This document shows, piece by piece, positions 1-64,000 of a stretch of 64,000 nt of DNA (positions within the stretch are counted from its first letter, which is position 1; the number at the start of each line of letters is the position of its first letter). The DNA is from Thermococcus siculi. GTDB taxonomy: Archaea > Methanobacteriota_B > Thermococci > Thermococcales > Thermococcaceae. The position numbers were made by a program, and so were the translations under genes. Where the stretch lies: positions 1,426,001 through 1,490,000 of the forward strand of contig NZ_CP015103.1 of the NCBI RefSeq assembly GCF_002214505.1, in the 5' to 3' direction. The notes under the pieces are model-generated. The model had not been told where the DNA came from. It made no database searches and was given only the letters and a program-made list of their open reading frames with translations.

Positions 1-384
1 CTTCTCAAGCCACCCGAGGAGAAAGCCGAGGTCGTCGAGCTTGAGGAAGAGGTCAGCGAGCCTCTCGTCGAGAAGGCTGAGGAGACCCCAGAGGCCGAGA
101 AGAAGGCAGAAGAGCCGGCCGAGGAGACCGAAGAGGCTCCCGAGGAGAAGACAGAGGAGCCAGAGGAAGTCTCCGAGGAGAAGGAAGAGACCAAGGAGAA
201 GGCAGGAGAAGAGGCGAAGGCCGAAGAGGCCAAAGAGGAAACCGAGGAAAAGAAACCCAAGAAGAAGACCACGAGGAGGAGCACCAAGGGCAGGAAGACC
301 AGGAGGACCACCACCAGAAAGACCACCAGCAAGAAGAAGACCAAGGCCGCCGAGGAGAAGAAGGAAGGGGCCAAGGAGGAGTGA
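1..384 (+). CDS. C-terminal part of a Glu/Lys-rich low-complexity protein (partial)
   Basis: The reading frame is open from the first base and stops at TGA 382-384, giving 127 residues of a gene that starts before the window. The first ~85 residues are a charged stretch of Glu, Lys, Ala and Pro (EE/EK/EA runs). The last ~40 become strongly basic (Lys, Arg, Thr, with KKKTTRR and TTRKTTSKKK). There is no folded-domain signature, so this looks like a disordered tail on a protein whose functional domain is outside the window. An acidic block followed by a basic Thr/Lys tail would suit nucleic-acid or ribosome contact, but that is inference. The overlapping Arg-rich frame from 41 is a shadow of this repetitive DNA. 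Confidence 0.75.
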   Translation, partial: LLKPPEEKAEVVELEEEVSEPLVEKAEETPEAEKKAEEPAEETEEAPEEKTEEPEEVSEEKEETKEKAGEEAKAEEAKEETEEKKPKKKTTRRSTKGRKTRRTTTRKTTSKKKTKAAEEKKEGAKEE

Positions 385-416
385 AAGGCTTTTATTCTTC
401 TCCCCCTAACTTTTCC
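385..416 (+). terminator. T-rich terminator / promoter stretch
   Basis: Pyrimidine-rich DNA with several T runs directly follows the stop at 384, as at archaeal oligo-T terminators. The same stretch holds a TATA-like CTTTTATTC at about 390-398, placed for transcription of the next gene starting near its ATG (419). Confidence 0.4.
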
Positions 417-418
417 TC

Positions 419-1021
419 ATGAACGTCAGGCGCAACCCCTACCTCCTCTATGTCATTCTGCTCCCGCTGATCCTCGTGGTCAGGTACAGTGATGGGGGAC
501 TCTTTCGGTGGGCCTTCTACAACCTGCTGTTCTACTTCGCCGTTCCCCTGGGCATCGCGACCCTTATGGGATTCAAAAGGAAAGAGCTGGCCGTCCAGAC
601 CGGTAAAATCGGGGGGTATAAGTGGGCACTCATTCTGTTCATCGCCACCATTCCGCTGAGCATCTACGGTGCAACGATACCCGCCATGAAGGACTACTAC
701 CCGATCTTTGAGTACTCCAGCTGGGGGGATTTCTTCGTCAAGGAACTCGCGGTCGGGGCCATAATGTTCGCCCACGAGGCGTTCTTCCGCGGTTTCCTGC
801 TCTTCTCCCTCGCCAGAAGGAACGAGTGGCTAGCCATCCTGGCCCAGGATATACCCTACGCTCTGGCCCACATCGGCAAGCCGGGCATAGAGGTGCCCTA
901 CTCCTTCGTGGCAGGGATAGTCTTCGCGAAGATTGACCTGAAGAGCGGGAGCTTCCTTCCCAGCTTCCTGCTCCACTGGCTTGGCTCGGTCCTCTTCGAT
1001 CTGCTCTGCGTTCTCCTCTGA
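419..1021 (+). CDS. CPBP (CAAX/Abi) family intramembrane metalloprotease
   Basis: A 200-residue protein with about six hydrophobic segments. CPBP-type motifs are in the C-terminal half: HEAFFRGF (a form of the EExxxR motif with the first Glu replaced), then ALAH (FxxxH motif), then HWLGSVLFD near the end (third metal/active-site motif). Family members are membrane glutamic/metallo proteases related to Rce1 that cut prenylated or leader-bearing substrates. The substrate here is unknown. The ATG lacks a Shine-Dalgarno (SD) site, but a TATA-like element lies about 25 nt upstream, consistent with a leaderless mRNA. The His-Glu form of motif 1 may alter activity. Confidence 0.8.
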   Translation: MNVRRNPYLLYVILLPLILVVRYSDGGLFRWAFYNLLFYFAVPLGIATLMGFKRKELAVQTGKIGGYKWALILFIATIPLSIYGATIPAMKDYYPIFEYSSWGDFFVKELAVGAIMFAHEAFFRGFLLFSLARRNEWLAILAQDIPYALAHIGKPGIEVPYSFVAGIVFAKIDLKSGSFLPSFLLHWLGSVLFDLLCVLL

Positions 1022-1059
1022 CCGAAAGTCGTATTAACGTCCGGAACCCATTAAATGGT

Positions 1060-1812
1060 ATGTTCGGCTCCGGGGTGTATCTCAGAGGCCGCTACTGGGA
1101 GGTCGACCTCCTCCGCGGCATCGGCATAACCATGATGGTGGCATCGAACTTCGTCACTGACCTGTGGCTCTTCCTCGGCTATACTGGACATTACCTCTTC
1201 TGGCGCCTCTTCGCGATAGCGACCGCCTCGATATTCATCTTCACCTCCGGCCTCTCGCTGTGGATAAGCTACTCTCGGACGGTTAAAAGAAACCCCCGCC
1301 CCTACGGGAAGTATTTCAGGCGATTCCTCAAGCTCTTCGGCCTGGGGATGCTGATAACCGCCGTGACATACCTCCTCCCAGGCCAGATGACCATCCACTT
1401 TGGCATACTCCATTTCCTCGGCCTTGCGACACTCCTGGCGATTCCCTTCCACCGCTTTGGAAAATGGAACTTCCTCTGGGCCATCTTTTTTCTGCTGGCC
1501 TACCTTCCGCTGAAGAACCTCCACGACGGCCTTCTGCTCCTCCCGCTGGGAATAACTCCCGAAGGTTACTTCACTCCAGACTACTTCCCGGTATTCCCGT
1601 GGTTCGGCGTTTATCTCCTGGGAATGACCGCTGGTAGCGTTTTCTATCCCGACGGAAGTAGAAGACAGGATATTGACCTTCCAACGAATCCCCTGGTGAA
1701 CTTCATTGCCTTCGCGGGAAGGCACACTCTGCTGATATACCTAGTTCATCAGCCGATACTCGTAGGACTGTTGAGGCTGATTTACGGGCCGCTGCCGGGG
1801 CTTCCGGTCTAA
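1060..1812 (+). CDS. DUF1624 (heparan-alpha-glucosaminide N-acetyltransferase-like) membrane protein
   Basis: A 250-residue polytopic membrane protein of about seven segments. The N-terminal motif YWEVDLLRGIGITMM is typical of DUF1624/HGSNAT-like transmembrane acyltransferases. A conserved His lies in a mid-protein loop (TIHFGILHFLG), and the C-terminal segment has HTLLIYLVHQP, the usual ending of this superfamily. Members move acetyl or acyl groups across membranes onto sugars; the acceptor here is unknown. No SD precedes ATG 1060, so the start may be leaderless; GTG 1075 is the alternative. The gene is convergent with the symporter remnant downstream. Confidence 0.75.
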   Translation: MFGSGVYLRGRYWEVDLLRGIGITMMVASNFVTDLWLFLGYTGHYLFWRLFAIATASIFIFTSGLSLWISYSRTVKRNPRPYGKYFRRFLKLFGLGMLITAVTYLLPGQMTIHFGILHFLGLATLLAIPFHRFGKWNFLWAIFFLLAYLPLKNLHDGLLLLPLGITPEGYFTPDYFPVFPWFGVYLLGMTAGSVFYPDGSRRQDIDLPTNPLVNFIAFAGRHTLLIYLVHQPILVGLLRLIYGPLPGLPV

Positions 1813-1830
1813 GTACCGGCACGGATCAAT

Positions 1831-1876
1831 TAAAAAAATAGCGGGGCATAAGCCCCTGGCTGATTTTAGCTCAGCC
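1831..1876 (-). terminator. Double hairpin plus T-run between convergent genes
   Basis: Two perfect hairpins lie side by side: GGGGC-ATAA-GCCCC (1843-1856), and GGCTGA/TCAGCC (1858-1863 with 1871-1876), which overlaps the symporter stop codon. On the minus strand the GC hairpin is followed by a run of seven T (complement of A-run 1832-1838), the arrangement of a bacterial intrinsic terminator. It probably ends symporter transcription and may serve the opposing gene. Confidence 0.55.
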
Positions 1877-3314
1877 AAACGCCGCCTCAAGCTCCTCGTC
1901 GATTTCCTCAACCCCGGTCAGAAGGCTGACGCCGACCATGACGAGGGCAGAAACAACCGCCCCGCTCACGTAGATGTACTCCCAGTACGGGAAGTTCAGG
2001 ACTCCCGCCGCTCCGAGCACCGCCACCAGGGACCCGGCGACCATTCCCGCCAGGGCACCCTCCTTGGTTGCCCTCTTCCAGTAGAGGCCCAGCACCAGCG
2101 GGACGAAGACACCGGAGGTGTAGACGTCGTAGGAGTATATGAGGAGTTCCACTATTCCCTTGATGGCCAGCGCCGCCCCCAGCGATAGCAGCCCGACAGC
2201 TATCGTGGTGAGCATCGAGAGCCTCAGGAGCTTCTTCTCGTCGCCGGCTTTTCCTACAAGCCCCTCGTAGAAGTCATTGACTATGTGCGAGGTCGCCGCT
2301 GAGAGCAGCGAGTCCGCGGTGCTCATGATGGCCGCGAGTACCGCCGCCACGAATATCGCTCCCACGGTTCCGCCGAAGACCGAGATGACCAGCATTGGAA
2401 CGGCTGTCTTCGGCGACTCTATCACCGCCCCGGGGTTGCCGGAGAGGGCTATGGCCAGCATTCCAGCGAGGGCCGGGAGTATTGAGAGCGCCATGAGCAG
2501 GATTCCAGCATAGATTGCCCCCTTCCTGGCCGTCCTCTCGTCCTTCGCCGCGAAGAGCCTCTGGTAGAAGTCCTGGCCGATGAGGGTGTACATGACCGTC
2601 GCTATCAGCGTCAGCGCCAGCAGCGATGGGCCGAGTGAGGTAAGGCTGAAGTACTGCCCCGCCGGCTGCGGGAGTCCGCTTATCCCGTCCAGTGCCGTCT
2701 TCAGCCCCGAGATGCTCCCGACCTTAATCAGGCCCAGGATTACCGCCACGAGTATCCCTATGCTCCCGATTATGATCTGGATGAAGTCCGTTAAAGCCAC
2801 CGCCCACAGTCCCGAGAGCGCCGTGTAGGCTATGAACACGAGCGTCGCGAACACCGCCCCCGCAGTCCCGGGAAGGCCTATCGCCTCGAAGACCGCCGAA
2901 GCTGCCCATACCTGCGCCCCCAGAATGCCAACGAGCGCCAGCAGAGACAGCGTCGCCGCGAGCAGACGAATCGCTTTGCTCCTGTAGCGCATCTCAAGGA
3001 CTTCGGGGACGGTGTAGCGTGCCAGAACGCGCATTGGCCGCGCAAGGGTCAGTCCGAGAACCAGAAGCCCGAGACCGCAGGCGAAGCCGTACCAAATGCC
3101 GCCTAACCCATAAGTGGCTCCCCAGCTAGCTCCGCCCAGGATGAAAGCCACCACCATAGTGAGTGGCTGCGAGGGTTCCTACGCTAAGTCCCAGTCCCAG
3201 CCTCCTTCCGGCAAGGAGGAAGTCGGCCGAGGTCTTGACGTACTTCCGCGCGTACGCTGAAACCCCTAGCATCGCTCCCATGTAGATTGCTATCGTCGTC
3301 CATATCACGTCCAT
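1871..3314 (-). pseudogene. Sodium:solute symporter (SSS family), interrupted by one frameshift
   Basis: Two reading frames together make one ~480-residue SSS-family Na+/solute symporter (proline/pantothenate permease-like). The N-terminal part starts at ATG 3312-3314 behind GAGGTG and runs MDVIWTTIAIYMG to AATHYGGGF. It then goes out of frame and would stop within 20 codons. The rest resumes as ILGGASWGATYGLGGIWYG in the next frame and continues to TGA 1871. Dropping one base in the T triplet (A-run 3144-3146 on the plus strand) restores AATHYGGGFILGGASWG, a well-conserved SSS stretch. The remainder shows no other defect and keeps about 12 membrane segments, so the lesion is recent, a sequencing error, or a recoding site. 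A TATA box (TTTATATA) lies near 3357-3364. Confidence 0.85.
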
Positions 3315-3354
3315 CTTCGACACCTCAGATGTGTCAGTCAACGGCGGGGCCGGA

Positions 3355-3368
3355 GGTATATAAATTTT
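3355..3368 (-). promoter_or_regulatory. TATA promoter of the symporter
   Basis: Reading the minus strand, AAAAATTTATATACC sits about 45 nt before the symporter ATG, with the GAGGTG ribosome site between. It is a canonical Thermococcus BRE/TATA match, so the frameshifted gene still has a good promoter. Confidence 0.6.
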
Positions 3369-3442
3369 TCCAGCCAAATCGGGAATTTCTGCCCATAATG
3401 TCCACAATAAAGGGAAGATTTTCGCCGTAATGACAAAGACTT

Positions 3443-3533
3443 GAGCGTTGGACGCTCTTCCGGTGTTCAGACCACCGGGAGGAACACCGGGGTTCCCGGG
3501 TGCTCGCTGAGGGCAATCTTTTTATTGCCTCAG
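3443..3533 (+). other. Four tandem hairpins between divergent promoters
   Basis: Four inverted repeats follow one another: GAGCGT-TGG-ACGCTC (3443-3457); CCGGTG-7 nt-CACCGG (3460-3478); CACC GGG-GTT-CCC G GGTG (3485-3502); and CTGAG(G)GCAAT-6 nt-ATTGCCTCAG (3507-3533). The loop of the last carries the T-rich TATA-like element of the downstream peptidase gene. The stretch is upstream of both flanking start sites, so it is either a small structured RNA of its own or protein-binding DNA. No C/D or H/ACA boxes were recognised. Confidence 0.5.
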
Positions 3534-3558
3534 ACTCAACGTTAAGATGGTGATTTTC

Positions 3559-5412
3559 ATGGAAGACCCGTACGTCTGGATGGAGAACCTCAACGATGAG
3601 CGCGTTCTAAGGCTCGTTGAGGAGGAGAACAAACGCTTTAGGGAGTTCGTTGGGGAGCTGAGCGACGAGCTGTTCCCCGAGGTCTGGGAGTACTACTCGA
3701 TGCCGGTCATCTACGGCTCCAGACTCACCGAGAGGGGAATAATGGCGATGTACAAAGAGAGGGACAGGCAGGTTATCAGGTGGCTCGGCGGGGGAGGCGT
3801 GGGGGGTTCGAAGGAACTTGAGAAGGAACTCAACGACGAGGTTCTCCTCCAGGGCTTCACGGCCGACGAATCCGGAAGGATGATTGCTTACAGCTTCTCC
3901 ATAGGGGGTGCCGACGAGGGTATAACGAGGATAGTCGACCTCGAAACCGGCCAAATCCTGAAGGAGTTCAAGCCCTCGGTCTGGAACGTTACATTCACCG
4001 GGAAGGGCTACTACTTCAGCAGGTTCTACCGCCACGGAGAGACGCCGGACGGAGTTAAAGCCCCGGCAGTGAGGCTCTTCTTCAGGGACGAGAACGGTGA
4101 GAGGATGGTCTTTGGAAAGGGTCTTGAATCGGGCTATTTCTTCTCGCTGAGAAAGAGCACCGACGGCAAGTGGGCGATGCTTACGGTCACCTTCGGCTGG
4201 AACAAAGCTGACATCTACATCGGGCCGATAGACGCCCCCGACCTTTGGGGGAAGGTTTACTCCGCAGAAGTCCCGGCGGAGCCGATAGACGTCATCAACG
4301 GAAAGCTCTACGTCCTCACGAGGGAAGGCAAGGGCCTCGGAAAGGTCATAGCGATCGAGGGGGAGAACGTCACCGAGGTGATTCCAGAGGGCGAGTTCCC
4401 GCTGGAGTGGGCGGTAATCGTTGGCAACAAAATCCTTGCCGGCAGGCTAGTTCATGCTAGCCACAGGCTTGAGGTCTACTCGCTCGAGGGCAAAAAGCTC
4501 GACGAGATTAAATTCGACCTCCCCGGAAGCGTCTACCCGCTCGACACCGACGGGAAGAGGGTTCTCCTCAGGTACGAGGGCTTCACGGTTCCATATCGTC
4601 TCTACGAGTTCGACGGCGAACTTAAGCTCGTCGAAAAACAGGAAGTGGAGGGAGACTTCAGAGTCGAGGAGGACTTCGCTGTCTCGAAAGATGGAACGAA
4701 AATCCACTACTTCCATGTGAAGGGAACGGAGGACAGGAAGAAGGTGTGGGTATTCGGCTACGGCGGCTTCAACATCTCGCTCACCCCGAGGTTCTTCCCG
4801 CAGGCGATTCCCTTCATCAGGCGCGGCGGAACCTTCGCGATGGCCAACCTGCGCGGAGGAAGCGAGTACGGTGAGGATTGGCACCGCGCTGGAATGAGGG
4901 AGAACAAGCAGAACGTCTTCGACGACTTCATAGCGGTTCTGGAAAAGCTCAAGGAGGAAGGATACAGAGTGGCAGCGTGGGGAAGGAGCAACGGCGGTCT
5001 TCTCGTTTCCGCCACACTCACCCAGAGACCCGACGTCATGGATGCTGCTCTCATAGGTTACCCGGTCATCGACATGCTCCGCTTCCACAAACTGTACATC
5101 GGCAGCGTCTGGGTTCCAGAATACGGAAACCCCGACGACCCGAAGGACAGGGAGTTCCTGCTGAAATACAGCCCATACCACAACATCGATCCGAACAAGG
5201 GGTACCCGCCGACGCTCATTTACACCGGCCTCCACGATGACAGGGTTCATCCAGCTCATGCCCTCAAGTTCTTCGCGAAGATGAAGGAAATCGGTGCGCC
5301 GGTTTACCTGCGCGTTGAGACCAAGAGCGGCCACATGGGGGCGTCGCCGGAGACGAGGGCAAGGGAGCTTACCGACCTCCTCGCCTTTGTCGTGAAAACT
5401 CTGGAGGTCTGA
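3559..5412 (+). CDS. Prolyl oligopeptidase (S9A)
   Basis: A 617-residue serine peptidase that cleaves after Pro in oligopeptides, probably cytoplasmic (no signal peptide). Residues 1 to ~60 and the C-terminal ~220 form the alpha/beta hydrolase; the middle is a beta-propeller. The catalytic triad is visible: Ser477 in GRSNGG, Asp560 in LHDDRVHP and His592 in SGHMG. These are the positions known for the P. furiosus enzyme (616 residues), which supports ATG 3559 (MEDPYVWMENL) over ATG 3547. GGTGAT lies four bases upstream. It is transcribed alone from a TATA-like element near 3517-3526. Confidence 0.95.
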   Translation: MEDPYVWMENLNDERVLRLVEEENKRFREFVGELSDELFPEVWEYYSMPVIYGSRLTERGIMAMYKERDRQVIRWLGGGGVGGSKELEKELNDEVLLQGFTADESGRMIAYSFSIGGADEGITRIVDLETGQILKEFKPSVWNVTFTGKGYYFSRFYRHGETPDGVKAPAVRLFFRDENGERMVFGKGLESGYFFSLRKSTDGKWAMLTVTFGWNKADIYIGPIDAPDLWGKVYSAEVPAEPIDVINGKLYVLTREGKGLGKVIAIEGENVTEVIPEGEFPLEWAVIVGNKILAGRLVHASHRLEVYSLEGKKLDEIKFDLPGSVYPLDTDGKRVLLRYEGFTVPYRLYEFDGELKLVEKQEVEGDFRVEEDFAVSKDGTKIHYFHVKGTEDRKKVWVFGYGGFNISLTPRFFPQAIPFIRRGGTFAMANLRGGSEYGEDWHRAGMRENKQNVFDDFIAVLEKLKEEGYRVAAWGRSNGGLLVSATLTQRPDVMDAALIGYPVIDMLRFHKLYIGSVWVPEYGNPDDPKDREFLLKYSPYHNIDPNKGYPPTLIYTGLHDDRVHPAHALKFFAKMKEIGAPVYLRVETKSGHMGASPETRARELTDLLAFVVKTLEV

Positions 5413-5481
5413 CCCCCCTTTTCTCCGTTTTCCCCGCGAAAGGTTCTTATATTGCGTTTACCTAATACGTTGGGGGTAGGT

Positions 5482-6186
5482 ATGAGCGTCCAGCGGATAT
5501 CCACGGGAATTCCAGGGCTAGACGCGATGCTCCACGGGGGTCTAATTCCGGGGAGGGTCTACCTCGTCAAGGGCGCCCCTGGAACGGGAAAAACAACCCT
5601 TGCCATGCACTTCGTTATGGCGGGGGTCGAAAACGGTGAGAACGTCCTCTACGTAACTTTGGAAGAGCCGGCAGAGAACCTGAAGGCTGACATGAGCAAG
5701 CTGGGCTTCAAGCTCTACGATCCGCACTTCTCCCTCATCGACGCCACGCCCACCGCCGAGCGCTACGTTCTAATCACGGATTTCTTCGAGGAGTTTGCTG
5801 AGAACATAGAGAAGATGACCGACGCGATTAAGAGGCAGTTCCAGGAGAAGCGCTACACGAGGATAGTAATAGACCCCATCACGATGCTCAAACTGACCGC
5901 CACGAAGGAGATAGAGTACCGCAGGGCTTTTCTGAGCTTCATAAAGAGCATGATGAGGCTCAAGACCACCGTCCTGCTGACCTCGGAGGTTGAGAGGACC
6001 GACATAGAGGAGTACCTCGTGAGCGGTGTCATCGAGCTGAAGGCATTTAACACCAGTGGCAGGCTCACGAGGGGCGTCAGGATAACCAAGCTCCGCGGCA
6101 GCAGCTTTGACGACGCCATCAGACCCTACGAGATAACGGACAACGGTATAGTGGTCTACCACGACCGCATGGTGACCCTACCCTGA
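5482..6186 (+). CDS. KaiC-like RecA-superfamily ATPase, single domain
   Basis: A 234-residue single KaiC domain. It opens with ISTGIPGLDAMLHGG, the usual N-terminus of archaeal KaiC homologues, followed by Walker A (GAPGTGKTT) near residue 33. The Walker B region is RIVIDPITML, and a catalytic-Glu region lies in LYVTLEEP. Such proteins are cytoplasmic signalling ATPases; there are no kaiA/B neighbours and the partner is unknown. ATG 5482 is chosen because GGGGGTAGG lies just upstream; the longer in-frame start at 5452 lies in the promoter (TTATATTG). Its last bases overlap the end of the convergent helicase gene by 9 bp. Confidence 0.88.
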   Translation: MSVQRISTGIPGLDAMLHGGLIPGRVYLVKGAPGTGKTTLAMHFVMAGVENGENVLYVTLEEPAENLKADMSKLGFKLYDPHFSLIDATPTAERYVLITDFFEEFAENIEKMTDAIKRQFQEKRYTRIVIDPITMLKLTATKEIEYRRAFLSFIKSMMRLKTTVLLTSEVERTDIEEYLVSGVIELKAFNTSGRLTRGVRITKLRGSSFDDAIRPYEITDNGIVVYHDRMVTLP

Positions 6187-9100
6187 TGCCTCTATCATTG
6201 CCATTATCTTTCTGTGGAGCTGCTTTATCAGCTCGCGCCTGTCCTCCATGAGGACAACATCGCTCGAGCCTATCGCCTCCAGATTGAAGGCGAAGGGACT
6301 CGGAACATCGTGCTCCTCAACGACGACCCGGATTCTGCCCTTCCGTACCCAGCTTAGGAACAGCTCAGCGTTTTCAACGTCCATCTTGTCCTCCATTATC
6401 TCGCGGTAGACCTCCCTCAGGAGCGGGAAATCGGGGTGGTTCTCCTTCAGAACCCTCAGGAGCGCGACTGCCATAACCTGCTGTCTTCCCAGGCGCTTGC
6501 TCCTGCCGATGTAACGCCTGAGGATAAGCAGTCCCCGGTTGGCCACGTGGCGGAAGCGCCTCTTCAAAAGCTCCGTGTTGTCCAGTGCCCTCCTTAGAGT
6601 TCCCCTGAGGTCTTCAATTTGGAAGAGCGCCCTTATCTCCTCCTCCGACAGCTCCACATCCTTCGGCAGGAGGAGCGCGAAGCCGTTGTCGTTTATTGCA
6701 ACGCCTACGTTGGTTCCCTTCCACCTGCTCACCCGGTATGCAAAAGCCCTGCTCAGCGCGTCGTTCGCCCTCCTGCCGATGAGAGTGTGGAAGAAGTACT
6801 CGTTCCTTTTCTCTCCCCTGACGATTTCGACCAGAACGGTCTCGTCATCTGGCACGGTTGAGTACCTCGCCTGCTCACGGAAGTACGCCAGAATGGCCCT
6901 CGCGGCCCTCTCGTCTATACCGTACTTGCGCATGAGCCTCCTCACGGCGTCCTTCCGGTGGGCGAGACCCGTCATCTCCCGCCTGAACCTCTGGATGTCG
7001 AGGGCCAGGTCAAAGCTGAGCGGGAGCATCTCCGAGAACCAGGCCGGAATAGTCGGCTTCGCGCCCTGCCTCGGGATGACGTAGATCTTGTTGCCCCTGC
7101 TCTTTACGAACTCGTAGGTTCTTCCGGCTAAAACGAAGATGTCGCCCGGCATGAGCCTCTCGGCGAACTCCTCCTCGACGGTTCCTATCATCTGCTTGTC
7201 CATGGTGTAAACGCGTATCTTCGCCTCGTCGGGGATGGTGCCGACGTTCATGTAATAAATCGCCCGCGTCATCTTACCGCGCTTCCCGAACTTTCCGTCC
7301 TCGAGCCATATCTTTGCGTAGACCTTCCTCTCCTCCAGACCGGCGTATTCACCCGCGAGATAGCGGAGAACGCTCATGAAGTCTTCAAATGGCAGATCCC
7401 GGTATGGATACGCCCTCCTGACGACGCGATAGGCTTCTTCGACCTCCCACACCCTGTTGAGTGCCATTCCAAGGAGGTGTTGCACCAGAACGTCGAGCGG
7501 GTTCTTCGGGATTTTAACCCTGTCGAGTCTCCTGTTGCGGGCGTTGTGGGCCAGGACGGTTACCTCAACGAGGTCGTCCCTGTCGAGGGCCAGAATGACA
7601 CCTTTACTGACATCGTGGAGCCTGTGGCCGGCCCTTCCAATTCTCTGCAGTGCCCTGTTGACGCTCTTTGGCGAACCGATAAGTATGACAAGGTCTATAG
7701 TGCCGATGTCAATCCCAAGCTCAAGGGATGTTGAGCTGTTTTTCGAGAGAAAGCCTTCAACGATGTAGTTTCCGGTTTCGGAGTTTATGATGCCGTAAGC
7801 AACATCAATGTAGAGGGGTTCAATCGAAGTTATCCTGTCGAAGAATACGTCCCCCTTGGCCAGCTTCCTCAAATGGGATAAATCCTTCAGAACTTCCTTA
7901 ATTCCATTTTCCCTTGCCACTCTCTCGTAGAACTCTACGAGGGTCTTCAAGTTCCGTCTGCTTATCTCCCTCTCTCCCAACTCCACCCTCACCGGGTTGT
8001 AGAGACCCAGCTTGGTCATGCGGTATGTGCTTATTCCAAGCCTCTCACGTATGTGTCTCAGGCGCTTCCCGAGGTTTGGTATGACGTCAAAATTTGAGTA
8101 TCCCCGGCTGTACATATCCCTCCAACCAGAATAATCAGACCTCCAGGGTGTGATCTTTTCGAAAAACCTCTCAAGATATTCCCCACCGAGAACGGAGACC
8201 GTGTAAGAGAATCCCCTCTTCGGGATTATTCTGTCCTTAAAAGTTTGGAATTCATCGTATCTCCTGGCCCTTATTGATGACACTATTCCCAACTGAAGCA
8301 GGATGTCTCGTATGCCTTCGGCAAATCTCTTGTTAAAGGTCGAAAATCCAGCGGAGTAAACTCTCCCGCCCTTCACCTCAAGAAAGCCGTCTCCATCAAA
8401 GTAGCCTGCCAAAAACTCTCTCTTATGCTCTTCAGGCAGGGAGTAAATAATACTGGGAAAAGCTCCAAGCTTCGATTTCCGCCCTGTGTTCCCCGTGAGG
8501 TTTTTAAAGATGGCTGGAAGGAGATTGAAAGAAATTTCAAGGGAATATGTGCTTTCATTCTGCATCCTTATTGCTCCTTCCGCTCCAAACTCGCTCTGGC
8601 ATAATTCCCTGTACTTCTCAAGCATATTTCTATCAGACGAGAAGAGGGTCAGCGTGCCCCCCTTCCACGAGCCATCCGCCATCCAGAAACCGAGTAATCT
8701 GGCCATACCGGGAGTAAACTCAAGGGGAAGCGAGTATCTACCTTTGTCAGAGGTTATCCTTTCAACGTCTCTTTCGGTTAGTTCAATCCCGACATCGTTT
8801 AAAATAGCGTTCAGCCGCTCCCACCGGAATGGATATACACCGTTAAGCTGTTTTGTTAGGTAAGATGCATCCCACCCCTTCTTCTCAGAGTATGCTCTTA
8901 TTGAGCCAAATTTTGCTTGTATTGAAAGCTTCAACTCCCTCATAAATTCCGGCTTGAGCTTTAGGTACGCATTCTCAGGAAGCAAGCCCAAGATAGAAAC
9001 TTTCACGTTGGGGCTTGGAAGTCTCCTTGCGACCCCAACCCAGCCACCTTCCTTGAGTTTCCATGCCTCCACCCATCTCAGCTCTCCATTCTCATCAACG

Positions 9101-10350
9101 GTAAGGAACCTGTGCTCCTTTGTGGCTTTTATCTCAAATCCCAGCCGCGTTTTTATCTTAATCCCCTCTTTTCCGTACTTGACACGATGTGGCTCATGGA
9201 ATCCTACAAGTTCAACCTTGAGGTTTCTCGTTCCACCAATTTTCTCGGAGTCGAGATGCCGGATTTCCACAGGGCCGTTTTCAGTCAGAACCCTCGAGTC
9301 GCCTGAGACACACACTACCGCCTTAAGCTCTCCCCTCTTCAGCTTCTCCTCGACGTCCAGACGAACCTCCCTCGAAAGGCTTGAATGGTGAGCCTCGATT
9401 AAGCCCTCGAACTCCGGATAGCGCTTCTTCAGGTTGAAGGCGACCCTCTCGGCACCGCTCCTCGTGTTGGTGAATATCAGGGTGGTTCTGTGCTCTCTTA
9501 TAAGCTCCGCTAGGCGCTTGTAGAGGGCCTCGCTCAGCGTTCCAGCGTCGGTGTAGATCAAATCCTCAACGACACTCTCGACCCTTATCTCTGTCTCCTT
9601 GGCGAAGGAAACGTCGACTATCAGCCCGGGCCTGGGTTCCCCATCGTCGTCGAAGCCGAACACGAACTTGGCGACCTCCTCAAGGGGGTGTATGGTGGCA
9701 CTCAGGCCGATCCTCACGAAGTCGTTCTCGGCCATCTCCTGAAGGCGCTCAACACTCAAAGCCAGATGTGTTCCGCGCTTGTTTTCAGCCAACGCGTGAA
9801 CTTCGTCGATGATGACATATTTTACCGTCTTCAGTCTCTGACCGAATTTGGGGGCGTTCAGCGCTATCGCGAGGCTCTCAGGTGTCGTGATGAGTATGTG
9901 CGGCGGTCTCTTCACCATCTTGCTCTTCTGGTAGCTTGAGGTGTCGCTCGTCCTAATTCCAACCCGTATCTCCGGCAGATCGTAGCCAAGCTCCCTGGCA
10001 ACCTCCTTTATCTCCGCCAGCGGCCCCTCTAGGTTCCTCTTGATGTCGTTGTTCAAGGCCCTAAGCGGTGAGACGTAGAGGACGTAGATTTTATCCTCCA
10101 GCTTGCCTTCTTTTCCGAGGAGGATCAGCTCGTTTATCGCCGAGAGAAAAGCGGACAGAGTCTTTCCAGAGCCGGTCGGGGAGGATATGAGGACGTTCTC
10201 CCCCCGGTGTATCTCAATGACCGCGTACCTCTGGGGCGGCGTGAAGGTGCCGAACTTCCGCTTAAACCATTCCCTAACAGGCTCGCTTAGTATAGAGAAT
10301 ATCTCCTCGTCGCTGTACTCGCGCTTTGCCCACCTTATTCTTCCACTCAT
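6178..10350 (-). CDS. lhr: Lhr-type ATP-dependent DNA/RNA helicase, intein-containing precursor
   Basis: A 1390-residue precursor. After removal of the 525-residue intein (residues 347-871) an 865-residue SF2 helicase remains, the usual archaeal Lhr-core length. Visible motifs are Walker A SSPTGSGKT (58-64), IIDEVHAL (motif II), LSATI (motif III), STSLELGIDIG (motif V) and QRIGRAGHR (motif VI), followed by winged-helix and Lhr-specific C-terminal regions. Lhr enzymes translocate 3'-5' on ssDNA and act in DNA repair. The start at ATG 10350 has GGTGATGG upstream; an in-frame start 51 nt earlier lacks a site. The intein sits exactly before motif V, so the helicase is inactive until spliced. Confidence 0.93.
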   Translation of the reverse strand: MSGRIRWAKREYSDEEIFSILSEPVREWFKRKFGTFTPPQRYAVIEIHRGENVLISSPTGSGKTLSAFLSAINELILLGKEGKLEDKIYVLYVSPLRALNNDIKRNLEGPLAEIKEVARELGYDLPEIRVGIRTSDTSSYQKSKMVKRPPHILITTPESLAIALNAPKFGQRLKTVKYVIIDEVHALAENKRGTHLALSVERLQEMAENDFVRIGLSATIHPLEEVAKFVFGFDDDGEPRPGLIVDVSFAKETEIRVESVVEDLIYTDAGTLSEALYKRLAELIREHRTTLIFTNTRSGAERVAFNLKKRYPEFEGLIEAHHSSLSREVRLDVEEKLKRGELKAVVCVSGDSRVLTENGPVEIRHLDSEKIGGTRNLKVELVGFHEPHRVKYGKEGIKIKTRLGFEIKATKEHRFLTVDENGELRWVEAWKLKEGGWVGVARRLPSPNVKVSILGLLPENAYLKLKPEFMRELKLSIQAKFGSIRAYSEKKGWDASYLTKQLNGVYPFRWERLNAILNDVGIELTERDVERITSDKGRYSLPLEFTPGMARLLGFWMADGSWKGGTLTLFSSDRNMLEKYRELCQSEFGAEGAIRMQNESTYSLEISFNLLPAIFKNLTGNTGRKSKLGAFPSIIYSLPEEHKREFLAGYFDGDGFLEVKGGRVYSAGFSTFNKRFAEGIRDILLQLGIVSSIRARRYDEFQTFKDRIIPKRGFSYTVSVLGGEYLERFFEKITPWRSDYSGWRDMYSRGYSNFDVIPNLGKRLRHIRERLGISTYRMTKLGLYNPVRVELGEREISRRNLKTLVEFYERVARENGIKEVLKDLSHLRKLAKGDVFFDRITSIEPLYIDVAYGIINSETGNYIVEGFLSKNSSTSLELGIDIGTIDLVILIGSPKSVNRALQRIGRAGHRLHDVSKGVILALDRDDLVEVTVLAHNARNRRLDRVKIPKNPLDVLVQHLLGMALNRVWEVEEAYRVVRRAYPYRDLPFEDFMSVLRYLAGEYAGLEERKVYAKIWLEDGKFGKRGKMTRAIYYMNVGTIPDEAKIRVYTMDKQMIGTVEEEFAERLMPGDIFVLAGRTYEFVKSRGNKIYVIPRQGAKPTIPAWFSEMLPLSFDLALDIQRFRREMTGLAHRKDAVRRLMRKYGIDERAARAILAYFREQARYSTVPDDETVLVEIVRGEKRNEYFFHTLIGRRANDALSRAFAYRVSRWKGTNVGVAINDNGFALLLPKDVELSEEEIRALFQIEDLRGTLRRALDNTELLKRRFRHVANRGLLILRRYIGRSKRLGRQQVMAVALLRVLKENHPDFPLLREVYREIMEDKMDVENAELFLSWVRKGRIRVVVEEHDVPSPFAFNLEAIGSSDVVLMEDRRELIKQLHRKIMAMIEASG
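7738..9312 (-). mobile_element. Intein with LAGLIDADG homing endonuclease in Lhr motif V
   Basis: This 525-codon insertion begins with Cys (CVSGDSRVL, splicing block A) and ends with Asn (YIVEGFLSKN, block G), followed by Ser of the extein. Removing it leaves KAVV-SSTSLELGID, an uninterrupted motif V. Two dodecapeptide motifs of a LAGLIDADG endonuclease are present: LLGFWMADGSW and FLAGYFDGDGF, each keeping its acidic residue. The penultimate residue is Lys, not the usual His. The DNA is visibly richer in A/T than the helicase halves, as expected for a horizontally moved element. Inteins in Lhr-like helicases of Thermococcales are known; exact insertion-site identity needs an alignment. Confidence 0.93.
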
Positions 10351-10442
10351 CGGTCTTCCATCACCGGCTTGGATTTTTAAACTATTCGGTTCCCCTAACA
10401 AACTTTTTAAGTGCCGTGGCTGAACTTTGATGGGTGTGGGGG

Positions 10443-10763
10443 ATGAAGGAAAACGTTGAAGGACTCACGAAGGTTATCGCGGAGTTCAACAGGCTCCACG
10501 GGAGCGAGGCGGAGGCGAGAATTCTGGCCCTTGGGGGAGATGAGGTCATCATCGAGTTCGAAGGTTCATTCTGCGCGACCTGCGGGCTGTATGACTACTT
10601 CGACGACATAAAATGGGAGGCCATGGATTTTGGCCTTGATCTTGAGCCGGTGGAGGTCATCGAGGCCGAGGAGGACGAGTTCGAGCACGGGCGATACGTT
10701 GTCAGATACCGGCTTGGGAGGATGCCGAGCCTCTCCCTCGAGGGTGCCGGGGCCAAGGGTTAA
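10443..10763 (+). CDS. Small CxxC protein, function unknown
   Basis: A 106-residue acidic protein I cannot assign with confidence. The middle carries GSFCATCGLYDYF, a CxxC motif placed after a beta strand (EVIIEFEG), loosely like the C-terminal NifU fold in which CxxC holds an Fe-S cluster. It ends in a Gly/Ala tail (EGAGAKG). ATG 10443 follows a G-rich stretch; GTG 10434 is possible. A TATA-like CTTTTTAAG near 10402-10411 serves it, divergent from the helicase gene. An Fe-S or redox role is inference from the CxxC alone. Confidence 0.7.
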   Translation: MKENVEGLTKVIAEFNRLHGSEAEARILALGGDEVIIEFEGSFCATCGLYDYFDDIKWEAMDFGLDLEPVEVIEAEEDEFEHGRYVVRYRLGRMPSLSLEGAGAKG

Positions 10764-10787
10764 AAGCCCCCGGCTAAATCTCCTAAT

Positions 10788-11834
10788 ATGAACTACCTGC
10801 TCCTCGGGCTGGCGGTTATATTCCTCTGGGGCGGCTACTTCTTCTTCAATTACATAGTTAGCCTTTTCAGGAATTACAGAATCAAGGAGTGGACTCCGAG
10901 GGTGAGCATCCTTATCCCCGCGTACAATGAGGGCGAGAAGGTACTGAGGGCAATAGAGGCCGCCCTGGGACAGGATTATCCAGACTTTGAGGTCATAGTG
11001 GTGGACGACGGGAGCGAGGACGGTACATTCCGATTCGCCAGCTCCGTGGACGATCCCCGGCTGAGGGTCTACCGGAAGGAGCACGGGGGTAAAGCCAAAG
11101 CCCTCAACTTTGCCCTATCGAAGGCCACCGGCGAGGTGATAGTGACGACCGACGCCGACAGCACCTTGAAGAGAAACGCCGTTGGGGAGCTGGTGAGGCG
11201 CTTTTACTCCGATGACGTTCTGGGAGTCGGCGGTCAGGTCCGCGTGTTCGGTGGTTCATTCCTTGAAAGGGCGCAGGACGCAGAGCACCTGAGGATAGCC
11301 ATGTTTCGCCGTGCGAAGGAGCTGGAGGATCTGAGCGTCGCCCCCGGCCCGATTTCCGCCTTTCGCAGGGATGCACTCGAAAGAATCGGCGGCTTCGTCG
11401 AGGACGTGGTTGAGGACTACGCCACCACGAAGGCCCTGAAGACGCTCGGAAAGGTGGTCTACGCGCCGAGCGCGAGGGTCTGGACCGAGATGCCTCGGAG
11501 CCTCTCCGTGCTCTGGCGCCAGAGGAAGCGCTGGTTTCTGGGCGATCTGAGGAACCTCGGCGGCGGATTCACCAAGGACCGCGCCTTCCTGGTTTTGGGC
11601 GATATCGTGGCGTTTTTTGACGTGGTCGTTCCGATACTGCTCCTCGCGACCGGGAACGTTCCGCTCTTCGCCCTCTGGTGGTTATTTGAGACCTTCACGA
11701 TGCTGTTCCCGACCCTCTTCGAGGGCGGAAACCTGCTTAACGCCCTGCTCTTCCCCGTTATCGTCTGGTTCTGGGCGCTCTTCTACCTGACGCTCCACAT
11801 CTACGGCTACGTAAGACTCTTGACCGGGGACTGA
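10788..11834 (+). CDS. Membrane-bound family 2 glycosyltransferase
   Basis: A 348-residue processive-type GT2 enzyme. One N-terminal membrane segment (residues 1-22) is followed by the GT-A domain: SILIPAYNEG, then VVDDGSEDG (UDP-sugar site), TTDADS (DxD metal site), VVEDYAT (catalytic ED) and QRKRWF (Q/RxxRW). Three hydrophobic segments end the protein. This resembles hyaluronan/cellulose-synthase-like enzymes that make or extend a surface or lipid-linked glycan; donor and acceptor are unknown. ATG 10788 has no SD, and TTAAAAG about 25 nt upstream suggests a leaderless transcript. It stands alone, without other glycan genes. Confidence 0.85.
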   Translation: MNYLLLGLAVIFLWGGYFFFNYIVSLFRNYRIKEWTPRVSILIPAYNEGEKVLRAIEAALGQDYPDFEVIVVDDGSEDGTFRFASSVDDPRLRVYRKEHGGKAKALNFALSKATGEVIVTTDADSTLKRNAVGELVRRFYSDDVLGVGGQVRVFGGSFLERAQDAEHLRIAMFRRAKELEDLSVAPGPISAFRRDALERIGGFVEDVVEDYATTKALKTLGKVVYAPSARVWTEMPRSLSVLWRQRKRWFLGDLRNLGGGFTKDRAFLVLGDIVAFFDVVVPILLLATGNVPLFALWWLFETFTMLFPTLFEGGNLLNALLFPVIVWFWALFYLTLHIYGYVRLLTGD

Positions 11835-11933
11835 GGCCATAATCCTGCCGGATATTTTCGAAAATTTTTTAAGCGCTCCTCACCCCGTCTATATAGATTA
11901 TGTAGCGACAAATAGACTATAGTGGTGGCGGGA

Positions 11934-12851
11934 ATGATACTGATAGCTCCAGCGCTCTTCATGGCGTGGGCCATAGGGGCCAACGACAGCGCAAAGGCGG
12001 TCGGAACCGCCGTAGGCTCCGGAATAATCGGCTTCAAGCGCGCCGTTATGCTGATAGGGGTCTTCGTCATGCTGGGAGTTTTTCTCGGCGGTGCCGGCGT
12101 CTCGGACACCATCTCCGGGATGAGCGAGGGAATGACTCGGAATCAGGTTGGCCTCGTCCTCTTCAGCGCCGCCACGTCTGTGACCCTCGCCAGCCTCTGG
12201 GGAAAACCGATTTCAACCACCCAGTCAATAATAGGCTCCCTGGTTGGGGCGTCCCTTGCCCTGGGCATTCCCGTCGACTGGTGGACCGTTGGGAAGATAG
12301 CCGCCGCGTGGGTTCTCTCGCCCCTCGTCGCCGCCTTCTTTGCCGTTGCAGTCTACAGAATCTACAGCCCGCTGGTGAAAAGGATACACGGACTGAGAAA
12401 CCTGGAGCTGACTCAGAAATGGCTTGTCTTCACTGCGGCGGCGTACTCCTCCTTCAACCTCGGAGCCAACGAGCTCTCCAACGTCGCCGGTCTGCTTCAG
12501 AGCCTCGGAATCGACGGCCCTTTCAGGCTGGTTCTGGCGCTAACCCTCGCCCTCGGCGCTCTGACCTTCAGCTACAACGTCATGATAACCGTTGGGAGGG
12601 ACATCTCTCCCCTCGGACCGACATCGGCTTTTTCGTCCCAGTTCGGTGCTTCCTTGGCTGTGAGTGCCGCAAATCTCCTCGGCCTCCCCGTTAGCTCGGG
12701 GCAGGCGATAGTTGGCGCGATAAGCGGCCTCGGCCTCTACAAGGGCGAACACGTTAACACCGGTCTTCTCCTAGGAATAGCCAGGGGCTGGGTGGTGGCA
12801 CCCATAGCCGCAGGAACCCTCTCATATCTGTTGCTCCTCCTTCTGGCTTAG
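11934..12851 (+). CDS. Inorganic phosphate transporter, PiT family
   Basis: A 305-residue integral membrane carrier. Both internal-repeat PiT signatures are present: WAIGANDSAKAVGTAVGSG near residue 12 and FNLGANELSNVAG near 180. STTQSIIGSLVGA and SSGQAIVGA are the matching second halves. The family imports phosphate (or metal phosphate) with H+ or Na+. ATG 11934 is chosen because GTGGTGG lies directly upstream; GTG 11922 has no site. Promoter-like elements are TTTTTTAAG (about 11864) and CTATATAG (about 11889). No PhoU-like regulator is adjacent. Confidence 0.88.
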   Translation: MILIAPALFMAWAIGANDSAKAVGTAVGSGIIGFKRAVMLIGVFVMLGVFLGGAGVSDTISGMSEGMTRNQVGLVLFSAATSVTLASLWGKPISTTQSIIGSLVGASLALGIPVDWWTVGKIAAAWVLSPLVAAFFAVAVYRIYSPLVKRIHGLRNLELTQKWLVFTAAAYSSFNLGANELSNVAGLLQSLGIDGPFRLVLALTLALGALTFSYNVMITVGRDISPLGPTSAFSSQFGASLAVSAANLLGLPVSSGQAIVGAISGLGLYKGEHVNTGLLLGIARGWVVAPIAAGTLSYLLLLLLA

Positions 12852-12892
12852 GCTTTTAAACCGGGCACCCTATCCAGGTGAGGTGTTGCGAG

Positions 12893-14635
12893 ATGGCAGA
12901 GTTTAGGTTCGAGATAAAGGCGCGAGACGCCGCCGGAAGGATAGGAAAGCTCACGGTCAACGGAAAGACGATAGAAACGCCGGCCATAATGCCGGTTGTA
13001 AACCCCAAGCAGCTCACGGTGACGCCGAAGGAACTCATGGAGATGGGCTTTGGGATGATAATCACCAACTCCTACATCATCTACAAAACGCCAGAACTGA
13101 GGGAGCGGGCATTGTCGGAAGGAATCCACAAACTGCTCGACTACGACGGGATAATCGAGGTTGATTCCGGCAGTTTCCAGCTCATGCGCTACGGCGGCGT
13201 CGAGGTCACTAACAGCGAGATAGTAAAGTTCCAGCACGATATAGGCGTGGATATCGGCACGTTTCTGGATATACCCACCCCGCCCGACGTTCCCCGCGAG
13301 AAGGCAGAGGAAGATCTCAGGATAACCCTTGAGAGGGCCAAGGAGGCCGAGGAAATCAAGGAGATAGCGATGAACGCCGCGGTTCAGGGTTCGACATACC
13401 CCGACCTCAGAACCTACGCCGCCAAAAAACTGAGCGAGATGGACTTCGAGATACACCCGATCGGCGCTGTGGTTCCACTCATGGAGAGCTACCGCTACAG
13501 AGACCTCGTTGACGTTGTCATCGCTTCAAAGCAGGGCCTCAGGCCCGACAGACCGGTCCACCTCTTCGGCGCCGGCCACCCGATGGTTTTTGCCCTCGCG
13601 GTTGCGATGGGGGTAGACCTCTTCGATTCGGCAAGCTACGCCCTCTACGCGAAGGATGACCGCTATATGACGCCGGAAGGAACGAAGAGGCTTGAGGAGC
13701 TTGACTACTTCCCGTGCTCCTGCCCGGTCTGCAGTCGCTACACGCCCCAGGAACTCAGGGAGATGCCGAAGGAGGAGCGCACGAGGCTTCTAGCTTTGCA
13801 CAACCTATGGGTAATCCGCGAGGAGCTGAACAGGGTAAAGCAGGCGATAAAGGAGGGGACGCTGTGGGAGCTGGTCGACGAACGCGCGAGGGGCCACCCT
13901 AAGATGTTTGCAGCCTACAAACGTCTGCTTGAGTACAGGGAATACCTCGAAAAGAACGAGCCGGTAACCAAAGCGAGCGCCTTCTTCAAGGTGAGCGAAG
14001 AATCCCTGAGGTGGCCGACGGCCGTTAGGGCGAAGGAGAGGGCCAAGCGGATCGGGAAAAAATTCCCTGAAAAGATAACCCACCCGATATTCGGCGAGAT
14101 ATCGAGGTACCTAAGCCTGAGCTACCCCTTCGCCCAGAGCGAGGGCGAGGAGGACTTCGGGATAACAAAACCGGGGAAGGACGAGGCGAGGAAGTACATA
14201 ATGGCAATAGCCGAGTACCAGTTCGGCGAAGGTGCTGGAGAGGCTTTCAAAGATGCCTTCGTTGAGCTGTCGAGGAAGACCGGCATGCCGAGGCAGGTAA
14301 AGGCGAAGGGCAAACACCTCGCCACATTCAGGGCCGAGGACGGACTCCTAACTCTCGGGGTAGAGGGAGCAAAGAGGCTCCATGAGGTTCTCCCGTTCCC
14401 CAGAATGCGTGTGGTGGTCAACGAGGACGCGGAACCCTTCGCGAGGAAGGGCAAGAACGTCTTCGCCAAGTTCGTGGTCGATGCGGATCCAAACATTAGG
14501 CCCTACGACGAGGTTCTGATCGTCAACGAGAACGATGAACTCCTTGCCACTGGCCAGACACTTCTCAACGGCGAGGAACTGAAGGTTTTCCAGGGCGGAT
14601 TGGCCGTGAAGGTGAGGAGGGGAGTTGAGAAGTAG
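12893..14635 (+). CDS. tgtA: Archaeosine tRNA-guanine transglycosylase
   Basis: This 580-residue enzyme exchanges guanine-15 of tRNA for preQ0, the first step of archaeosine formation. The N-terminal TIM-barrel has DSGSFQ (Asp91) and FDSASY (Asp245, nucleophile). The zinc site is Cys275, Cys277, Cys280 (FPCSCPVC) with a His about 23 residues on. All these sit four residues before the P. horikoshii numbering, supporting ATG 12893. The C-terminal ~70 residues form a PUA RNA-binding domain. GAGGTG is seven bases before the start. A tRNA gene follows immediately. Confidence 0.96.
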   Translation: MAEFRFEIKARDAAGRIGKLTVNGKTIETPAIMPVVNPKQLTVTPKELMEMGFGMIITNSYIIYKTPELRERALSEGIHKLLDYDGIIEVDSGSFQLMRYGGVEVTNSEIVKFQHDIGVDIGTFLDIPTPPDVPREKAEEDLRITLERAKEAEEIKEIAMNAAVQGSTYPDLRTYAAKKLSEMDFEIHPIGAVVPLMESYRYRDLVDVVIASKQGLRPDRPVHLFGAGHPMVFALAVAMGVDLFDSASYALYAKDDRYMTPEGTKRLEELDYFPCSCPVCSRYTPQELREMPKEERTRLLALHNLWVIREELNRVKQAIKEGTLWELVDERARGHPKMFAAYKRLLEYREYLEKNEPVTKASAFFKVSEESLRWPTAVRAKERAKRIGKKFPEKITHPIFGEISRYLSLSYPFAQSEGEEDFGITKPGKDEARKYIMAIAEYQFGEGAGEAFKDAFVELSRKTGMPRQVKAKGKHLATFRAEDGLLTLGVEGAKRLHEVLPFPRMRVVVNEDAEPFARKGKNVFAKFVVDADPNIRPYDEVLIVNENDELLATGQTLLNGEELKVFQGGLAVKVRRGVEK

Positions 14636-14648
14636 AAAATTTTATAAC
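14636..14648 (+). promoter_or_regulatory. TATA promoter of tRNA-Val
   Basis: AAAATTTTATAAC lies about 26-30 nt before the first tRNA base and abuts the tgtA stop codon, a standard Thermococcus promoter position. Confidence 0.6.
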
Positions 14649-14673
14649 TTCCCTCCCTCTTCCTATTCCGGGC

Positions 14674-14750
14674 GGGCCCGTGGTCTAGACGGTTATGACG
14701 CCACCCTTACAAGGTGGAGGTCCGGGGTTCGAATCCCCGCGGGCCCACCA
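14674..14750 (+). tRNA. tRNA-Val (anticodon TAC), CCA encoded
   Basis: A full cloverleaf: acceptor stem GGGCCCG (14674-14680) with CGGGCCC (14740-14746), anticodon stem CCACC/GGTGG around CTTACAA, so the anticodon is TAC (14708-14710). The T arm is CGGGG-TTCGAAT-CCCCG, followed by discriminator A and genomic CCA (14748-14750). The high stem GC content fits a hyperthermophile. No intron is present. tRNA-Val genes are used as integration sites by some Thermococcales elements; here no integrase or duplicated 3' end was found. Confidence 0.96.
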
Positions 14751-15058
14751 GTACAAACTTAGCCTACGCGAGGTTTGATCAAGGTTTGTACGTGCTTTTC
14801 AGGTATTGTAATTCTGGAGGCTTTCTCCCACAGGTAGATTTTTCTAGGAGGATTTACTTTTAATAGTGTCCGAAGGGCGCAGAGGAGGAAGAAACGCGGT
14901 TAGTATTGGCTATCCATCCAGGAAAGCCCACTAACGCGCTCTCCATTAAAAAACACGTACAGACTGCTCCAGGGCGATTAAATAGAGTCAGAATCATTTG
15001 GTCAAGCTTTGCGGAAGCAAAGGTTGCTGAGAGGCTAACGCCTCCACACCCCCGATGG
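14751..15058. other. Gene-free stretch after tRNA-Val with several inverted repeats
   Basis: About 350 bases lie between the tRNA and the next start, the longest gap in the window, with no credible ORF. It begins with inverted repeat GTACAAAC (14751-14758)/GTTTGTAC (14784-14791). TGTACGTG (14787-14794) recurs inverted as CACGTACA (14954-14961). A long hairpin forms from CGCGGTTAGT and ACTAACGCG around an inner GGCT/AGCC stem (about 14899-14942). Two perfect short hairpins follow: CTTTGC-GGAA-GCAAAG, with a GNRA loop, and GAGGC-TAAC-GCCTC (about 15003-15049). It could be a structured RNA or the scar of an old insertion; neither is proven. Confidence 0.45.
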
Positions 15059-15098
15059 GATTAAAAAGGTCTATACCTCCATTCCCCGGGTGGTGGAT

Positions 15099-15950
15099 GT
15101 GAAAATTCACTACGAGTGCTTTGCCTGCGCCGCCAACCAGTGCCAGAAGATAGTCGAGATGGGAACCGATGACCTTGAACTTCGCAGGAAGGGCGTCATC
15201 GAGGCGGCAAAGCTTATGGCCAGCATAGGAGAGGACTCAATACCCGCGGTTTTTGGAAGCGAGGTCTTCCTCGGAGTCTACAGGGTTATAGGAAACGACG
15301 ATCCCTTCAAAGCTTATAAGGGAATCTCCAACAGACTCGCGGAGAAGGTTGTAAGCGATCTCGAAAAGGAGGAAATCGACCTAAAAACCGCTCTAAAGCT
15401 CGCCATAATCGGCAATGTGATTGACTTCGCCGTTGGCTATTCCCCGGAGGGGATTGAGGAGGACGTTAAAGCGATGCTCGGCGGGGGGCTGTACATCGAC
15501 CACTCAGACGAGCTTTTTGACAGGCTTAAGAACCCAAGGACCCTTCTCTACCTCACGGACAACTGTGGGGAGATATACTTCGACAGGCTGCTCATAAAGA
15601 AGATGAAGGAGGCCTTCCCCTACCTTGAAGTCTACATAGCGGCCAAAGAAGGTCCGATAATAAACGACGCGACCGTCAAAGACCTCAAAAAAGCTGGCTT
15701 CGAAGATCTCGGGAAGGTCGTCTCAACGGGTACGAGGATCGTTGGAGTTCCACTTGATAGGGTGTCGGACGGGTTCAAGGCCGTCTTTGAGGGGGCCGAC
15801 GTGATAATAGCGAAGGGACAGGGCAACTTCGAGACTCTGAGCGAGATAGAGGATGAAAGGGTCTTCTACCTGCTCAAGGCGAAGTGCAGGCCGATAGCGA
15901 GGGAACTTGGGGTGCCCCAGGGGAGCATGGTGTGTATGAGGGCTAAGTAG
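15099..15950 (+). CDS. DUF89 / ARMT1-like metal-dependent phosphatase
   Basis: A 283-residue DUF89-family protein; an archaeal member (PH1575) has a solved structure. DNCGEIYFD near residue 150 and KGQGNFE near 240 are the family metal and substrate motifs. The N-terminus has Cys-rich HYECFACAANQC. Family members are damage-control phosphatases that hydrolyse aberrant phosphometabolites with Co2+/Ni2+/Mn2+; the substrate here is unknown. GTG 15099 is chosen because GGTGGTGG precedes it and TTAAAAAGG lies about 25 nt before the expected transcript start; GTG 15090/15093 are alternatives. It overlaps the convergent DUF763 gene by 8 bp. Confidence 0.85.
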   Translation: MKIHYECFACAANQCQKIVEMGTDDLELRRKGVIEAAKLMASIGEDSIPAVFGSEVFLGVYRVIGNDDPFKAYKGISNRLAEKVVSDLEKEEIDLKTALKLAIIGNVIDFAVGYSPEGIEEDVKAMLGGGLYIDHSDELFDRLKNPRTLLYLTDNCGEIYFDRLLIKKMKEAFPYLEVYIAAKEGPIINDATVKDLKKAGFEDLGKVVSTGTRIVGVPLDRVSDGFKAVFEGADVIIAKGQGNFETLSEIEDERVFYLLKAKCRPIARELGVPQGSMVCMRAK

Positions 15951-17088
15951 CCCTCTTCTCTTCCTTAGGGAACTTCCAGTTCTTGGTTATTTTCGTTACA
16001 TTCCTCACGAGGGTCTTCTCCTCGGGATGTCTTGATACTAGCTCCTCAAGGAAGGAGATCAGTTCGTCGTAGGCGGGTTTGTCTATCGGGAAGGGGACCC
16101 TGTCCTTTCCTCCCACGGCGTAGGTGAACTTGAAGGGGTCGGGAGGATGGGTCACCGGATCCTTCCAGTTGGGGTGGACGTCGTAGACCAGCTCCAGAAC
16201 CAGCGAGAGCGCCCTTAAAGTGCTCGGCCCGAGGCCCTTCAAAAGCAGAAACTCCTCGTAATTGGAAACGCTCAGCTCCCTTGCGAACTCGAGAGCACGC
16301 CTATTGAGTTCGAACCTCCCGAGGCTCTCGTATCTCCTGAGTAGAGAAACCTCGTCCACGTCCCTCGGTTTGTAGTAGACGAGCGGCCGGTAGCCCTTCG
16401 CTATTGCCTTCAGGCTCTCAAGCTCCCGCTCTATCTTAGCTGGCTTCTCCTGAACGACATCGAGGAGCGTCTTCTGGTACTCCTTAGCATCCTTCGAGAC
16501 AGTGTTGAGGGCGAACTCCCTCTGCAGGCCGGCTATTGCCTTATGGGGATCAATGGTGAAGGTTTCGGCGTCGAACCAGTGGAATCGCCTAGCGAGCCTT
16601 TCCCTCTCGTTCATGCCCTGCTGTATCACCGCCCAGTTCCCCTCTTCATCTAGGAAGAAGACGTGGTGGTAGAGCTGGTAGCCGGTCTGGAGTGCAACGG
16701 TGTCGACCTTTGCAACGAGGCGCGAAGTTCTGATGTACGGCTCGGGGTCGAGGTCGTATATCTCTGCTATCCTCTCCAGCTCCTCCGGAGTTGCCCTGCT
16801 CTTCTTCCCCTTCCCGCCGGCCGCTTTCACGCCAAGCTCCTCCCTCCAGAGGGCGTCCTTTATCATCCCGGCGGTTACGGTCGTGGAGCCAGAAGAGTCC
16901 CAGTCCATGCCTATGACGTTGTTGAATGCCTGGAACCAGACTGGGTCGGAGAGCCGCTCTAGGAGACCTTTAGTCCCGTACTCATCAACCGCGAGGAGGA
17001 GGACTAATCGGGTGAGCTTCCTCATCCTCTGGGCGAGCCAATGCGGAACATGCCCACCGTGGAGAGGTAAGTCAGCGACGTTCCTCAT
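15943..17088 (-). CDS. DUF763 protein
   Basis: A 381-residue DUF763 protein beginning with the family hallmark ADLPLHGGHVPHWL. A helix-hairpin-helix-like LKGLGPSTLRALSL is present near residue 290, suggesting DNA contact. A conserved Asp/Ser/Gly stretch (GMDWDSSGSTT) lies near residue 60. The family is widespread in thermophiles; its activity is not settled to my knowledge. The start at 17088 gives MRNVADLPLHGG, matching family starts. TTAAAAC about 26 nt upstream would put transcription right at that ATG. ATG 17106 is the alternative. Confidence 0.8.
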   Translation of the reverse strand: MRNVADLPLHGGHVPHWLAQRMRKLTRLVLLLAVDEYGTKGLLERLSDPVWFQAFNNVIGMDWDSSGSTTVTAGMIKDALWREELGVKAAGGKGKKSRATPEELERIAEIYDLDPEPYIRTSRLVAKVDTVALQTGYQLYHHVFFLDEEGNWAVIQQGMNERERLARRFHWFDAETFTIDPHKAIAGLQREFALNTVSKDAKEYQKTLLDVVQEKPAKIERELESLKAIAKGYRPLVYYKPRDVDEVSLLRRYESLGRFELNRRALEFARELSVSNYEEFLLLKGLGPSTLRALSLVLELVYDVHPNWKDPVTHPPDPFKFTYAVGGKDRVPFPIDKPAYDELISFLEELVSRHPEEKTLVRNVTKITKNWKFPKEEKRAT

Positions 17089-17257
17089 CAGGGTTGTTTG
17101 GGGCATTTGGCGTTTTAACGGTTGTGCCTCAAAATCCTCGTATTTCTTGGGGGTTTTTTGGAGGATGAACGGAGCGAGGTATTCATATGAAAGGGAAAGC
17201 CTTTTTATCCTTGCCTCCGATTTTAGGCCGCAGGTTCAATCTCACGGAGGGTTGAGA

Positions 17258-17986
17258 ATGGGAGTTGAGAAGGTTCCGAAGTACGATATCCCAACCGTTA
17301 AGGTCGACTACGTTTTTATTGAGCTTGACAAGATGAAGCCCCACGAGCAGCTCGTCCAGAAGGAGCTTGAGGCGTTCATCGAGAGCGTCACCGGCTCGGG
17401 TCTCTTCTGGAAGCCCATGCTCCTCGCGAAGGTTCCGGGCGAGGACATGTACCTCATCGTCGACGGCCACCACCGCTGGGCCGGCCTCCAGAAGCTCGGT
17501 GCAAAGAGGGCACCCTCGGTTATCCTCGACTACTTCAGCGACGACGTGAAGGTCTACACCTGGTACCCGGCCTTCAAGGGCAGTCTTGAGGAGGTTCTCG
17601 AGAGGCTCAGGAAGGAAGGCCTTGAGGTCATCGAAGATCCTGAGGCCGAGGAGAAGGCCGAGCGTGGAGAGATAGCCTTCGCCCTCGTTGGGGAGAAGAG
17701 CTTCTCGATTCCGGGCGGTCTTGAGGAGCAGAAGAAGGTCAGCAAGGTGCTCGACGAGATGAGCGTCGAGGGCAGGATAGAGCTTATCTACTACGGCCTC
17801 AAGGAGGATGCCAGAGAGGACATGGGCAAGGGCGAGATCGACTACGTTTTCATCAGGAAGGCCCCAACCAAGGAGGAGGTCATGGAGCTAGTCAAGCGCG
17901 GGGAAGTTTATTCCCCGAAGACCACCAGGCACGTCCTTCCCTTCAACCCGGACAAGATAGACGTCAAGCTCGAGGAGCTGTTCTGA
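17258..17986 (+). CDS. serK: ADP-dependent free L-serine kinase
   Basis: A 242-residue ParB/Srx-fold kinase that phosphorylates free L-serine to O-phosphoserine using ADP, linking serine to 3-phosphoglycerate and cysteine synthesis, as shown for T. kodakarensis SerK (TK0378). Catalytic Glu30 sits in KPHEQLV, and Asp69 in VDGHHRW, the ParB-like nucleotide motif, at the published positions. GGAGGG precedes ATG 17258. Promoter CCTTTTTATCC lies near 17199-17210. The upstream in-frame extension from 16700 crosses the promoter and is not coding. Confidence 0.93.
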   Translation: MGVEKVPKYDIPTVKVDYVFIELDKMKPHEQLVQKELEAFIESVTGSGLFWKPMLLAKVPGEDMYLIVDGHHRWAGLQKLGAKRAPSVILDYFSDDVKVYTWYPAFKGSLEEVLERLRKEGLEVIEDPEAEEKAERGEIAFALVGEKSFSIPGGLEEQKKVSKVLDEMSVEGRIELIYYGLKEDAREDMGKGEIDYVFIRKAPTKEEVMELVKRGEVYSPKTTRHVLPFNPDKIDVKLEELF

Positions 17987-17988
17987 AG

Positions 17989-18000
17989 GTTTTTAACCCC
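17989..18000 (+). promoter_or_regulatory. TATA promoter of the sRNA/HAD transcript
   Basis: GGTTTTTAACCC directly after the serK stop is a BRE/TATA-like element. A start about 25 nt downstream would fall at roughly 18015-18022, the 5' end of the C/D-box RNA below. Confidence 0.55.
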
Positions 18001-18017
18001 TCTTTCCTAATTTCTCC

Positions 18018-18074
18018 GCCGATGACGAAGGATCAACCGGCTGAGAGATGATGATCAGTCCAGGAGGCCGAGGC
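18018..18074 (+). ncRNA. C/D-box sRNA, 16S rRNA 2'-O-methylation guide, in the HAD leader
   Basis: All four boxes are in order: C ATGACGA (18022-18028), 12-nt guide (18029-18040), D' CTGA (18041-18044), 3-nt spacer, C' ATGATGA (18048-18054), 13-nt guide (18055-18067), D CCGA (18068-18071). GCC (18018-18020) can pair with GGC (18072-18074) as a terminal stem. Guide 1, AGGATCAACCGG, is the exact complement of CCGGUUGAUCCU, the conserved 5' end of archaeal 16S rRNA. By the D-box-plus-five rule the target is the first U after CCGG (about U8). C and D each differ from consensus at the bases that face one another in the kink-turn (C facing C instead of U facing U). The second target was not identified. 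Confidence 0.82.
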
Positions 18075-18728
18075 ATGCTCAAAGGTTTGATATTCGACGT
18101 CGATGAGACCCTCGTTTACTACGAGGGCTACGATCATCGCGAGTGGTACGAGAAATGGGTTCTGCCCGAGCTGAGGAGGCACGGTATCGACCTCGACTAT
18201 GAAACCTACCGGAAAACCGTGAGCGGGGAACTCCCGAGGAGCTACGTCGAGAGGCTTGGGATAGACCACGTCGAGTTCTGGAAGCTCGTTGACGACGTGA
18301 ACCTTCGCTACCGGAGGGAGATGGCCCGCCTGGGAAGGATAAAGGCCTTCCCTGATGTCGATGCCCTCGGGGAGCTAAAAAAGATGGGGCTGAAGCTTGC
18401 AGCCGTGAGCAACGCCTCCCAGGAGTGCACGGAATTCGTTCTGAACCTCTTTGACCTGAGGGGACATTTTGACGTCGTCTACGGCAAGGATTATGCAAAC
18501 CTCGACGGGGTCAAGCCGAATCCTTACCTCATAGAGAAGGCTCTGAAAGCCCTTTCCCTAAGGCCGCATGAGGTTCTAATGGTCGGCGACAGCCTCCACG
18601 ACGTAACCGCCGGAAAGCGCGCCGGGATGAGGGTGGTCAACGTCATTCGCTTTGGAAAAATTGAGGGGGCGGATTACTACGTGAGAAACCTCCGGGAACT
18701 GGTTGATCTTGTCCGGGGCATGTTTTGA
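18075..18728 (+). CDS. HAD-superfamily phosphatase
   Basis: A 217-residue haloacid dehalogenase-like hydrolase with an alpha-helical C1 cap. Motif I is DVDETLV (nucleophile Asp near residue 8), motif II AVSNAS, motif III Lys in GVKPNP and motif IV MVGDSLHD. The substrate is unknown; small phosphosugars or phosphoserine-type metabolites are possible given serK upstream, but that is inference. AGGAGG is seven bases before ATG 18075; this site lies inside the second guide of the sRNA, so RNA folding or processing could affect translation. Confidence 0.87.
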   Translation: MLKGLIFDVDETLVYYEGYDHREWYEKWVLPELRRHGIDLDYETYRKTVSGELPRSYVERLGIDHVEFWKLVDDVNLRYRREMARLGRIKAFPDVDALGELKKMGLKLAAVSNASQECTEFVLNLFDLRGHFDVVYGKDYANLDGVKPNPYLIEKALKALSLRPHEVLMVGDSLHDVTAGKRAGMRVVNVIRFGKIEGADYYVRNLRELVDLVRGMF

Positions 18729-18802
18729 CTTTATTACTACAATCCATTAAAATTCCCGGCACCCTTAAATACCTTGAGGCCCCTATCTATACCGTGGTGT
18801 CT

Positions 18803-19819
18803 ATGGAGGATGCTACATTTAAATGTGAGAGGTGCGGTGCACCCCTCGAGGTATCGCCCGAGACGATAGTCGCCGTCTGCCCCTATTGCGGCTTCCCGAA
18901 CCACATAAGCGGCTCGCTCAAAACGGAGAACATCCACATCGTCCCGACCATCGACAAGAACGCCATAGCGAAGGCCTTCTGGGACAGGGTTGATCGCGAT
19001 TTTGACCTCAAGAGGATGAAGGATAAGATCGACGTGGTTGATATAGAGGGCCACTACGCTCCCTACTGGACTGGAAAGGTGCATGTTGAGGGAATCGTTG
19101 AATACACCGTCCGCGAGGAGGAGTGCCACACCGATTCCGAGGGGAACACCGAGTGTTACACCGTTGAGAGACACTACCGCGACCACGTGAACGAGGTTCT
19201 CCCGCTCATAGGGTCCGCGCGCAGGCAGGTCGAGAGCTTTGGCGTGGACGACATCATCAGGCACTACTCCAGGGCCAGACCGAAGGGGAAGAGACTCCTT
19301 GAGCTGGGCGAGGAAGAGTGGGGAAAGGTAAAGCTCGAGATCCTCAACACCGAGATGGACGAGAAGCAGGCGAAGATGGTGATGCGCGAGGATGCCATAG
19401 ACGTGATAAGACACCGCTACTCCGCCAAGGCCGACAGGATAGACCGCTTCGATGTAACCGCGGATGAACCCCAGGAGGTTTCTCTGGTTCTGCTCCCGAT
19501 GTGGGCGGTCTACTACAAGGTCGAGAACTCGATATTCTACACCGTCTTTGCCGGTTGGGACGGGAAGGACGTTGCATCGACCGAGCCAATGCCGATCTGG
19601 AGGAGAATGCAGTACCTCACAGGAACGGTGTTCGGAATGCTCATAGGTGCCGCCGGCGGGGCTTATGGAGCTGTCAACGGCTCCCTGGTGGTCTCACTGC
19701 TCGCGATAATCCTCGGGGCCGGAATGAGCGGCTACTTCGGCAACCTCGTCCTTGAAGGCCAGAGAACCGAGAGAACCGGCGGCGTTCTGGGCAACTTCAT
19801 GGGAGGACTCAAGAGGTGA
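18803..19819 (+). CDS. Zinc-ribbon membrane protein A of a YdjG-like operon
   Basis: A 338-residue protein. The N-terminal zinc ribbon is CERCG...CPYCG (residues ~8-33). A long soluble region (~50-265) follows, containing YAPYWTGKVHVEG and PMWAVYYKV, the repeated 'aromatic-P-x-W' strands seen in bacterial YdjG-type proteins. Two C-terminal membrane segments are rich in Gly (GMLIGAAGGAYGAVNG and the next). It is a paralogue of the next gene. ATG 18803 follows GGTG, with TTAAATACC about 40 nt upstream; earlier in-frame starts overlap the promoter. The role is probably membrane anchoring of an SPFH complex, by analogy. Confidence 0.75.
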   Translation: MEDATFKCERCGAPLEVSPETIVAVCPYCGFPNHISGSLKTENIHIVPTIDKNAIAKAFWDRVDRDFDLKRMKDKIDVVDIEGHYAPYWTGKVHVEGIVEYTVREEECHTDSEGNTECYTVERHYRDHVNEVLPLIGSARRQVESFGVDDIIRHYSRARPKGKRLLELGEEEWGKVKLEILNTEMDEKQAKMVMREDAIDVIRHRYSAKADRIDRFDVTADEPQEVSLVLLPMWAVYYKVENSIFYTVFAGWDGKDVASTEPMPIWRRMQYLTGTVFGMLIGAAGGAYGAVNGSLVVSLLAIILGAGMSGYFGNLVLEGQRTERTGGVLGNFMGGLKR

Positions 19820-19824
19820 TTCCG

Positions 19825-20724
19825 ATGGAGGTTACATGCCCCGTATGTTCCGCCACATTCAAGGTTCCCGACACGGTCACCGTAGCTACCTGCCCCTACT
19901 GCGGAACGACTTTCCACATCCACACCGGCGAGGAAGCCAAAGAGGAGCACTACTTCTTCCCGCCGATGAGGAAGGACGCCGGTGGGGTTCTTCTCAAGTT
20001 CCTGTCGAGGCAGTACGGCGCCCCCGCGGACATAACGGACGCTAAAGTTACGAAGAAAGAACTCCACTGGGTTCCCGTCTACTTCTTCTACCTCCACGGA
20101 AGGAGCAGGAGATGGTCGACCATAGAGGAGATAAGGTTCGTGGGAATTCCCGCCGGTTCTCCGCTCAGGGAACTCCTCACGGATTACCCCTTCCCGATAA
20201 GGGGAAAGAGGTTCTTCGACGAGGCAGTGGTGAAGAAGGGCCGCTACTACGACCCGGAGCTGTCCAGGGAGAAGGCAGAGGGCATGGCTAGGGCGCTCAT
20301 GGAGAGGGCACTGAAGAGCGAGGCAGCTGAGGAGGACAAGTCCCTCGGCGGGGCCGAGATAGAGGTCAGATACCTTGGACTGGTGCATTACCCGGTGTGG
20401 GAGATCCACTACGAGTACGGCGGGGAGTCATTCAGTGGCTACGTCGACGGAACCGACGGGAGGGTGATTCGTGCAGAGTATCCACTGATGAGCGGCGCGA
20501 GAAAGAAGGCCACGCTCCTCGGCTCCGGGGTTATTGTGGCAGGGCTTATCTTCGGTCTCGCTGCCACCGGCGCCTACGGGAGCGCCTGGGGCCTCGCGGG
20601 AGGACTCGTTCCGGCATTGGCTGGAGCCTTCGGGATATTCCGCAAGGGCGCCGTTAGGAAGAGAACCGTTGGTGAGGTTGGAAGGGCCAACCGCGATAAC
20701 CTTTACTTCAAACCGATGAGGTGA
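19825..20724 (+). CDS. Zinc-ribbon membrane protein B of a YdjG-like operon
   Basis: A 299-residue paralogue of the preceding protein. It has the N-terminal ribbon CPVC...CPYCG, mid-protein HWVPVYFFYLHG and HYPVWEIHYEYGG strands, then two hydrophobic Gly/Ala segments (VIVAGLIFGLAATGAYG and the next) and a basic tail. GAGGTGAT overlaps the previous stop and sits four bases before ATG 19825, so translation is coupled. It probably forms a heteromeric membrane platform with protein A. Confidence 0.75.
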   Translation: MEVTCPVCSATFKVPDTVTVATCPYCGTTFHIHTGEEAKEEHYFFPPMRKDAGGVLLKFLSRQYGAPADITDAKVTKKELHWVPVYFFYLHGRSRRWSTIEEIRFVGIPAGSPLRELLTDYPFPIRGKRFFDEAVVKKGRYYDPELSREKAEGMARALMERALKSEAAEEDKSLGGAEIEVRYLGLVHYPVWEIHYEYGGESFSGYVDGTDGRVIRAEYPLMSGARKKATLLGSGVIVAGLIFGLAATGAYGSAWGLAGGLVPALAGAFGIFRKGAVRKRTVGEVGRANRDNLYFKPMR

Positions 20725-20728
20725 TACC

Positions 20729-21223
20729 ATGGGGAAGGAAACCAAGCTTTTGGAGAAGATTGAGCTTGCCGTTCCCGGCTACCACGGCTACAAGAAGAAG
20801 GAGCTGATGCGCGAGGACGACAGGATAATCCGCGGAAAGGTAGCGGACATTCTGGCGATGGCAAGAAAGGACATGGAGCGCGCCCTCCAGAGGTGCGCCA
20901 TGGTGAACTGCCAGCAGCTGGTTGCCATCGACGGCATGAGGAAGAAGCTCATAGCCCTCGAGAGCAGGGTTAGGCACGCGGAGGCCGGCTATTCAGGCTA
21001 CTTCGACAGGATAAAGGTCAGGGAGGACGAGCTGAACGCGCTGATAGAGTACGACGCGAAGCTGATAGAGCTGGCTCAGGCGATAGCCGATGCCGTCGGA
21101 AAGCTCAACGGAGCGATAGCAGACCCGAGAAACCTCGGTATGGCCGTTTTTGACCTCGACGACAAACTGAGGGAGCTTGAAGAAACGCTCGATAAGAGGA
21201 ACACCGTCCTGGTGGGTGAGTGA
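20729..21223 (+). CDS. Helical protein of the zinc-ribbon/SPFH operon
   Basis: A 164-residue, almost entirely alpha-helical protein with heptad-like segments (EDELNALIEYDAKLIELA; DDKLRELEETL). Two Cys (RCAMVNC) lie near residue 55. No family was recognised. Its place between the zinc-ribbon proteins and the SPFH protein matches the position of a helical peripheral partner. Bacterial Ydj operons also carry a helical PspA, but this protein is shorter (PspA is ~220 residues) and I see no clear PspA sequence signature. The gene is 4 nt after its neighbour and ends next to the following start. Confidence 0.7.
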   Translation: MGKETKLLEKIELAVPGYHGYKKKELMREDDRIIRGKVADILAMARKDMERALQRCAMVNCQQLVAIDGMRKKLIALESRVRHAEAGYSGYFDRIKVREDELNALIEYDAKLIELAQAIADAVGKLNGAIADPRNLGMAVFDLDDKLRELEETLDKRNTVLVGE

Positions 21224-21224
21224 G

Positions 21225-22238
21225 ATGGTGCAGGTGATAGAGTGGGTCAACCCCGGAGAGGACGAGATAATCTGGCGCTACCCCAACGAGGTCATAAAGT
21301 GGGGTGCCCAGCTGATAGTCCACGAGTACGAAGTGGCCATCTTCATGCGCGACGGCAAGGTCTACGACGTCTTTGGCCCGGGAAGGCATACGATAACGAC
21401 GCAGAATTTGCCCCTTCTCTACAAGCTCGTCGGGGGGAGCAACAGCCCGTTTAAAGCTACCGTAATCTTCGTCAGCATGAAGCAGTTCCAGGGACGCTAT
21501 GGTGGTGAAACGCAGACGAGGGAACTCGCCCCGGTTAAGTACTATGGCGTCTACTGGTTCAAGGTTGCCGACCCGGTTCTCTTCCTGACAGAGGTCGTCG
21601 GCGGCCAGAGCCTCTACGACACAGCCGATGTCACCAAGTTCATCAGGGCCTACTTCAACGAGGGCATGATGAAGCACCTCTCCGCTTACTCAATCGTTGA
21701 CCTCTTCCAGAACCTCGATATGGTCAGCACGCAGGTTAAAGTAAAGCTCATGGAGGACTTCAGGAGGCTTGGCTTGGAACTGGTCGATGTGAAGATTGAA
21801 GGAGTCAACACCACCGACGAGTGGCGCCAGAGGCTCTTCTGGATAATGCAGACTGGCAACGCCCAGGCAGTCATGCAGATGGACACCGCGAAGCAGGTCG
21901 CCCACGAGCTGGGCCAGAGCGAGGGGGCTGGACTCGGAACGGGGATGGTGGTGATGCCCCAGCTCCTCCAGCAGCCTGCCCAGCCCACCCAGCCGGCTCA
22001 GCCATACGCCGGCGGTGGCGTTCCTCCGGCAGGTTATCAGAATCCTCAGCAACCAGCCCAGCCCGCCACTCAGTCACAGCAGCAAACCCAGGAGATATGC
22101 CCCTACTGTGGGAAGCCGATTCCACCGGGAGCGAGGTTCTGCCCCTACTGCGGCCACGAGATAAAGCGCTGCCCCAATGGACACATCGTTCCTGAAGGAG
22201 CGAAATTCTGCCCCGTCTGCGGGGCGAAGATCGAGTGA
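21225..22238 (+). CDS. SPFH-domain (YdjI/virion-core-like) protein with C-terminal zinc ribbons
   Basis: A 337-residue protein. Residues ~1-225 form an SPFH domain of the YdjI type: IEWVNPGEDEIIWRYPN at the start, VKYYGVYWFKVADP in the middle, LELVDVKIEGVNT near the end. A low-complexity Gln/Pro linker (~250-295, PAQPTQPAQPYAGG) leads to two zinc ribbons, CPYCG...CPYCG and CPNG...CPVCG. SPFH proteins form ring or cage assemblies on membranes; B. subtilis YdjI recruits PspA. The start ATG 21225 overlaps the previous stop region, so this is the last gene of a coupled four-gene operon. Confidence 0.82.
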   Translation: MVQVIEWVNPGEDEIIWRYPNEVIKWGAQLIVHEYEVAIFMRDGKVYDVFGPGRHTITTQNLPLLYKLVGGSNSPFKATVIFVSMKQFQGRYGGETQTRELAPVKYYGVYWFKVADPVLFLTEVVGGQSLYDTADVTKFIRAYFNEGMMKHLSAYSIVDLFQNLDMVSTQVKVKLMEDFRRLGLELVDVKIEGVNTTDEWRQRLFWIMQTGNAQAVMQMDTAKQVAHELGQSEGAGLGTGMVVMPQLLQQPAQPTQPAQPYAGGGVPPAGYQNPQQPAQPATQSQQQTQEICPYCGKPIPPGARFCPYCGHEIKRCPNGHIVPEGAKFCPVCGAKIE

Positions 22239-22262
22239 GCTTTTCTCCCCATTATTTTTCTG
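22239..22262 (+). terminator. T-rich terminator after the SPFH operon
   Basis: CTTTTCTCCCC and TTATTTTTCTG directly follow the stop codon, giving archaeal oligo-T termination signals without a hairpin. Confidence 0.4.
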
Positions 22263-22272
22263 AGCGGTGGTA

Positions 22273-22376
22273 ACCTTTATATACCCTCGCGGAATACATA
22301 CCATTGGGTTCTAATCATGCAGAGTTGCACTCCAAAAAGGTAACACGCAACTGAAAAGTGCGGGAAGGTGTTCGGA
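22273..22376 (+). promoter_or_regulatory. Promoter and structured leader of the solute-binding protein gene
   Basis: CCTTTATATACC (22273-22284) is a strong TATA element. Transcription would start near 22308, leaving a leader of ~70 nt, long for this genome. It holds AGTTGC (22323-22328)/GCAACT (22347-22352) and an overlapping GCACT/AGTGC pair, so two mutually exclusive stems can form. Confidence 0.45.
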
Positions 22377-24737
22377 ATGAAAAGGCTCCTTCTCGTCACC
22401 ACACTCGTTTTGATGCTGCTGGTGCCGTCTGTTAACGCCGTAACTGAGCCGAAGGTGAGCACCATTGAACTCCAGGGCATCCAGAACTCCAGAGATGTTG
22501 TCAAGGAGGTGGCCGAGGGAAGGTACGATATCGGCATCATCTCAATGCCGATGGGGGAGTACATAGAGCTTGGAGGGGATGTCCTCGAAAAGCTGAATCT
22601 CTATCCCCGGGCCGTTTCCTACAACGAGCTTACCTTCAACACCTACCACGATCCTGACAAGGATGCTCCAATAGTCACCGTTGGAGACAAAGTCTATTTC
22701 AACCCATTCGCCGTCCGGGAAGTGCGCTTTGCTCTCAACTATCTCATAAACAGAAGCTACATAGCCGGAGAAATTTACGGGGGCGGCGCCGCTCCGATGT
22801 TTGGCTGCATAAGGCCAAGTCATCCAGCCGACAGGTACTTCGAGCCGGTGTATCGTGCATTGAACCTAACGGCCGCTGGAAACTTGAGCAGGGCTATGGA
22901 GCTTTTCAACCAGGGGATGGAGAAAGCTGTTCAGCAGGTTGCCGTGTACAACCATACCCTTGAAAAGATCAACGGCACCTGGTACTTTGACGGCGAGCCT
23001 GTGACGGTGAAGTTTGTAATCCGCATCGAGGACGAGAGGCACGAGATTGGCCGGTACATTGCCAATCTTATCCAAGAACACTTCGGTTTTAAGGTTGAGA
23101 AGCTTGAGTGGGACAGGCAGAAGGCCGTTCAGGTTGTCTTCGCCACCCCACCGAGCGAATACGAGTGGAACGTCTACACCGGTGGATGGGGCACCAGCGG
23201 TATTCCAAGCCTCTGGGTTGATGATTACACAGCTTGGTTCTACTCGGCATGGTACGGCTATCTGCCGGGCAAGGATGAACCCAAGCACAGGAACACCCTA
23301 ACGGTGGGGGAGTTCCTGAGGGCCGTTGGTGACGGCGACCCGGATGCAGGACTGAAGGCGATAAACACCACGTTTTACAAGAAGGCCGCCCAGCTCGGCG
23401 GAATACTGGGCTGGACCGAAGAGGAGCTGACGAAACTGCTCGTCCACTTCAGCCTTGAGGCCGATGGCGAGAACTACACCATCGGAAGCCCCGAGCAGTA
23501 CTGGGACCTCCAGAGGATATCGATGGGGATTGGGATAATGGAGGGCGCTAGGATATTCCTCGTCGAGGTCAGGGAATTCTCACCCGTCAACAGGGAGAGG
23601 GTTTCGGGAGTAAAGGCGGATCCGAACGTGGGACTCTTCAGCAGGTGGAGCCTCCTGAGCGCGGAAACGCCCGACGGTGTTCTGAGGGTGGGCCACATGG
23701 TCTACACGTGCGCCTACTTTTGCTCTCCCTTCAATCCCGTGGGGGGATTCAGAGGATGCTCCCCCATGGTTCCCTTGCTGTGGGGTCTCCTCCACGATGA
23801 GGCTGGATACGTCGACTCCGACGGTCTCTACAAGCCCTACCGGTGCACCTGGGAGGTTGAGCGCGGAAACTTCACCGTTCCTGTGGATGCTGTCATCTAC
23901 AACCAGACCCAGGGCTGGATTGCAAAAAACGCTGGGAGGACCGCCAGAGTCCGGGTTAGGGTTGCCTGCGACCTCGGCCAGTGGCACGACGGGACCAGGA
24001 TGAGTATAGCTGACCTCAAGTACTACGTCGCCTTCCTGTACACCTGGGCTTACAAGGACGGTTCAGACGACCCGTACTACGAGGAGGCCCTCTCGGAGAA
24101 GGCCGAAATGCTCAATAGAATACTTGGCTTCGAGTTCACGGATAACGGCTACGTTGCCTACGGCTCCTTTGTTCATCCCTTTGCCGACGACGTTACGGCC
24201 AGGGTCTACGTCCTCTATCCGGACCTCCCGTGGGAGCTTTACTACGCGATGGGCGAGCTGGTGGCGAATGGCACCGCCTATGGAGTTTACAGAAAATACT
24301 CCTTCGGGGAGACCCATAAAAAGGCCGAGTGCCTCAACCTCCTTACCAGGGAACACGCGGAGGACGTTAGGAAGGTAATGGCGGCCCTCCTGGAGAAAAA
24401 GACCGTTCCTGAGGCAATCGCCGGGGACGTGAGTAATCCGGATGAACGCTACGCGAGGGCCATCCGGTGGATAGACACCTTTGGCCACGCGGTGATAAGC
24501 AACGGGCCGTTCTACATTGAGGAAAACCGCCCGGCGGAGCTGTTCATGAAGCTCAGGGCATTCCGGGGAGAGTCGCCCCTTCCATCCCCTTCAACCACGA
24601 CACCCCTCCAGAACGGTTCTTCCGTCTCCACCACAGAGGATCAGAACGATTCTCGGGCAGCCGGAAGCTCTTTAATCTACATCGCCCTGGCGACCCTTCT
24701 GATACTGGTAGTGCTGCTCATCAAAAGGAGGAAGTGA
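22377..24737 (+). CDS. Membrane-anchored solute-binding protein, family 5-like, orphan
   Basis: A 786-residue extracytoplasmic protein. A signal peptide (MKRLLLVTTLVLMLLVPSV) is followed by a peptide/oligosaccharide-binding (SBP_bac_5-type) fold, in two parts around GGWGTSGIPSLW and WHDGTRMSIADLKYYV. A Ser/Thr/Asn linker (~725-755) and a C-terminal membrane anchor with KRRK follow. It has several Cys pairs (CAYFC, GCIRP), unusual for such proteins, which may form disulfides. No permease or ATPase genes adjoin, so it either uses a transporter elsewhere or has become a receptor. ATG 22377 follows GGAAGGTG. Confidence 0.8.
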   Translation: MKRLLLVTTLVLMLLVPSVNAVTEPKVSTIELQGIQNSRDVVKEVAEGRYDIGIISMPMGEYIELGGDVLEKLNLYPRAVSYNELTFNTYHDPDKDAPIVTVGDKVYFNPFAVREVRFALNYLINRSYIAGEIYGGGAAPMFGCIRPSHPADRYFEPVYRALNLTAAGNLSRAMELFNQGMEKAVQQVAVYNHTLEKINGTWYFDGEPVTVKFVIRIEDERHEIGRYIANLIQEHFGFKVEKLEWDRQKAVQVVFATPPSEYEWNVYTGGWGTSGIPSLWVDDYTAWFYSAWYGYLPGKDEPKHRNTLTVGEFLRAVGDGDPDAGLKAINTTFYKKAAQLGGILGWTEEELTKLLVHFSLEADGENYTIGSPEQYWDLQRISMGIGIMEGARIFLVEVREFSPVNRERVSGVKADPNVGLFSRWSLLSAETPDGVLRVGHMVYTCAYFCSPFNPVGGFRGCSPMVPLLWGLLHDEAGYVDSDGLYKPYRCTWEVERGNFTVPVDAVIYNQTQGWIAKNAGRTARVRVRVACDLGQWHDGTRMSIADLKYYVAFLYTWAYKDGSDDPYYEEALSEKAEMLNRILGFEFTDNGYVAYGSFVHPFADDVTARVYVLYPDLPWELYYAMGELVANGTAYGVYRKYSFGETHKKAECLNLLTREHAEDVRKVMAALLEKKTVPEAIAGDVSNPDERYARAIRWIDTFGHAVISNGPFYIEENRPAELFMKLRAFRGESPLPSPSTTTPLQNGSSVSTTEDQNDSRAAGSSLIYIALATLLILVVLLIKRRK

Positions 24738-24746
24738 TGTTGCCGT

Positions 24747-24920
24747 TTAATTTTTCTCCAATTCCCCCTTGAGCCGGAGGTATTCCTCCTTCGTCAGTGG
24801 GAAATCTCTAGCAGACTTTAAAAAAGAGTTCACAAGCTTAACCTGCTGTTTGAACACTGCGTCCGGATTCTCCTTTAGCCTCTTCACGTAAAGCCTTATG
24901 AAGGCAAGCCTCTCCGCCAT
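24747..24920 (-). CDS. Small basic helical protein following a nucleotidyltransferase gene
   Basis: A 57-residue helical protein starting MAERLAFIRLYVKRL with many Lys/Arg. The family is not recognised. It begins 7 nt after the stop of the AbiEii-like nucleotidyltransferase gene, so the two are one transcript. An earlier in-frame ATG at 24968 lies inside the upstream gene. Such a two-gene set could be a toxin-antitoxin-like pair, but no motif proves this. Confidence 0.5.
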   Translation of the reverse strand: MAERLAFIRLYVKRLKENPDAVFKQQVKLVNSFLKSARDFPLTKEEYLRLKGELEKN

Positions 24921-24927
24921 GTCACGT

Positions 24928-25509
24928 TTAGAACGGAAGCTCGACCCCGAGTTTTTGGGCGTACTCATTGAGAAGCCCCCTGTTTAGGGATTCCTTAAAG
25001 AGTTCATAGAGGAAGTACGCGTCCTCAATGTCCTTATCACTCCCAAGATAGAGTTTGTACGCTATCTGGAGTTCTATTGGAGATACGTAAAGTCTCTTTT
25101 TGTTCAGTATGACGGGGAGCCTGCGCCTTAAGGCCTCTGCGTGGAAGTAATCCTTCGGAAACTTTATTTCCGCGTTGGGAATTATCTCCCCCCGTCTTGC
25201 CATCCTTATTCCCATCCTCTCGCGGAGCATCTCATAGAGGCCGTTGCACTCCTCCGGGTTCAGGAACTCAAAGCCCTTTTCAAGGGCCTTACGGCACATT
25301 TTCATGAACTGCTCCTTCGAGAGCTCCCCTATTATGAAGTCAACGTCCTCCGTACCCCTTGAGCGTCCTAGGAGGATCATAACGTACCCACTCACGATGA
25401 CGTAATCAGTGTATCCCTCAATCAGTTCAATAACATCCAGGACGAACCTGTCTAGGTCGCTCAGTTCCCTTGAAATCCGTATCTCCCCATTAGCTACCTC
25501 AATCCCCAT
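24928..25509 (-). CDS. AbiEii-like nucleotidyltransferase
   Basis: A 193-residue protein with the N-terminal nucleotidyltransferase pattern VIVSGYVMILLGRSRGTEDVDFII: a Gly-Tyr in place of the usual Gly-Gly, an Arg-x-Thr-x-Asp-x-Asp metal site, then Lys/Glu-rich helices. This pattern is found in AbiEii toxins and DUF6036-type antitoxin/NTase proteins. TATA-like GGATAAATAAAAGG lies at about 25535-25548. The local DNA is more A/T-rich than its neighbours, as for mobile defence genes. Cytoplasmic; the target of nucleotide transfer is unknown. Confidence 0.7.
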   Translation of the reverse strand: MGIEVANGEIRISRELSDLDRFVLDVIELIEGYTDYVIVSGYVMILLGRSRGTEDVDFIIGELSKEQFMKMCRKALEKGFEFLNPEECNGLYEMLRERMGIRMARRGEIIPNAEIKFPKDYFHAEALRRRLPVILNKKRLYVSPIELQIAYKLYLGSDKDIEDAYFLYELFKESLNRGLLNEYAQKLGVELPF

Positions 25510-25561
25510 GGTTCCCCCAGGGGAATCTTGGGTCTCCTTTTATTTATCCCTTTTGCATGGG

Positions 25562-25586
25562 AAAAAAGAGCGGGGGTTTTAAACCC
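25562..25586 (-). terminator. Hairpin and T-run after the M42 peptidase gene
   Basis: On the minus strand GGGG-TTTAAAA-CCCCC overlaps the peptidase stop codon and is followed within four bases by six T (complement of A-run 25562-25567). This resembles a bacterial intrinsic terminator, the second such structure in the window. Confidence 0.5.
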
Positions 25587-26598
25587 CAAACCTCTCCTCG
25601 ATGTAGGCTCTAATCAGCTCCTTCGTGGCGAGCATTCCCTTGACGTGCGTCCTCTCCATTCCGTGGCTCGCGTGGACTCCCTGGCCGGTGAGGGCAACCC
25701 GGAGGTCCCAGCCTGCCCTTAGAGCCGCCGAACCATCAGAGCCGTAGTATAGGAAGACGTCAACGACGTGTGGAATGTTCCTCTTCTCGGCGATCTCGAT
25801 GAGTTTGGTCGTCATCTCGTAGTCGTAGGGCCCAGTGGAGTCCTTGGCCGCTATGGAAACGGCCGTCTCCTTTCCAGCAGTTCCCTCACCGACGACGCCC
25901 ATGTCAACGACGAGAAGCTCCTTAATACTGGGAGGATAGCCCGCCGAACCGCCGTGGCCGACCTCCTCGTAGGGGGAGAAGAAGAACGCCACGGGAAGCT
26001 TTTCGAGGGCCTCACTTCCGAGGTCGAGCATGAGGTCGATGAGCACCGCGACGCTCGCCTTGTCATCGAGGAAGTGGGCCTTGACGAAGCCGTTGACGTA
26101 TTCAAACTTCGGGTCGAAGGCTATGAAATCGCCGGGCCTTATTCCGAGCTTCTCGGTGTCTTCCTTCTTCTCGACCTCCGCATCGAGCCTTATGTACATG
26201 TTCTCCTCCTTGCGCTCTTTCTTTCCGGCCTCCTTGTTGACGTGAACGCTAGGGTTCCTGAGGAGGAGCGTTCCCCTGAACTTCTTCCCGGAGCGGGTTA
26301 TTATGGTGCAGTACTCCCCCTCGAAGGTCGGGAGGAGCAGGCCGCCGATTCTGGTGAATGTGAGATGCCCGTCCGGAAGGATGCCCCTCACCATCGCCCC
26401 GAGGGTGTCAACGTGGGCCGCTACAACCAGCTCAGGCTCCGGGTGGTTGCCCGCTATAAGGGCACCTTTGTTGGTGTAGTAGGTCTTAATTCCAGCCTCG
26501 TTGAGAACCTTCGCTATGTGCTCCATAACTTCCCTCGTGTAGCCTGTAGGGGAGGGAATCTCCAGAATCTCCTTCAGAATCTCCACGACGCGCTCCAT
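25579..26598 (-). CDS. M42 (TET-type) aminopeptidase
   Basis: A 339-residue di-metal aminopeptidase of the M42 family, which in Pyrococcus/Thermococcus forms 12-subunit tetrahedral TET particles that trim peptides from the proteasome. Metal ligands are visible: His/Asp in AAHVDTLG, Asp in LDDKAS, catalytic Glu-Glu in YEEVGHGG, Asp in VVDMGV and His in ASHGMERTH. The start at 26598 (MERVVEIL) is four bases after GGTGAT; the ATA-preceded start nine bases earlier is less likely. Which TET type it is cannot be told by eye. Confidence 0.9.
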   Translation of the reverse strand: MERVVEILKEILEIPSPTGYTREVMEHIAKVLNEAGIKTYYTNKGALIAGNHPEPELVVAAHVDTLGAMVRGILPDGHLTFTRIGGLLLPTFEGEYCTIITRSGKKFRGTLLLRNPSVHVNKEAGKKERKEENMYIRLDAEVEKKEDTEKLGIRPGDFIAFDPKFEYVNGFVKAHFLDDKASVAVLIDLMLDLGSEALEKLPVAFFFSPYEEVGHGGSAGYPPSIKELLVVDMGVVGEGTAGKETAVSIAAKDSTGPYDYEMTTKLIEIAEKRNIPHVVDVFLYYGSDGSAALRAGWDLRVALTGQGVHASHGMERTHVKGMLATKELIRAYIEERFGV

Positions 26599-26645
26599 GG
26601 TTATCACCGTTAAGAAATCGCTCGAAGGGTTGAAAAGGGCATCGG

Positions 26646-27524
26646 TCAGAAGCCGAGGGCCTTGATGCCCATGAAGAAGACGAGAGTGATGAGCGTCAGA
26701 ACCACCGTAACCCCTATCCCCTCCTCGGCCTTCAGCCTGTAGTGGGCCAGGAGAACATTGGCCATTATGGCTGGAGGCATGCTTGCCTCGACCAGGACGG
26801 CGTAATACGTATCTCCCGCACCCCTCAGGGTGAGGAGGACGAAGAGGAAGGGAATGACCACCCTGAAGAGGCCGACCTCAAGGAGGTGTCTCGCCCTGAA
26901 TTCCCGGAGGTCTATTATCGAGCCGAAGTAGATGAGCAGGAGGGGTATGCTCCACCAGCCTATCGATTTCGCCGGATCGAGGAGCCACGATGGAAGGTGG
27001 ATTCCCGCGAGAACTATGGCCAGGGCAATCAGGTTCGCCGCGGTTGGAGGGAATTTCAGGGCCTTCACGAGGCTATTCTTCACCGATGCTCTCCCGCTCG
27101 AGTAGTGGGCCGCTATGAACGTCGCGAGCGGGAGGACTATGAGGCTGTTGGTGGTAGAGTAGAGTATCGCGGGCGTTATGTCGTCGAGAAAGAGGCTCGC
27201 TATCGGGAAGCCCATCGCGGCGGTGTTGGGGTAGGTGGAGAGTATCATCAGAGCACCGGCCCAATTTTCATCCTTAACAAAGCGCCGTGCATAGAGGTAA
27301 GACAGGCCGAGGCTGAGGGCTATGATCAGGATGACGTAGATGAAGATGACCTTTATACTGAGGAGGTACTCCAGGTTTTTGCTCGCAACGTTGCCGAAGA
27401 CGAAGAGAGTAAGGAGGATGCGGGTTGAGAAGAGGTTCAACCACTGGAATGGCCTCTTATCTTTGATAGCGTACTTTAGAATGTATCCAAGGGCGATGAG
27501 GGCAAGCATCCCGTAGATGTCCAT
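26646..27524 (-). CDS. AEC-family (auxin efflux carrier-like) transporter
   Basis: A 292-residue membrane protein of about ten segments. The family signature YPNTAAMGFPI is near residue 110, and ASMPPAIMANVLLAHY near 250 is the matching second-half element. AEC carriers export organic acids such as malate; the substrate here is unknown. No SD precedes ATG 27524, while TTAAAAC sits about 25 nt upstream, so the mRNA is probably leaderless. It diverges from the ArsR operon. Confidence 0.85.
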   Translation of the reverse strand: MDIYGMLALIALGYILKYAIKDKRPFQWLNLFSTRILLTLFVFGNVASKNLEYLLSIKVIFIYVILIIALSLGLSYLYARRFVKDENWAGALMILSTYPNTAAMGFPIASLFLDDITPAILYSTTNSLIVLPLATFIAAHYSSGRASVKNSLVKALKFPPTAANLIALAIVLAGIHLPSWLLDPAKSIGWWSIPLLLIYFGSIIDLREFRARHLLEVGLFRVVIPFLFVLLTLRGAGDTYYAVLVEASMPPAIMANVLLAHYRLKAEEGIGVTVVLTLITLVFFMGIKALGF

Positions 27525-27577
27525 GGGTGAGACTCGTGTCTGAGTGTTAAAACGTTTTTGGCAAGGGAACCGATAAA

Positions 27578-27588
27578 CTTATATATAC
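27578..27588 (+). promoter_or_regulatory. TATA promoter of the ArsR operon
   Basis: CTTATATATAC is a near-perfect TATA element. The expected transcript start is near 27610, inside the first operator copy. Confidence 0.7.
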
Positions 27589-27605
27589 CTACTGCCCCAG
27601 TTTAG

Positions 27606-27634
27606 TACAGAAAAGTGTACTACAGAAATCTGTA
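27606..27634 (+). promoter_or_regulatory. Tandem operators of the ArsR-type regulator
   Basis: Two 14-bp near-identical sites, TACAGAAAAGTGTA (27606-27619) and TACAGAAATCTGTA (27621-27634), start 15 bp apart. The second is a perfect inverted repeat (TACAGA-AA-TCTGTA) and the first keeps TACA/TGTA ends. They cover the predicted transcript start between the TATA box and the ribosome site GGTGGT of the regulator gene. That position fits autorepression. Confidence 0.75.
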
Positions 27635-27646
27635 CCTGGTGGTACC

Positions 27647-28060
27647 ATGGAGAACGACCTGAAGGTTCAGCTCGAGGAGCTGAAAAAGAGGCTGGAGGTG
27701 CTGGAGGAGAACATCGACCCCGTGGACGAGGTCATGCTCTCCATAAAGGCCCGTCTCAGGAGGAAGCTTGAGGGCGGCCAGCTGCCGGAACTCGACGAGG
27801 AGAAGGCCGCGAAGACCCTCAAGGCCCTCGCCAATCCAGACAGGATAAGGATTCTGAAGATGCTCTCCGAGAGGCCAATGGGCTTCAAGGAGATAAAGGA
27901 AGCCCTGGGTGTTGAGAGTCCGACGGTTTCCCACCACCTGAAGCTCCTCGTGAAGACCGGAATGGTGAGGAAGGGAGACGGATACGGAATTTCGCCCAAC
28001 GGACGTTTGTTTTTGCGTTTGCTCGAGATAATCACTGCCCTTGAGGAGGTGGAAGAATGA
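27647..28060 (+). CDS. ArsR-family HTH transcriptional regulator
   Basis: A 137-residue DNA-binding protein. Residues 1-35 are a heptad-rich coiled coil (LEELKKRLEVLEENI), probably for dimerisation. The winged helix spans ~60-130, with ALANPDRIRILKML and the recognition helix VESPTVSHHLKLLVKTGMV. No Cys metal site is seen, so the signal is not obviously a metal. It is the first gene of an operon with a membrane protein, a 45-residue ORF and a DUF4097 protein. It overlaps the next gene by ATGA, and tandem operators precede it. Confidence 0.87.
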   Translation: MENDLKVQLEELKKRLEVLEENIDPVDEVMLSIKARLRRKLEGGQLPELDEEKAAKTLKALANPDRIRILKMLSERPMGFKEIKEALGVESPTVSHHLKLLVKTGMVRKGDGYGISPNGRLFLRLLEIITALEEVEE

Positions 28061-29355
28061 GTTTTGGTTGGAAGTACGGGGCCACGAGGCACGAGGGCCC
28101 TAGGTTCAGACTTGCGGAGTACCTGAAGGCGGTCACGGCAATACTGCTCATAGTCTGGCTTTTCAAAGGGCCGCTCCGGCTTGAGACATACAACGACCAG
28201 ATCGTCTACGCGATAATAGTCCTGCTCTTCGCCTTTGAACTGCTGGCGGTCGGAAAATGGTTCGGTGTAACGATAAGCGGGATAGTGTTCGCCCTCGCTA
28301 AGGGGTTCTTCTGGACGAGTGTCTTCCTGTTCTTCGGCCAGTGGCTGGGCATGAGCGAGAGTCTCCACGCCTACGACGGGACGGCCTTCGCCTACGCGGT
28401 TGTGCTGGCCATAGCGGGAATGCTTCTTGCAAAGTTCGACGAGAAAAGACTCGACCTGAAGGTGGAGAAGAAGGCCTACGAGTTCAACGGGGCGGACTTC
28501 GGTGATATCAAGCTTGAGGGGACCGGCAAGGCCTATCCGGTGAAGTTCGGGAGGAAGAAGGTCGGCTGGGTTCTAGATGGCGAGGTGGCCGTTGAAGTGG
28601 ACACCCCCCTCGGAAAGGTGAGTAAAAAACTCCTCAGCCCGGTAATCGTGTGGACAGAGGAGAAGCTCGGCGGAAAGAAGGTCTCGCCAGACGCCGCCTT
28701 CGTTGCCCGCGTGAACGGGCTTGTGAACCCCGAGAGACTCTACCGGAAGGACAAGGACAGCGTCGTTGACCTCGGTTTCATCAAGGTCTATGAGGGGGAA
28801 GGCTTTGAGTACGTCAAGTTGCCCTTCATAGAGGTCATAGAGACACCCAGTGGAGAGGAAGTCAGGATAGGCCCTATGCGCTTTAGGGATGGAAACCCTG
28901 AGATGCCGCCCGGCGACATGCTCACCATAAGGGAGCTCCGCAACGGCTTCCAGCTTACAAGGATCGGGGACAGGCTGACTATCAAGACGGAGGAATACAC
29001 GGTGGAGACCGACGGAAAGAGAGTAACCTACAGGAGCGGGAACGAGAGCCTGAGCCTCGGCGAGACTGTGTCCCTCCGCTCCGGCGACGTTTCCGTGAGT
29101 GTGGGAAGGGACAGGGCAAGGATAAAGATAGAGGACGTAGTCATCTCTGCCCGGGACGGCACGGTCAGAATACGCGCCGGCGGGAAGACATACTCCATCG
29201 AGAACGCTGAGGCCTGCAGACTCGTACTCGACAAGGCGAAGAGAATAGTCGAAGAGCAGAGTGCTGAACTGATAGAGGGACTGGGCATAGACAGGGCGCT
29301 GTTGAACAGGCGTGTCAAGGAACTCCTCGACGAGCTGATGGGCTACATCGGGTGA
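28057..29355 (+). CDS. Membrane protein with C-terminal beta-rich domain, function unknown
   Basis: A 432-residue protein. Four membrane segments occupy residues ~20-125 (AVTAILLIVWLF, VYAIIVLLFAFELLAV, a third, and AFAYAVVLAIAGMLLA). A ~300-residue soluble beta-rich part follows, with regular short strands (e.g. FGDIKLEGTGKAYPVKFG; VVISARDGTVRIRAGG), then a C-terminal helical tail. The family is not recognised. Translation is coupled to the ArsR gene. The strand pattern resembles the repeat architecture of the DUF4097 protein encoded two genes later, suggesting a shared surface or membrane-sensing function (inference). Confidence 0.7.
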   Translation: MSFGWKYGATRHEGPRFRLAEYLKAVTAILLIVWLFKGPLRLETYNDQIVYAIIVLLFAFELLAVGKWFGVTISGIVFALAKGFFWTSVFLFFGQWLGMSESLHAYDGTAFAYAVVLAIAGMLLAKFDEKRLDLKVEKKAYEFNGADFGDIKLEGTGKAYPVKFGRKKVGWVLDGEVAVEVDTPLGKVSKKLLSPVIVWTEEKLGGKKVSPDAAFVARVNGLVNPERLYRKDKDSVVDLGFIKVYEGEGFEYVKLPFIEVIETPSGEEVRIGPMRFRDGNPEMPPGDMLTIRELRNGFQLTRIGDRLTIKTEEYTVETDGKRVTYRSGNESLSLGETVSLRSGDVSVSVGRDRARIKIEDVVISARDGTVRIRAGGKTYSIENAEACRLVLDKAKRIVEEQSAELIEGLGIDRALLNRRVKELLDELMGYIG

Positions 29356-29360
29356 GGGGC

Positions 29361-29498
29361 ATGGAGACGACAACCCTGGTGAGTGACTGTGCCGAAATCC
29401 CCACCGGAAATGAGGAGAACGGGGAGCACCGCGAAACGAAGGGCCATGAAAGGCCCCTTTTCGATTTTGATATCGTTTCCCTGGAGGGTCTGGTATGA
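29361..29498 (+). CDS. 45-residue ORF coupled to the DUF4097 gene
   Basis: ATG 29361 follows GGTGAGGGG one base upstream, and the frame ends at TGA 29496-29498, overlapping the next start (ATG 29495). The peptide begins METTTLVSDCAEIPTG and ends FDFDIVSLEGLV; it is acidic with one Cys and no membrane segment. Good ribosome site and ATGA coupling on its downstream side argue for real translation, as a small partner or a leader peptide controlling DUF4097 expression. No family recognised. Confidence 0.55.
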   Translation: METTTLVSDCAEIPTGNEENGEHRETKGHERPLFDFDIVSLEGLV

Positions 29499-30148
29499 TG
29501 TATGAAAACGTGAAGGAAGTTGAGATAAAGGCCGTGAACGGCAGGGTTGAGATTGAAGGCTGGGAGAATGACTACGTGGAGGTTGACTACGTCATTCACG
29601 GCGAGGTGGACGTTAAGGTCGAGCAGAACGGGAGCAAGCTCATCATAAAGGAGGAGCCGAAGAAGAGGTTCCTCAACCTAATAGGGAAAGAAGGATGGGC
29701 TGAGATTACCGTAAAGGTGCCGAAGAACGTCGTCGTCAATGCCAAGAACGTCAACGGCGAGCTCCGCGCAAGGGGAGTTCTCTTCGGGGAAGCCACCACT
29801 GTGAACGGGGAGATGATCCTGAAGGAGTGCCAGGTGGGGGAGCTGAGCACCGTGAACGGGGAGATAGAGGCCCACCTGACCGTTGCCGGTCCGCTAAGAG
29901 CATCCACCGTAAACGGGGATCTGGATATAACGATTGAGGAACTCGAAGATGACGTTGAGGTGAGCTGCGTAAACGGGGACATAACGCTCCGCCTCACCGA
30001 CTTCTGCGATGCGAGGATTGTGGCAAAGAGGACCCACGGAGACATTGAACTGGTCGGTATAGACCCCGAGAACCCCGTGATCGGCACCGGCGAGTATGAA
30101 GTGAGGGTTTCAACGGTCAACGGCGACGTGAGGGTGGAGCTGGTTTAG
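29495..30148 (+). CDS. DUF4097 ('toastrack') beta-helix protein
   Basis: A 217-residue protein with repeated xVNGxx rungs (KAVNGRVEI, NVNGELRA, TVNGEMIL, TVNGEIEAH, TVNGDLDI, CVNGDITL, STVNGDVRV), the DUF4097 right-handed beta-solenoid. In bacteria such domains accompany LiaF/PspC-like envelope-stress proteins and are thought to sense membrane or surface state. No signal peptide is present, so it may act inside the cell or on the cytoplasmic membrane face. It is the last gene of the ArsR-regulated operon. Confidence 0.85.
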   Translation: MMYENVKEVEIKAVNGRVEIEGWENDYVEVDYVIHGEVDVKVEQNGSKLIIKEEPKKRFLNLIGKEGWAEITVKVPKNVVVNAKNVNGELRARGVLFGEATTVNGEMILKECQVGELSTVNGEIEAHLTVAGPLRASTVNGDLDITIEELEDDVEVSCVNGDITLRLTDFCDARIVAKRTHGDIELVGIDPENPVIGTGEYEVRVSTVNGDVRVELV

Positions 30149-30164
30149 ATTTTTCTTTAATTCC

Positions 30165-30186
30165 TGAATTCATCAATTACGTAATT
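30165..30186 (+). promoter_or_regulatory. Palindromic sites before the first MFS gene
   Basis: TGAATTCA (30165-30172) and the perfect 12-bp palindrome AATTACGTAATT (30175-30186) lie just downstream of a TATA-like CTTTAATT (about 30154-30161) and before the MFS start. Their position suits a repressor binding at the transcript start. Confidence 0.5.
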
Positions 30187-30213
30187 ACGCTGGATATGCG
30201 GGGGTTAGTGGAC

Positions 30214-31458
30214 ATGCTCAACGATCTAAGGGCACTGGGACGGAACTACTGGCTCTACACTGTGGGAAGATGGATATCCCAGGCCGGCTGGGTGGTTCAG
30301 GACGTTGCGGTTCCCCTCTACGTTCTGGACAAAACCGGAAGCGGGGCGATGATGAGCCTCTTCGTGATGGCCGAACTGATACCGAGGCTCGTACTCAACC
30401 CGATTGCCGGTGTCATAGGCGACCGCTATGACCGGAAGAAGCTCATGTACGGCCTGGATCTGGCCAGAGGCGCTCTGCTCTTCGCTGTAATAGGGTTCAA
30501 CCTGCTCGATCTGAGGAGCCTGCTGGTCGTCCAGATAGCCATGAGCGTCATGGGCACCTTCTTCTCGGCAGGGATAAGCGGCATGTTCCCCGACCTCGTT
30601 GAGAAGGAGCAGCTTGCCCGGGCCAACTCGGTGCTCCAGATGGGCGGACAGATCCTGAGGATAGCCGGCCCCGTACTCGGTGGCCTCATCTACGCCCTGG
30701 GAGGGATTTCGCTGGCAATACTCATAAACGCGGCCAGCTTCCTCGGTTCCGGGTTGTTCGAGGTCTTAATCGAGTATGAGTGGGAGACGCGGGGGCTGTC
30801 GAGCGTCCGAGAGGTCTGGAAGGACATGCTCGAGGGCTTCCGCTTCATAAAGGGATCGCGCGCAGTGACCCTCATCATAAGCTACGCGATAATACTCAAC
30901 ACACTCCTCAACCCGATCTTCGTGGTGCTCATACCCTACATGGCGCGCGTTGTGATGGGCTTTTCAGCGGTTCAGTTCGGCGGTATCGAGGCGGCCTTTA
31001 CCGTCGGTGCCCTCGCTGGGAACCTCCTCATAGCGGGAAAACTCGGGGAGCGCTCCGAGGGACTGGTATTCAAGGCGATATTCGCCCAGCTCATCCTCAT
31101 GCTATCACTTGCCTTCGTCCCAGGTCTCGGAAGTCTGGCTTATCCTATCTTCCTGGGTCTTCTCGGGGCCATCGGATTTTCCAACGTCCTCGTCAACGTG
31201 CCCCTCTTCACGAAGCTTCAGAAGGCCGTGCCTGGGGAAGTGCGCTCAAGGGTCTTCGCGGCCTTTGAGACCGCGGTAATGGCGACGACTCCCATTGGAA
31301 TGGCGGTGGCCGGACCGCTCCTCGACGTGATCGGGATAGTACCCCTGATAGTGGGCGCGGTGCTCCCGAGCATTGCCGTGACCCTCTACTACCTCCGCTT
31401 CAAGGAAACGATTTTAAACATAGGATTTGAAAAAACTCCCGGCGAGGTGGGAGCTTGA
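30214..31458 (+). CDS. MFS efflux transporter 1
   Basis: A 414-residue major facilitator of twelve segments, of the macrolide/enterobactin-exporter (MefA/EntS) type. The signature GDRYDRKKLM lies between segments 2 and 3, and the start LGRNYWLYTVGRWISQAGW is typical. ATG 30214 is preferred (GGGGG upstream); ATG 30196 is in frame. The protein is a close paralogue of the next, with TTGA coupling between them, so they could act as a pair. Confidence 0.85.
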   Translation: MLNDLRALGRNYWLYTVGRWISQAGWVVQDVAVPLYVLDKTGSGAMMSLFVMAELIPRLVLNPIAGVIGDRYDRKKLMYGLDLARGALLFAVIGFNLLDLRSLLVVQIAMSVMGTFFSAGISGMFPDLVEKEQLARANSVLQMGGQILRIAGPVLGGLIYALGGISLAILINAASFLGSGLFEVLIEYEWETRGLSSVREVWKDMLEGFRFIKGSRAVTLIISYAIILNTLLNPIFVVLIPYMARVVMGFSAVQFGGIEAAFTVGALAGNLLIAGKLGERSEGLVFKAIFAQLILMLSLAFVPGLGSLAYPIFLGLLGAIGFSNVLVNVPLFTKLQKAVPGEVRSRVFAAFETAVMATTPIGMAVAGPLLDVIGIVPLIVGAVLPSIAVTLYYLRFKETILNIGFEKTPGEVGA

Positions 31459-32708
31459 GCCTGAACAGGAACTTCTGGCTCTTTGCGGTCGGACGTTTCA
31501 TAAGTCAGCTGGGATGGGCGGTTCAGGAGGTTGCACTGCCACTGTACGTCCTGGATCAGACCCACAGCGGTTCGATGATGACCCTCTTCGTCCTGGCGGA
31601 CATAATCCCCTCCCTCATAATCATGCCCTTTGCAGGGGTCGTGGGGGACAGGTACAACAGGAAGAGGCTGATGGTCTGGTTCGATATTCTCAGGGGTGTC
31701 CTGCTCTTCGGCGTGATCGCCTTCAACTTCCTCGGAATCTACCAGTTGCTCGCGGTTCAGGTCGTCATGGCCGTTATGGGGACGTTCTTCGGCGCGGCCA
31801 CGAGCGCAATGTTCCCCGACCTCGTTGAGCCGGAGGAGCTGGAGAAGGCAAACTCCACCGTTAGCTCTTTCTCGATAATAGCCCGCCTGATAGGTCCCGC
31901 CCTTGGAGGAGTTATCTACGCCTTCGGCGGGATAAGGATGGCGATCCTAATAAACGCGGTGAGCTTTTTCGGCTCGGGTCTGTTTGAGGCCCTCATACGG
32001 TACGAGTGGAAAACGCGCCAGATCGAGAGTGCCGGAGAGGTTATCCGGGATCTACGGGAAGGACTCGCGTTCCTCCGCTCGAGTCATTACCTGATGGTAC
32101 TCATGGGGTTTGCCCTGTTTATGAACGCCGTTGGGGCACCCTTCGGCTCGGTCATAATGCCCTACGCATTCAGGGAGGTTCTGAAGTTCAGCAGCCAGCA
32201 GTTCGGTCTGCTGGAGAGCTTCTTCATGGGTGGCATGCTCCTCGGGAACCTTCTCATAGCGATGAAGCTCGGAAGAAAGGCAGGGAGCTACTTCTTCAAA
32301 GCCCTGGCCGCCAGCGGGGCCATGATCCTGGCGTTTGTGTGGGTCATCTCACCCTGGGCGGAGATCTCAAAGGAGACCGCATTCCTAACCCTCGCCGGCG
32401 TTGGGCTGCTCTGGGGCGTCAGCAATGCTGTGGTAAACATCCCGCTACAGGCCAAAATTCAGCGCGCCATACCCACGGAGTTGAGGAGCAGGGTCTTCGC
32501 GGCACTGGCTCTGCTCGTCAACATATCAACGCCCCTGGGCCTAGTCGTGGTTGGTCCACTCCTGGATCGCTACGCCGCCTGGTCGGTCTCCCTCTCAATA
32601 TGGCTCATCCAGGGTGCGGTGATTATCTATTACTACGTTAGACATAGGGAGGTTCTCCTGAAAGAGCAAAGGTATGGAGAAGACGGGAACGAAGCTGAAG
32701 TCACTTAA
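31455..32708 (+). CDS. MFS efflux transporter 2, TTG start
   Basis: A 417-residue MFS pump, a clear paralogue of the upstream gene (NRNFWLFAVGRFISQLGW, GDRYNRKRLM). The only suitable start is TTG 31455, overlapping the previous TGA stop (TTGA) with AGGTGG five bases before; the first ATG in frame is far inside the first domain. A tandem duplication producing a two-subunit efflux unit is likely. Its last 8 bp overlap the convergent cobalamin gene. Confidence 0.83.
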   Translation: MSLNRNFWLFAVGRFISQLGWAVQEVALPLYVLDQTHSGSMMTLFVLADIIPSLIIMPFAGVVGDRYNRKRLMVWFDILRGVLLFGVIAFNFLGIYQLLAVQVVMAVMGTFFGAATSAMFPDLVEPEELEKANSTVSSFSIIARLIGPALGGVIYAFGGIRMAILINAVSFFGSGLFEALIRYEWKTRQIESAGEVIRDLREGLAFLRSSHYLMVLMGFALFMNAVGAPFGSVIMPYAFREVLKFSSQQFGLLESFFMGGMLLGNLLIAMKLGRKAGSYFFKALAASGAMILAFVWVISPWAEISKETAFLTLAGVGLLWGVSNAVVNIPLQAKIQRAIPTELRSRVFAALALLVNISTPLGLVVVGPLLDRYAAWSVSLSIWLIQGAVIIYYYVRHREVLLKEQRYGEDGNEAEVT

Positions 32709-33216
32709 CCTCCCTCAGCTTCCCCTCCCTCTTCTCTATCGCCCTCGCCATTATGAAGAGCAGGTCGCTCAGCCTGTTGAGGTAGACGAGCGCGTTCTGG
32801 CCGAAGCCGTAGTCGAGGACGAGCTTAGCGACCCTTCTCTCAGTCCTCCTGGCTATAGCCCTGCACACGTCGAGCTTGGCACTGCCGACGGTTGAACCCG
32901 GCAGGACAAAGGCCCTGAGCTGGACCTCCTCTTCGTACTCATGAATGAGGTCTTCGAGCCACTTCATGTCTTCCTCCCCGACCTTTGAGTACTTACCCTT
33001 GCTCGCCAGCTCGGCCATGAGGTCGTAGAGCTGAACCTGAATCCTCTCCAGAATCTCGACCATCTCCTCGGGGACGTAGTGCTTGGCCTCGCCGATGAAG
33101 CTGTCCAGCTCGTCTATAGTGCCGTTAGCTTCCATAATGGGCGAGAACTTCGCCACACGGTCGCCCGTGAAGAGGCCGGTTAAACCCTTATCGCCGGTTT
33201 TCGTGGTTATGGACAT
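32701..33216 (-). CDS. ATP:cob(I)alamin adenosyltransferase, PduO type
   Basis: A 171-residue enzyme that transfers adenosyl from ATP to cob(I)alamin to give adenosylcobalamin. It has the N-terminal ITTKTGDKGLTGLFTG (ATP loop) and ANGTIDELDSFIG, then ARRTERRVA and a helical bundle (LVYLNRLSDLLFIMAR) characteristic of PduO-type proteins. The start at 33216 is behind GGTGGT; upstream in-frame ATGs are less likely. It is monocistronic. Confidence 0.92.
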   Translation of the reverse strand: MSITTKTGDKGLTGLFTGDRVAKFSPIMEANGTIDELDSFIGEAKHYVPEEMVEILERIQVQLYDLMAELASKGKYSKVGEEDMKWLEDLIHEYEEEVQLRAFVLPGSTVGSAKLDVCRAIARRTERRVAKLVLDYGFGQNALVYLNRLSDLLFIMARAIEKREGKLREVK

Positions 33217-33354
33217 TTTGACCACCGTTGACATCACGCGTTACAGGTTTTTAGGGTTTATGGGCACTGCTGAACACTTCCGGTGATAAAAGGCGCGAGT
33301 AACCGGAGGAAAAACTTATTTATACATCAATGCCGTTTTCTTTTGGGTGGTCAT

Positions 33355-36300
33355 ATGAAACGGTGGAGCTTGGTTTTAATAGCACTTTTACTTCTGAGCC
33401 TGGTGCCCCTAACGACGTTCCACGCCGTTTCCGCGGCCAGCAACACCGTCCAGCTGAGCCCCACGGACGATGCTTACGTTAAGGACACCGCCCCCGACAG
33501 CAACTACGGCTCCTACGGCAGCCTCTACGTTGGAACCTATTACCGCGACCATTCGAACGAGAGGGCCTACCTCAAGTTCGACCTCTCATCGATACCGGCC
33601 GACGCGGTGATAGTCAGCGCGAAGCTCTACGCCTACACCTACAGCGGGGCCTACTCAACCCCAGTAAACATAAGCGTCTACTCTGTAACCGACGACTCCT
33701 GGACAGAGGATTCAATAACCTGGAACAACAAGCCCGACGCAGTCGAGCTTCTCGACAAGGATCTCGTTGATACTGACGGCAAGCACTGGTCGGTCTGGGA
33801 CGTTACGAACTTCGTTGCTTCTGAATTCCAGGGGGACAAGGCCGTCAGCTTCGTCCTCATATCCGACGTCGAGGGCGTTGAGACCGAGAGCATAGGCTAC
33901 AACTCGAAGGAGAGCCAGTATGGTAACTATCCCTATCTCGAGGTCGAGTACTACGTTCCGCCCTCAATATCGATTCAGGAGATACAGAGCAACACCACCG
34001 ACGGCGACGCTTCCGCCTACGTCGGCCAGGAGGTCGTGACCAGGGGAGTCGTTACTGCCGTCACCTCCAAGGGATTCTTCATCCAGAACGGCACCGGCCC
34101 GTGGAGCGGAATCTACGTCTACCTTGGCTCCAGCCCGGACGTTGAAATCGGCGACTACGTCAAGGTCTCGGGTGTGGTAAAGGAGTACTACGGCTTCACA
34201 GAGATACAGGCTTCCAGCGACGGCATAACCGTCCTCGGAACCGCCGACGTTCCGGAACCCGTTGTCCTCCAGACCGGCGAGGTGGCCCAGGAACAGTGGG
34301 AGAGCGTTCTCGTGAAGGTGGAAAACGTCGTGGTAACCAACGCCAACCTCGGCTACGGCGAGTGGGAGGTTGACGACGGGAGCGGGCCAGTCAGGGTCGA
34401 CGACCTGATGTACAGGTTCTATCCGAAGTACAACCAGAAGCTCGAGTACGTTGCGGGTGTCGTTTACTACTCCTACGGCAACTTCAAGATCGAGCCGAGG
34501 AGCGCCGATGACATAGCCCTCGCGCCCGAGTACCAGTCCATCAGGGAGATAAGGGAGAACTGGGAGTCCGGAAAGAAGGTCGTCACCAGCGGAATAGTCA
34601 TAGGTACCAGGAGCACGGGCTTCTTCATTCAGAACGGAACCGAGCCGAACAGCGGCATCTACGTCTACGTCGGCAGGTCCTTCGCCAAGGACGTTAAACC
34701 GGGCGACATAGTTCAGGTCAACGGAACGACCTCCCAGTGGAACGGTCTCTACGAACTAAGCGACCCGTCTTACAAGGTTGTCGGGCACACTGACCTGCCC
34801 GAGCCGGTGGTTATCAAAGCAGGCGAGATGGACGACGGGTACCAGAGCATGCGCGTCAAACTCGAGTGGGTCAGGGTCACCGACGTGAGCGGCTCGAGCG
34901 TAACGGTTGAGGACGACACCGGAAGCCTCATCCTCTACGACTACTACGACATAATGGACGTCGTTCCGGGCAAGATTCTGGAGTACGTCATCGGTATCGG
35001 ATACAGGTACAAGGTCATCGAGGTTTATCCGACCGATTACAAGCTTTACATACCGTCGATCGGAATCTCCGAGGTGGTTAAGCCGGATTACGCTATAAAG
35101 GGCGTCCCCATGAAGTTCAAGGTTACCGTCGTCAACAACGGCGAGATGGCCGACAACATCACCGTGGCTCTATATGCTAACGGCGCCCTGGCCGGAAACG
35201 TTACCCACGAGATAGACGTTGGGGGAAGCGCGGTCTACGAGTTCACCTACGTCCCGGTCGAGCTTGGCGGTCTCACCATCGACATACAGGTCTGGGAGAG
35301 CGGCTGGGGAATCATCGACGAGAGGATCTACCAGTACAAGGTCGTTCCCAACCCCAACGTCGTCGCCTACGGCCTCACTCCCTACTACGAGAGGCTCTAC
35401 CAGAAGGAGATGGACAACATTACCCCACTCTACGAGAACCTCACCTGGACAGTTGACGAACTCCAGAGCTGCGGCGTCGACCTCGGCGACCTGGCGCCCA
35501 AGGTTCAGTGGATAGAGGACAGCATGGCCGAGATACAGAGGCAGTATCAGATCTACGACACCCTCAAGGGACTGCTCGTCCAGCAGAACCCCTACAGGAA
35601 CTCCTACTACTACCCGGTCATGGTTCACATAAGGAAGGCCGCCATGCTGAGCAGGGACGTTAACGAGGAGATAAACGAGGTCCTGCCGATCCTCCACGCG
35701 ACCCTTGAGCAGGTCTGGCCGATATGCCACCCGCCCGCCCCTGCCCCAGGAAACGAAACAGTTCCGGGCAACGAGACGGGTGGACTGCCCGTTAACCAGA
35801 CCAACGAGACCCAGCCGGCTCCGGAAACCAACGTAACTCCGAGCACCAACATCACCATCCACATACCGAAGGTTCTCATCGACGACGCCCACGGCCAGTA
35901 CTACGTCGAGCAGACCGGCGTGAACACGCTGATCAACAGAATCGAGGACGAACTCGGCTGGGAGGTCGAGATCAACAAGCTCCCGCTCACCTATGATATC
36001 CTGAAAGACTACGACGTCGTGATAATCCTCGACCCGAAGGACGACCTGACCGACGCGGAAATAGCCGCCCTCCAGGAGTACGTCGAGAGCGGTGGCGGAC
36101 TCTTCATCGCGGGCGAGTGGTACAAGTATGCGAACACCGAGAACCTCAACAGGCTCATCTCGAAGTACGGCATCAAATTCAACCCTGACGAGCTGATGGA
36201 CGACGACCACAACAGCGGCAGGCCCTACTACCCGTTCATCGGAATCTACAACAAGGACCACCCGGCGATGAAGTTCGTGCCCGAGGACTGGACGATGTAC

Positions 36301-36567
36301 TACAACGGTCAGACCCTCACCCTCGCCGGTAACGCGGTCTGGCTCATCAAGGCCTACGACACCGGCTACTCAGTCGACGCCGATGGGAACGTGGTCTACG
36401 TCAAGGGCACCCACCCGGTTCTGGCTGCGGCTGTTGAGGTCGGAAGCGGAAGGATAATCGCCTACGGCTCCAGCAAGGCCCTCAGCGACAGCTACTACCA
36501 GAAGTACATCAACAGCAACTGGCCGTTCATCAAGGGCGCGCTCCTGTGGCTCGCCCACCAGGAGTGA
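33355..36567 (+). CDS. Large secreted multidomain protein (DNRLRE, two OB folds, CARDB-like, GATase-like)
   Basis: A 1070-residue exported protein. Signal peptide at 1-27 (…FHAVSA). A DNRLRE/CBM96-like domain at ~30-200 (DDAYVKDTAPDSNYGS, AYLKFDLSSIP, DDSWTEDSITWNN). Two OB-fold repeats follow, each with TGFFIQNGT or KGFFIQNGT plus SGIYVYxG (~205-310 and ~400-500), then a CARDB-like adhesion strand set (~575-660, VVNNGEMADNITVALYANG). A helical region and Thr/Pro/Asn linker (~800-850, PGNETVPGNETGG) precede a C-terminal class I amidotransferase-like fold (~855-1070: VLIDDAHGQYY, VVIILDPKDDLTD, ESGGGLFIAGEW). The OB domains resemble those of secreted nucleases. Many N-x-S/T sequons suggest glycosylation. 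The function is unknown. GGTGGT precedes ATG 33355, with TATA at ~33314-33325. Confidence 0.82.
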   Translation: MKRWSLVLIALLLLSLVPLTTFHAVSAASNTVQLSPTDDAYVKDTAPDSNYGSYGSLYVGTYYRDHSNERAYLKFDLSSIPADAVIVSAKLYAYTYSGAYSTPVNISVYSVTDDSWTEDSITWNNKPDAVELLDKDLVDTDGKHWSVWDVTNFVASEFQGDKAVSFVLISDVEGVETESIGYNSKESQYGNYPYLEVEYYVPPSISIQEIQSNTTDGDASAYVGQEVVTRGVVTAVTSKGFFIQNGTGPWSGIYVYLGSSPDVEIGDYVKVSGVVKEYYGFTEIQASSDGITVLGTADVPEPVVLQTGEVAQEQWESVLVKVENVVVTNANLGYGEWEVDDGSGPVRVDDLMYRFYPKYNQKLEYVAGVVYYSYGNFKIEPRSADDIALAPEYQSIREIRENWESGKKVVTSGIVIGTRSTGFFIQNGTEPNSGIYVYVGRSFAKDVKPGDIVQVNGTTSQWNGLYELSDPSYKVVGHTDLPEPVVIKAGEMDDGYQSMRVKLEWVRVTDVSGSSVTVEDDTGSLILYDYYDIMDVVPGKILEYVIGIGYRYKVIEVYPTDYKLYIPSIGISEVVKPDYAIKGVPMKFKVTVVNNGEMADNITVALYANGALAGNVTHEIDVGGSAVYEFTYVPVELGGLTIDIQVWESGWGIIDERIYQYKVVPNPNVVAYGLTPYYERLYQKEMDNITPLYENLTWTVDELQSCGVDLGDLAPKVQWIEDSMAEIQRQYQIYDTLKGLLVQQNPYRNSYYYPVMVHIRKAAMLSRDVNEEINEVLPILHATLEQVWPICHPPAPAPGNETVPGNETGGLPVNQTNETQPAPETNVTPSTNITIHIPKVLIDDAHGQYYVEQTGVNTLINRIEDELGWEVEINKLPLTYDILKDYDVVIILDPKDDLTDAEIAALQEYVESGGGLFIAGEWYKYANTENLNRLISKYGIKFNPDELMDDDHNSGRPYYPFIGIYNKDHPAMKFVPEDWTMYYNGQTLTLAGNAVWLIKAYDTGYSVDADGNVVYVKGTHPVLAAAVEVGSGRIIAYGSSKALSDSYYQKYINSNWPFIKGALLWLAHQE

Positions 36568-36606
36568 TTTTCTCCTTCTTTATTCTCCTAACTTTTTGTT
36601 TTCCTG
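36568..36606 (+). terminator. Oligo-T terminator
   Basis: Several T runs (TTTTCTCC, CTTTATTCTCC, CTTTTTGTTTTCC) follow the secreted-protein stop in the short space before the convergent eIF2B-like gene. No hairpin is visible, which is typical for archaeal termination. Confidence 0.5.
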
Positions 36607-36627
36607 TCGGTTCTATCCACTCTTCAG

Positions 36628-37455
36628 TCAAATCTCCTTTGGGGGCACGAGAATCCCAAACTCCGTTATGACGCCCCTGACGTAGCGCCATGGAGTGACG
36701 TCAAAGAGCAGGTTCCTCACGCGGTAGCCCTGCCTGGCGTAGGGCCTCTCAACTAGCTCGACCTCTTCAGCGGTCAGCTCAGGGTGAAGCTTGAAGCTCT
36801 CGGCCGCAGCGTAAAATGGCACTCCGCTATCGTGACAGGCGAGGGCGAGGAGGTAAGTTCCGGCCTTGTTCACGACCGCCCCATCCCGCGTGACGTTGTC
36901 CGCACCGACGAGTGCCAGCGTTGCCCTTTCTGCAAATAGACCAATCTGGGCGTCGGTTATGACCTCAAAGGGAACGCCCAGCTTCTCCAGCTCGCGGGCG
37001 AGGGCTATCCCCTCGTAGTCCGGTGCGCTCTCCGTGAGTATAACCCTGAAGTGCTTGCCTTTTTTTCTCGCGGTCCTGAATATCTCCAGAACGGCAGAGG
37101 AGAATGAGTGGGTGATGATGACCTCGTTCTCGTCTATCAGCTCGCTTCCGATGTTGCCTATCTCGCGCTTCGCCTCCTCCGCCAGGCGGATGAACTCCTC
37201 GGCTTTTGCGCGGACAATCTCGGGTTTATCGGTTATCGGAATGAATCGGGAGAGGTTGTAAAGGGAGGCCATTGTGCGGTTCACGGCCGGGATTTCAGTC
37301 CTCATCTCCCTTAGGGCACTCTCCAGCTCCTCACCTTCAAGGGTCTCGGCAAGGACCAGGTAGGCCTCCGCGCCCTTCATGGCCAGCCAGCTCGCGCCCC
37401 GTATTCTCTCCGCGCGCATCTCCTCAAGGATTGAGCGAACCTCCGGGGGAAGCAT
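36628..37455 (-). CDS. eIF2B alpha/beta/delta-like (ribose-1,5-bisphosphate isomerase-related) protein
   Basis: A 275-residue protein of the eIF2B/MtnA/R15P-isomerase superfamily. The C-terminal Rossmann-like part has VIITHSFSSAVLEI, ILTESAPDYEG and LVGADNVTRDGAVVNKAGTYLLAL, the last being the superfamily phosphate/sugar-binding signature. Archaeal members include AMP-pathway isomerases and homologues of unclear role. ATG 37455 follows GGAGTG by six bases; ATG 37461 and GTG 37464 overlap the preceding toxin stop. It is transcribed with a VapBC pair. Confidence 0.82.
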   Translation of the reverse strand: MLPPEVRSILEEMRAERIRGASWLAMKGAEAYLVLAETLEGEELESALREMRTEIPAVNRTMASLYNLSRFIPITDKPEIVRAKAEEFIRLAEEAKREIGNIGSELIDENEVIITHSFSSAVLEIFRTARKKGKHFRVILTESAPDYEGIALARELEKLGVPFEVITDAQIGLFAERATLALVGADNVTRDGAVVNKAGTYLLALACHDSGVPFYAAAESFKLHPELTAEEVELVERPYARQGYRVRNLLFDVTPWRYVRGVITEFGILVPPKEI

Positions 37456-37460
37456 GGACA

Positions 37461-37898
37461 TCACTCCAACAGGATAACTTTAACGCCCATTTCCTCGGCC
37501 ACTTCCGCCATTCTCCTATCCGCAGTCACGAGGACAGCCCCTTTCAGTTTCGCAAGGGATACATAGTAAACGTCGGCCGCCCTGGAGCCAGTGGTTCTCG
37601 CCACATCTATCAGCTCGTCCCTCAGTTCACTCTCTGGAACGATTGAAATGTACCTGCGCAGGAATTCAATGGCTGCCTCCACGTTGCTCTCCCGTCCCAG
37701 CTTTCTCGTGAGAAGTGACGAAACCTCCACCAGACCCAAAAAAGGCATGTACATCTGAAACCCTTCTTCAAGGAAAAAAGAGAGCAACTCCAAGGACTGT
37801 CTGTGGCGTTTCATCTGTTTTTCATACAGTTTGTCCTTCTTTTTCCGCCTTGGAACCACCAGAGCATCCACAATAAAGGAAGCATCCGCCACTATCAT
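37461..37898 (-). CDS. PIN-domain toxin (VapC-like), pair 1
   Basis: A 145-residue PIN ribonuclease. Metal-site residues: Asp5 (VADASFIVDA), Glu in GLVEVSSLL, Asp in SRAADVYYVSLA, Asp in LVTADRRMA. It overlaps the antitoxin gene by 4 nt upstream and nearly abuts the eIF2B-like gene. There is an unusual basic insertion (PRRKKKDKLYEKQMKRH) after the first strand. A typical toxin cuts RNA when unbound by its antitoxin. Confidence 0.85.
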   Translation of the reverse strand: MIVADASFIVDALVVPRRKKKDKLYEKQMKRHRQSLELLSFFLEEGFQMYMPFLGLVEVSSLLTRKLGRESNVEAAIEFLRRYISIVPESELRDELIDVARTTGSRAADVYYVSLAKLKGAVLVTADRRMAEVAEEMGVKVILLE

Positions 37899-38083
37899 CG
37901 CTCCCTCAGCTCCTCAAGAAGTTCAAGGGTGTCTGGTATCTCCTCTGGAGCGGTTTGATTGAGAGCCTTTATGAGCTCATGAAGATCCTTAACGGCCCGT
38001 TTTCTTCTCTCGCCCTTAACTGCGGTGAGTATCTCCCTCACAATTGGTTCTATTTCCTTGGGAACGTCTATCTCAACGGACAT
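37895..38083 (-). CDS. VapB-like antitoxin, pair 1
   Basis: A 62-residue acidic helical protein starting MSVEIDVPKEIEPIV and ending LELLEELRER. It overlaps VapC by ATGA. GGGGGA five bases before the ATG at 38083 supports this start over 38122. Its small size, charge and pairing with a PIN protein identify it; no named DNA-binding fold is certain. Confidence 0.75.
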   Translation of the reverse strand: MSVEIDVPKEIEPIVREILTAVKGERRKRAVKDLHELIKALNQTAPEEIPDTLELLEELRER

Positions 38084-38129
38084 AGCTTCCCCCACGGGAA
38101 AGTTCACCAAACCCTTTATCACACTTTCG

Positions 38130-38888
38130 CTACCAGCCCTCCTCGAAGCGAATTCCTCTGCCCTCCATGAAGGCCTTCGCCCGCTCTATCTCCTCCTCGC
38201 TCTCGCCGAAGATTATTATCCCTATGTACTTGCCGAAGCCCTTAGGTGAGGAGTGTATCCTGACGTTGAAGCGCTTGATGGTTTCTGTCAGGAGGGGCGC
38301 CAGCTTGCTCTCGTCGGTTATCTCCGCGAGGAGCTTCCTCTGGATGAACTTCCTCTTTCCCAGTCTTGGAAGAACCTCCTTCTCCAGCATGGCCCTCATC
38401 TCCCTTGGCATCCCCGGGAGGACGAAGATCTTAACGCCGTCCCGCTCAATGTACGCCCCCGGAGCAGCTCCTTCGGTGTTCTCCAGTGGTTCAGCCCCCT
38501 CCGGCAGGTAGGCCATCTTTCTCCGTCCCTCGTTCAGCTCGGGGTCGTCTATGTAGCCCTCACGGTGGAGCCTCTCGTAAAACGCCTTAATTTTCTCAAG
38601 GCACTCCTCACAGAGGACGAGCTTCCTATTTAGTGCCTCCGCAACCGCCAGCATTGTGACATCGTCGTGTGTTGGCCCCAATCCGCCACTGATGACGAGG
38701 ACTTCAGGCTCTCTCGCGAGTATCTCCCGAACTGCGGCCTTGATCTCCTCGACGTCGTCCCCGACTGTTGTCTTCCGCCTTACCCAGTAACCACTCTCGG
38801 TTAGCTTCTGTGCTATGAGGGCAGAATTGCTGTCCACGGTGTTCCCCGTGAGCAGCTCATCGCCTATCGTAAGTATCTCAGCGAACAT
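38130..38888 (-). CDS. CinA/MoaB-like nicotinamide-nucleotide (NMN) deamidase-related protein
   Basis: A 252-residue protein. The N-terminal MoCF-binding (MoaB/MogA-type) domain has EILTIGDELLTGNTVDSNS, VISGGLGPTHDDVT and FVLPGMPREM, as in the CinA N-terminal half. It lacks the C-terminal amidohydrolase domain of full CinA. Predicted to process pyridine-nucleotide or related damaged nucleotides. ATG 38888 follows GGTGGTGGG; a longer start at 38990 is unlikely. It heads the run of minus-strand genes that includes VapBC and the eIF2B-like gene. Confidence 0.83.
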   Translation of the reverse strand: MFAEILTIGDELLTGNTVDSNSALIAQKLTESGYWVRRKTTVGDDVEEIKAAVREILAREPEVLVISGGLGPTHDDVTMLAVAEALNRKLVLCEECLEKIKAFYERLHREGYIDDPELNEGRRKMAYLPEGAEPLENTEGAAPGAYIERDGVKIFVLPGMPREMRAMLEKEVLPRLGKRKFIQRKLLAEITDESKLAPLLTETIKRFNVRIHSSPKGFGKYIGIIIFGESEEEIERAKAFMEGRGIRFEEGW

Positions 38889-38990
38889 TCCCACCACCGG
38901 GAATTCTTCAGCGGATGGGCTTATAACACCAGCGGCCTGATTGGGGTTCCATTTGCAGTTATGTGTAAAAATCCACGGTGAGAGAGTCAC

Positions 38991-39009
38991 TTTTCACCAC
39001 GAGTGAAAA
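38991..39009 (+). promoter_or_regulatory. Thermococcales glycolytic motif (TGM-like) before gap
   Basis: TTTTCAC-CACGA-GTGAAAA is an inverted repeat with the TCAC-N5-GTGA core of the TGM (TATCAC-N5-GTGATA) bound by the regulator Tgr. It lies upstream of the TATA box (CTTAAGTATTT, 39015-39025). In T. kodakarensis a TGM in that position goes with gluconeogenic genes that Tgr activates, and the gene here is GAPDH, which fits. Confidence 0.75.
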
Positions 39010-39052
39010 CAAGGCTTAAGTATTTTACCGCTGTAAAATTCCCGGTGGTATC

Positions 39053-40057
39053 ATGAAGGTCAAGGTCGGTGTCAACGGTTACGGCACGATTGGAAAGAGG
39101 GTCGCCTACGCGGTCTCGAAACAGGACGACATGAAGCTCATCGGAGTAACGAAGACGAAGCCCGACTTCGAGGCTTACCGCGCTAAAGAACTCGGGATTC
39201 CGGTTTACGCCGCGAGCGAGGAGTTTCTTCCGAGATTCGAGAAGGCAGGCTTCGAGGTTGCCGGGACGCTAAACGACCTCCTTGGGGAAGTTGATGTCAT
39301 TGTCGACGCCACCCCCGGCGGAATGGGGGCCAGGAACAAGGCGCTCTACGAGAAGGCGGGGGTTAAGGCGGTCTTCCAGGGTGGCGAGAAGGCCTCGACG
39401 GCGGAGGTTTCCTTCGTTGCCCAGGCAAACTACGAGAAGGCCCTCGAAAAGGACTACGTCCGCGTTGTCTCCTGCAACACGACAGGCCTCACCAGGACGC
39501 TCTCAGCCCTTCAGGAATACATCGACTACGTCTACGCCGTGATGATACGCCGCGCCGCCGACCCAAACGACTCCAAGCGCGGCCCGGTTAACGCGATAAC
39601 GCCGAGCGTGACGGTTCCCTCCCACCACGGGCCGGACGTCCAGACCGTAATCCCAATAAACATCGAGACGAGCGCCTTCATAGTGCCGACCACACTGATG
39701 CACGTCCACAGCATAATGGTCGAGCTGAAGAAGCCGATAACCGAGAAGGACGTCATAGACATCTTTGAGAACACGACGAGGGTTCTGCTCTTCGAGAAGG
39801 AGAGGGGCTTCGACAGCACCGCCCAGCTCATAGAGTTCGCCCGCGACCTGCACCGCGAGTGGAACAACCTCTACGAGATAGCGGTGTGGAAGGAGAGCAT
39901 ATCTGTCAGGGGCAACAGGCTCTTTTACATCCAGGCGGTGCACCAGGAGAGCGACGTCGTTCCCGAGAACATCGACGCGATAAGGGCCATGTTCGAAATG
40001 GCGGAGAAGTGGAAGAGCATAAAGAAGACGAACCGCTCGCTTGACATTCTGAAGTAA
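39053..40057 (+). CDS. gap: Glyceraldehyde-3-phosphate dehydrogenase, class II (phosphorylating)
   Basis: A 334-residue archaeal GAPDH that interconverts glyceraldehyde-3-phosphate and 1,3-bisphosphoglycerate; in Thermococcales it serves gluconeogenesis because GAPOR runs glycolysis. N-terminal Rossmann motif [13 protein letters not shown]; catalytic Cys141 in [16 protein letters not shown] and HHGPDVQTV are class II hallmarks. GGTGGT lies just before ATG 39053. A TGM-like site upstream of TATA suggests Tgr activation in the absence of sugars. Confidence 0.97.
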
Positions 40058-40138
40058 GGCCACAAGCATTTTGTTTTTCTCAACTTTCTCCTGTTGACAC
40101 TGGAGAATGCCGGCAGTTAATGACTCAAAAAGTGGAAA

Positions 40139-41245
40139 TCAAATGACTGAAACGACCGAATACACCAGCACGAGGAGGAACACCGTCCCAACGAGATATG
40201 CAACGCCGTGCGGAACCCTTACACACTTCGGCGGATGGACGTTTCTAGTCCGGAGGTACATGGCCACCGGGAGGATTCCGGCGTAGAGCAGTCCCCCGAA
40301 CGTCCCTGCAAGCCAGAGGGCACTGACGAAGCTCTTTAACCCGGCGAGGTACACCGCAAGCGGTGGCAGGACGGTGAGGAGCCAGGCGGCCCTTTTGTCG
40401 AGGTTAAAAGCCTCCCTGAGGTTGTCCATCTGGGCGAAGCCTATCCCTATATAGCTAGTGCTTATCGCAGCCAGGGGGAGAACAAGCCCGAGAACCTTTC
40501 CAAGGCCTCCGTAGTAGCCTTCCAGCGCGGAAGTGGCCAGCTGGGGAGTGCCTTTCCCAAGCGAACCAACGAAAGCGAGCACAAAGAGGGCGTAGAACCC
40601 CATAGGCACGAGATAACCTATCAGGACTGCCTTCTTGGTCTTCTCCACGCTCCCAAGCCCCTTGTACATCTCGGGAACGACCATGTGGCTGACGTAGGCG
40701 AATATTGCCACCCCCACGCCGGAGACCAGTGCACCGGTGTTCGCGGGGATCATGTTGGCGGGCCTGACTTTCGGGAGCATCAGGGCGACTGCCACCGCCA
40801 ATGCCCCCAGAAGGAGGAAGTTGAGCACCAGCTCGGCCTCCCCGGAGGCCTTCAGCCCCATGAGGACAACGGCACTCATTACGAGCCAGAATGCCACCGA
40901 TGCCGCCGTCCCATCCACGCCGGTGAGGGACGACAGTATGTCCCCGCTCCCCGCTATGTACGCTATAAGTGCCCCGTAGCTGAGAACGGATATGCTTGCC
41001 AGCATCAGCCAGCCGCCCACTTTTCCGAGGGTTGCCCTAGCGAGGGAGGTCATCGTGCCGCCCCGGTGAACGGCAAGCTCAAGCACAAAGAGTGCGGTCA
41101 GCAGCGTGAGGAATCCGACGGCTGTTATGACGACGATCCCCGCAAAACCAGCCTCCCTAAATGCATAGGGCAGTCCGAGGACGCCGGCTCCTATCTGGGT
41201 ACCTATCAGTATCGCACTTGCTTCCGCGAGGGTGAGCTTCTTCAC
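40139..41245 (-). CDS. Amino acid permease, HAAAP/AAAP type
   Basis: A 368-residue permease of about eleven membrane segments. The start reads ASAILIGTQIGAGVLGLPYAFREAG, the substrate-loop motif of hydroxy/aromatic amino acid permeases (Mtr/TnaB/TyrP and SdaC class). The specific substrate cannot be read. GTG 41245 follows GGTGGTGGTA; longer GTG starts (41251, 41254) lie inside that site. It is transcribed alone. Confidence 0.83.
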   Translation of the reverse strand: MKKLTLAEASAILIGTQIGAGVLGLPYAFREAGFAGIVVITAVGFLTLLTALFVLELAVHRGGTMTSLARATLGKVGGWLMLASISVLSYGALIAYIAGSGDILSSLTGVDGTAASVAFWLVMSAVVLMGLKASGEAELVLNFLLLGALAVAVALMLPKVRPANMIPANTGALVSGVGVAIFAYVSHMVVPEMYKGLGSVEKTKKAVLIGYLVPMGFYALFVLAFVGSLGKGTPQLATSALEGYYGGLGKVLGLVLPLAAISTSYIGIGFAQMDNLREAFNLDKRAAWLLTVLPPLAVYLAGLKSFVSALWLAGTFGGLLYAGILPVAMYLRTRNVHPPKCVRVPHGVAYLVGTVFLLVLVYSVVSVI

Positions 41246-41348
41246 TACCACCACCGATGCTTGAAGAAAAGTTCATCAATTTAAGCTTTGCCTGAAAAAA
41301 GCCGTTCTTCTGTGGAACAAAGGAAAGAACCTGGAACTGCCCTGGACA

Positions 41349-41636
41349 TCAGAGTCCAAGTTTTTTCAGGACTTCCTCCGCGCTCAGGCCTTTTATCAGC
41401 AGGTCCTTTTCCCTGCTTGTTTCTCCTCTGACTATGCTGACATCTGCCCCAAGGAGCTTTGAGAAGAACTTGATAACTTCTTTGTTCGCCTTGCCCTCAA
41501 CGGGCGGCGCAGCTATTCTAACCTTCAGCCTTCCGCGCCATTCATCAACTCCTTCAATCACGTTCTTCTTCGCCTTCGGCTGGACGTGGATGAGGAGCAA
41601 CACTCCGTCCTTGGTCTCCTTGACGAACTTTCCCAT
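41349..41636 (-). CDS. DUF167 (YggU) family protein
   Basis: A 95-residue protein with the family pattern IHVQPKAKKN, GRLKVRIAAPPVEGKANKEVIKFFSKLL and VSIVRGETSREKDLLI. Widespread, of unknown function. It follows the DUF402 gene with only one base between stop and start, so the two form an operon. Confidence 0.88.
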   Translation of the reverse strand: MGKFVKETKDGVLLLIHVQPKAKKNVIEGVDEWRGRLKVRIAAPPVEGKANKEVIKFFSKLLGADVSIVRGETSREKDLLIKGLSAEEVLKKLGL

Positions 41637-41637
41637 C

Positions 41638-42144
41638 TCAATCCCTCCAGTCGTACTCCCACACGATCTCCGGCGGGAACTCCTTCCGCTTAAGCTTTTC
41701 GAGTATCCCGTTTGCCACGGAATACGCGAAATCGAAGGTTTCCTTATCGATCAGCCCGTAGTTCAGCGCCATCTCAAGCTCGTCCTCGTCCAGGAGGAAT
41801 GCCTCGCCGTCGGGAAAGACGAAGATGTCCAGGAAAAGGTCGAGCATCTCCAGATTGTTTCCCTCTCGCTTCGTGTAGGCCAGAACATCGATGTAGAGCC
41901 CCTTAAAGTTCCCTTCTTCGTCGTAGACCTTGAGGATGTCGTAGTTTTCCCCGACGAAGGCGAAGTAGATCATGTTGTAGCCGTTCCTGATGACCTCGAC
42001 GCCGTTGACTCTGAGCGGGGCGAGCATGCCGGAGAAGCGGGACTTTGCGACTACAACGTTCCCTAGGTCGGCAACTACCTCGTCCTCCCTCTCCAAAACG
42101 CGATTGGGGATGCGTTTGTAGGTAAGGTGGATTTTTGGAGGCAT
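41638..42144 (-). CDS. DUF402 protein
   Basis: A 168-residue DUF402-type protein. The core strands IYFAFVGENYDILKVYDEEG and FKGLYIDVLAYTKREGN carry the DUF402 pattern, as in the C-terminal part of RNA-binding FAU-1 and in nucleoside-diphosphate phosphatases. Conserved acidic residues LFLDIFVFPDGEAFLLDEDEL are a likely metal site. Probable nucleotide phosphatase or RNA-binding role. Co-transcribed with DUF167; divergent from MntA-HepT. Confidence 0.8.
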   Translation of the reverse strand: MPPKIHLTYKRIPNRVLEREDEVVADLGNVVVAKSRFSGMLAPLRVNGVEVIRNGYNMIYFAFVGENYDILKVYDEEGNFKGLYIDVLAYTKREGNNLEMLDLFLDIFVFPDGEAFLLDEDELEMALNYGLIDKETFDFAYSVANGILEKLKRKEFPPEIVWEYDWRD

Positions 42145-42162
42145 GGTGCGGAATTTGACTTA

Positions 42163-42175
42163 ACGCTTTTATACT
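42163..42175 (+). promoter_or_regulatory. TATA promoter of the MntA-HepT pair
   Basis: CGCTTTTATACTT is a good TATA match about 25 nt before ATG 42196, implying a leaderless or nearly leaderless transcript. Confidence 0.55.
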
Positions 42176-42195
42176 TTCGTGTCCCAGTTGATTCG

Positions 42196-42498
42196 ATGGG
42201 AGTGCGGAAACTCGGGGAGATAGAGGAGGTTCTCCGTCAACACAAGGGGGAACTCCGGGAGCGTTTTGGGGTTAGGAAGATAGCCATATTCGGTTCCTAT
42301 GCCCGGGGCGAGGAGACAAAGCTCAGCGACGTCGATATTCTGGTGGAATTCGAAAGACCGATAGGCTGGGAGATAGTGGACCTCAAGGACTACCTCGAAT
42401 CCCTGTTGGGGATAAAGGTTGACCTAATCACGAAAAACGCCGCAATGAGCAGGAAAGGGTTCTGGGAGCACATAAAAGGGGAGCTGGTCTATGTCTAA
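42196..42498 (+). CDS. mntA: MntA-like nucleotidyltransferase antitoxin
   Basis: A 100-residue minimal nucleotidyltransferase with FGSYARGEETKLSDVDILVEF (GSx10DxD), plus the later Asp in KVDLITKNA. In type VII systems MntA silences HepT by adding AMP residues to its Tyr. It ends 8 bases inside the hepT start, the usual overlap. ATG 42196 is chosen because it lies at the expected transcript start; the longer frame from 42127 covers the promoter. Confidence 0.9.
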   Translation: MGVRKLGEIEEVLRQHKGELRERFGVRKIAIFGSYARGEETKLSDVDILVEFERPIGWEIVDLKDYLESLLGIKVDLITKNAAMSRKGFWEHIKGELVYV

Positions 42499-42835
42499 GC
42501 GTGATCCCTGCCTCTTCCTCAACGATATCCTGGAGGCGATAGAGAAAATTGAAGAATACCTTGATGGCTACGACTTCGAAACCTTTGTGAAGGATAGAAA
42601 AACCGTTGACGCAGTTCTAAGAAACCTTGAAATAATCGGAGAAGCTGCAAAGAACGTTCCGGAGGATATCCGGGAGAAGTATTCGTCCGTCCCTTGGAGA
42701 AGGGTAGTGGGCCTGAGAAACGTCGTTGTCCATCACTATTTTGGCGTCGATCTCTCCGTGGTGTGGGTTATCGTCAGCTCTCAAGTTGGAGGGCTAAAAG
42801 AAGAAGTGGAGAAGATACTTCTGGAGGAGTGCTAA
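42491..42835 (+). CDS. hepT: HepT-like HEPN ribonuclease toxin (DUF86)
   Basis: A 114-residue HEPN protein with the catalytic RNVVVHHY motif (R-x4-H-x-Y), whose Tyr is the AMPylation site in characterised pairs. RDPCLFLNDILEAIEKIEEYL and NLEIIGEAAKNVPEDI are DUF86 hallmarks. It overlaps MntA and ends inside the last codons of convergent glyS (4 bp). Confidence 0.9.
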   Translation: MSKRDPCLFLNDILEAIEKIEEYLDGYDFETFVKDRKTVDAVLRNLEIIGEAAKNVPEDIREKYSSVPWRRVVGLRNVVVHHYFGVDLSVVWVIVSSQVGGLKEEVEKILLEEC

Positions 42836-44544
42836 CTTCCGAAAATCAGCTCCCTAAGCTTATCCGGCAGCTCCTCAATCTTAACCCTTACCTGCTCCCT
42901 CGTGTCGCGATCCCTGATCGTTACCGTCCCATCTTCGGGCGTCTGGTTGTCAACGGTTACGCAGTAGGGTGTTCCAATCTCGTCGTAGCGCATGTACCTC
43001 CTCCCGACGGTGTCCTTCTCGTCGTAGACCGCTATGAAGCCGGCCTTCTGGAGGGTTCTGAAGATATCGTAGGCTATTCCCTTCAGCGGCTCCTTGGCGA
43101 CCAGCGGGAGAATCGCGACCTCTATCGGCGCCATGTCCTTCTTAATCTTAAGGTACGTCCTGTCCTCTTCGATAACCAGCGAGTTCTCAAGGAGCAGGTA
43201 GAACGGCCTGTCTATTCCAAAGCTCGGCTCGAGGACGTGGGGAACGATTTTCTCTCCGGTTACCTTCTCCTCCACTTCCTTGATTATGAAGTCGTCCTTC
43301 TCAAGCTCGTAGCCCTCTATGGTTACTTTTCCGTCCTTATCGAGAAGCTCGACTACTTCGCGCTTCTTCTCCTCGTCCCAGCTCTGAATGATGTCGTTTA
43401 TCCTCTTGGCGTCCTTCTTGAGCTTTGGCCCAACCCTCTTCATGTTGAGGCTCACTTTGAGGTGCTTGACTATCTTCGGCTCGTCGTAGTGGATGAGGAC
43501 GGTCAGGTCAGCCCCGCTCATCTTCATGTGCTTGCTGAGGTCATAGTCTCCCCTGTTGGCTATACCGACGCACTCCACCCAGCCGAAGCGCTCGCTGTGG
43601 ATTTCCGCGTCCCACGTGTCGCGGGAGTAGTGCGCTCTCTCCTCCGGGAGCTGCTGGCGGAAGCGTATCTTGTCCTCGGGGATGCCTATGTCGAGGAGAA
43701 CCCTCTTGACCATGACCATGTAGTATGCGAAGAAGGTGTTCATGATGTAGCCCTTCTTCACGGCCTCCTCCGCCGTCATCTCGACCATCCCAAGCCCCTT
43801 GAGCTGGTGTTCAATCGGGTAGAGCCTCAGCTTTTCGTCCTTGACCTCGTCGAAGTGCGGGTGTTCGGTCTCCTTCGGGTTGAAGAATATCTCCGCCTCC
43901 GCCTGCGTGAACTCCCTGAGGCGGAGCATCCCCTGTCTCGGCGAGATCTCGTTGCGGTAGGCCTTCCCTATCTGGAAGACGCCGAAGGGAAGTTTGTTCC
44001 TCGCGAAGGCGTTTAACCTTCTGAAGTTGACGAATATTCCCTGTGCCGTCTCGGGCCTCAGATAGCCCTTCTGGTCGCCGTAGGGGCCTATCTTCGTCTC
44101 GAACATTAGGTTGAAGTACCAGACCTCGCCAAGCTCGCCGCCGCACTCGGGGCACTTTATGCCATGTTCGCGAATTAGCTCCGTGAGGTGATCGGCGCTC
44201 ATTCCCTCGGTGTCTATTCCTAACGCTTCTTCAACGAGGTGGTCAGCCCTGAAGCGAGCGCCGCACTTTTTGCACTCAACGAGGGGATCAACGAACTTCT
44301 CGACGTGACCGCTCGCTATGAAGACCTTCTCCGGCGTTATGTCCGGTGTCTCAAGCTCGAAGAAGCCCTCCCTCTGGAAGGCCTCCCTTATCTTCCGCTC
44401 GATTTTACGCTTTATGGCCGCCCCGAGCGGGCCGTAGTCGTAGAATCCGCGTGAACCGCCATAGATCTCAAAACTACCCCAGGCAAAGCCTCTTCTCCTC
44501 ATCAGATCCTGCAGAACCTCATACTTGTCGGGCTTTTCTCCCAT
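42832..44544 (-). CDS. glyS: Glycyl-tRNA synthetase
   Basis: A 570-residue class II aminoacyl-tRNA synthetase of the archaeal/eukaryal alpha2 type. Motif 1 region near GSRGFYDYGPLGAAIKRKI, zinc-type CKKCGARF...CPECGG in an insertion, motif 2 FQIGKAYRNEISPRQGMLRLREFTQAE, motif 3 EPSFGIDRPFYLLL, and a C-terminal anticodon-binding domain. GGTGGTGAG precedes ATG 44544. The ORF track on the other strand over this gene is a shadow. Confidence 0.97.
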   Translation of the reverse strand: MGEKPDKYEVLQDLMRRRGFAWGSFEIYGGSRGFYDYGPLGAAIKRKIERKIREAFQREGFFELETPDITPEKVFIASGHVEKFVDPLVECKKCGARFRADHLVEEALGIDTEGMSADHLTELIREHGIKCPECGGELGEVWYFNLMFETKIGPYGDQKGYLRPETAQGIFVNFRRLNAFARNKLPFGVFQIGKAYRNEISPRQGMLRLREFTQAEAEIFFNPKETEHPHFDEVKDEKLRLYPIEHQLKGLGMVEMTAEEAVKKGYIMNTFFAYYMVMVKRVLLDIGIPEDKIRFRQQLPEERAHYSRDTWDAEIHSERFGWVECVGIANRGDYDLSKHMKMSGADLTVLIHYDEPKIVKHLKVSLNMKRVGPKLKKDAKRINDIIQSWDEEKKREVVELLDKDGKVTIEGYELEKDDFIIKEVEEKVTGEKIVPHVLEPSFGIDRPFYLLLENSLVIEEDRTYLKIKKDMAPIEVAILPLVAKEPLKGIAYDIFRTLQKAGFIAVYDEKDTVGRRYMRYDEIGTPYCVTVDNQTPEDGTVTIRDRDTREQVRVKIEELPDKLRELIFGS

Positions 44545-44601
44545 CGCTCACCACCTGAAACTGGAGTAAGGACATTTCATAAAAAGCTTTTGGGAACACC
44601 G

Positions 44602-44616
44602 TTGGCAATTTGCCAA
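44602..44616. promoter_or_regulatory. Palindrome TTGGCAA-T-TTGCCAA upstream of glyS
   Basis: A perfect 7-1-7 palindrome between the pullulan hydrolase stop (44643) and the glyS TATA-like CTTTTTATG (about 44577-44586 on the minus strand). It is either an operator above the glyS promoter or part of the upstream terminator; a T-rich stretch (minus strand) precedes it. Confidence 0.45.
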
Positions 44617-44642
44617 AGGGAGAAAGAAAAAGAAGAGAAAAC

Positions 44643-46922
44643 TCAGCCCCTCTCCAGGATGATGACGCTAATAGGCGGCACCTCGATGGTGCCGGAAAGT
44701 GGATCTGAGGGGCTGTAATCCTCGGGCCAGATCACTTTCCATTCTCCCTGCGGAAGCTCCAGCGAGGCGGATTTCTTCCAGCTGTTGGCGACCACCAGAA
44801 CCTCGTTATTGTGCCCCCTAAAGAAGGCCATCATTCCTCCCTCGGCGGTGTAGAACCTTATTGCACTGCTCCTGAGCGCTGGGGTGCCCCTTCTAAGTTC
44901 TGCCAGCGCCCTGTAGTGGTTCAGGACGTCCTTGTTGGCCTTATCCCACTGTATCGGGTAGCGCTGCTCATCGTAGTGGCCCTTGTCCCCGAGCAGTCCC
45001 CTCTCGTCCCCCTGGAAGGTGACAGGAGTCCCGGGCAGGGTGTAGAGGAGCGTTGAGAGGAGCTTGAGTCTCTGAATGGACTCGTCTGACGGCGTGTCGC
45101 CAAGGCTTCCCCCACCGAGATCCGTGAGGACCCTCGATGTGTCGTGCGAATCAACGAGGTTGAAGCCCATAGCAACGACGTTCTCGCCGTAGGAAGCATA
45201 GTAGCGTCCCATCAGCTTCATAGCGCTCTCTCCGCTGAGAAGACCCTTTGCGTAGTTCAGGAGTATGTCTCTTCCAAGGGCATAGTTCATGAGCGAGTCG
45301 AAGCGGTCTCCTTTAACCCACTCCGGGGAGAGCGTCCATATTTCGCCGACTAGATACGCGTCGGGCTTTTCTTCCTTGACTGCCTCTCTCAGCTCCGGGA
45401 AGAACGTCTCCGGGTCGAGGACCTCGTTCGGCACGTCGACCCTTATTCCATCGAAGCCGAACTTTATCCAGTGAACTGCGGCCCCTATGAGGTACTCCCT
45501 GACCTCTGGGTTGGATGTGTTGAGCTTTGGAAGGCTTCCGAAGCCCCACCAGCCGACGTAGGCGTTCCCATCGCCGAGCTTGAAGGGCCATTGCTTGATG
45601 AAGAACCAGTCCCAGTAGGGGCTTTCGTTACCCTTCTTCCAGACGTCGAGGAAGGCTGGATTCCCTATGCCGCAGTGATTGGGCACGAAGTCGAAGATTA
45701 CCCTAATCCCCCTCTTGTGGGCTTCATTCAAGAACTCTCTCAGCTCCTCTTCGGTCCCGAACTTCGGGTCGAGCCTGTAGTAATCGTAGGTGTCGTAGCC
45801 GTGGGCGCTTCCGGAGAGGCTGATCGGGTTGAGGTAGATTATCGTGACGCCGAGGCTCTGGAGGTAGTCGAGCTTCTCAGTAATCCCCTTTATATCGCCG
45901 CCGAAGTACTGGTGGCAACAGTGGAGCGGGGTTATGGGGTCGCTCCAGTTGGAGAGGATCGGTTGGCCGGGATTGACTTGGTTCAGGATTAGCTCGTCGT
46001 GGTCTAAAGCGAGGACATCGTTGCTCTTATTGCCGTTGTTGAACCTGTCGGGGAATATCTGGTAGGTTATCCCGTTGCTCACCCACCCCAGCTGGGGGAA
46101 TCTGTCAACACCGTCGAAGCTGAAGAAGGGGTTATCGCTCGTGTTCAGGACGGCGAACCTCTCACCATCGGGGGAGTTTATGAGAATGTAGTACTTCATC
46201 TCCTCAAATGGCGCCTCCGTACGCCATACTTCACCAAAATCCCACCAGACCTGGAGTTTCATCGTGTAGTTCCCGTGGTTTGTTACCAGAACCGCGGACT
46301 CAACGGTTCCCCTCTTCGCTTCGAGCCTTACCACAGTTCTGTTGTCTGCAATGCTGAGGTAGGCTGGATCGGCGGGATCGAACTCCACGTAGAAGGTCGT
46401 GCTCCCTTTGACGATCCTAACCGCGTTCTTCCCCCCGTAGCCGTCCGGGGCGTAATCATCTGCGTCAGGATCGTAGGGCCTTCCAGTACCATCGTCGGAC
46501 ATGTCCTTGACCCACTGGCCGTTGATGAAGTACTTGTACTCGTACCTTCCGGGGCGGAGACAGACCGTTAGCTCCCACGTGCCGTTTTCCAGCTTCATCG
46601 GCCACTCTCCCCAGTCGTTGAAGCTCCCGCGGAGGCTGACCGATTTCACCGTCTTGTTCCCGGGATTGTAGGTGAACTTAACCGGGACTCTTCCCGAGGG
46701 GCAACTCTTTCCAGTGCCGGTGTAAATCGGCGTGTAGTTGCCGGCCGGAAGTTCGGGTTCCTCGGGGGGAGCCTGCGTCGTTGTGGTGGTCGGAGAAGGC
46801 GTCGATGATGTGGTCGTTAGACTCTGTGAAGGTGTCGTCGTTGGGGTTCCTGATGGGGAGATGCAGCCGCTCACCGCGGCAACCAGAAGCAGGAGAACGA
46901 GCAACAGGCCGCCTCTTTTCAT
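44643..46922 (-). CDS. Type III pullulan hydrolase (GH13), lipoprotein
   Basis: A 759-residue secreted starch/pullulan-degrading enzyme. A lipoprotein signal ends VSGC (residue 20), followed by a Thr/Ser/Pro linker (~22-55). A starch-binding/glycogen-recognition strand domain (CBM48-like) has SVSLRGSFNDWGEWPM. The GH13 barrel shows FDFVPNHC (region I), GIRVDVPNE with nucleophile Asp496, GEIW with acid/base Glu527, and SHDTSR with Asp594. Length and layout match the T. kodakarensis type III pullulan hydrolase (TK1774, 765 residues). GGTGA precedes the ATG. Confidence 0.93.
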   Translation of the reverse strand: MKRGGLLLVLLLLVAAVSGCISPSGTPTTTPSQSLTTTSSTPSPTTTTTQAPPEEPELPAGNYTPIYTGTGKSCPSGRVPVKFTYNPGNKTVKSVSLRGSFNDWGEWPMKLENGTWELTVCLRPGRYEYKYFINGQWVKDMSDDGTGRPYDPDADDYAPDGYGGKNAVRIVKGSTTFYVEFDPADPAYLSIADNRTVVRLEAKRGTVESAVLVTNHGNYTMKLQVWWDFGEVWRTEAPFEEMKYYILINSPDGERFAVLNTSDNPFFSFDGVDRFPQLGWVSNGITYQIFPDRFNNGNKSNDVLALDHDELILNQVNPGQPILSNWSDPITPLHCCHQYFGGDIKGITEKLDYLQSLGVTIIYLNPISLSGSAHGYDTYDYYRLDPKFGTEEELREFLNEAHKRGIRVIFDFVPNHCGIGNPAFLDVWKKGNESPYWDWFFIKQWPFKLGDGNAYVGWWGFGSLPKLNTSNPEVREYLIGAAVHWIKFGFDGIRVDVPNEVLDPETFFPELREAVKEEKPDAYLVGEIWTLSPEWVKGDRFDSLMNYALGRDILLNYAKGLLSGESAMKLMGRYYASYGENVVAMGFNLVDSHDTSRVLTDLGGGSLGDTPSDESIQRLKLLSTLLYTLPGTPVTFQGDERGLLGDKGHYDEQRYPIQWDKANKDVLNHYRALAELRRGTPALRSSAIRFYTAEGGMMAFFRGHNNEVLVVANSWKKSASLELPQGEWKVIWPEDYSPSDPLSGTIEVPPISVIILERG

Positions 46923-46933
46923 GTTTTCACCGT

Positions 46934-46950
46934 AATCACCGTGGGTGATA
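46934..46950 (-). promoter_or_regulatory. Thermococcales glycolytic motif at the pullulan hydrolase gene
   Basis: Read on the minus strand: TATCAC-CCACG-GTGATT, a TGM with one mismatch in the last base. It lies downstream of the TATA element (CATATAAGT, about 46954-46962), over the transcript start and just before the ribosome site. In T. kodakarensis this position is used by Tgr to repress sugar-catabolism genes until maltooligosaccharide is present. Confidence 0.8.
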
Positions 46951-47067
46951 TAGACTTATATGTCTTTCCCGCGGGCCTCCTGGAGAAAGCTGAGGGAGGA
47001 CGGAAAGAGTTATAAACCGTTCCCCTCGTTATCGCTATGAGCTTTGATTATTTGGAGGTGCGTGAAA

Positions 47068-47298
47068 ATGGCGGAAAGACCACTCGATGTTATCCACAGG
47101 TCCCTTGACAAGGATGTCCTCGTGCTCCTGAAGAGGGGTTCCGAGTTCAGGGGCAAGCTTATCGGTTATGACATCCACCTGAACGTCGTCCTCGCCGACG
47201 CCGCTCTCATTCAGGACGGCGAGGAGATCAAGAGATACGGTAAAATCGTCATCAGGGGAGACAACGTCCTGGCCATCTCCCCGGTCGAGCTTGAGTGA
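47068..47298 (+). CDS. Sm-like archaeal protein (LSm)
   Basis: A 76-residue single-domain Sm fold: Sm1 part VLVLLKRGSEFRGKLIGYDIHLNVVL and Sm2 part KIVIRGDNVLAISP. Archaeal LSm proteins form heptameric rings binding U-rich RNA ends. GGAGGTG is seven bases before ATG 47068; the longer frame from 47044 crosses it. Paired with L37e, a conserved archaeal arrangement. Confidence 0.95.
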   Translation: MAERPLDVIHRSLDKDVLVLLKRGSEFRGKLIGYDIHLNVVLADAALIQDGEEIKRYGKIVIRGDNVLAISPVELE

Positions 47299-47318
47299 GA
47301 GACTAGCGGGGTGATACA

Positions 47319-47510
47319 ATGGGAGCGGGAACAGAACCCAAGGGCAGGAGGAACCACACTCCGACTCACATTAAGTGCAGGCGCTGCGGAAGGCGCGCCT
47401 TTAACGTCAAGAAGGGCTACTGTGCCGCCTGCGGCTTCGGCAGGAGCAGGCGCATGAGGAAGTACAGCTGGTCCCACAAGTGGAGGAAGAAGAGGAACCT
47501 CGCCTACTGA
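47319..47510 (+). CDS. rpl37e: Ribosomal protein L37e
   Basis: A 63-residue zinc-ribbon protein of the large subunit, CRRCG...CAACG (residues 20-40), surrounded by Lys/Arg. It begins [12 protein letters not shown] and ends [16 protein letters not shown]. It follows the Sm-like gene by 20 bases and is probably co-transcribed. Confidence 0.97.
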
Positions 47511-47512
47511 AT

Positions 47513-47532
47513 CCCTTTTATTTTCTCCTTTG
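47513..47532 (+). terminator. T-rich terminator after L37e
   Basis: CCCTTTTATTTTCTCCTTTGCC follows the L37e stop. It has two T runs and no stem, matching archaeal-style termination. Confidence 0.4.
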
Positions 47533-47620
47533 CCCGCTTTTCTGAAGCCGTGATATTTCAATCCTTACCGCAACCCTTATTAACTCAAACGCCGTTCTGC
47601 CCGTTTAGAGGGGCGTCTTA

Positions 47621-48991
47621 ATGGTACACCTAAACGAGAACCAGCGGAGGCTATGGGCGCTCGCCTGGCCCGCCATAATGGGAAACATCTCCCAGACCCT
47701 TCTCAACCTAGTGGACATGATGATGGTGGGCCAGCTCGGGGCGCTGGCTCTGGCCGCCGTCGGCCTCGGCGGCCAGGTCAGCTGGTTCATGATGCCGATA
47801 ATGGCGGCCGTGGCAACTGGAACCCTGGCCCTCGTAGCTAGGTTCGTTGGGGCGAAGGACGATGAGAACGCCACCCTGGCCCTCGAGCAGAGCCTCTACC
47901 TGGCGTTCCTCCTCGGAATCCCCGTCATGCTCTTTGGCTGGTTCTTCGGCGACGATATCCTCAGGATAATGGGGGCGAAGCCCGACGTTGTTTCCCTGGG
48001 ATACGCCTATATCAAGGTCCTCTTCGCGTTCTATCCGGTAAGATTCGTTGGATTCACGGCATTCTCTGCCCTGAGGGGGGCAGGTGACACCAAGACGCCC
48101 ATGAAGCTCGGAATACTGATGAACATCATCAACGCGGTTCTCGATTACCTCCTCATCTACGGTAAACTCAGCTTTCCGAAGCTAGGCGCCGTAGGCGCCG
48201 CCTGGGCCTCTGGAATTGGAATAACGACCTCGATGCTGATCGGTCTCTATCTCCTCTGGAGCGGTCGGCTGGTCCTCCGCTTCAGACCTAGCTGGAGCTT
48301 CCATCTGGATATGGCCGAAAGGATACTCCGCATTGGAATCCCCACGATGATAGAGCGCGGCATTTTCAGCTTCTACAACTTCCTCTACATGAGCATAGTA
48401 ACGCGCTTCGGCACTGTGGCGCTGGCGGCCCACCAGGTTGGCCTGCGCGTCGAGAGCATAGCCTACATGCCGGCCTTCGGCTTCAACGTGGCAACCTCGG
48501 CCTTAGTCGGCCAGAGCCTTGGCGAGGGGAACCCAGAAAAAGCGGAGAAGACCGTCTACGAGGCCCTGAAGATGGTTGGGGCCTTCATGGCCGTTATGGC
48601 CTTCATCCTGATAGTCTTCCCGCGCTACCTGGTTATGCCATTCATAAATCCGAGCGACCCCCACTACGGCGACGTGATGCGCCTCGCGAGCATCTACCTC
48701 ATAATAGTTGGAATAAGCGAGATCCCCCTTGGCTGGCTCTTCGTCCTCGGCGGTGCCCTGAGGGGAGCCGGAGACACCAAGACCCCGATGTACATAACCG
48801 CCGTCAGCAAGCTCCTTTTCAGGATAGTGCCTGCCTACCTGCTCGGATTCGGCTTCACCATCGGGCCGGTTCACTTCGAGGGACTAGGCGTGATAGCGGC
48901 GTGGATAGCGATGAGCCTGGAAACATTCACGACAGCTGCCCTCTTCTGGTGGGCGTTCAAGAGGGGGAAGTGGAAGTACGTGAGGGTGTAG
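47621..48991 (+). CDS. MATE-family multidrug/Na+ efflux pump
   Basis: A 456-residue membrane protein of about twelve segments in two related halves. LAWPAIMGNISQTLLNLVDMMMVGQLG is the typical MATE start, GAGDTKTPM occurs twice (once in each half), and ALRGAGDTKTPMYI repeats the pattern. Members export cationic drugs with Na+ or H+; natural substrates are unknown. GAGGGG is eight bases before ATG 47621. No regulator adjoins. Confidence 0.9.
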   Translation: MVHLNENQRRLWALAWPAIMGNISQTLLNLVDMMMVGQLGALALAAVGLGGQVSWFMMPIMAAVATGTLALVARFVGAKDDENATLALEQSLYLAFLLGIPVMLFGWFFGDDILRIMGAKPDVVSLGYAYIKVLFAFYPVRFVGFTAFSALRGAGDTKTPMKLGILMNIINAVLDYLLIYGKLSFPKLGAVGAAWASGIGITTSMLIGLYLLWSGRLVLRFRPSWSFHLDMAERILRIGIPTMIERGIFSFYNFLYMSIVTRFGTVALAAHQVGLRVESIAYMPAFGFNVATSALVGQSLGEGNPEKAEKTVYEALKMVGAFMAVMAFILIVFPRYLVMPFINPSDPHYGDVMRLASIYLIIVGISEIPLGWLFVLGGALRGAGDTKTPMYITAVSKLLFRIVPAYLLGFGFTIGPVHFEGLGVIAAWIAMSLETFTTAALFWWAFKRGKWKYVRV

Positions 48992-49041
48992 TGCCAGAAA
49001 CGTTTATATCTCTGTATGACGATTGTGTAAACGGTGGTTGT

Positions 49042-49263
49042 ATGGCGGTTATAAGCGTCCGCATTCCCGACGAACTCAAGGCCAAGATGAAGGAACTCGA
49101 CGTGAACTGGAGCGAAGAAATACGGAGGTTCATTGAAAAAAAGATCAGGGAAGAAGAGAAGGAGAAAACCCTCCGGGAAATGCACGAACTCCTAGCTGGA
49201 GGCACCCCCGCTGAGAAGGGAACCGCAGCGAAGTACGTGAGGGATGACCGTGATAGTAATTGA
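49042..49263 (+). CDS. VapB-like antitoxin, pair 2
   Basis: A 73-residue protein with an N-terminal ribbon-helix-helix strand (AVISVRIPDELKAKMKEL) and a charged helical tail that would wrap the toxin. It overlaps the VapC gene by 20 bases. GGTGG precedes ATG 49042, with TATA CGTTTATATC upstream. The longer frame from 48901 overlaps the end of the MATE gene. Confidence 0.82.
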   Translation: MAVISVRIPDELKAKMKELDVNWSEEIRRFIEKKIREEEKEKTLREMHELLAGGTPAEKGTAAKYVRDDRDSN

Positions 49264-49648
49264 CGCCTCCCTACTGGCCAGATACGTCCTTCTGGAGCCG
49301 GGATGGGAAGATATGGAGAGGTTTCTCCAGAATGACCTTGTCTCCCTGGAGTACGCTCTGGTGGAAGTTTCAAACGCACTGTGGAAGCACCACGTCCTCT
49401 ACAATCGAATAAGCAGGGAGGAGTTTGAGCGACGCTGTCAGGTCGTGGACATGCTCCCCAGCGTCGTGCTCTTTGAGAATCCAATGAGGTATCTGGGAAA
49501 TGCCAGGAAAATTGCCGCGGATCGGGGAGTGACCGTTTACGATGCCCTCTACATAGCCCAGGCCCTCAAGTACGGCTCTCTGGCTACAAGCGACAAAAAG
49601 CAGGGAAGAGTGGCGGAAGGGCTGGGCGTTGATGTGATTTACATCTAA
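49244..49648 (+). CDS. VapC PIN-domain toxin, pair 2
   Basis: A 134-residue PIN ribonuclease: Asp in VIVIDASLLARYVL, Glu in YALVEVSNALWK, Asp in TVYDALYIAQA and Asp in ATSDKKQG. This is a standard VapC metal site. Its stop overlaps the convergent ferritin-VIT1 gene by 4 bp. Confidence 0.9.
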   Translation: MTVIVIDASLLARYVLLEPGWEDMERFLQNDLVSLEYALVEVSNALWKHHVLYNRISREEFERRCQVVDMLPSVVLFENPMRYLGNARKIAADRGVTVYDALYIAQALKYGSLATSDKKQGRVAEGLGVDVIYI

Positions 49649-50739
49649 AGCGCTGAGACGTGGAATAGCGCCTCCATGGCCCTTCCGAAGAGGTAGCTCA
49701 GGAACGCCGCGCCGAGGCCCGTTGCCACCATCTCGACGACCTTCTTTCTAATCGATATCCCCGAGAGGAGGGATATCAGCGTGGCCACTATCGCGAGGGC
49801 AGAGCCGGCCAGCAGCACCGAGAGGGGCAGCGCCGTCAGGGAGCTTGACGTCAGGAAGTACGGGGTAACCGGGAACGCAACGCCGAGGAAGTAAGCAAGA
49901 CCCGTGTAGAGGGCGGAGCGGAGCTCGTTCTCATCGGTTTCCGGGATAAGGAGCCTCATGACAGCATCGCTCTTCCCAGCCAGCTCTTCGGCGGTTTTCT
50001 CCGCCACGTCTTCCGGAACGCCCCCCTCAACCAGCCTTGAAACAAGCTCCTCCTTCACCTTTTCGGGCGAGACCTTGAATAGAACCTCCATTCTCTCCCT
50101 TATCGATTCGTTGACCTGTCTCTGGGAGCGGACCGAGATGAAGGCCCCTATCGCCATCGAGAGCGCTCCGGCGACGCCGACGATGAGACCGCTTATGCCA
50201 ACCAGCTGGGGGTTGTCAGGATAAACGGCCGAGAGACCGGTGACAGCGCCGAGGATCTCAACCAGGCCATCGTTCATTCCCAGAACGAAGTCCCTGATGT
50301 TCTCGACGTGGAAGCGCTTCTTGCTCTCATAGAAAAACTTCTCATGCTCCAGCTCGTCGAGGATTACCCCCTTTATATCCTCGAACTCCTGGGGAGTGAA
50401 CCTGTCCGCGTATGTTGTGAGGTATCTGAAGTACTTCCCTATGGCACTGTTCTCGCCCATCTCAAGGATGGAAGCCACCGCTCCCGGTCCAAGGAGTCTC
50501 CTGAGGAGCTTTATGCTGAACACCGAGAGGCCCCTCACCTTTGGCCGGGGGATTTCACCGCCGTGGTTCTTGAGGAAACCGTACCAGAACCTCGCGTGCT
50601 TCGACTCTATGTTGGAGAGTCTGAGGAACTCCTCCTTTATCCTCTCGTCCTTCTCCATTTTTGCCAGCTGAGCGTAGAGAACTGAATCAGCGTACTCGTC
50701 CCTGTAGAACTCCCTCGCGAGCTTCAGCATCTCGCCCAT
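49645..50739 (-). CDS. Ferritin-like domain fused to a VIT1/CCC1 iron/manganese transporter
   Basis: A 364-residue protein. An N-terminal ferritin/rubrerythrin-like four-helix domain covers ~1-140 (EYADSVLYAQLAKMEKDERIKEEF; NIESKHARFWYGF; ILDELEHEKFFYE supply the Glu and His of a di-iron site). It is followed by a VIT1 membrane domain: NIRDFVLGMNDGLVEILGAVTGLS and five segments. Fusions of this kind (erythrin-VIT1/MbfA) oxidise and export or store iron. ATG 50739 follows GGTGGG; the in-frame GTG upstream is less likely. Confidence 0.88.
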   Translation of the reverse strand: MGEMLKLAREFYRDEYADSVLYAQLAKMEKDERIKEEFLRLSNIESKHARFWYGFLKNHGGEIPRPKVRGLSVFSIKLLRRLLGPGAVASILEMGENSAIGKYFRYLTTYADRFTPQEFEDIKGVILDELEHEKFFYESKKRFHVENIRDFVLGMNDGLVEILGAVTGLSAVYPDNPQLVGISGLIVGVAGALSMAIGAFISVRSQRQVNESIRERMEVLFKVSPEKVKEELVSRLVEGGVPEDVAEKTAEELAGKSDAVMRLLIPETDENELRSALYTGLAYFLGVAFPVTPYFLTSSSLTALPLSVLLAGSALAIVATLISLLSGISIRKKVVEMVATGLGAAFLSYLFGRAMEALFHVSAL

Positions 50740-50780
50740 CTGCCCACCCACACCTTGTTCTCCCCAGGGATTAATAAGCT

Positions 50781-50804
50781 CTCCGGACCGGAGGGTTTAT
50801 ATAT
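50781..50804 (+). promoter_or_regulatory. Palindrome and TATA box before dac
   Basis: CTCCGG-A-CCGGAG (50781-50793) directly abuts GGGTTTATATATTC, a TATA element. A second, weaker TATA-like TTTTTATAAC sits nearer the start. The palindrome overlapping the BRE position suggests a regulator site. Confidence 0.45.
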
Positions 50805-50849
50805 TCAGAGATTTTTATAACTCCATCGCAACTTATAATGGTGGTCGCT

Positions 50850-51653
50850 ATGTTCGAGGAGATAGACGACTTCGACGAGGCCTTCAAGAGACTCCTCGAC
50901 GAGGTTCTTGAGTTTGATATCTCGAATCCCTTCGAGGACGTTGAAAAGGTTCTCTGCATAGAGCCTCATCCTGATGACTGTGCCATCGGTCCCGGGGGAA
51001 CGATAAAGAAGCTGACAGATAGGGGAATCGAGGTTGTTTACCTCTGCCTCACCGACGGCTCGATGGGAACCACCGACGAGTCCGTTTCAGCGCACGAACT
51101 TGCCTTAATAAGGCGGAAGGAGGAGGAAGAGAGCGCCAAAATGCTCGGCGTTGATAGAATTCTCTGGCTCGACCACAGGGACACGGAGCTTGAATACACC
51201 CCGGAAGTTCGAAACGAGATCGTCAAGATAATAAGGGCCGAGAAGCCGGGAGCGGTTCTCGTCCCAGACCCGTGGCTTCCCTACGAGGCCCATCCGGACC
51301 ACAGGAGGGCCGGTTACCTTGGAGTCGATGCAGTCGCCTTCTCCCAGCTCCCCAACGTGGCCAGAAGCGACCTCTACGCGGGACTGAAGCCCCACCAGGT
51401 AGATGTTCTCGGCTTCTACTACACAGCTAAGCCCAACTACTTCGTGGACATAACCGACGTCATGGAGCTAAAGCTCAGGGCCATAAGAGCACATAAGAGC
51501 CAGTTCACCGATGAAGTATGGGAGAAGTGGGAGCCGTTCCTGAGGACGGTGGGGCTGTTCTACGGAAAGAAGGCAGGAGTGAAGTACGCCGAGGGTCTGC
51601 GCTTCTTCCCGGCACTGTTCCTGCACATAACGCCCTTCGCGGAGCTAGTCTAG
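50850..51653 (+). CDS. dac: N,N'-diacetylchitobiose deacetylase (PIG-L family)
   Basis: A 267-residue zinc deacetylase that removes the acetyl group at the non-reducing end of chitobiose, feeding Glm[11 protein letters not shown] carries zinc ligands His40 and Asp43 and the base Asp42; [12 protein letters not shown] supplies the third ligand. The start at 50850 ([12 protein letters not shown]) matches the P. horikoshii protein and follows GGTGGTC. In T. kodakarensis (TK1764) dac sits beside chitinase; here no chitinase adjoins. It overlaps the convergent PIN gene by 9 bp. Confidence 0.93.
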
Positions 51654-52094
51654 CTCCATCTCCACCATTCTCTCCAGCTCGTTGAGGAACCTGTCGAGGT
51701 GCATCGTGTCAAGGCCGAACTTCCTTATCGGCTCGTACTTCTCCGGTTCGTCGGTTACGAGAAGGCTTCCGGTGTATATGGCTGTCGCTGCCGTCAGGAT
51801 GTCCTCGAGGTCGAGCATCTTACCCGCCTTGAGGAGATGGGCCTCTATCTTGGCCCCCTTCGTTACTATGGCATCCTCCAAGGGCACTATCGTGTAGATG
51901 TCCCTGAGTATCTCGAGTTCTCTCTCGACGTTCTTCTTGAGGTAGGCCCTGACGGAGAGGTAGCGGTAGACCGTCACGATGGAGAGGGAGACATTGAATC
52001 TAGCCAGCGTTATTTCGAGCTGCCTCTTCCTGCTGGCTGTGTGCATCTTCAGCAGGGCCTTGCTGTCGAAGGTTATATCGAGCGGCAGGGGCAT
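51645..52094 (-). CDS. PIN-domain toxin, pair 3
   Basis: A 149-residue PIN-like ribonuclease. The N-terminal strand is shortened and variant ([15 protein letters not shown]). Later acidic sites are [12 protein letters not shown] and [16 protein letters not shown] precedes ATG 52094; the TTG six bases upstream is unlikely. It overlaps the antitoxin gene (stop 52097) and is part of the GH1 transcription unit. Confidence 0.75.
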
Positions 52095-52096
52095 TT

Positions 52097-52306
52097 TCAA
52101 CTCCCCTTCTTCTTTTCGAGCAGGTTTATCAGCATCTCCGCTTCCTCGTCGTCCATTATCACGTTGTCGACCTTCTTGTCCAGCTCGACCAGATGCCAGG
52201 TCTCTATGAGCTTCTGGAGGACTTCATCGTACGAGCGCGCGTCGAGCTTGTCCTTGAGCATCTTTATTTTCTTCCAAGTGCTCTCGTCAACGGCTATCGT
52301 CTTCAT
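52097..52306 (-). CDS. VapB-like antitoxin, pair 3
   Basis: A 69-residue protein, [21 protein letters not shown] then [13 protein letters not shown], typical of RHH/AbrB-less VapB proteins with an N-terminal strand and helices, and an acidic C-terminal toxin-binding region. GAGGGG precedes the ATG. It overlaps the GH1 stop by 4 nt, so it is translated downstream of the glycosidase. Confidence 0.8.
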
Positions 52307-53757
52307 TCCAACCCCTCCCTCACGACTCTCGAGTAGGTCTCAACGCTCTTCCTGCGCGGAATTCTCTCCTTGGTTATCAGATCCACCTCGTAGAGGCCAA
52401 AGCGTATCTTGAAGCCCATGGCCCACTCGTAGTTGTCCGTTAAGGCCCAGTGGAAGTAGCCGCGGACGTCGGCGCCGTTCTCGACGAGTCGTTTCACCTG
52501 CTCAACGTGCTCGGTTATATACCTTGGCCTCAAGACGTCCTTTGAATCGGCCACGCCGTTCTCCGTTATGAAGACCGGCTTTCCGTATTCGCTCGCCTCC
52601 ATAGTTGAGTCGTAGAGACCTTTGGGATAGAGTTCCCAGCCGAAGTCGCTGGTTGGATAGTTATCGGGTGAAACGCTCTTGGGGTTCCCGGAGTAGCCGT
52701 AGCCCTCAACTCCAACGAAGCTGACCATTGGGAGCTCCTCGAACTTCGGCTCGACCCATTTAACGACCTCTCTAGTGTAGTAGTTGTTCCCTATCCAGTC
52801 GTTTCTGGCGAGGTGCTTTATCTTAACTTCTTCCCAGTTCAGGTCGAGGTCAACTCTACCCTCGTTGACGGCGTTGAGGAAGAGTCTGTTGTGGAAGTAG
52901 TCGTAGTTCGCGGCAGCTCTGGCATCGCGCTCGTCGTTGGGCCTGTAGGGATACGCAGGGATTATGTTGAGGATTATGCCAACTGGAGCCTTCGAGAACT
53001 CCTTCACGGCATCGTAGGCCCTCGCGTGGGCAACCATCTGGTTGATTATCACCCTCTTAGCCGCATCGGGATTAAGAATCCCCGGCGGCCAGCCGACGTA
53101 GGGGGCGAGGTAGCCAAGCTCCACCGTTACCATAGGCTCGTCGAAGGTGGCCCAGTAATCCACTAGGTCGCCGAACTTCCAGGCGGAATAGGCGGCGAAC
53201 TTCACGAACTCGACGATGTTCCCCTCATCGACCCAGCCCTTAGCTTTTGAGCCTTCAAACTCACTCCTCGTCCAGAGGGGATCGTGGACCCAGATGGGCA
53301 GGGTCTGGTGGTTGAGGGTAACGAAGGTGGAAAAGCCCATCTTCTTGAGGTTTTTGAGAACCGCGCGGTAGTGGTTAACCGCGTGAACGTTTGCCATCCC
53401 GTCGAGGGATTCCAGCGTCTCTTTGGTTATCTTTATCCCTTTTATCAGTCCGTAAGAGTCTCTCTCCACTTCAACCTCAACGCCCTTTGTCGGGCAGGGA
53501 AATATCCTGCTCCACTCTATCGTGAGCTGGTAGGCGTTGAGACCAATGTTTTTTGCCAGGCGGTGGTCGATCTCGTAGAGTTCGTAGTTGTTTATTCCCT
53601 CCTCCGGCAGATCACCGCTGACGAGGTCGTTCTTTATGTTGAAGGGATCCCTCACCCAGGCCCACCAGTCCGTCCTGGAGTCGATGTTCCTCCTGAGGGG
53701 ATCACCCATCTCGAACTGGAAGGCCGATTGAACCACTCCCCAGTGAAAGTTTTCCAT
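52303..53757 (-). CDS. GH1 beta-glycosidase with TFDEP acid/base motif
   Basis: A 484-residue retaining beta-glycosidase. Acid/base Glu lies in YWATFDEPMV, where most GH1 enzymes have Asn-Glu-Pro, and the nucleophile Glu in VFITENGVAD. TIEWSRIFP and YFHWALTDNYEW are further GH1 hallmarks. The Asp replacing Asn is known among archaeal GH1 enzymes that prefer substrates other than glucosides, such as mannosides. ATG 53757 follows GGTGA; GTG 53766 overlaps it. It diverges from the ABC transporter cluster, as TK1761 does in T. kodakarensis. Confidence 0.9.
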   Translation of the reverse strand: MENFHWGVVQSAFQFEMGDPLRRNIDSRTDWWAWVRDPFNIKNDLVSGDLPEEGINNYELYEIDHRLAKNIGLNAYQLTIEWSRIFPCPTKGVEVEVERDSYGLIKGIKITKETLESLDGMANVHAVNHYRAVLKNLKKMGFSTFVTLNHQTLPIWVHDPLWTRSEFEGSKAKGWVDEGNIVEFVKFAAYSAWKFGDLVDYWATFDEPMVTVELGYLAPYVGWPPGILNPDAAKRVIINQMVAHARAYDAVKEFSKAPVGIILNIIPAYPYRPNDERDARAAANYDYFHNRLFLNAVNEGRVDLDLNWEEVKIKHLARNDWIGNNYYTREVVKWVEPKFEELPMVSFVGVEGYGYSGNPKSVSPDNYPTSDFGWELYPKGLYDSTMEASEYGKPVFITENGVADSKDVLRPRYITEHVEQVKRLVENGADVRGYFHWALTDNYEWAMGFKIRFGLYEVDLITKERIPRRKSVETYSRVVREGLE

Positions 53758-53965
53758 GAGCTTCACCTAGTCGAGTTATAGATTTCATGGTTTTTATAAT
53801 TTTCCACTGTAGACATTTGAACTTCGATGTAGCTCATGTGCGGCTGAACGTCCCTGAATTGACGAACTTATAAGGGCATTCGAACCCATCAGTGTTCACC
53901 AAAAAGCTTATATAGATTCGGCAAGTGTTATAAAATTGACATTGTTTATAATGAGGTGGGAAACT
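53758..53965. promoter_or_regulatory. Divergent promoter region between GH1 and ABC transporter
   Basis: On the minus strand AAATTATAAAAACC (about 53790-53805) serves the GH1 gene. On the plus strand GCTTATATAG (about 53903-53912) serves the transporter, with extra TATA-like words TTATAAAAT and TTTATAATG closer to the start. No long palindrome or TGM was found, so the controlling regulator is unknown. Confidence 0.5.
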
Positions 53966-55780
53966 ATGAAAAAGTATCTCGCCCTGGCCTTCGTGGCTCT
54001 TTTGATTGGAAGCCTTGGGGGCTTCGCCTCAGTCAGCGCAGAGGACTTTCCGAGGAGTGAAACCATCTATACCGCCAACAGCGCCCCTCCGACCAGCGCC
54101 AACCCCTTCCAGGGAGGAAACATAATAGGCATCGACGGATTGGTTTTTGAACCCCTCTTCATGCTGAACTTCATGACGACCGAGCTGAAGCCCTGGCTCG
54201 CGGAAGAAGGTAAGTGGGTTGACAGCACGACCTTTGAGGTCAAGCTCCGCGAGGGGACCAAATGGCAGGACGGACAGCCCCTCACCGCCGAGGACGTCAA
54301 GTTCTCCTTCGAGTACTACGAGAGGCTCGGCCTCAAGAAGATCGAGGGCCTCAAGGAGATAAAGGTCGTCGACGACAGGACCGTCCAGTTCATCTTCTCC
54401 GGCCAGCCCAACATCTGGGTCTGGAGGAGCAACCTCTACACCACTCTAATAATACCTAAGCACGTGTTTGAAAACCTCGACCCCGAGAAGGTTAAGACGA
54501 TGACCTTCACCGGCGACGAGCAGAAGTACCTCGTCGGTTCCGGAGCCTACAAGCTCAAGGAAGTCGTCCAGCAGCAGAAGTCGATACTCGAGAGGAACGA
54601 CGACTGGTGGGGGGTCAAGTACTTCCCCAAGCCGGCAGCCAAGTACATAATACAGCTCTACATAAGCTCCAACGACCAGGCCGCCAACGCCTTCCTCAAA
54701 GGCGACCTCGATGTTGCTACCTACTACCTCGACATCGAGTCCCTCAAGAACCAGAACCCGGACATCGTCAGCTGGCTCGACAGGCCGCCCTACTTCCCGC
54801 CGGTTGTCCCGGTCGTTCTCTACTTCAACACCCAGCGCGAGCCTATGAACATGCCGGCCTTCAGAAGGGCCATCGCCATGGCCATAAACCCGGAACAGAT
54901 CGTCCAGCAGGGACCGATAAGTGACGTTCCAGACCAGACCCCGCTCGGTCCGATAATGCAGGGCTGGAAGGACAAGATCGGTGCCAAGGACCTCATCAAG
55001 GAGTACGGCTGGGAGTACGGAAACCTCCAGAAGGCGAGTGAGATACTCGACCAGCTTGGAATAAAGGATACCGACGGCGACGGAATCAGGGAGTACAATG
55101 GCAAGCCCCTCGAGCTCCACTTCGTCACCTGCGCAGGCTGTTCCGACTGGATACAGACCGGTGAGATAATCGCCAACCAGCTCAAGCCGCTCGGGATAAA
55201 GGTCGTCATCGACAAGGGTGACTGGACCAACTTCTTCATGCACAAGCTCAACACCGGTGACTTCGATCTGGCCCTCCACTGGGCCGGAACCTTCAAGGCC
55301 GACCCGTACAGCGTCTACCACAGCCTCATGTACTACCACAACGAGACCGACAAGGGAGCGGCCAACTTCGGCAACTACCACAACGAGCAGGTCAACGAGC
55401 TCCTCCAGAAGCTCTCCGCCACTCCGAACGAGGACGAGCAGATTCAGTACCTCAAGGAGCTGACGAAGATATGGCTCCAGGACGTACCCGCCGTCCCGAT
55501 CTACACCGGAACCGTCTTCTACGAGGCCAATACCAAGTACTGGAAGAACTGGCCGAACGAGAAGAACCCCTACGGGGTGCCGATATTCTGGCCAGGCTTC
55601 GGAACCTGGGGAACGGCCCTGGCACTCTTAGGCGTCCAGCCGGCACAGGGACCGACAAGCACGAGCTCGCCCAGTGGAAGCCCGACAACAACGACCAGCG
55701 GTGGTGGAAGCACCTGTGGTCCGGCCGTTCTGGTTGGTCTGGCGTTGATACCTCTCGTCCTGTACAGGAGGAAACGCTAA
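53966..55780 (+). CDS. Chitooligosaccharide/peptide-type ABC solute-binding protein (family 5)
   Basis: A 604-residue extracytoplasmic receptor. Signal peptide (MKKYLALAFVALLIGSLGGFASVSA), SBP_bac_5 fold (FPRSETIYTANSAPPTSANP; DGQPLTAEDVKFSFEYY; FDLALHWAGTFKADPYSVYH), a Ser/Thr/Gly linker (~560-580, PSGSPTTTTSGGG) and a C-terminal membrane segment ending YRRKR. It is the first of five Dpp-type transporter genes. The cluster context (GlmA/GlmD downstream) points to (glucosaminyl-) disaccharides as ligand rather than peptides. Confidence 0.9.
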   Translation: MKKYLALAFVALLIGSLGGFASVSAEDFPRSETIYTANSAPPTSANPFQGGNIIGIDGLVFEPLFMLNFMTTELKPWLAEEGKWVDSTTFEVKLREGTKWQDGQPLTAEDVKFSFEYYERLGLKKIEGLKEIKVVDDRTVQFIFSGQPNIWVWRSNLYTTLIIPKHVFENLDPEKVKTMTFTGDEQKYLVGSGAYKLKEVVQQQKSILERNDDWWGVKYFPKPAAKYIIQLYISSNDQAANAFLKGDLDVATYYLDIESLKNQNPDIVSWLDRPPYFPPVVPVVLYFNTQREPMNMPAFRRAIAMAINPEQIVQQGPISDVPDQTPLGPIMQGWKDKIGAKDLIKEYGWEYGNLQKASEILDQLGIKDTDGDGIREYNGKPLELHFVTCAGCSDWIQTGEIIANQLKPLGIKVVIDKGDWTNFFMHKLNTGDFDLALHWAGTFKADPYSVYHSLMYYHNETDKGAANFGNYHNEQVNELLQKLSATPNEDEQIQYLKELTKIWLQDVPAVPIYTGTVFYEANTKYWKNWPNEKNPYGVPIFWPGFGTWGTALALLGVQPAQGPTSTSSPSGSPTTTTSGGGSTCGPAVLVGLALIPLVLYRRKR

Positions 55781-55835
55781 TTTTCTTTTCTACCATTTTA
55801 AATTTTGACGGAATCGGTTTAACGGAGGGAACTCT

Positions 55836-56828
55836 ATGGGGTTCAAGAAGTACCTCGCCCAAAAAACCACCGTTTACCTGATAACCTTCGTCTTCGCGGT
55901 CACATTGAACTGGCTCCTCCCGAGGCTGATGCCCGGAAACCCGATAGAGGCAATGATAGAGTCAAACCTCAACCTAGCCCCCGGGGAGAAGGAGATACTC
56001 ATAAAGTTCTACGAGGATCTCTACGGCCTCAACGAGCCCCTCTGGAGGCAGTTTGTGAACTTCTGGGTCAGGCTCTTCCACGGGGACCTCGGATACAGCC
56101 TTCTCTACAAGGCCCCGGTGAGCGATCTAATAAGGAACGCCCTTCCCTATGACATTGTTCTCCTTCTCCCGGCCATAGCACTGAGCTGGCTTGTTGGAAA
56201 CTGGCTGGGTGCGATGGCGGGCAAGAACAGGAGATACGACCGCTACATGATGCCCCTGTTCTACTTCCTCGCGAGCATGCCCTACTTCTGGTTCGCGATG
56301 CTCCTCGTCTATTTTATAGGTGTTGAACTCGGCTGGCTCCCCTATCAGGGTGCCTACGATCCATCGCTCGTTCCCTCGCTCTCGTGGGAGTTCATAAAGA
56401 GCTTCATAGAACACTGGATACTGCCCTTCCTGAGCCTCTTCGTGGTCATGATAGGGAGCTGGGCCATAGGGATGCGCAACATGATAATCTACGAACTTGA
56501 GGCAGACTACGTCCGCTATCTTGAGGCCCTTGGGGCGAGCGAGAAGCTCATGACGAAGCACGCCTACAGGAATGCTATTCTGCCCCAGGTAACAGGTCTG
56601 GCCCTCCAGCTCGGCCTAATGGTAGCAGGGGCGATAGCGACGGAGATAGTCTTCAACTACCCCGGTGTGGGAGTCCTGCTAATGAACGCCGCCCTGAGCC
56701 AGGACTACTTCCTCCTTCAGGGAGCGTTCTTAATGGTTGTCATCTCCGTCCTTGCGGCCAACTTCATCATAGACATCGTCTACGCCTTCATCGACCCGCG
56801 CGTCAGGAGCAGCTACACGGAGGGTTGA
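55836..56828 (+). CDS. ABC permease subunit, DppB type
   Basis: A 330-residue inner-membrane permease. Six segments; the EAA-loop is YLEALGASEKLMTKHAYRNAILP near residue 230, contacting the ATPases. The N-terminal membrane segment and LYGLNEPLWRQFVNFW are typical of DppB/OppB. Its end overlaps the next gene region. Confidence 0.9.
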   Translation: MGFKKYLAQKTTVYLITFVFAVTLNWLLPRLMPGNPIEAMIESNLNLAPGEKEILIKFYEDLYGLNEPLWRQFVNFWVRLFHGDLGYSLLYKAPVSDLIRNALPYDIVLLLPAIALSWLVGNWLGAMAGKNRRYDRYMMPLFYFLASMPYFWFAMLLVYFIGVELGWLPYQGAYDPSLVPSLSWEFIKSFIEHWILPFLSLFVVMIGSWAIGMRNMIIYELEADYVRYLEALGASEKLMTKHAYRNAILPQVTGLALQLGLMVAGAIATEIVFNYPGVGVLLMNAALSQDYFLLQGAFLMVVISVLAANFIIDIVYAFIDPRVRSSYTEG

Positions 56829-56830
56829 AC

Positions 56831-57769
56831 ATGGCCAGGGAAAGCGGTCTCTACAAGTTCAAGCTTGCCATGAGGAACACCAAGTTCCGCTTCGGCTTTG
56901 GCCTGCTAGCGTTCTTCATCATATTCGCCTTAATCGGTCCGTTATTTACCCCATTCGCGTGGGACGGCCTCTACTACGAGAAGCTCCCCAACAGCAACAT
57001 GGAGGTCGCCACCTATTCCACGAAAACCCTGCCGCCGATGAGCCACGAGACCCTTGTTACCTACCTCGGCAACCACGTCGACGTTCTCCACATACTCGGA
57101 ACGGACAAGCTCGGAAAGGACCTCTACGCCCAGCTGGTCTACGGTCTGAGGACAAGCCTCTGGATAGCGACTCTCGCTGCGATAATCGGCACCATACTCG
57201 GAATTACAATAGGCTTCGTGGCCGGCTACAAGGGAGGACTCACGGACGAGCTCCTCATGATGTTCGTCAACATAATGCTCGTCATACCCTCGATAGTTCT
57301 CCTGATCCTGGTTGCCGCCTACCTCGAAGCCAGAAGTCCCGAGGTTCAGGCCCTCATAATAGGCCTCACTGGCTGGCCGTGGGTCGCCAGGGCCGTTCGC
57401 TCCCAGACGCTCTCACTCAAGAACAGGGAGTTCGTCAACCTCGCCAGGCTCGCGGGATTGGGCGACCTCAGGATAATCTTTGAGGAGATAATGCCCAACA
57501 TGATATCCTACATCTTCATGGTTGCGATCTTACAGTTCAGTGGGGCGATACTGGCATCGGCAACCCTCGACTTCATCGGCCTCGGCCCCACAACGGCGGT
57601 ATCGCTCGGAACCATACTCCAGAAGGCCATAGCCCACAACGCCCTTCAGTTCGGCTGGTGGTGGTGGTTCATCCCGCCCGGGCTGATAATAACGCTGATC
57701 ATCACGGCGTTGTTCTTCATCAACCTCGGAATGGAGGAGGTATTCAACCCGCGCTTGAGGAGGGAGTGA
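56831..57769 (+). CDS. ABC permease subunit, DppC type
   Basis: A 312-residue second permease. N-terminal segment, then GTDKLGKDLYAQLVYGLRTSLWIA (DppC hallmark) and EAA loop VNLARLAGLGDLRIIFEEIMP. GGAGGG precedes ATG 56831. It begins right after the preceding stop. Confidence 0.9.
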   Translation: MARESGLYKFKLAMRNTKFRFGFGLLAFFIIFALIGPLFTPFAWDGLYYEKLPNSNMEVATYSTKTLPPMSHETLVTYLGNHVDVLHILGTDKLGKDLYAQLVYGLRTSLWIATLAAIIGTILGITIGFVAGYKGGLTDELLMMFVNIMLVIPSIVLLILVAAYLEARSPEVQALIIGLTGWPWVARAVRSQTLSLKNREFVNLARLAGLGDLRIIFEEIMPNMISYIFMVAILQFSGAILASATLDFIGLGPTTAVSLGTILQKAIAHNALQFGWWWWFIPPGLIITLIITALFFINLGMEEVFNPRLRRE

Positions 57770-57770
57770 G

Positions 57771-58745
57771 ATGGCACTGCTCAGCGTTGAGAACCTCAGG
57801 ATATACTACAACACGCCCGTGGGCCAGGTCAAGGCCGTGGACGGCGTTACGTTCGAGGTTAGAGAGGGCGAAGTTTTCGGCATAGCGGGAGAGAGCGGCT
57901 GCGGTAAATCCACGCTCGTCCACTCCCTCATACTCAGAAAGCCGCCGATGGTTCACGTGGGAGGAAAGGCCATCTTCAAGGGGAGAGACCTGATGACGCT
58001 CAGCGAAGAGGAGGCGAGAAAGATACGCTACACCGAACTCTCGATAATTCCTCAGTACGCCATGAACGCCCTTAACCCCACGAAGAAGATAAAGGACATC
58101 GTCTGGGACCTCGCGAGGGAGCACGGCTACAGGGACAGGGATGAAGTAGAAAAGCTCCTCCGCGAGAGGCTGGCGATGGTGAAGCTCTCGCCCAAGGTTG
58201 CCGACATGTATCCAGTAGAACTCAGCGGTGGAATGAGGCAACGAGCGACTATGGTTGTTTCCACCCTCCTCAATCCGGACCTTCTCATAGCGGATGAAGT
58301 GACTTCAGCCCTCGATGTAACCACTCAGAGAGTCGTCATAGAGCTCCTCCACCATTTCATGGAAGAGGGCATAGTGAAGTCGATAATCTTCGTGACCCAC
58401 GACCTTGCACTTCTCGACAAGATAGCCGACCGTGTCATGATACTCTACGCTGGAAAGATGGCCGAAATCGGTCCCACGGAGGAGATAATCAACGATCCAG
58501 CCCATCCCTACACGAAGCTCCTCCTGGAGTCCCTGCCCAAGATGGGCATTCAGTACAAAAAGAAGAAGCTCCACGGAATTCCCGGCTATCCAATAAGCCT
58601 GCTCAATCCGCCAAGCGGCTGTCGCTTCTACACGCGCTGTCCTCACGTCATGGAGCGGTGCAAGGAAGAGGAGCCGCCAGTGGTAAAGGTGGGGGATGAC
58701 CACTACGCGGCCTGCCACCTCCTCGGGGGTGATTCGAGTGAGTGA
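57771..58745 (+). CDS. ABC ATPase subunit, DppD type
   Basis: A 324-residue ATP-binding protein: Walker A GESGCGKSTL, signature LSGGMRQRATM, Walker B LLIADEVTSALD, His switch FVTHDL. The C-terminal oligopeptide-transporter extension has Cys-rich PSGCRFYTRCPHVMERC, the [4Fe-4S]-like site known in DppD-type subunits. Coupled to the permease gene upstream (one-base spacing). Confidence 0.93.
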   Translation: MALLSVENLRIYYNTPVGQVKAVDGVTFEVREGEVFGIAGESGCGKSTLVHSLILRKPPMVHVGGKAIFKGRDLMTLSEEEARKIRYTELSIIPQYAMNALNPTKKIKDIVWDLAREHGYRDRDEVEKLLRERLAMVKLSPKVADMYPVELSGGMRQRATMVVSTLLNPDLLIADEVTSALDVTTQRVVIELLHHFMEEGIVKSIIFVTHDLALLDKIADRVMILYAGKMAEIGPTEEIINDPAHPYTKLLLESLPKMGIQYKKKKLHGIPGYPISLLNPPSGCRFYTRCPHVMERCKEEEPPVVKVGDDHYAACHLLGGDSSE

Positions 58746-59703
58746 ACTCCTGAAGGTCGAGAACCTCACCAAAGTGTTCACTTCAGGCCTCACAGGGGGC
58801 TATGAAATAAGGGCCGTTGACGGCATCAGCTTCACGGTGAAACCTGGGGAGATAGTTTCCCTCGTCGGGGAGAGCGGGAGCGGCAAGACCACCGTTGGAA
58901 AGCTGATACTCCGCCTCCTTACGCCCACATCCGGCAGGATACTCTTCGAGGGAGAGGACATCACGGAATTTGACAAAAAGAGACTGAAGACCGAATACTA
59001 CAGAAAGGTTCAGGCAGTATTCCAGGACCCCTTCGCGAGCTTTAATCCCCTCCACGAGATAGACCGGGCCTTTGACCTCGTGTTCCGCTCTTTCCTGCCA
59101 AACGTGGGCAAGGAGGAGCGCGAAGAGATGATAGACCACGCGTTGGAGGGCGTTGGTCTGAACCCCTCTGAGGTTAGGGGTAAGTTCCCGCACCAGCTCA
59201 GCGGCGGCCAGCTTCAAAGGATACTCATTGCCAGAGCCCTCCTCGTTAGACCAAAGCTCCTCATAGCCGATGAGGCCGTCTCCATGCTCGATGCCAGCAC
59301 GAGGATAGACGTTCTCAACCTTCTCGGGGACTTCAGAGACAAATACAACACCTCCGTCCTCTTCGTCACCCACGATCTCGCCCTCGGTTACTACATCAGT
59401 GATTCCACGATAATCATGTACCGCGGAACGATAGTGGAGATGGGGGACACCGAGAGGGTCTTCCACAACCCCCTCCACCCATATACCAAGATGCTCCTCG
59501 AGAGCGTCCCGGACATCAACGTGAAGTGGGAGTTTAAGGGGATAGAGCCAGAGAAGGAAGAGGGAGCCGTTTATCAGATCAAGGGGTGTAGGTACGCCCC
59601 GCGCTGTCCGCTAGCCTATGATAAGTGCTTCAGCGTCAGGCCCGAACTGGTCGAGGTTGAGAAGGATCACTGGGTCGCATGCCATCTTTACGGGGGTGAG
59701 TGA
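58738..59703 (+). CDS. ABC ATPase subunit, DppF type (GTG start)
   Basis: A 321-residue second ATPase: Walker A GESGSGKTTV, signature LSGGQLQRI, Walker B LLIADEAVSMLD, and the C-terminal CRYAPRCPLAYDKC extension. GTG 58738 follows GGGGGTGAT and overlaps the DppD stop. The longer frame from 58696 lies inside DppD. With DppD it completes a heteromeric importer. Confidence 0.92.
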   Translation: MSELLKVENLTKVFTSGLTGGYEIRAVDGISFTVKPGEIVSLVGESGSGKTTVGKLILRLLTPTSGRILFEGEDITEFDKKRLKTEYYRKVQAVFQDPFASFNPLHEIDRAFDLVFRSFLPNVGKEEREEMIDHALEGVGLNPSEVRGKFPHQLSGGQLQRILIARALLVRPKLLIADEAVSMLDASTRIDVLNLLGDFRDKYNTSVLFVTHDLALGYYISDSTIIMYRGTIVEMGDTERVFHNPLHPYTKMLLESVPDINVKWEFKGIEPEKEEGAVYQIKGCRYAPRCPLAYDKCFSVRPELVEVEKDHWVACHLYGGE

Positions 59704-60684
59704 ATGCACGCGACACTCCGGGAGATTAGAAAAACCCCCGAGGGGGTAAAAATTGCCCAGAGGGCATTTGAAGACTTCATAGCTCATCACGACTTCCGGT
59801 TACCGAGAGAAGTGGTATACACTGGTTGCGGCAGTTCCCACTTCCTGTCGCAGCCGCTGGCCATGGCAACCACCCGCCTTGGGGGCAGGGGGGTTTCGCT
59901 CCCCTGCTCCGAACTTCTGTATTCGAGGGAGTTCTATCCAATTGGAAACCCAGAACTCCTTGTTGCGATTTCACGCTCCGGCGAGACGACGGAGGCAGTA
60001 AACGCCCTGAAGTCCGCTGGAGTTCCAAAGTTCGCCCTGACTGCCTACGAGAGCACCCTCTCAAGGGAGGCGGACTACTCGCTCATAGTCCCAGCCCACG
60101 AGGAGAGTGTTGTGATGACCCACTCTTTCACCGCCTTCTACTTCGCCTACCTCCAGCTCCTCCTCGAGTCCTTTGGAAGGGAGACGTTTGACGCTGAAAA
60201 AACCGCAGGACTAACGAAGGAGATGATCAGGAACGAGAGTTACATCCGAGAGATCGTCGAGAACTTTGACTTCAGGAACGTTATCTTCCTCGGCTCGGGA
60301 ATCCTCTACCCGATAGCACTCGAGGCCATGCTCAAAATGAAGGAGATGGCCATTTTCTGGAGCGAGGCCTATCCGACCTTCGAGGTCAGGCATGGCTTCA
60401 AGTCCATTGCCGATGAGGGAACGCTCGTTGTTCTGCTGGCGGATAAGCCCTTCGACTGGCATGATAAGCTAACCGAAGAGTTCCGCGGACAGGGTGCGAG
60501 GGTTCTGACGGTCGGGAGGAGGAACACCGGTGCCGACTACTTCATCGAGACTCCAGAAGTGGACGAACTCCTCACTCCCGTTCTCCACCTGCCTGTGATA
60601 CAGCTCCTGGCATATTACAAGGCCGTATCCCTCGGTCTGAACCCGGACAGGCCGAGGTTCCTGAGCAAGGTTGTGAAGTGGTGA
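59704..60684 (+). CDS. glmD: Glucosamine-6-phosphate deaminase, archaeal SIS type
   Basis: A 326-residue protein with two SIS domains: [12 protein letters not shown] and [15 protein letters not shown] (phosphosugar-binding), and [22 protein letters not shown] with EVRHGFKSI. It is the homologue of T. kodakarensis GlmD (TK1755), which converts GlcN-6-P to fructose-6-P and ammonia. It begins immediately after the DppF stop and overlaps the GlmA start region. Confidence 0.9.
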
Positions 60685-60689
60685 TTGAG

Positions 60690-63032
60690 ATGATAACCCA
60701 CGACGGGAAGGTGTACATCATCGACGGCAAGAGAACGATCATCTACGGCGGAACCCTCCAGTTCTTCCGCGTGCCCAAAAGGTACTGGCGCGACAGGCTT
60801 GAGAGGATGAGGGATCACGGCCTCAACACCGTTGACACCTACGTTGCCTGGAACTGGCACGAGCCAGAGGAGGGCTTCTTCGACTTCACGGGTGAGAGCG
60901 TGCCGGAGAGGGATCTCGTGGGCTTCCTTGAGCTGGCCCAGGACGTTGGGCTGAACGTCATAATCAGACCTGGACCATACATCTGCGGCGAGTGGAAGAA
61001 CGGCGGAATTCCCGAGTGGCTGATAAACGAACACCCGGAGATACTCGCGGAGGGCCCCAACGGACCGCTCCCGAGGGACATCTACTATCCACCGATAACC
61101 TACCTCCATCCCGTTTACCTGAAGGCAGTCGAGAGATGGTACGAGGCGGTTCTTCCCGTTATAAGGGATTACCTCCACACCAACGGCGGCCCGATAATCA
61201 GCGTTTCCATTGACGACGAGCCCTCCTACTGGGAGACGATATTCCAGCCGTTCTTAACGGACTACAGTGAAGTTATAACCCGACCCGGCGGACTCTGGGA
61301 AGAGTGGTTGAGAGAGAACTTTTCGCTGGAAGAGCTGAGCGAGCGCTACGGAACGAGAATCGATGATTACTCCGAGGTTCACGCCCCGACCAGCGAGAAC
61401 GAGCCTCTCCCAAAGATCCTTGACTGGCACCACTTCAAGCTCTGGATGACCAACGAGTACGTTCGCTTTCTCTATGAGCGGATGAAAAAGCATATCGACG
61501 TTCCAATAAGTATTCTCGACCCATACCTCCTCCAGCTCGCCTGGAGGCACTTCTACCGCTACGTTAGGGAGAAAAACCTCGACATCCACCTCTGGACCGA
61601 GTTCTGGTACTCCTTCTACCGCTCCTTCGACTTCAAGGAGGACAGGCTTGGGCATGTCTACCATAAAATAGGAATATACCGCTTCTACCAGCGGAGGCTT
61701 GGCACGCCGCCCCTGAGCATCGAGACCCAGGCCTCGCTGGCCCACACGATAGAGCCGGACGAGGCAGAGCTCCTCTACTCTCTCCTCCCAGCATTGGGAA
61801 TCCACAACGTCAACTACTACCTCTATGCCGGCGGCGAGAACCCGAAGGGTTACGAGTCGCACAATGGAGTAACCTGGGACGTTTACTCCCCAATAGGGGT
61901 TGACGGGAGCGAGAGACCGCACGTTGAGCCAATCCACTGGCTGGGTGAGTTTCTAGGAGGGAATCCAGGCTTCGTCGATTCCGCCGTCGGATTCCAGGTT
62001 GCCTTCGGCGCCTACGAGCCATATGAGCTCGTATCCCTCGCTGGACTGAAGAAAGGCCTCACTGAGAGCATCAACCTGAACGAGTACCTCTACGGCGAGA
62101 GGGGGCTTTTAACGCTCCTCGCGATGAGCAACGTTCCATTCGACGTCCTTGACCTTGAGGAGGCGAGCGTTGAGGAACTTCTAAGGCACGAACAGCTCTG
62201 GGTTTACAGCCTCGACTTCATGTCCAGGGAAGTTCAGGACAAGCTTGTGGAGTTCGTTTCAAGGGGAGGAAACCTCGTGATCCTCCCGATGCTTCCTTAC
62301 CTCGACGAGAACCTCAAGCCGTATTCTTCCTTAGCGGACTTTCTCGGCGTTGAGGTCGAGAGAGAACCGGCCAGGGACAATCCAAGGCTTATCCAGTTCA
62401 CGAGCGTCGGAAGCGATGGCATAGACAGAATGCTCGTCAGGAACACGGTTAGGGAAGTGAAAGGTGGAGAGTCCTTCGTCTTCCACTACGGAAAACCCGC
62501 CGGAACGATAGTCAGGAAGGGCAAGGGAAGCGCCGTAATCCTCGGGTTCAGACTCCAGTACTACACCAGCTACCACGATCTTCACAGAAAGTTCGTGGAC
62601 AAGCTGCTCGACATGCAGGGGGTCGAGCGGGACTTTGAGGTAACGGACAGGGATATGATAGCGATCCCGCGCGGAAACTACCTCGTTCTCCTGAATCCAA
62701 GAGGCCACAGGGTCTTCGGAAAGGTCAGATACCGCGGCATTGAGATTCCGAAGCTGATGGAGGGCATTGAGATGAGAAAACGAGGCGCCCTCTTCCTGCC
62801 CTTTGGAATCAAAGCCGGAAAAGTCGAGGTCGTTTACTCCACCGCGACACTCATAGGAGCCGATTCCGGAATCCTGCGCTTCAGGAACCACTTAAGTGGA
62901 AGGAGCGAGGTGGCCCTGAAGGGCGTTTCGGAGGTCAGGCCGATAAACGCTGAAATCATTGATGAGAGCTTTGAGAGCGGAGTCCTCACCTTAGTGCTGG
63001 AACATGAGGAGGAGTTTGAGATAGCCTTCTGA
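60690..63032 (+). CDS. glmA: Exo-beta-D-glucosaminidase (GH35 family)
   Basis: A 780-residue intracellular enzyme that releases glucosamine from deacetylated chitooligosaccharide. The barrel begins YGGTLQFFRVPKRYWRDRLERMRDHGLN. Catalytic Glu177 lies in SIDDEPSYWE (acid/base) and Glu345 in SIETQASLAH (nucleophile), two residues before the T. kodakarensis GlmA numbering. C-terminal beta domains follow. ATG 60690 follows GGTGAT; GTG 60678 is possible. With Dac and GlmD it completes the pathway. Confidence 0.94.
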   Translation: MITHDGKVYIIDGKRTIIYGGTLQFFRVPKRYWRDRLERMRDHGLNTVDTYVAWNWHEPEEGFFDFTGESVPERDLVGFLELAQDVGLNVIIRPGPYICGEWKNGGIPEWLINEHPEILAEGPNGPLPRDIYYPPITYLHPVYLKAVERWYEAVLPVIRDYLHTNGGPIISVSIDDEPSYWETIFQPFLTDYSEVITRPGGLWEEWLRENFSLEELSERYGTRIDDYSEVHAPTSENEPLPKILDWHHFKLWMTNEYVRFLYERMKKHIDVPISILDPYLLQLAWRHFYRYVREKNLDIHLWTEFWYSFYRSFDFKEDRLGHVYHKIGIYRFYQRRLGTPPLSIETQASLAHTIEPDEAELLYSLLPALGIHNVNYYLYAGGENPKGYESHNGVTWDVYSPIGVDGSERPHVEPIHWLGEFLGGNPGFVDSAVGFQVAFGAYEPYELVSLAGLKKGLTESINLNEYLYGERGLLTLLAMSNVPFDVLDLEEASVEELLRHEQLWVYSLDFMSREVQDKLVEFVSRGGNLVILPMLPYLDENLKPYSSLADFLGVEVEREPARDNPRLIQFTSVGSDGIDRMLVRNTVREVKGGESFVFHYGKPAGTIVRKGKGSAVILGFRLQYYTSYHDLHRKFVDKLLDMQGVERDFEVTDRDMIAIPRGNYLVLLNPRGHRVFGKVRYRGIEIPKLMEGIEMRKRGALFLPFGIKAGKVEVVYSTATLIGADSGILRFRNHLSGRSEVALKGVSEVRPINAEIIDESFESGVLTLVLEHEEEFEIAF

Positions 63033-63066
63033 CATCACTGCCTCCTTGGCTTTGGGCCTTTCTTTT

Positions 63067-64000
63067 TTATTGGAGCTTTCTGAGAGCATCAATGACTTCC
63101 TCAAACTGCGCGTCGGTCTTTATCGCCATCGGGGAGAAGTGAGTTCTAGTGGCAGTATAACCCTTTCCGCGCAGGATTTCTATCATATCCGCCAGCTTCC
63201 TTGCCTGCAGGCTGTGCCTTCTGGCTAAAGCGTGGGTGTCGTAGAGGAACGGGACGTCAAGTTCCTCCTTCAGGAGTTCAATGAAGGGAAGGGTCTTCTT
63301 GTGGGCGAGGGGGTGCACTCTTGCCTCTTCAAGTAGCCCTTCAACGAACTTCTGTTCCTTCAACGGGCCGAGCCAGAGTGGGCCGTACGCATTCGGCTTG
63401 TCGGGCAGGAAACCCTGGCCGTACTCAAACCTTCCGCTTCCGTCCTGCCACAGGTAGCCGAGTCTGTGAAGGCTCTCGTCCGCCTTCCTCGCACCGCTCT
63501 TCAGCCGGAGGAATGCCCTGAAGTAGTGGTCGCGGTAGTAAGCCAGAAGAACGTCAACCCCCAGCTCGTACTTGGCGGTGTACCTCACGACGGTCCCGAT
63601 GAGGATTCTCAACCCTGCCTCGTGGCACAGCTCGCCCCTTATCGGATTCGCCAGATATTTTCGGAGGCACGCATGCCTGTACGCTCCGCAGAGAACGCCG
63701 GTGTCCGTTGCGGTAACGGCAAGAACTCCCCTTCTCCGGACGCTCCTGAGGGCCGTGTCAAGGAACTCCACGGGTGAGCCAAAGGGATCAAGGTCGAGAA
63801 AGTCGAAGTATCTGAACTTCTCGCTCATAAGCCTGTTTGCATCGTCGAGGTTGACGACCAGCTTCTTCTCCCCTTCAAAGACAACCCTCTTCTCGCTTAG
63901 GGGCTTTCCTTCCACACCGAGGTTTAGCTCGGCGTTTTTGAGGATGAGCCTGAAAGCTTCCGGATTTATATCGTTGAGCCAGACCTCCTCGGAGGGGGTT
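63067..64000 (-). CDS. trm1: tRNA (guanine-26-N2) dimethyltransferase Trm1 (partial)
   Basis: About 311 C-terminal residues; the frame stays open to the window edge and the N-terminus with part of the SAM-binding fold lies beyond it. [10 protein letters not shown] and [17 protein letters not shown] are the Trm1 SAM/catalytic motifs, [10 protein letters not shown] follows, and [17 protein letters not shown] belongs to the C-terminal tRNA-binding region. It forms m2,2G26 in tRNA. It is convergent with glmA. Confidence 0.93.

Follow-up and report, generated by a model that had tools for sequence, protein, structure and literature searches.

An sR14-family C/D-box sRNA with a 16S rRNA guide that probably doubles as the leader of a HAD hydrolase mRNA in Thermococcus siculi

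Positions 18018-18074 of the window, the whole 64,000-nucleotide stretch of Thermococcus siculi DNA that we analyzed, are a complete archaeal C/D-box sRNA of the sR14 family. With high confidence, we propose that it is a guide RNA whose D' guide targets 16S rRNA and that it doubles as the leader of a HAD-family hydrolase mRNA, by the steps set out below. The most interesting outcome, and the part that specialists might not expect, is a covariation rule for the kink-turns of Thermococcaceae C/D sRNAs.

Anatomy of the sRNA between serK and the HAD gene

The genome holding the window is a single contig of 2.03 Mb. Between serK and the HAD gene, the sRNA has the layout GCC-G-AUGACGA-AGGAUCAACCGG-CUGA-GAG-AUGAUGA-UCAGUCCAGGAGG-CCGA-GGC. 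Its features, with coordinates verified by script, and its neighbors are as follows.

17177..17986, + strand: serK, ADP-dependent L-serine kinase, the upstream neighbor (NF053625, 404.8 bits with a cut-off of 380; Pfam SerK_C)
17990..17996, + strand: TATA-like TTTTTAA, putative promoter element of the sRNA/HAD transcript (sequence; relatives' copies)
18018..18074, + strand: C/D-box sRNA, sR14 family (box pattern unique in the window; RF01145, 30.3 bits)
18018..18020, + strand: 5' strand of the terminal stem, GCC (compensatory changes among 61 copies)
18022..18028, + strand: box C, AUGACGA (ATGACGA in the DNA), with C at position 5 (sequence and copies in relatives)
18029..18040, + strand: D' guide AGGATCAACCGG, which pairs with 16S nt 4-15; U8 is the predicted target (sequence and pairing)
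18041..18044, + strand: box D', CUGA (CTGA) (sequence)
18048..18054, + strand: box C', AUGAUGA (ATGATGA), which also forms in-frame ATG codons (sequence and ORF reading)
18055..18067, + strand: D guide TCAGTCCAGGAGG, with no rRNA or tRNA target above chance (target search)
18062..18067, + strand: Shine-Dalgarno AGGAGG of the HAD gene, within the D guide, 7 nt before the ATG
18068..18071, + strand: box D, CCGA, with C at position 2 (sequence and copies in relatives)
18072..18074, + strand: 3' strand of the terminal stem, GGC (compensatory changes among copies)
18075..18728, + strand: ORF of a HAD-family hydrolase, a generic phosphatase (PF00702/PF13419)

The initial annotation, made from the sequence of the window, had read boxes C, D', C' and D in canonical order and spacing. 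This was borne out: the C-D'-C'-D pattern matched once on the two strands of the window and never in 40 Markov-shuffled windows. The ordered boxes are separated by guide spacers of 12 and 13 nt, within the ~10-13 nt of archaeal C/D-box sRNAs, and the GA of AUGACGA and CCGA allows tandem sheared G·A pairs. The terminal stem GCC/GGC has undergone compensatory changes, being GCC/GGC in 24 of the 61 copies described below, CCC/GGG in 13, ACC/GGT in 6 and TCC/GGA in 3. As to complementarity with a stable RNA, the D' guide matches 16S nt 4-15 and none was found for the D guide. An alternative box C, CCGAUGA at 18019-18025, was rejected, because its spacer would be 15 nt long and it would run into the terminal stem; with AUGACGA, the spacer is 12 nt in every one of the 61 copies. 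Minimum-energy folding of the leader gave no signal (z 0.02); such programs do not model kink-turns. The boxes are short and box D reads CCGA rather than the consensus CUGA, as might be expected of a chance resemblance in an intergenic spacer. However, the empty shuffled windows, the 61 copies and a sequenced ortholog make chance an extremely improbable explanation.

The guides and the sR14 family

Using the genome's own rRNA operon as target, with the A of AUUCCGG as 16S nt 1, we found that the D' guide pairs at 12 of 12 positions with nt 4-15 of 16S (L047), confirming the exact 12-nt complementarity to the 16S start that had been claimed for it. This duplex has an energy of -21.7 kcal/mol, which none of 40 shuffled guides matched at any site of the rRNA operon. 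Applying the fifth-nucleotide rule upstream of box D' makes U8 the predicted target, and from this complementarity the D' guide most likely directs 2'-O-methylation of that nucleotide. The same GGATCAACCGG-CTGA guide was also seen in Desulfurococcales MAG contigs (L033, L040, L041 and L044), apparently beside box D and not D'; there it is possibly an ancient, or else a convergent, guide for the 16S 5' end.

A match to sR14 was present in 74 of 94 Thermococcaceae genomes. Searching whole genomes and contigs, we parsed 61 distinct copies, and the box and guide conservation that the initial annotation had expected in relatives was evident: each of the 61 retains the 12-nt spacer and the D' core GGAT[C/T]AACC[G/A]G, a figure that counts the copies in existence and is not an unbiased conservation rate, since the search pattern demanded a closely similar core. 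The window copy scores 30.3 bits (E 6.8e-7) with Rfam sR14 (RF01145), below the gathering threshold of 38, and its second half differs; the L051 and L018 copies score 52.7 and 47.5 bits, above that threshold. The window copy shares the serK locus and the D' guide with accepted members. Judged by this synteny and guide rather than by the RF01145 score, it belongs with sR14 as a diverged copy. Compared with that family, including T. kodakarensis sR15, it has the same boxes, spacing and D' guide GGATCAACCGG, and the serK neighbor is common to sR15 and the window sRNA. By contrast, its D guide is a different one lacking an rRNA target, a HAD ORF is directly attached, and C faces C in its C/D motif, not in C'/D'.

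One of the genomes, G010, we take to be T. kodakarensis KOD1. Its sR14 copy lies on the minus strand, with box C starting at 316184 and box D ending at 316136. T. kodakarensis sR15 (alias Tko-sR16) was published at 316130-316191, where a single library gave 1,629,229 aligned reads and 698 circular ones (PMC9014305). Because the two coincide, the T. kodakarensis ortholog is a genuine small RNA, abundant and in part circular. Conservation, the Rfam family and this sequenced ortholog together support the earlier proposal of a guide RNA for the 16S 5' end.

For the D guide, a search of the rRNA operon and tRNAs gave no target better than those of shuffled guides. Two 11-mers elsewhere in the genome, neither of them in a tRNA, are exactly complementary to it; 5S, 7S and RNase P RNAs were covered by an exact/wobble 11-mer scan only. 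A wobble match at G000:C1:1196329-1196339, just upstream of tRNA-Ser(CGA), is probably due to chance. The second guides of the copies fall mainly into two types, the CAGTCCAGGA type and one whose 12-nt pairing is with helix 18 of 16S, at 450-461. The window D guide is an orphan that lacks the helix-18 target found in many relatives. Its core CAGTCCAGGA is also kept in species in which no HAD gene follows, indicating that a Shine-Dalgarno role does not explain its conservation. The two types are interleaved on a serK tree, many branches of which are weak, and this suggests that the second guide was repeatedly replaced, or recombined, among relatives.

These pairings bear on whether sR14 acts as a 16S folding chaperone, besides or instead of methylating. 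Like U3, it would hold the strand of helix 1 and the central pseudoknot, and in relatives tie it to helix 18. The D' guide does span nt 4-15, and the second guide in relatives forms 12 pairs with 450-461. For dual guides whose sites lie far apart, a chaperone role has been proposed (PMC4644070), and eukaryotic U3 prevents premature pseudoknot folding (PMC8339473). The window copy, however, carries no second rRNA guide, its orphan D guide weakens a dual-guide role, and nt 4-15 are equated with helices 1 and 2 by our own alignment to E. coli numbering. We regard a chaperone function as unlikely and favor a methylation guide.

The sRNA as probable leader of the HAD mRNA

The TATA-like element lies 32 nt before box C, and most relatives' copies keep one at 32-36 nt, in support of the TATA box that had been proposed to start transcription at the sRNA 5' end. 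The two other elements predicted for the leader were found in place: the HAD ATG at 18075 directly follows the last base of the terminal stem, and the Shine-Dalgarno AGGAGG sits in the second guide. No terminator-like site was found between the sRNA and the ORF. This anatomy, with its own TATA-like element and adjoining ATG, supports the idea that the RNA is both a guide and a 5' leader, in which case the HAD mRNA would begin with the 57 nt of the sRNA. The in-frame ATG at 18048, in box C', was rejected as the start of a longer ORF, since relatives share the protein from 18075 on. The HAD ORF matched no NCBIfam equivalog at cut-off. Two further genes follow it (18725-20724); the proteins that they encode have N-termini resembling zinc ribbons and hydrophobic stretches toward the C-terminus, and the first matched no family above cut-off.

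We envisage that the TATA promoter would drive a transcript whose first 57 nt are the sR14 sRNA, followed by the HAD mRNA. L7Ae, Nop5 and fibrillarin would bind a fraction of the transcripts, which would be protected, cut back to the sRNA and in some cases circularized; the mature sRNA and circles are known for the T. kodakarensis ortholog only. Pairing of the D' guide with 16S nt 4-15 would then lead to 2'-O-methylation of U8. Unprocessed transcripts would be translated from the Shine-Dalgarno in the D guide, so that guide maturation and HAD translation would compete for one RNA. A single RNA would thus appear to be an rRNA guide and an mRNA leader with its ribosome-binding site within a guide, and the resulting conflict between sRNP maturation and translation is testable in a genetically tractable group.

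In a rival explanation, the element is mainly a cis-regulator: L7Ae bound to the kink-turn of the leader C/D motif would block the Shine-Dalgarno and repress HAD, with guiding secondary. L7Ae does repress mRNAs through leader kink-turns (PMC5539422), Jager et al. allowed that some leader snoRNA predictions may be cis elements (PMC4247193), and in the window the Shine-Dalgarno is inside the sRNA and the D guide is an orphan. By contrast, the D' guide is kept in species lacking a HAD gene downstream, and the ortholog accumulates as an abundant small RNA. The L7Ae-regulated leaders resemble the window leader in having a kink-turn near the ribosome-binding site; however, they are described as k-turn motifs and not as guides (PMC5539422), whereas the window kink-turn is part of a conserved guide. 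We consider a mainly cis-regulatory element very unlikely and retain the guide that doubles as a leader; any regulatory role of this leader is one we infer.

Leaders of this kind have precedents. Transcriptome work in T. kodakarensis reports 11 potential snoRNAs that lie in 5' UTRs and another 12 within 5' coding regions (Jager 2014, PMC4247193), and 5' sRNA overlaps lower expression of the downstream gene, according to a review (PMC7994747). C/D sRNAs situated in 5' UTRs or at the 5' ends of ORFs (Jager 2014, PMC4247193; Tripp 2017 via PMC7994747) are likewise the 5' part of an mRNA; what sets the window arrangement apart from them is its recurrence in four genera and the Shine-Dalgarno within a guide. 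The HAD start lies at most ~40 nt from box D in the window clade and in three other genera (g13, g14 and g15), with a serK motif upstream in g13 and g14 and none seen in the g15 stretch. On a reading of the sequence, HAD in g14 appears to begin at TTG, and its ribosome-binding site may be GAGGTG, which overlaps box D. In other Thermococcus, a ~150-codon gene with its own promoter-like sequence lies between the sRNA and HAD, or HAD is elsewhere. We discarded the idea that HAD was newly joined through loss of an intervening gene, because HAD adjacency recurs in other genera. With HAD close to sR14 in these three genera, the arrangement is an instance of a documented kind and not a new fusion.

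In contig L011 (genome G021), ~1570-1625 hold a decayed sR14 with box D CCGG, box C' GTGATGG and an altered guide. Its boxes D and C' are broken and its Shine-Dalgarno and HAD gene are intact; an sR14 search of the G021 genome found none. In L053, HAD adjoins serK with no sRNA between them. Together, these two loci indicate that the link between sRNA and HAD is not obligatory. An apparent loss of sR14 in G014 was refuted by a copy ~2 kb away. Shared transcription of sRNA and HAD looks old, and the guide and leader roles are separable.

Linked exchange of U·U and C·C at the kink-turn

The kink-turn pair 3b·3n brings the base at position 5 of box C opposite that at position 2 of box D, and in the window sRNA this pair is C·C. 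SnoReport 2.0, as described in a review (PMC7994747), requires the pair that follows the G·A pairs to be U·U or else to include a uridine. The initial annotation had taken C in both boxes for an unusual concerted change. The C·C pair is real and linked; it is not unusual, being common in Thermococcus C/D sRNAs. Box changes on the serK tree included too few independent events for a phylogenetic covariation test, and we therefore counted covariation over unrelated sRNAs: 118 candidates from 11 Thermococcaceae genomes, one non-Thermococcaceae hit being excluded. A reversed-pattern control gave zero candidates in each genome. The search pattern admits only C or U at the pair and related sRNAs are not independent, so that p-values are indicative.

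At C/D, the 118 candidates comprised 70 U·U, 16 C·U, 32 C·C and no U·C pairs; at C'/D', 98 U·U, 1 C·U, 15 C·C and 4 U·C. Position 2 of box D was C only when position 5 of box C was C (0/70 versus 32/48), and nearly so in C'/D'. With each family counted a single time, the two positions are strongly associated inside either motif, and there is no association from one motif to the other. All single-C pairs at C/D were C·U (16:0; per family 7:0, indicative p = 0.016), and C·C in both motifs of one sRNA occurred in one case (indicative p = 0.07). Two families, including sR14, have C·C in C/D of one species and in C'/D' of another. Copies of sR14 also show C·A, A·G, A·U and G·U at the pair, and in genome G066 none of 17 candidates has C·C. 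Kink-turns in Thermococcaceae C/D sRNAs thus swap U·U for C·C as linked pairs. A uridine at this position is a consensus and not an essential feature, C·C being typical of many Thermococcaceae candidates, and sRNA finders that require it would miss 32 of the 118. No prior report of the linked exchange was found in the literature searched, which did not extend to the Pyrobaculum family study.

More tentatively, and with considerable doubt, these counts may reflect a pairing code in which U·U or C·C follows the G·A pairs, C·U is tolerated and U·C avoided, and C·C, rarely in both motifs, moves between C/D and C'/D' in orthologs. Its purpose is a matter of speculation: it could keep boxes C and D' from pairing with each other, and likewise C' and D. 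Under published folding rules, it could also let the C·C kink-turn, in the window sRNA within an mRNA leader, fold free of L7Ae. In archaeal box C/D, U·U is strongly favored, and 3b=C or 3n=G permits folding with metal ions alone (PMC4382518, PMC5689011). By these rules, the C·C pair and -1b:-1n = C:G of the window kink-turn are both favorable and 4b:4n = G:C is unfavorable. The linked exchange allows the rules of kink-turn pairing to be tested compactly, by comparison among sRNAs. In L054 and L055 (G029:C3:182653 and G001:C1:223822), we noted a second C/D-like RNA, whose promoter is similar; its C' GTGAGGA and D' CCGA place G opposite C at the kink-turn pair.

Follow-up and report, generated by a model that had tools for sequence, protein, structure and literature searches.

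A small helical protein as the probable dedicated partner of a YdjI-type SPFH protein in Thermococcus siculi and in other archaea and bacteria

In what is most likely a single transcription unit of Thermococcus siculi, a small helical protein, P3, is encoded immediately upstream of P4, an SPFH protein that its Pfam family places with YdjI, and downstream of two zinc-ribbon membrane proteins, P1 and P2. SPFH proteins of the YdjI type are known mainly for bringing PspA to the membrane. P3 is no PspA by sequence, and it is probably a dedicated SPFH partner that has so far gone undescribed. The constancy of the pairing became apparent when P3 alone was searched against 84,980 genomes, which yielded 333 relatives; in 79 of the 80 loci analyzed (the best 80 of the 333), an SPFH gene lies immediately downstream of P3 on the same strand. 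The 80 were kept for their similarity to an archaeal P3, without regard to SPFH genes, and do not sample the 333 at random. The median gap between the two genes is about 1 bp (94 loci, Thermococci included). In the single exception (L138), P3 is shortened and no piece of an SPFH gene is found nearby. The literature that we found, in a search that was incomplete, does not describe this pairing; it deals with pspA-ydj and band-7 neighborhoods in bacteria and with SPFH proteins in the ESCRT loci of Methanobacteriales. The P3-SPFH pair is what is new here.

The four genes occupy positions 18803 to 22238 of the window, that is, of the whole 64,000-nucleotide stretch of DNA analyzed, which comes from a complete genome of 2.03 Mb. 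All are on the + strand and are separated by 5, 4, and 1 bp. A TATA-box-like promoter element that matches the consensus, CTTAAATAC (18764..18772, +), is located 31 to 39 bp 5' of P1 and is conserved in closely related genomes, several of which have it about equally far ahead of P1. P4 is followed by a T-rich stretch (22240..22260, +) at which transcription may terminate, and the next gene has a separate TATA-like box of its own at about 22275. With the CTTAAATAC box ahead of P1, and with the T-rich stretch and the next TATA-like box behind P4, P1 to P4 most likely make up one transcription unit. The first-pass annotation had likewise read them as one operon, and its inventory of two zinc-ribbon paralogues, a helical protein of 164 residues, and an SPFH protein with a Gln/Pro linker and two ribbons was confirmed, each component being found in its place.

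P4 (21225..22238, +; 337 amino acids) matches the Pfam family Band_7_1 (PF13421) with 115 bits against a cut-off of 24 (E, 1.2e-32), and its SPFH domain extends from about 21270 to 21836. No other protein of the host genome matches this family, and only four of the control genomes, that of B. subtilis among them, have a member. We assign P4 to the YdjI type on the strength of the Pfam family that it shares with YdjI. A Gln/Pro-rich linker, read from the translation (21972..22094, +), is followed by two C-terminal zinc ribbons, CPYC..CPYC and CPNGH..CPVC (22098..22235, +), which are matched by Zn_Ribbon_1 in two stretches and by DZR; the second ribbon opens with C-x3-H rather than C-x2-C. P4 is without a membrane segment, its maximum 19-residue hydropathy being 1.04. 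Full-length orthologues in Thermococcales are 86 to 95% identical.

P1 (18803..19819, +; 338 amino acids) and P2 (19825..20724, +; 299 amino acids) are full-length paralogues of each other (hhalign, 99.8%; E, 2.1e-29; 272 columns). In both, a single N-terminal zinc ribbon, whose four Cys residues are invariant, is followed by a soluble domain and by C-terminal hydrophobic sequence. The double membrane segment originally ascribed to both proteins is predicted for P2, in whose AlphaFold model the ribbon and an alpha/beta domain are followed by adjacent C-terminal helices, 223-251 and 255-275 (pLDDT, 86), a predicted two-helix membrane hairpin. P1 shows a single clear hydropathy peak, at residues 290-308, and its second segment is less certain. 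The soluble domain of P2 matches the PepSY/YPEB model weakly (17 of 50 P2 relatives; best E, 0.0016; E of 0.11 for P2 of the window), and in the PDB it finds no clear counterpart; clear local matches there were confined to the ribbon, which is RBR-like, and to the membrane hairpin. In other Thermococcales, a P1/P2-like pair without an SPFH gene adjoins a TIP49 AAA+ gene.

The comparison of P1 and P2 with YdjG was made through a gene pair on a plasmid of Vibrio coralliilyticus (L064). There, a YdjI-type SPFH gene is directly followed by the gene for a 352-amino-acid protein with two ribbons, and the P2- and P1-family profiles cover its second ribbon, its whole soluble part, and its membrane segment (E values of 6.5e-17 and 7.1e-10, respectively, with direct profiles and about 1e-26 with wider iterated profiles). 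According to Ravi et al., YdjG consists of two ribbons followed by a YpeB-related domain and a membrane segment (PMC11237479). Because the profiles match a Vibrio protein with this arrangement, which is SPFH linked and served as a YdjG-like stand-in, P1 and P2 are classified by profile similarity as YdjG-like; they are not classified as YdjG proper, since each chain carries one ribbon rather than two. The Vibrio pair resembles the T. siculi operon in having a YdjI-type SPFH gene and then a homologue of the full soluble part of P1/P2, but it differs in that a single chain carries both ribbons, and no P3 gene was detected there.

P3 (20729..21223, +; 164 amino acids) belongs to no Pfam family. 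It had been taken as unrecognized, which needs correction: P3 falls, as a distant match, into the NCBIfam family NF047596 (LIMLP_15305, from Leptospira). This model scores P3 of the window at 22.6 bits over residues 19-161, well under the curated equivalog cut-off of 210, and it matches all 43 sampled P3 relatives (best E, 1.2e-19). By this measure, P3 of the window is a distant relative that lies below the curators' membership cut-off. The family is uncharacterized, and the one paper found to mention LIMLP_15305 does so only as the neighbor of a small RNA. Conservation in 43 sequences from many phyla defines a signature motif, PG[YF]xGYKxKExxRExD, at residues 16-31 (20774..20821, +), in which P16, G17, G20, Y21, K22, K24, E25, and R28 are invariant and E29 and D31 are conserved at 90% or more; a second conserved block reads HAxxGYxGxFD. 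The AlphaFold (AF2) model predicts a compact four-helix bundle after a short helix (pLDDT, 87.8; pTM, 0.85), with helices of at most 35 residues. The N-terminal helix is only modestly amphipathic (mean moment of 0.52, versus 0.33 for shuffled sequences, in 41 sequences). The best PDB matches in a fold search were assorted bundles with Z scores of 12.7 or less, a level not above the noise for helical bundles, and by sequence neither P3 nor P4 has a convincing relative of solved structure. In one archaeal case, P3 has a zinc ribbon of the type seen at the C terminus of P4. A fusion of P3 with an SPFH protein was considered and rejected, the sole ORF matching both profiles being a P3 with its own zinc ribbon.

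The first-pass annotation had suggested that P3 stands where a PspA-like partner could be. Profile searches gave no sequence relationship with PspA or ESCRT-III: hhalign of 43 P3 sequences against 14 PspA sequences returned a probability of 0.5%, on which P3 was rejected as a PspA, and PspA and Snf7 models are absent among the Pfam matches listed for 29 P3 members (E up to 10). The PspA model found nothing in the host genome; the Snf7 model found nothing there either, which is a weak test, since this model hardly responds even in Sulfolobus. None of 115 genomes of the phylum has PspA above the cut-off, and the sub-threshold matches in 50 of them are to other frames, often of about 1190 amino acids. 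Outside the phylum, PspA is found in 3 of 34 P3-bearing genomes, all three of them Chloroflexi records. PspA and ESCRT-III chains are also absent among the matches listed in the fold search with P3, an absence that carries no weight. A TPM_phosphatase domain, as in YdjH, was not detected in the host genome, while the B. subtilis control was positive.

These results define how far the operon resembles pspA-ydjGHI of B. subtilis (PMC8581546, PMC11237479). Common to the two are a soluble Band_7_1 SPFH protein with a C-terminal zinc ribbon, a zinc-ribbon membrane partner of the YdjG type, and a helical protein in the same operon. However, the helical partner in T. siculi is not PspA, the TPM protein is absent, two single-ribbon YdjG-like paralogues stand against one double-ribbon YdjG, the gene order differs, and the promoter is archaeal rather than a sigma-W promoter. 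The operon can thus be called a counterpart of the Ydj/SPFH module, as had been proposed, in that P4 falls into the Pfam family of YdjI and P1 and P2 are YdjG-like, but not with respect to PspA or the TPM protein. The Meth_adaptin ESCRT systems of Methanobacteriales also combine an archaeal SPFH protein with a zinc ribbon in a membrane-remodeling context, but their loci carry ESCRT-III, Vps4, and adaptin-like genes, none of which is present in the T. siculi operon (PMC10936438).

P3 and P4 also coincide in their distribution. Among the 115 genomes of the phylum, 57 have both and 57 have neither; P3 never occurs without P4, and the one genome with P4 only is 81% complete and yielded just a fragment. 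Fisher's test gives 1.9e-32 for this coincidence, a value that overstates independence because of kinship within the order. Since P3 and P4 co-occur in 57 of 115 genomes, with P3 never found alone, their association is more than chance, although co-occurrence stems in part from shared ancestry in the order. P2 is present in 51 of the 57 genomes with both genes. Of the 80 loci, 11, from other archaeal groups, combine P3-SPFH with a tandem pair of the P1/P2 type; beyond such clear tandem pairs, neighbor counts are approximate, as iterated P1/P2 profiles may catch other zinc-ribbon proteins. In many Bathyarchaeia, one related ribbon protein takes the place of the pair. In several P3-SPFH loci (L065 and Chloroflexota), P1 and P2 are either absent or replaced, so anchors of this type are not universal among them. 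The neighborhood survey nevertheless found the four genes conserved together, and neither a lack of co-occurrence nor predicted folds unrelated to YdjG and YdjI, the two outcomes named beforehand as contrary to the proposal, was observed.

Our preferred reading, to which we give an even chance, is that the operon encodes an SPFH scaffold complex that is anchored by the YdjG-like P1 and P2 and in which P3 is an SPFH adaptor. The soluble P4 would most likely oligomerize on the inner face of the membrane. Since P4 has no membrane segment of its own, P1 and P2 would be needed as its anchor; they would be inserted into the membrane with their ribbons in the cytosol, by analogy with the service of YdjG and YdjH to YdjI. 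The anchoring step has its precedent in B. subtilis, where YdjI is described as probably soluble, its localization to the membrane needs the membrane proteins YdjG and YdjH, and deletion of either ydjG or ydjH abolishes the foci of both YdjI and PspA (PMC8581546). P3, for which the near-obligate pairing with P4 suggests the role of an adaptor, would bind P4 via the PGYxGYKxKExxRE loop and would contribute a short amphipathic N-terminal helix; through this binding, the assembled scaffold would be able to hold membrane and client proteins or to recruit them. Gene adjacency is by itself no proof of physical contact, and we infer the physical complex, its oligomerization and anchoring, and a role in membrane stress; the part in membrane maintenance that had been proposed for the operon would likewise follow from the B. 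subtilis system.

SPFH proteins often act in quality control, as do HflKC-FtsH and the stomatin/NfeD pair. By extension, the operon could encode a quality-control or assembly chaperone for membrane proteins, with an SPFH cage that hands clients over to a protease or chaperone whose gene lies elsewhere. We consider this unlikely. A chaperone-like role was proposed by Ravi et al. for the band-7 partners of PspA (PMC11237479), and the TIP49 gene that adjoins the P1/P2-like pair away from SPFH in other Thermococcales would be in keeping with it, but the operon itself contains no protease or AAA+ gene, and none was recognized as a constant neighbor of P3-SPFH in the 80 loci, where most neighbors were clustered only.

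It is also conceivable, though doubtful, that P3 is a functional replacement of PspA, i.e., an unrelated helical protein that binds and remodels the membrane and is recruited by the SPFH/YdjG-like complex. P3 does occupy, next to a YdjG/YdjI-like gene set, the place that PspA takes in B. subtilis, the distribution of PspA (0 of 115 genomes in the phylum and 3 of 34 elsewhere) fits such a replacement, and the short amphipathic helix at its N terminus is conserved (0.52 versus 0.33). Yet soluble bundles often contain amphipathic helices, the absence of PspA from these archaeal groups may have unrelated reasons, and P3, which has no sequence relation to PspA, is modeled as a compact protein with helices of 35 residues or less rather than as a long ESCRT-III-like hairpin. 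The wider claim that P3 defines a widespread PspA-free membrane-repair system, doing the job of PspA and ESCRT-III in many archaea and in Chloroflexota, likewise seems improbable to us.

The zinc ribbons of P1, P2, and P4 could point instead to a membrane-linked regulator that senses the state of the envelope and acts on nucleic acid or transcription, and a ribbon of the YdjG type can bind DNA according to Popp et al. (PMC9239133); this is very unlikely, as contacts between proteins are a common function of such ribbons and, ribbons aside, P1 to P4 contain no DNA-binding or signaling domain. An antivirus defense module, suggested by the activation of B. subtilis pspA-ydj upon infection with phage SPP1 (PMC11153139) and by the patchy presence in the phylum (57 of 115), is least probable of all, given that none of 5027 PADLOC models matched at an E value of 0.01, that P4 is so strongly conserved in Thermococcales, and that no defense genes were seen beside P4 in the flanks read.

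The survey brings out a large family of loci in which an SPFH gene has a constant partner other than PspA, across several archaeal and bacterial phyla. P3 is a named and testable partner for YdjI-type SPFH proteins, and the pairing suggests that the SPFH/YdjG-like platform can operate with different helical proteins. The genetically tractable Thermococcales offer a way to ask how archaea free of PspA look after their membranes. Archaeal titles among the 80 loci include Bathyarchaeota, Nitrososphaeria, Brockarchaeota, Geothermarchaeota, Theionarchaea, Jordarchaeia, and a Thermofilaceae archaeon, and bacterial titles include Chloroflexi, WOR-3, and Fermentibacteria; the description of the module as archaeal was therefore too narrow, P3 being found in Chloroflexota, WOR-3, and Fermentibacteria and on an alphaproteobacterial plasmid. 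On that plasmid, from Polymorphobacter, a very distant and weak relative of P3 adjoins an SPFH gene.

The next gene downstream of the P1-P4 operon, which encodes a family-5 solute-binding protein (window 22368-24737), has a TATA-like box of its own and lies outside the operon. In other Thermococcales genomes (loci L051-L055 and L058-L060), there is an additional pair of genes resembling those of the zinc-ribbon membrane proteins P1 and P2, unaccompanied by any SPFH or P3 gene, and in several of these loci the pair directly precedes a gene for a TIP49 (RuvB-like) AAA+ protein. The T. siculi genome is without such a second, SPFH-less pair. Two further Thermococcales genomes (loci L039 and L040) carry a variant cassette composed of a methyltransferase-like gene, P3, SPFH, and two more genes, whose products are a protein of 331 aa and a zinc-ribbon protein of 503 aa; its SPFH protein has a SHOCT tail in place of the zinc ribbons.

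In Bathyarchaeota, one P3 protein (locus L135, 7797-8459) itself bears a zinc ribbon at its N terminus, matching in kind those at the C-terminal end of the SPFH protein; this is a ribbon transfer between the two partners. Upstream of the ribbon protein and the P3-SPFH pair, 35 of the 80 loci examined (the best 80 of 333 P3 relatives) have a conserved oxidoreductase-like gene (~461 aa, with an FAD-type N terminus), as exemplified by the Bathyarchaeia loci L072, L083, and L116.

In some archaeal MAGs and one WOR-3 bacterium, P3-SPFH is adjoined by a maturase of the radical SAM/SPASM type that includes a PqqD-like part, accompanied by a ~530- to 550-aa membrane protein with a C-terminal cysteine ladder (..SCVCACVSCACACACVSCACACAGGGGF). 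The loci are L069 (5153-6742 and neighbours), L067/L034, L068/L035, and, in WOR-3, L095 (4308-7300). The ladder looks like a modified-peptide (RiPP-like) tail tied to the SPFH module.
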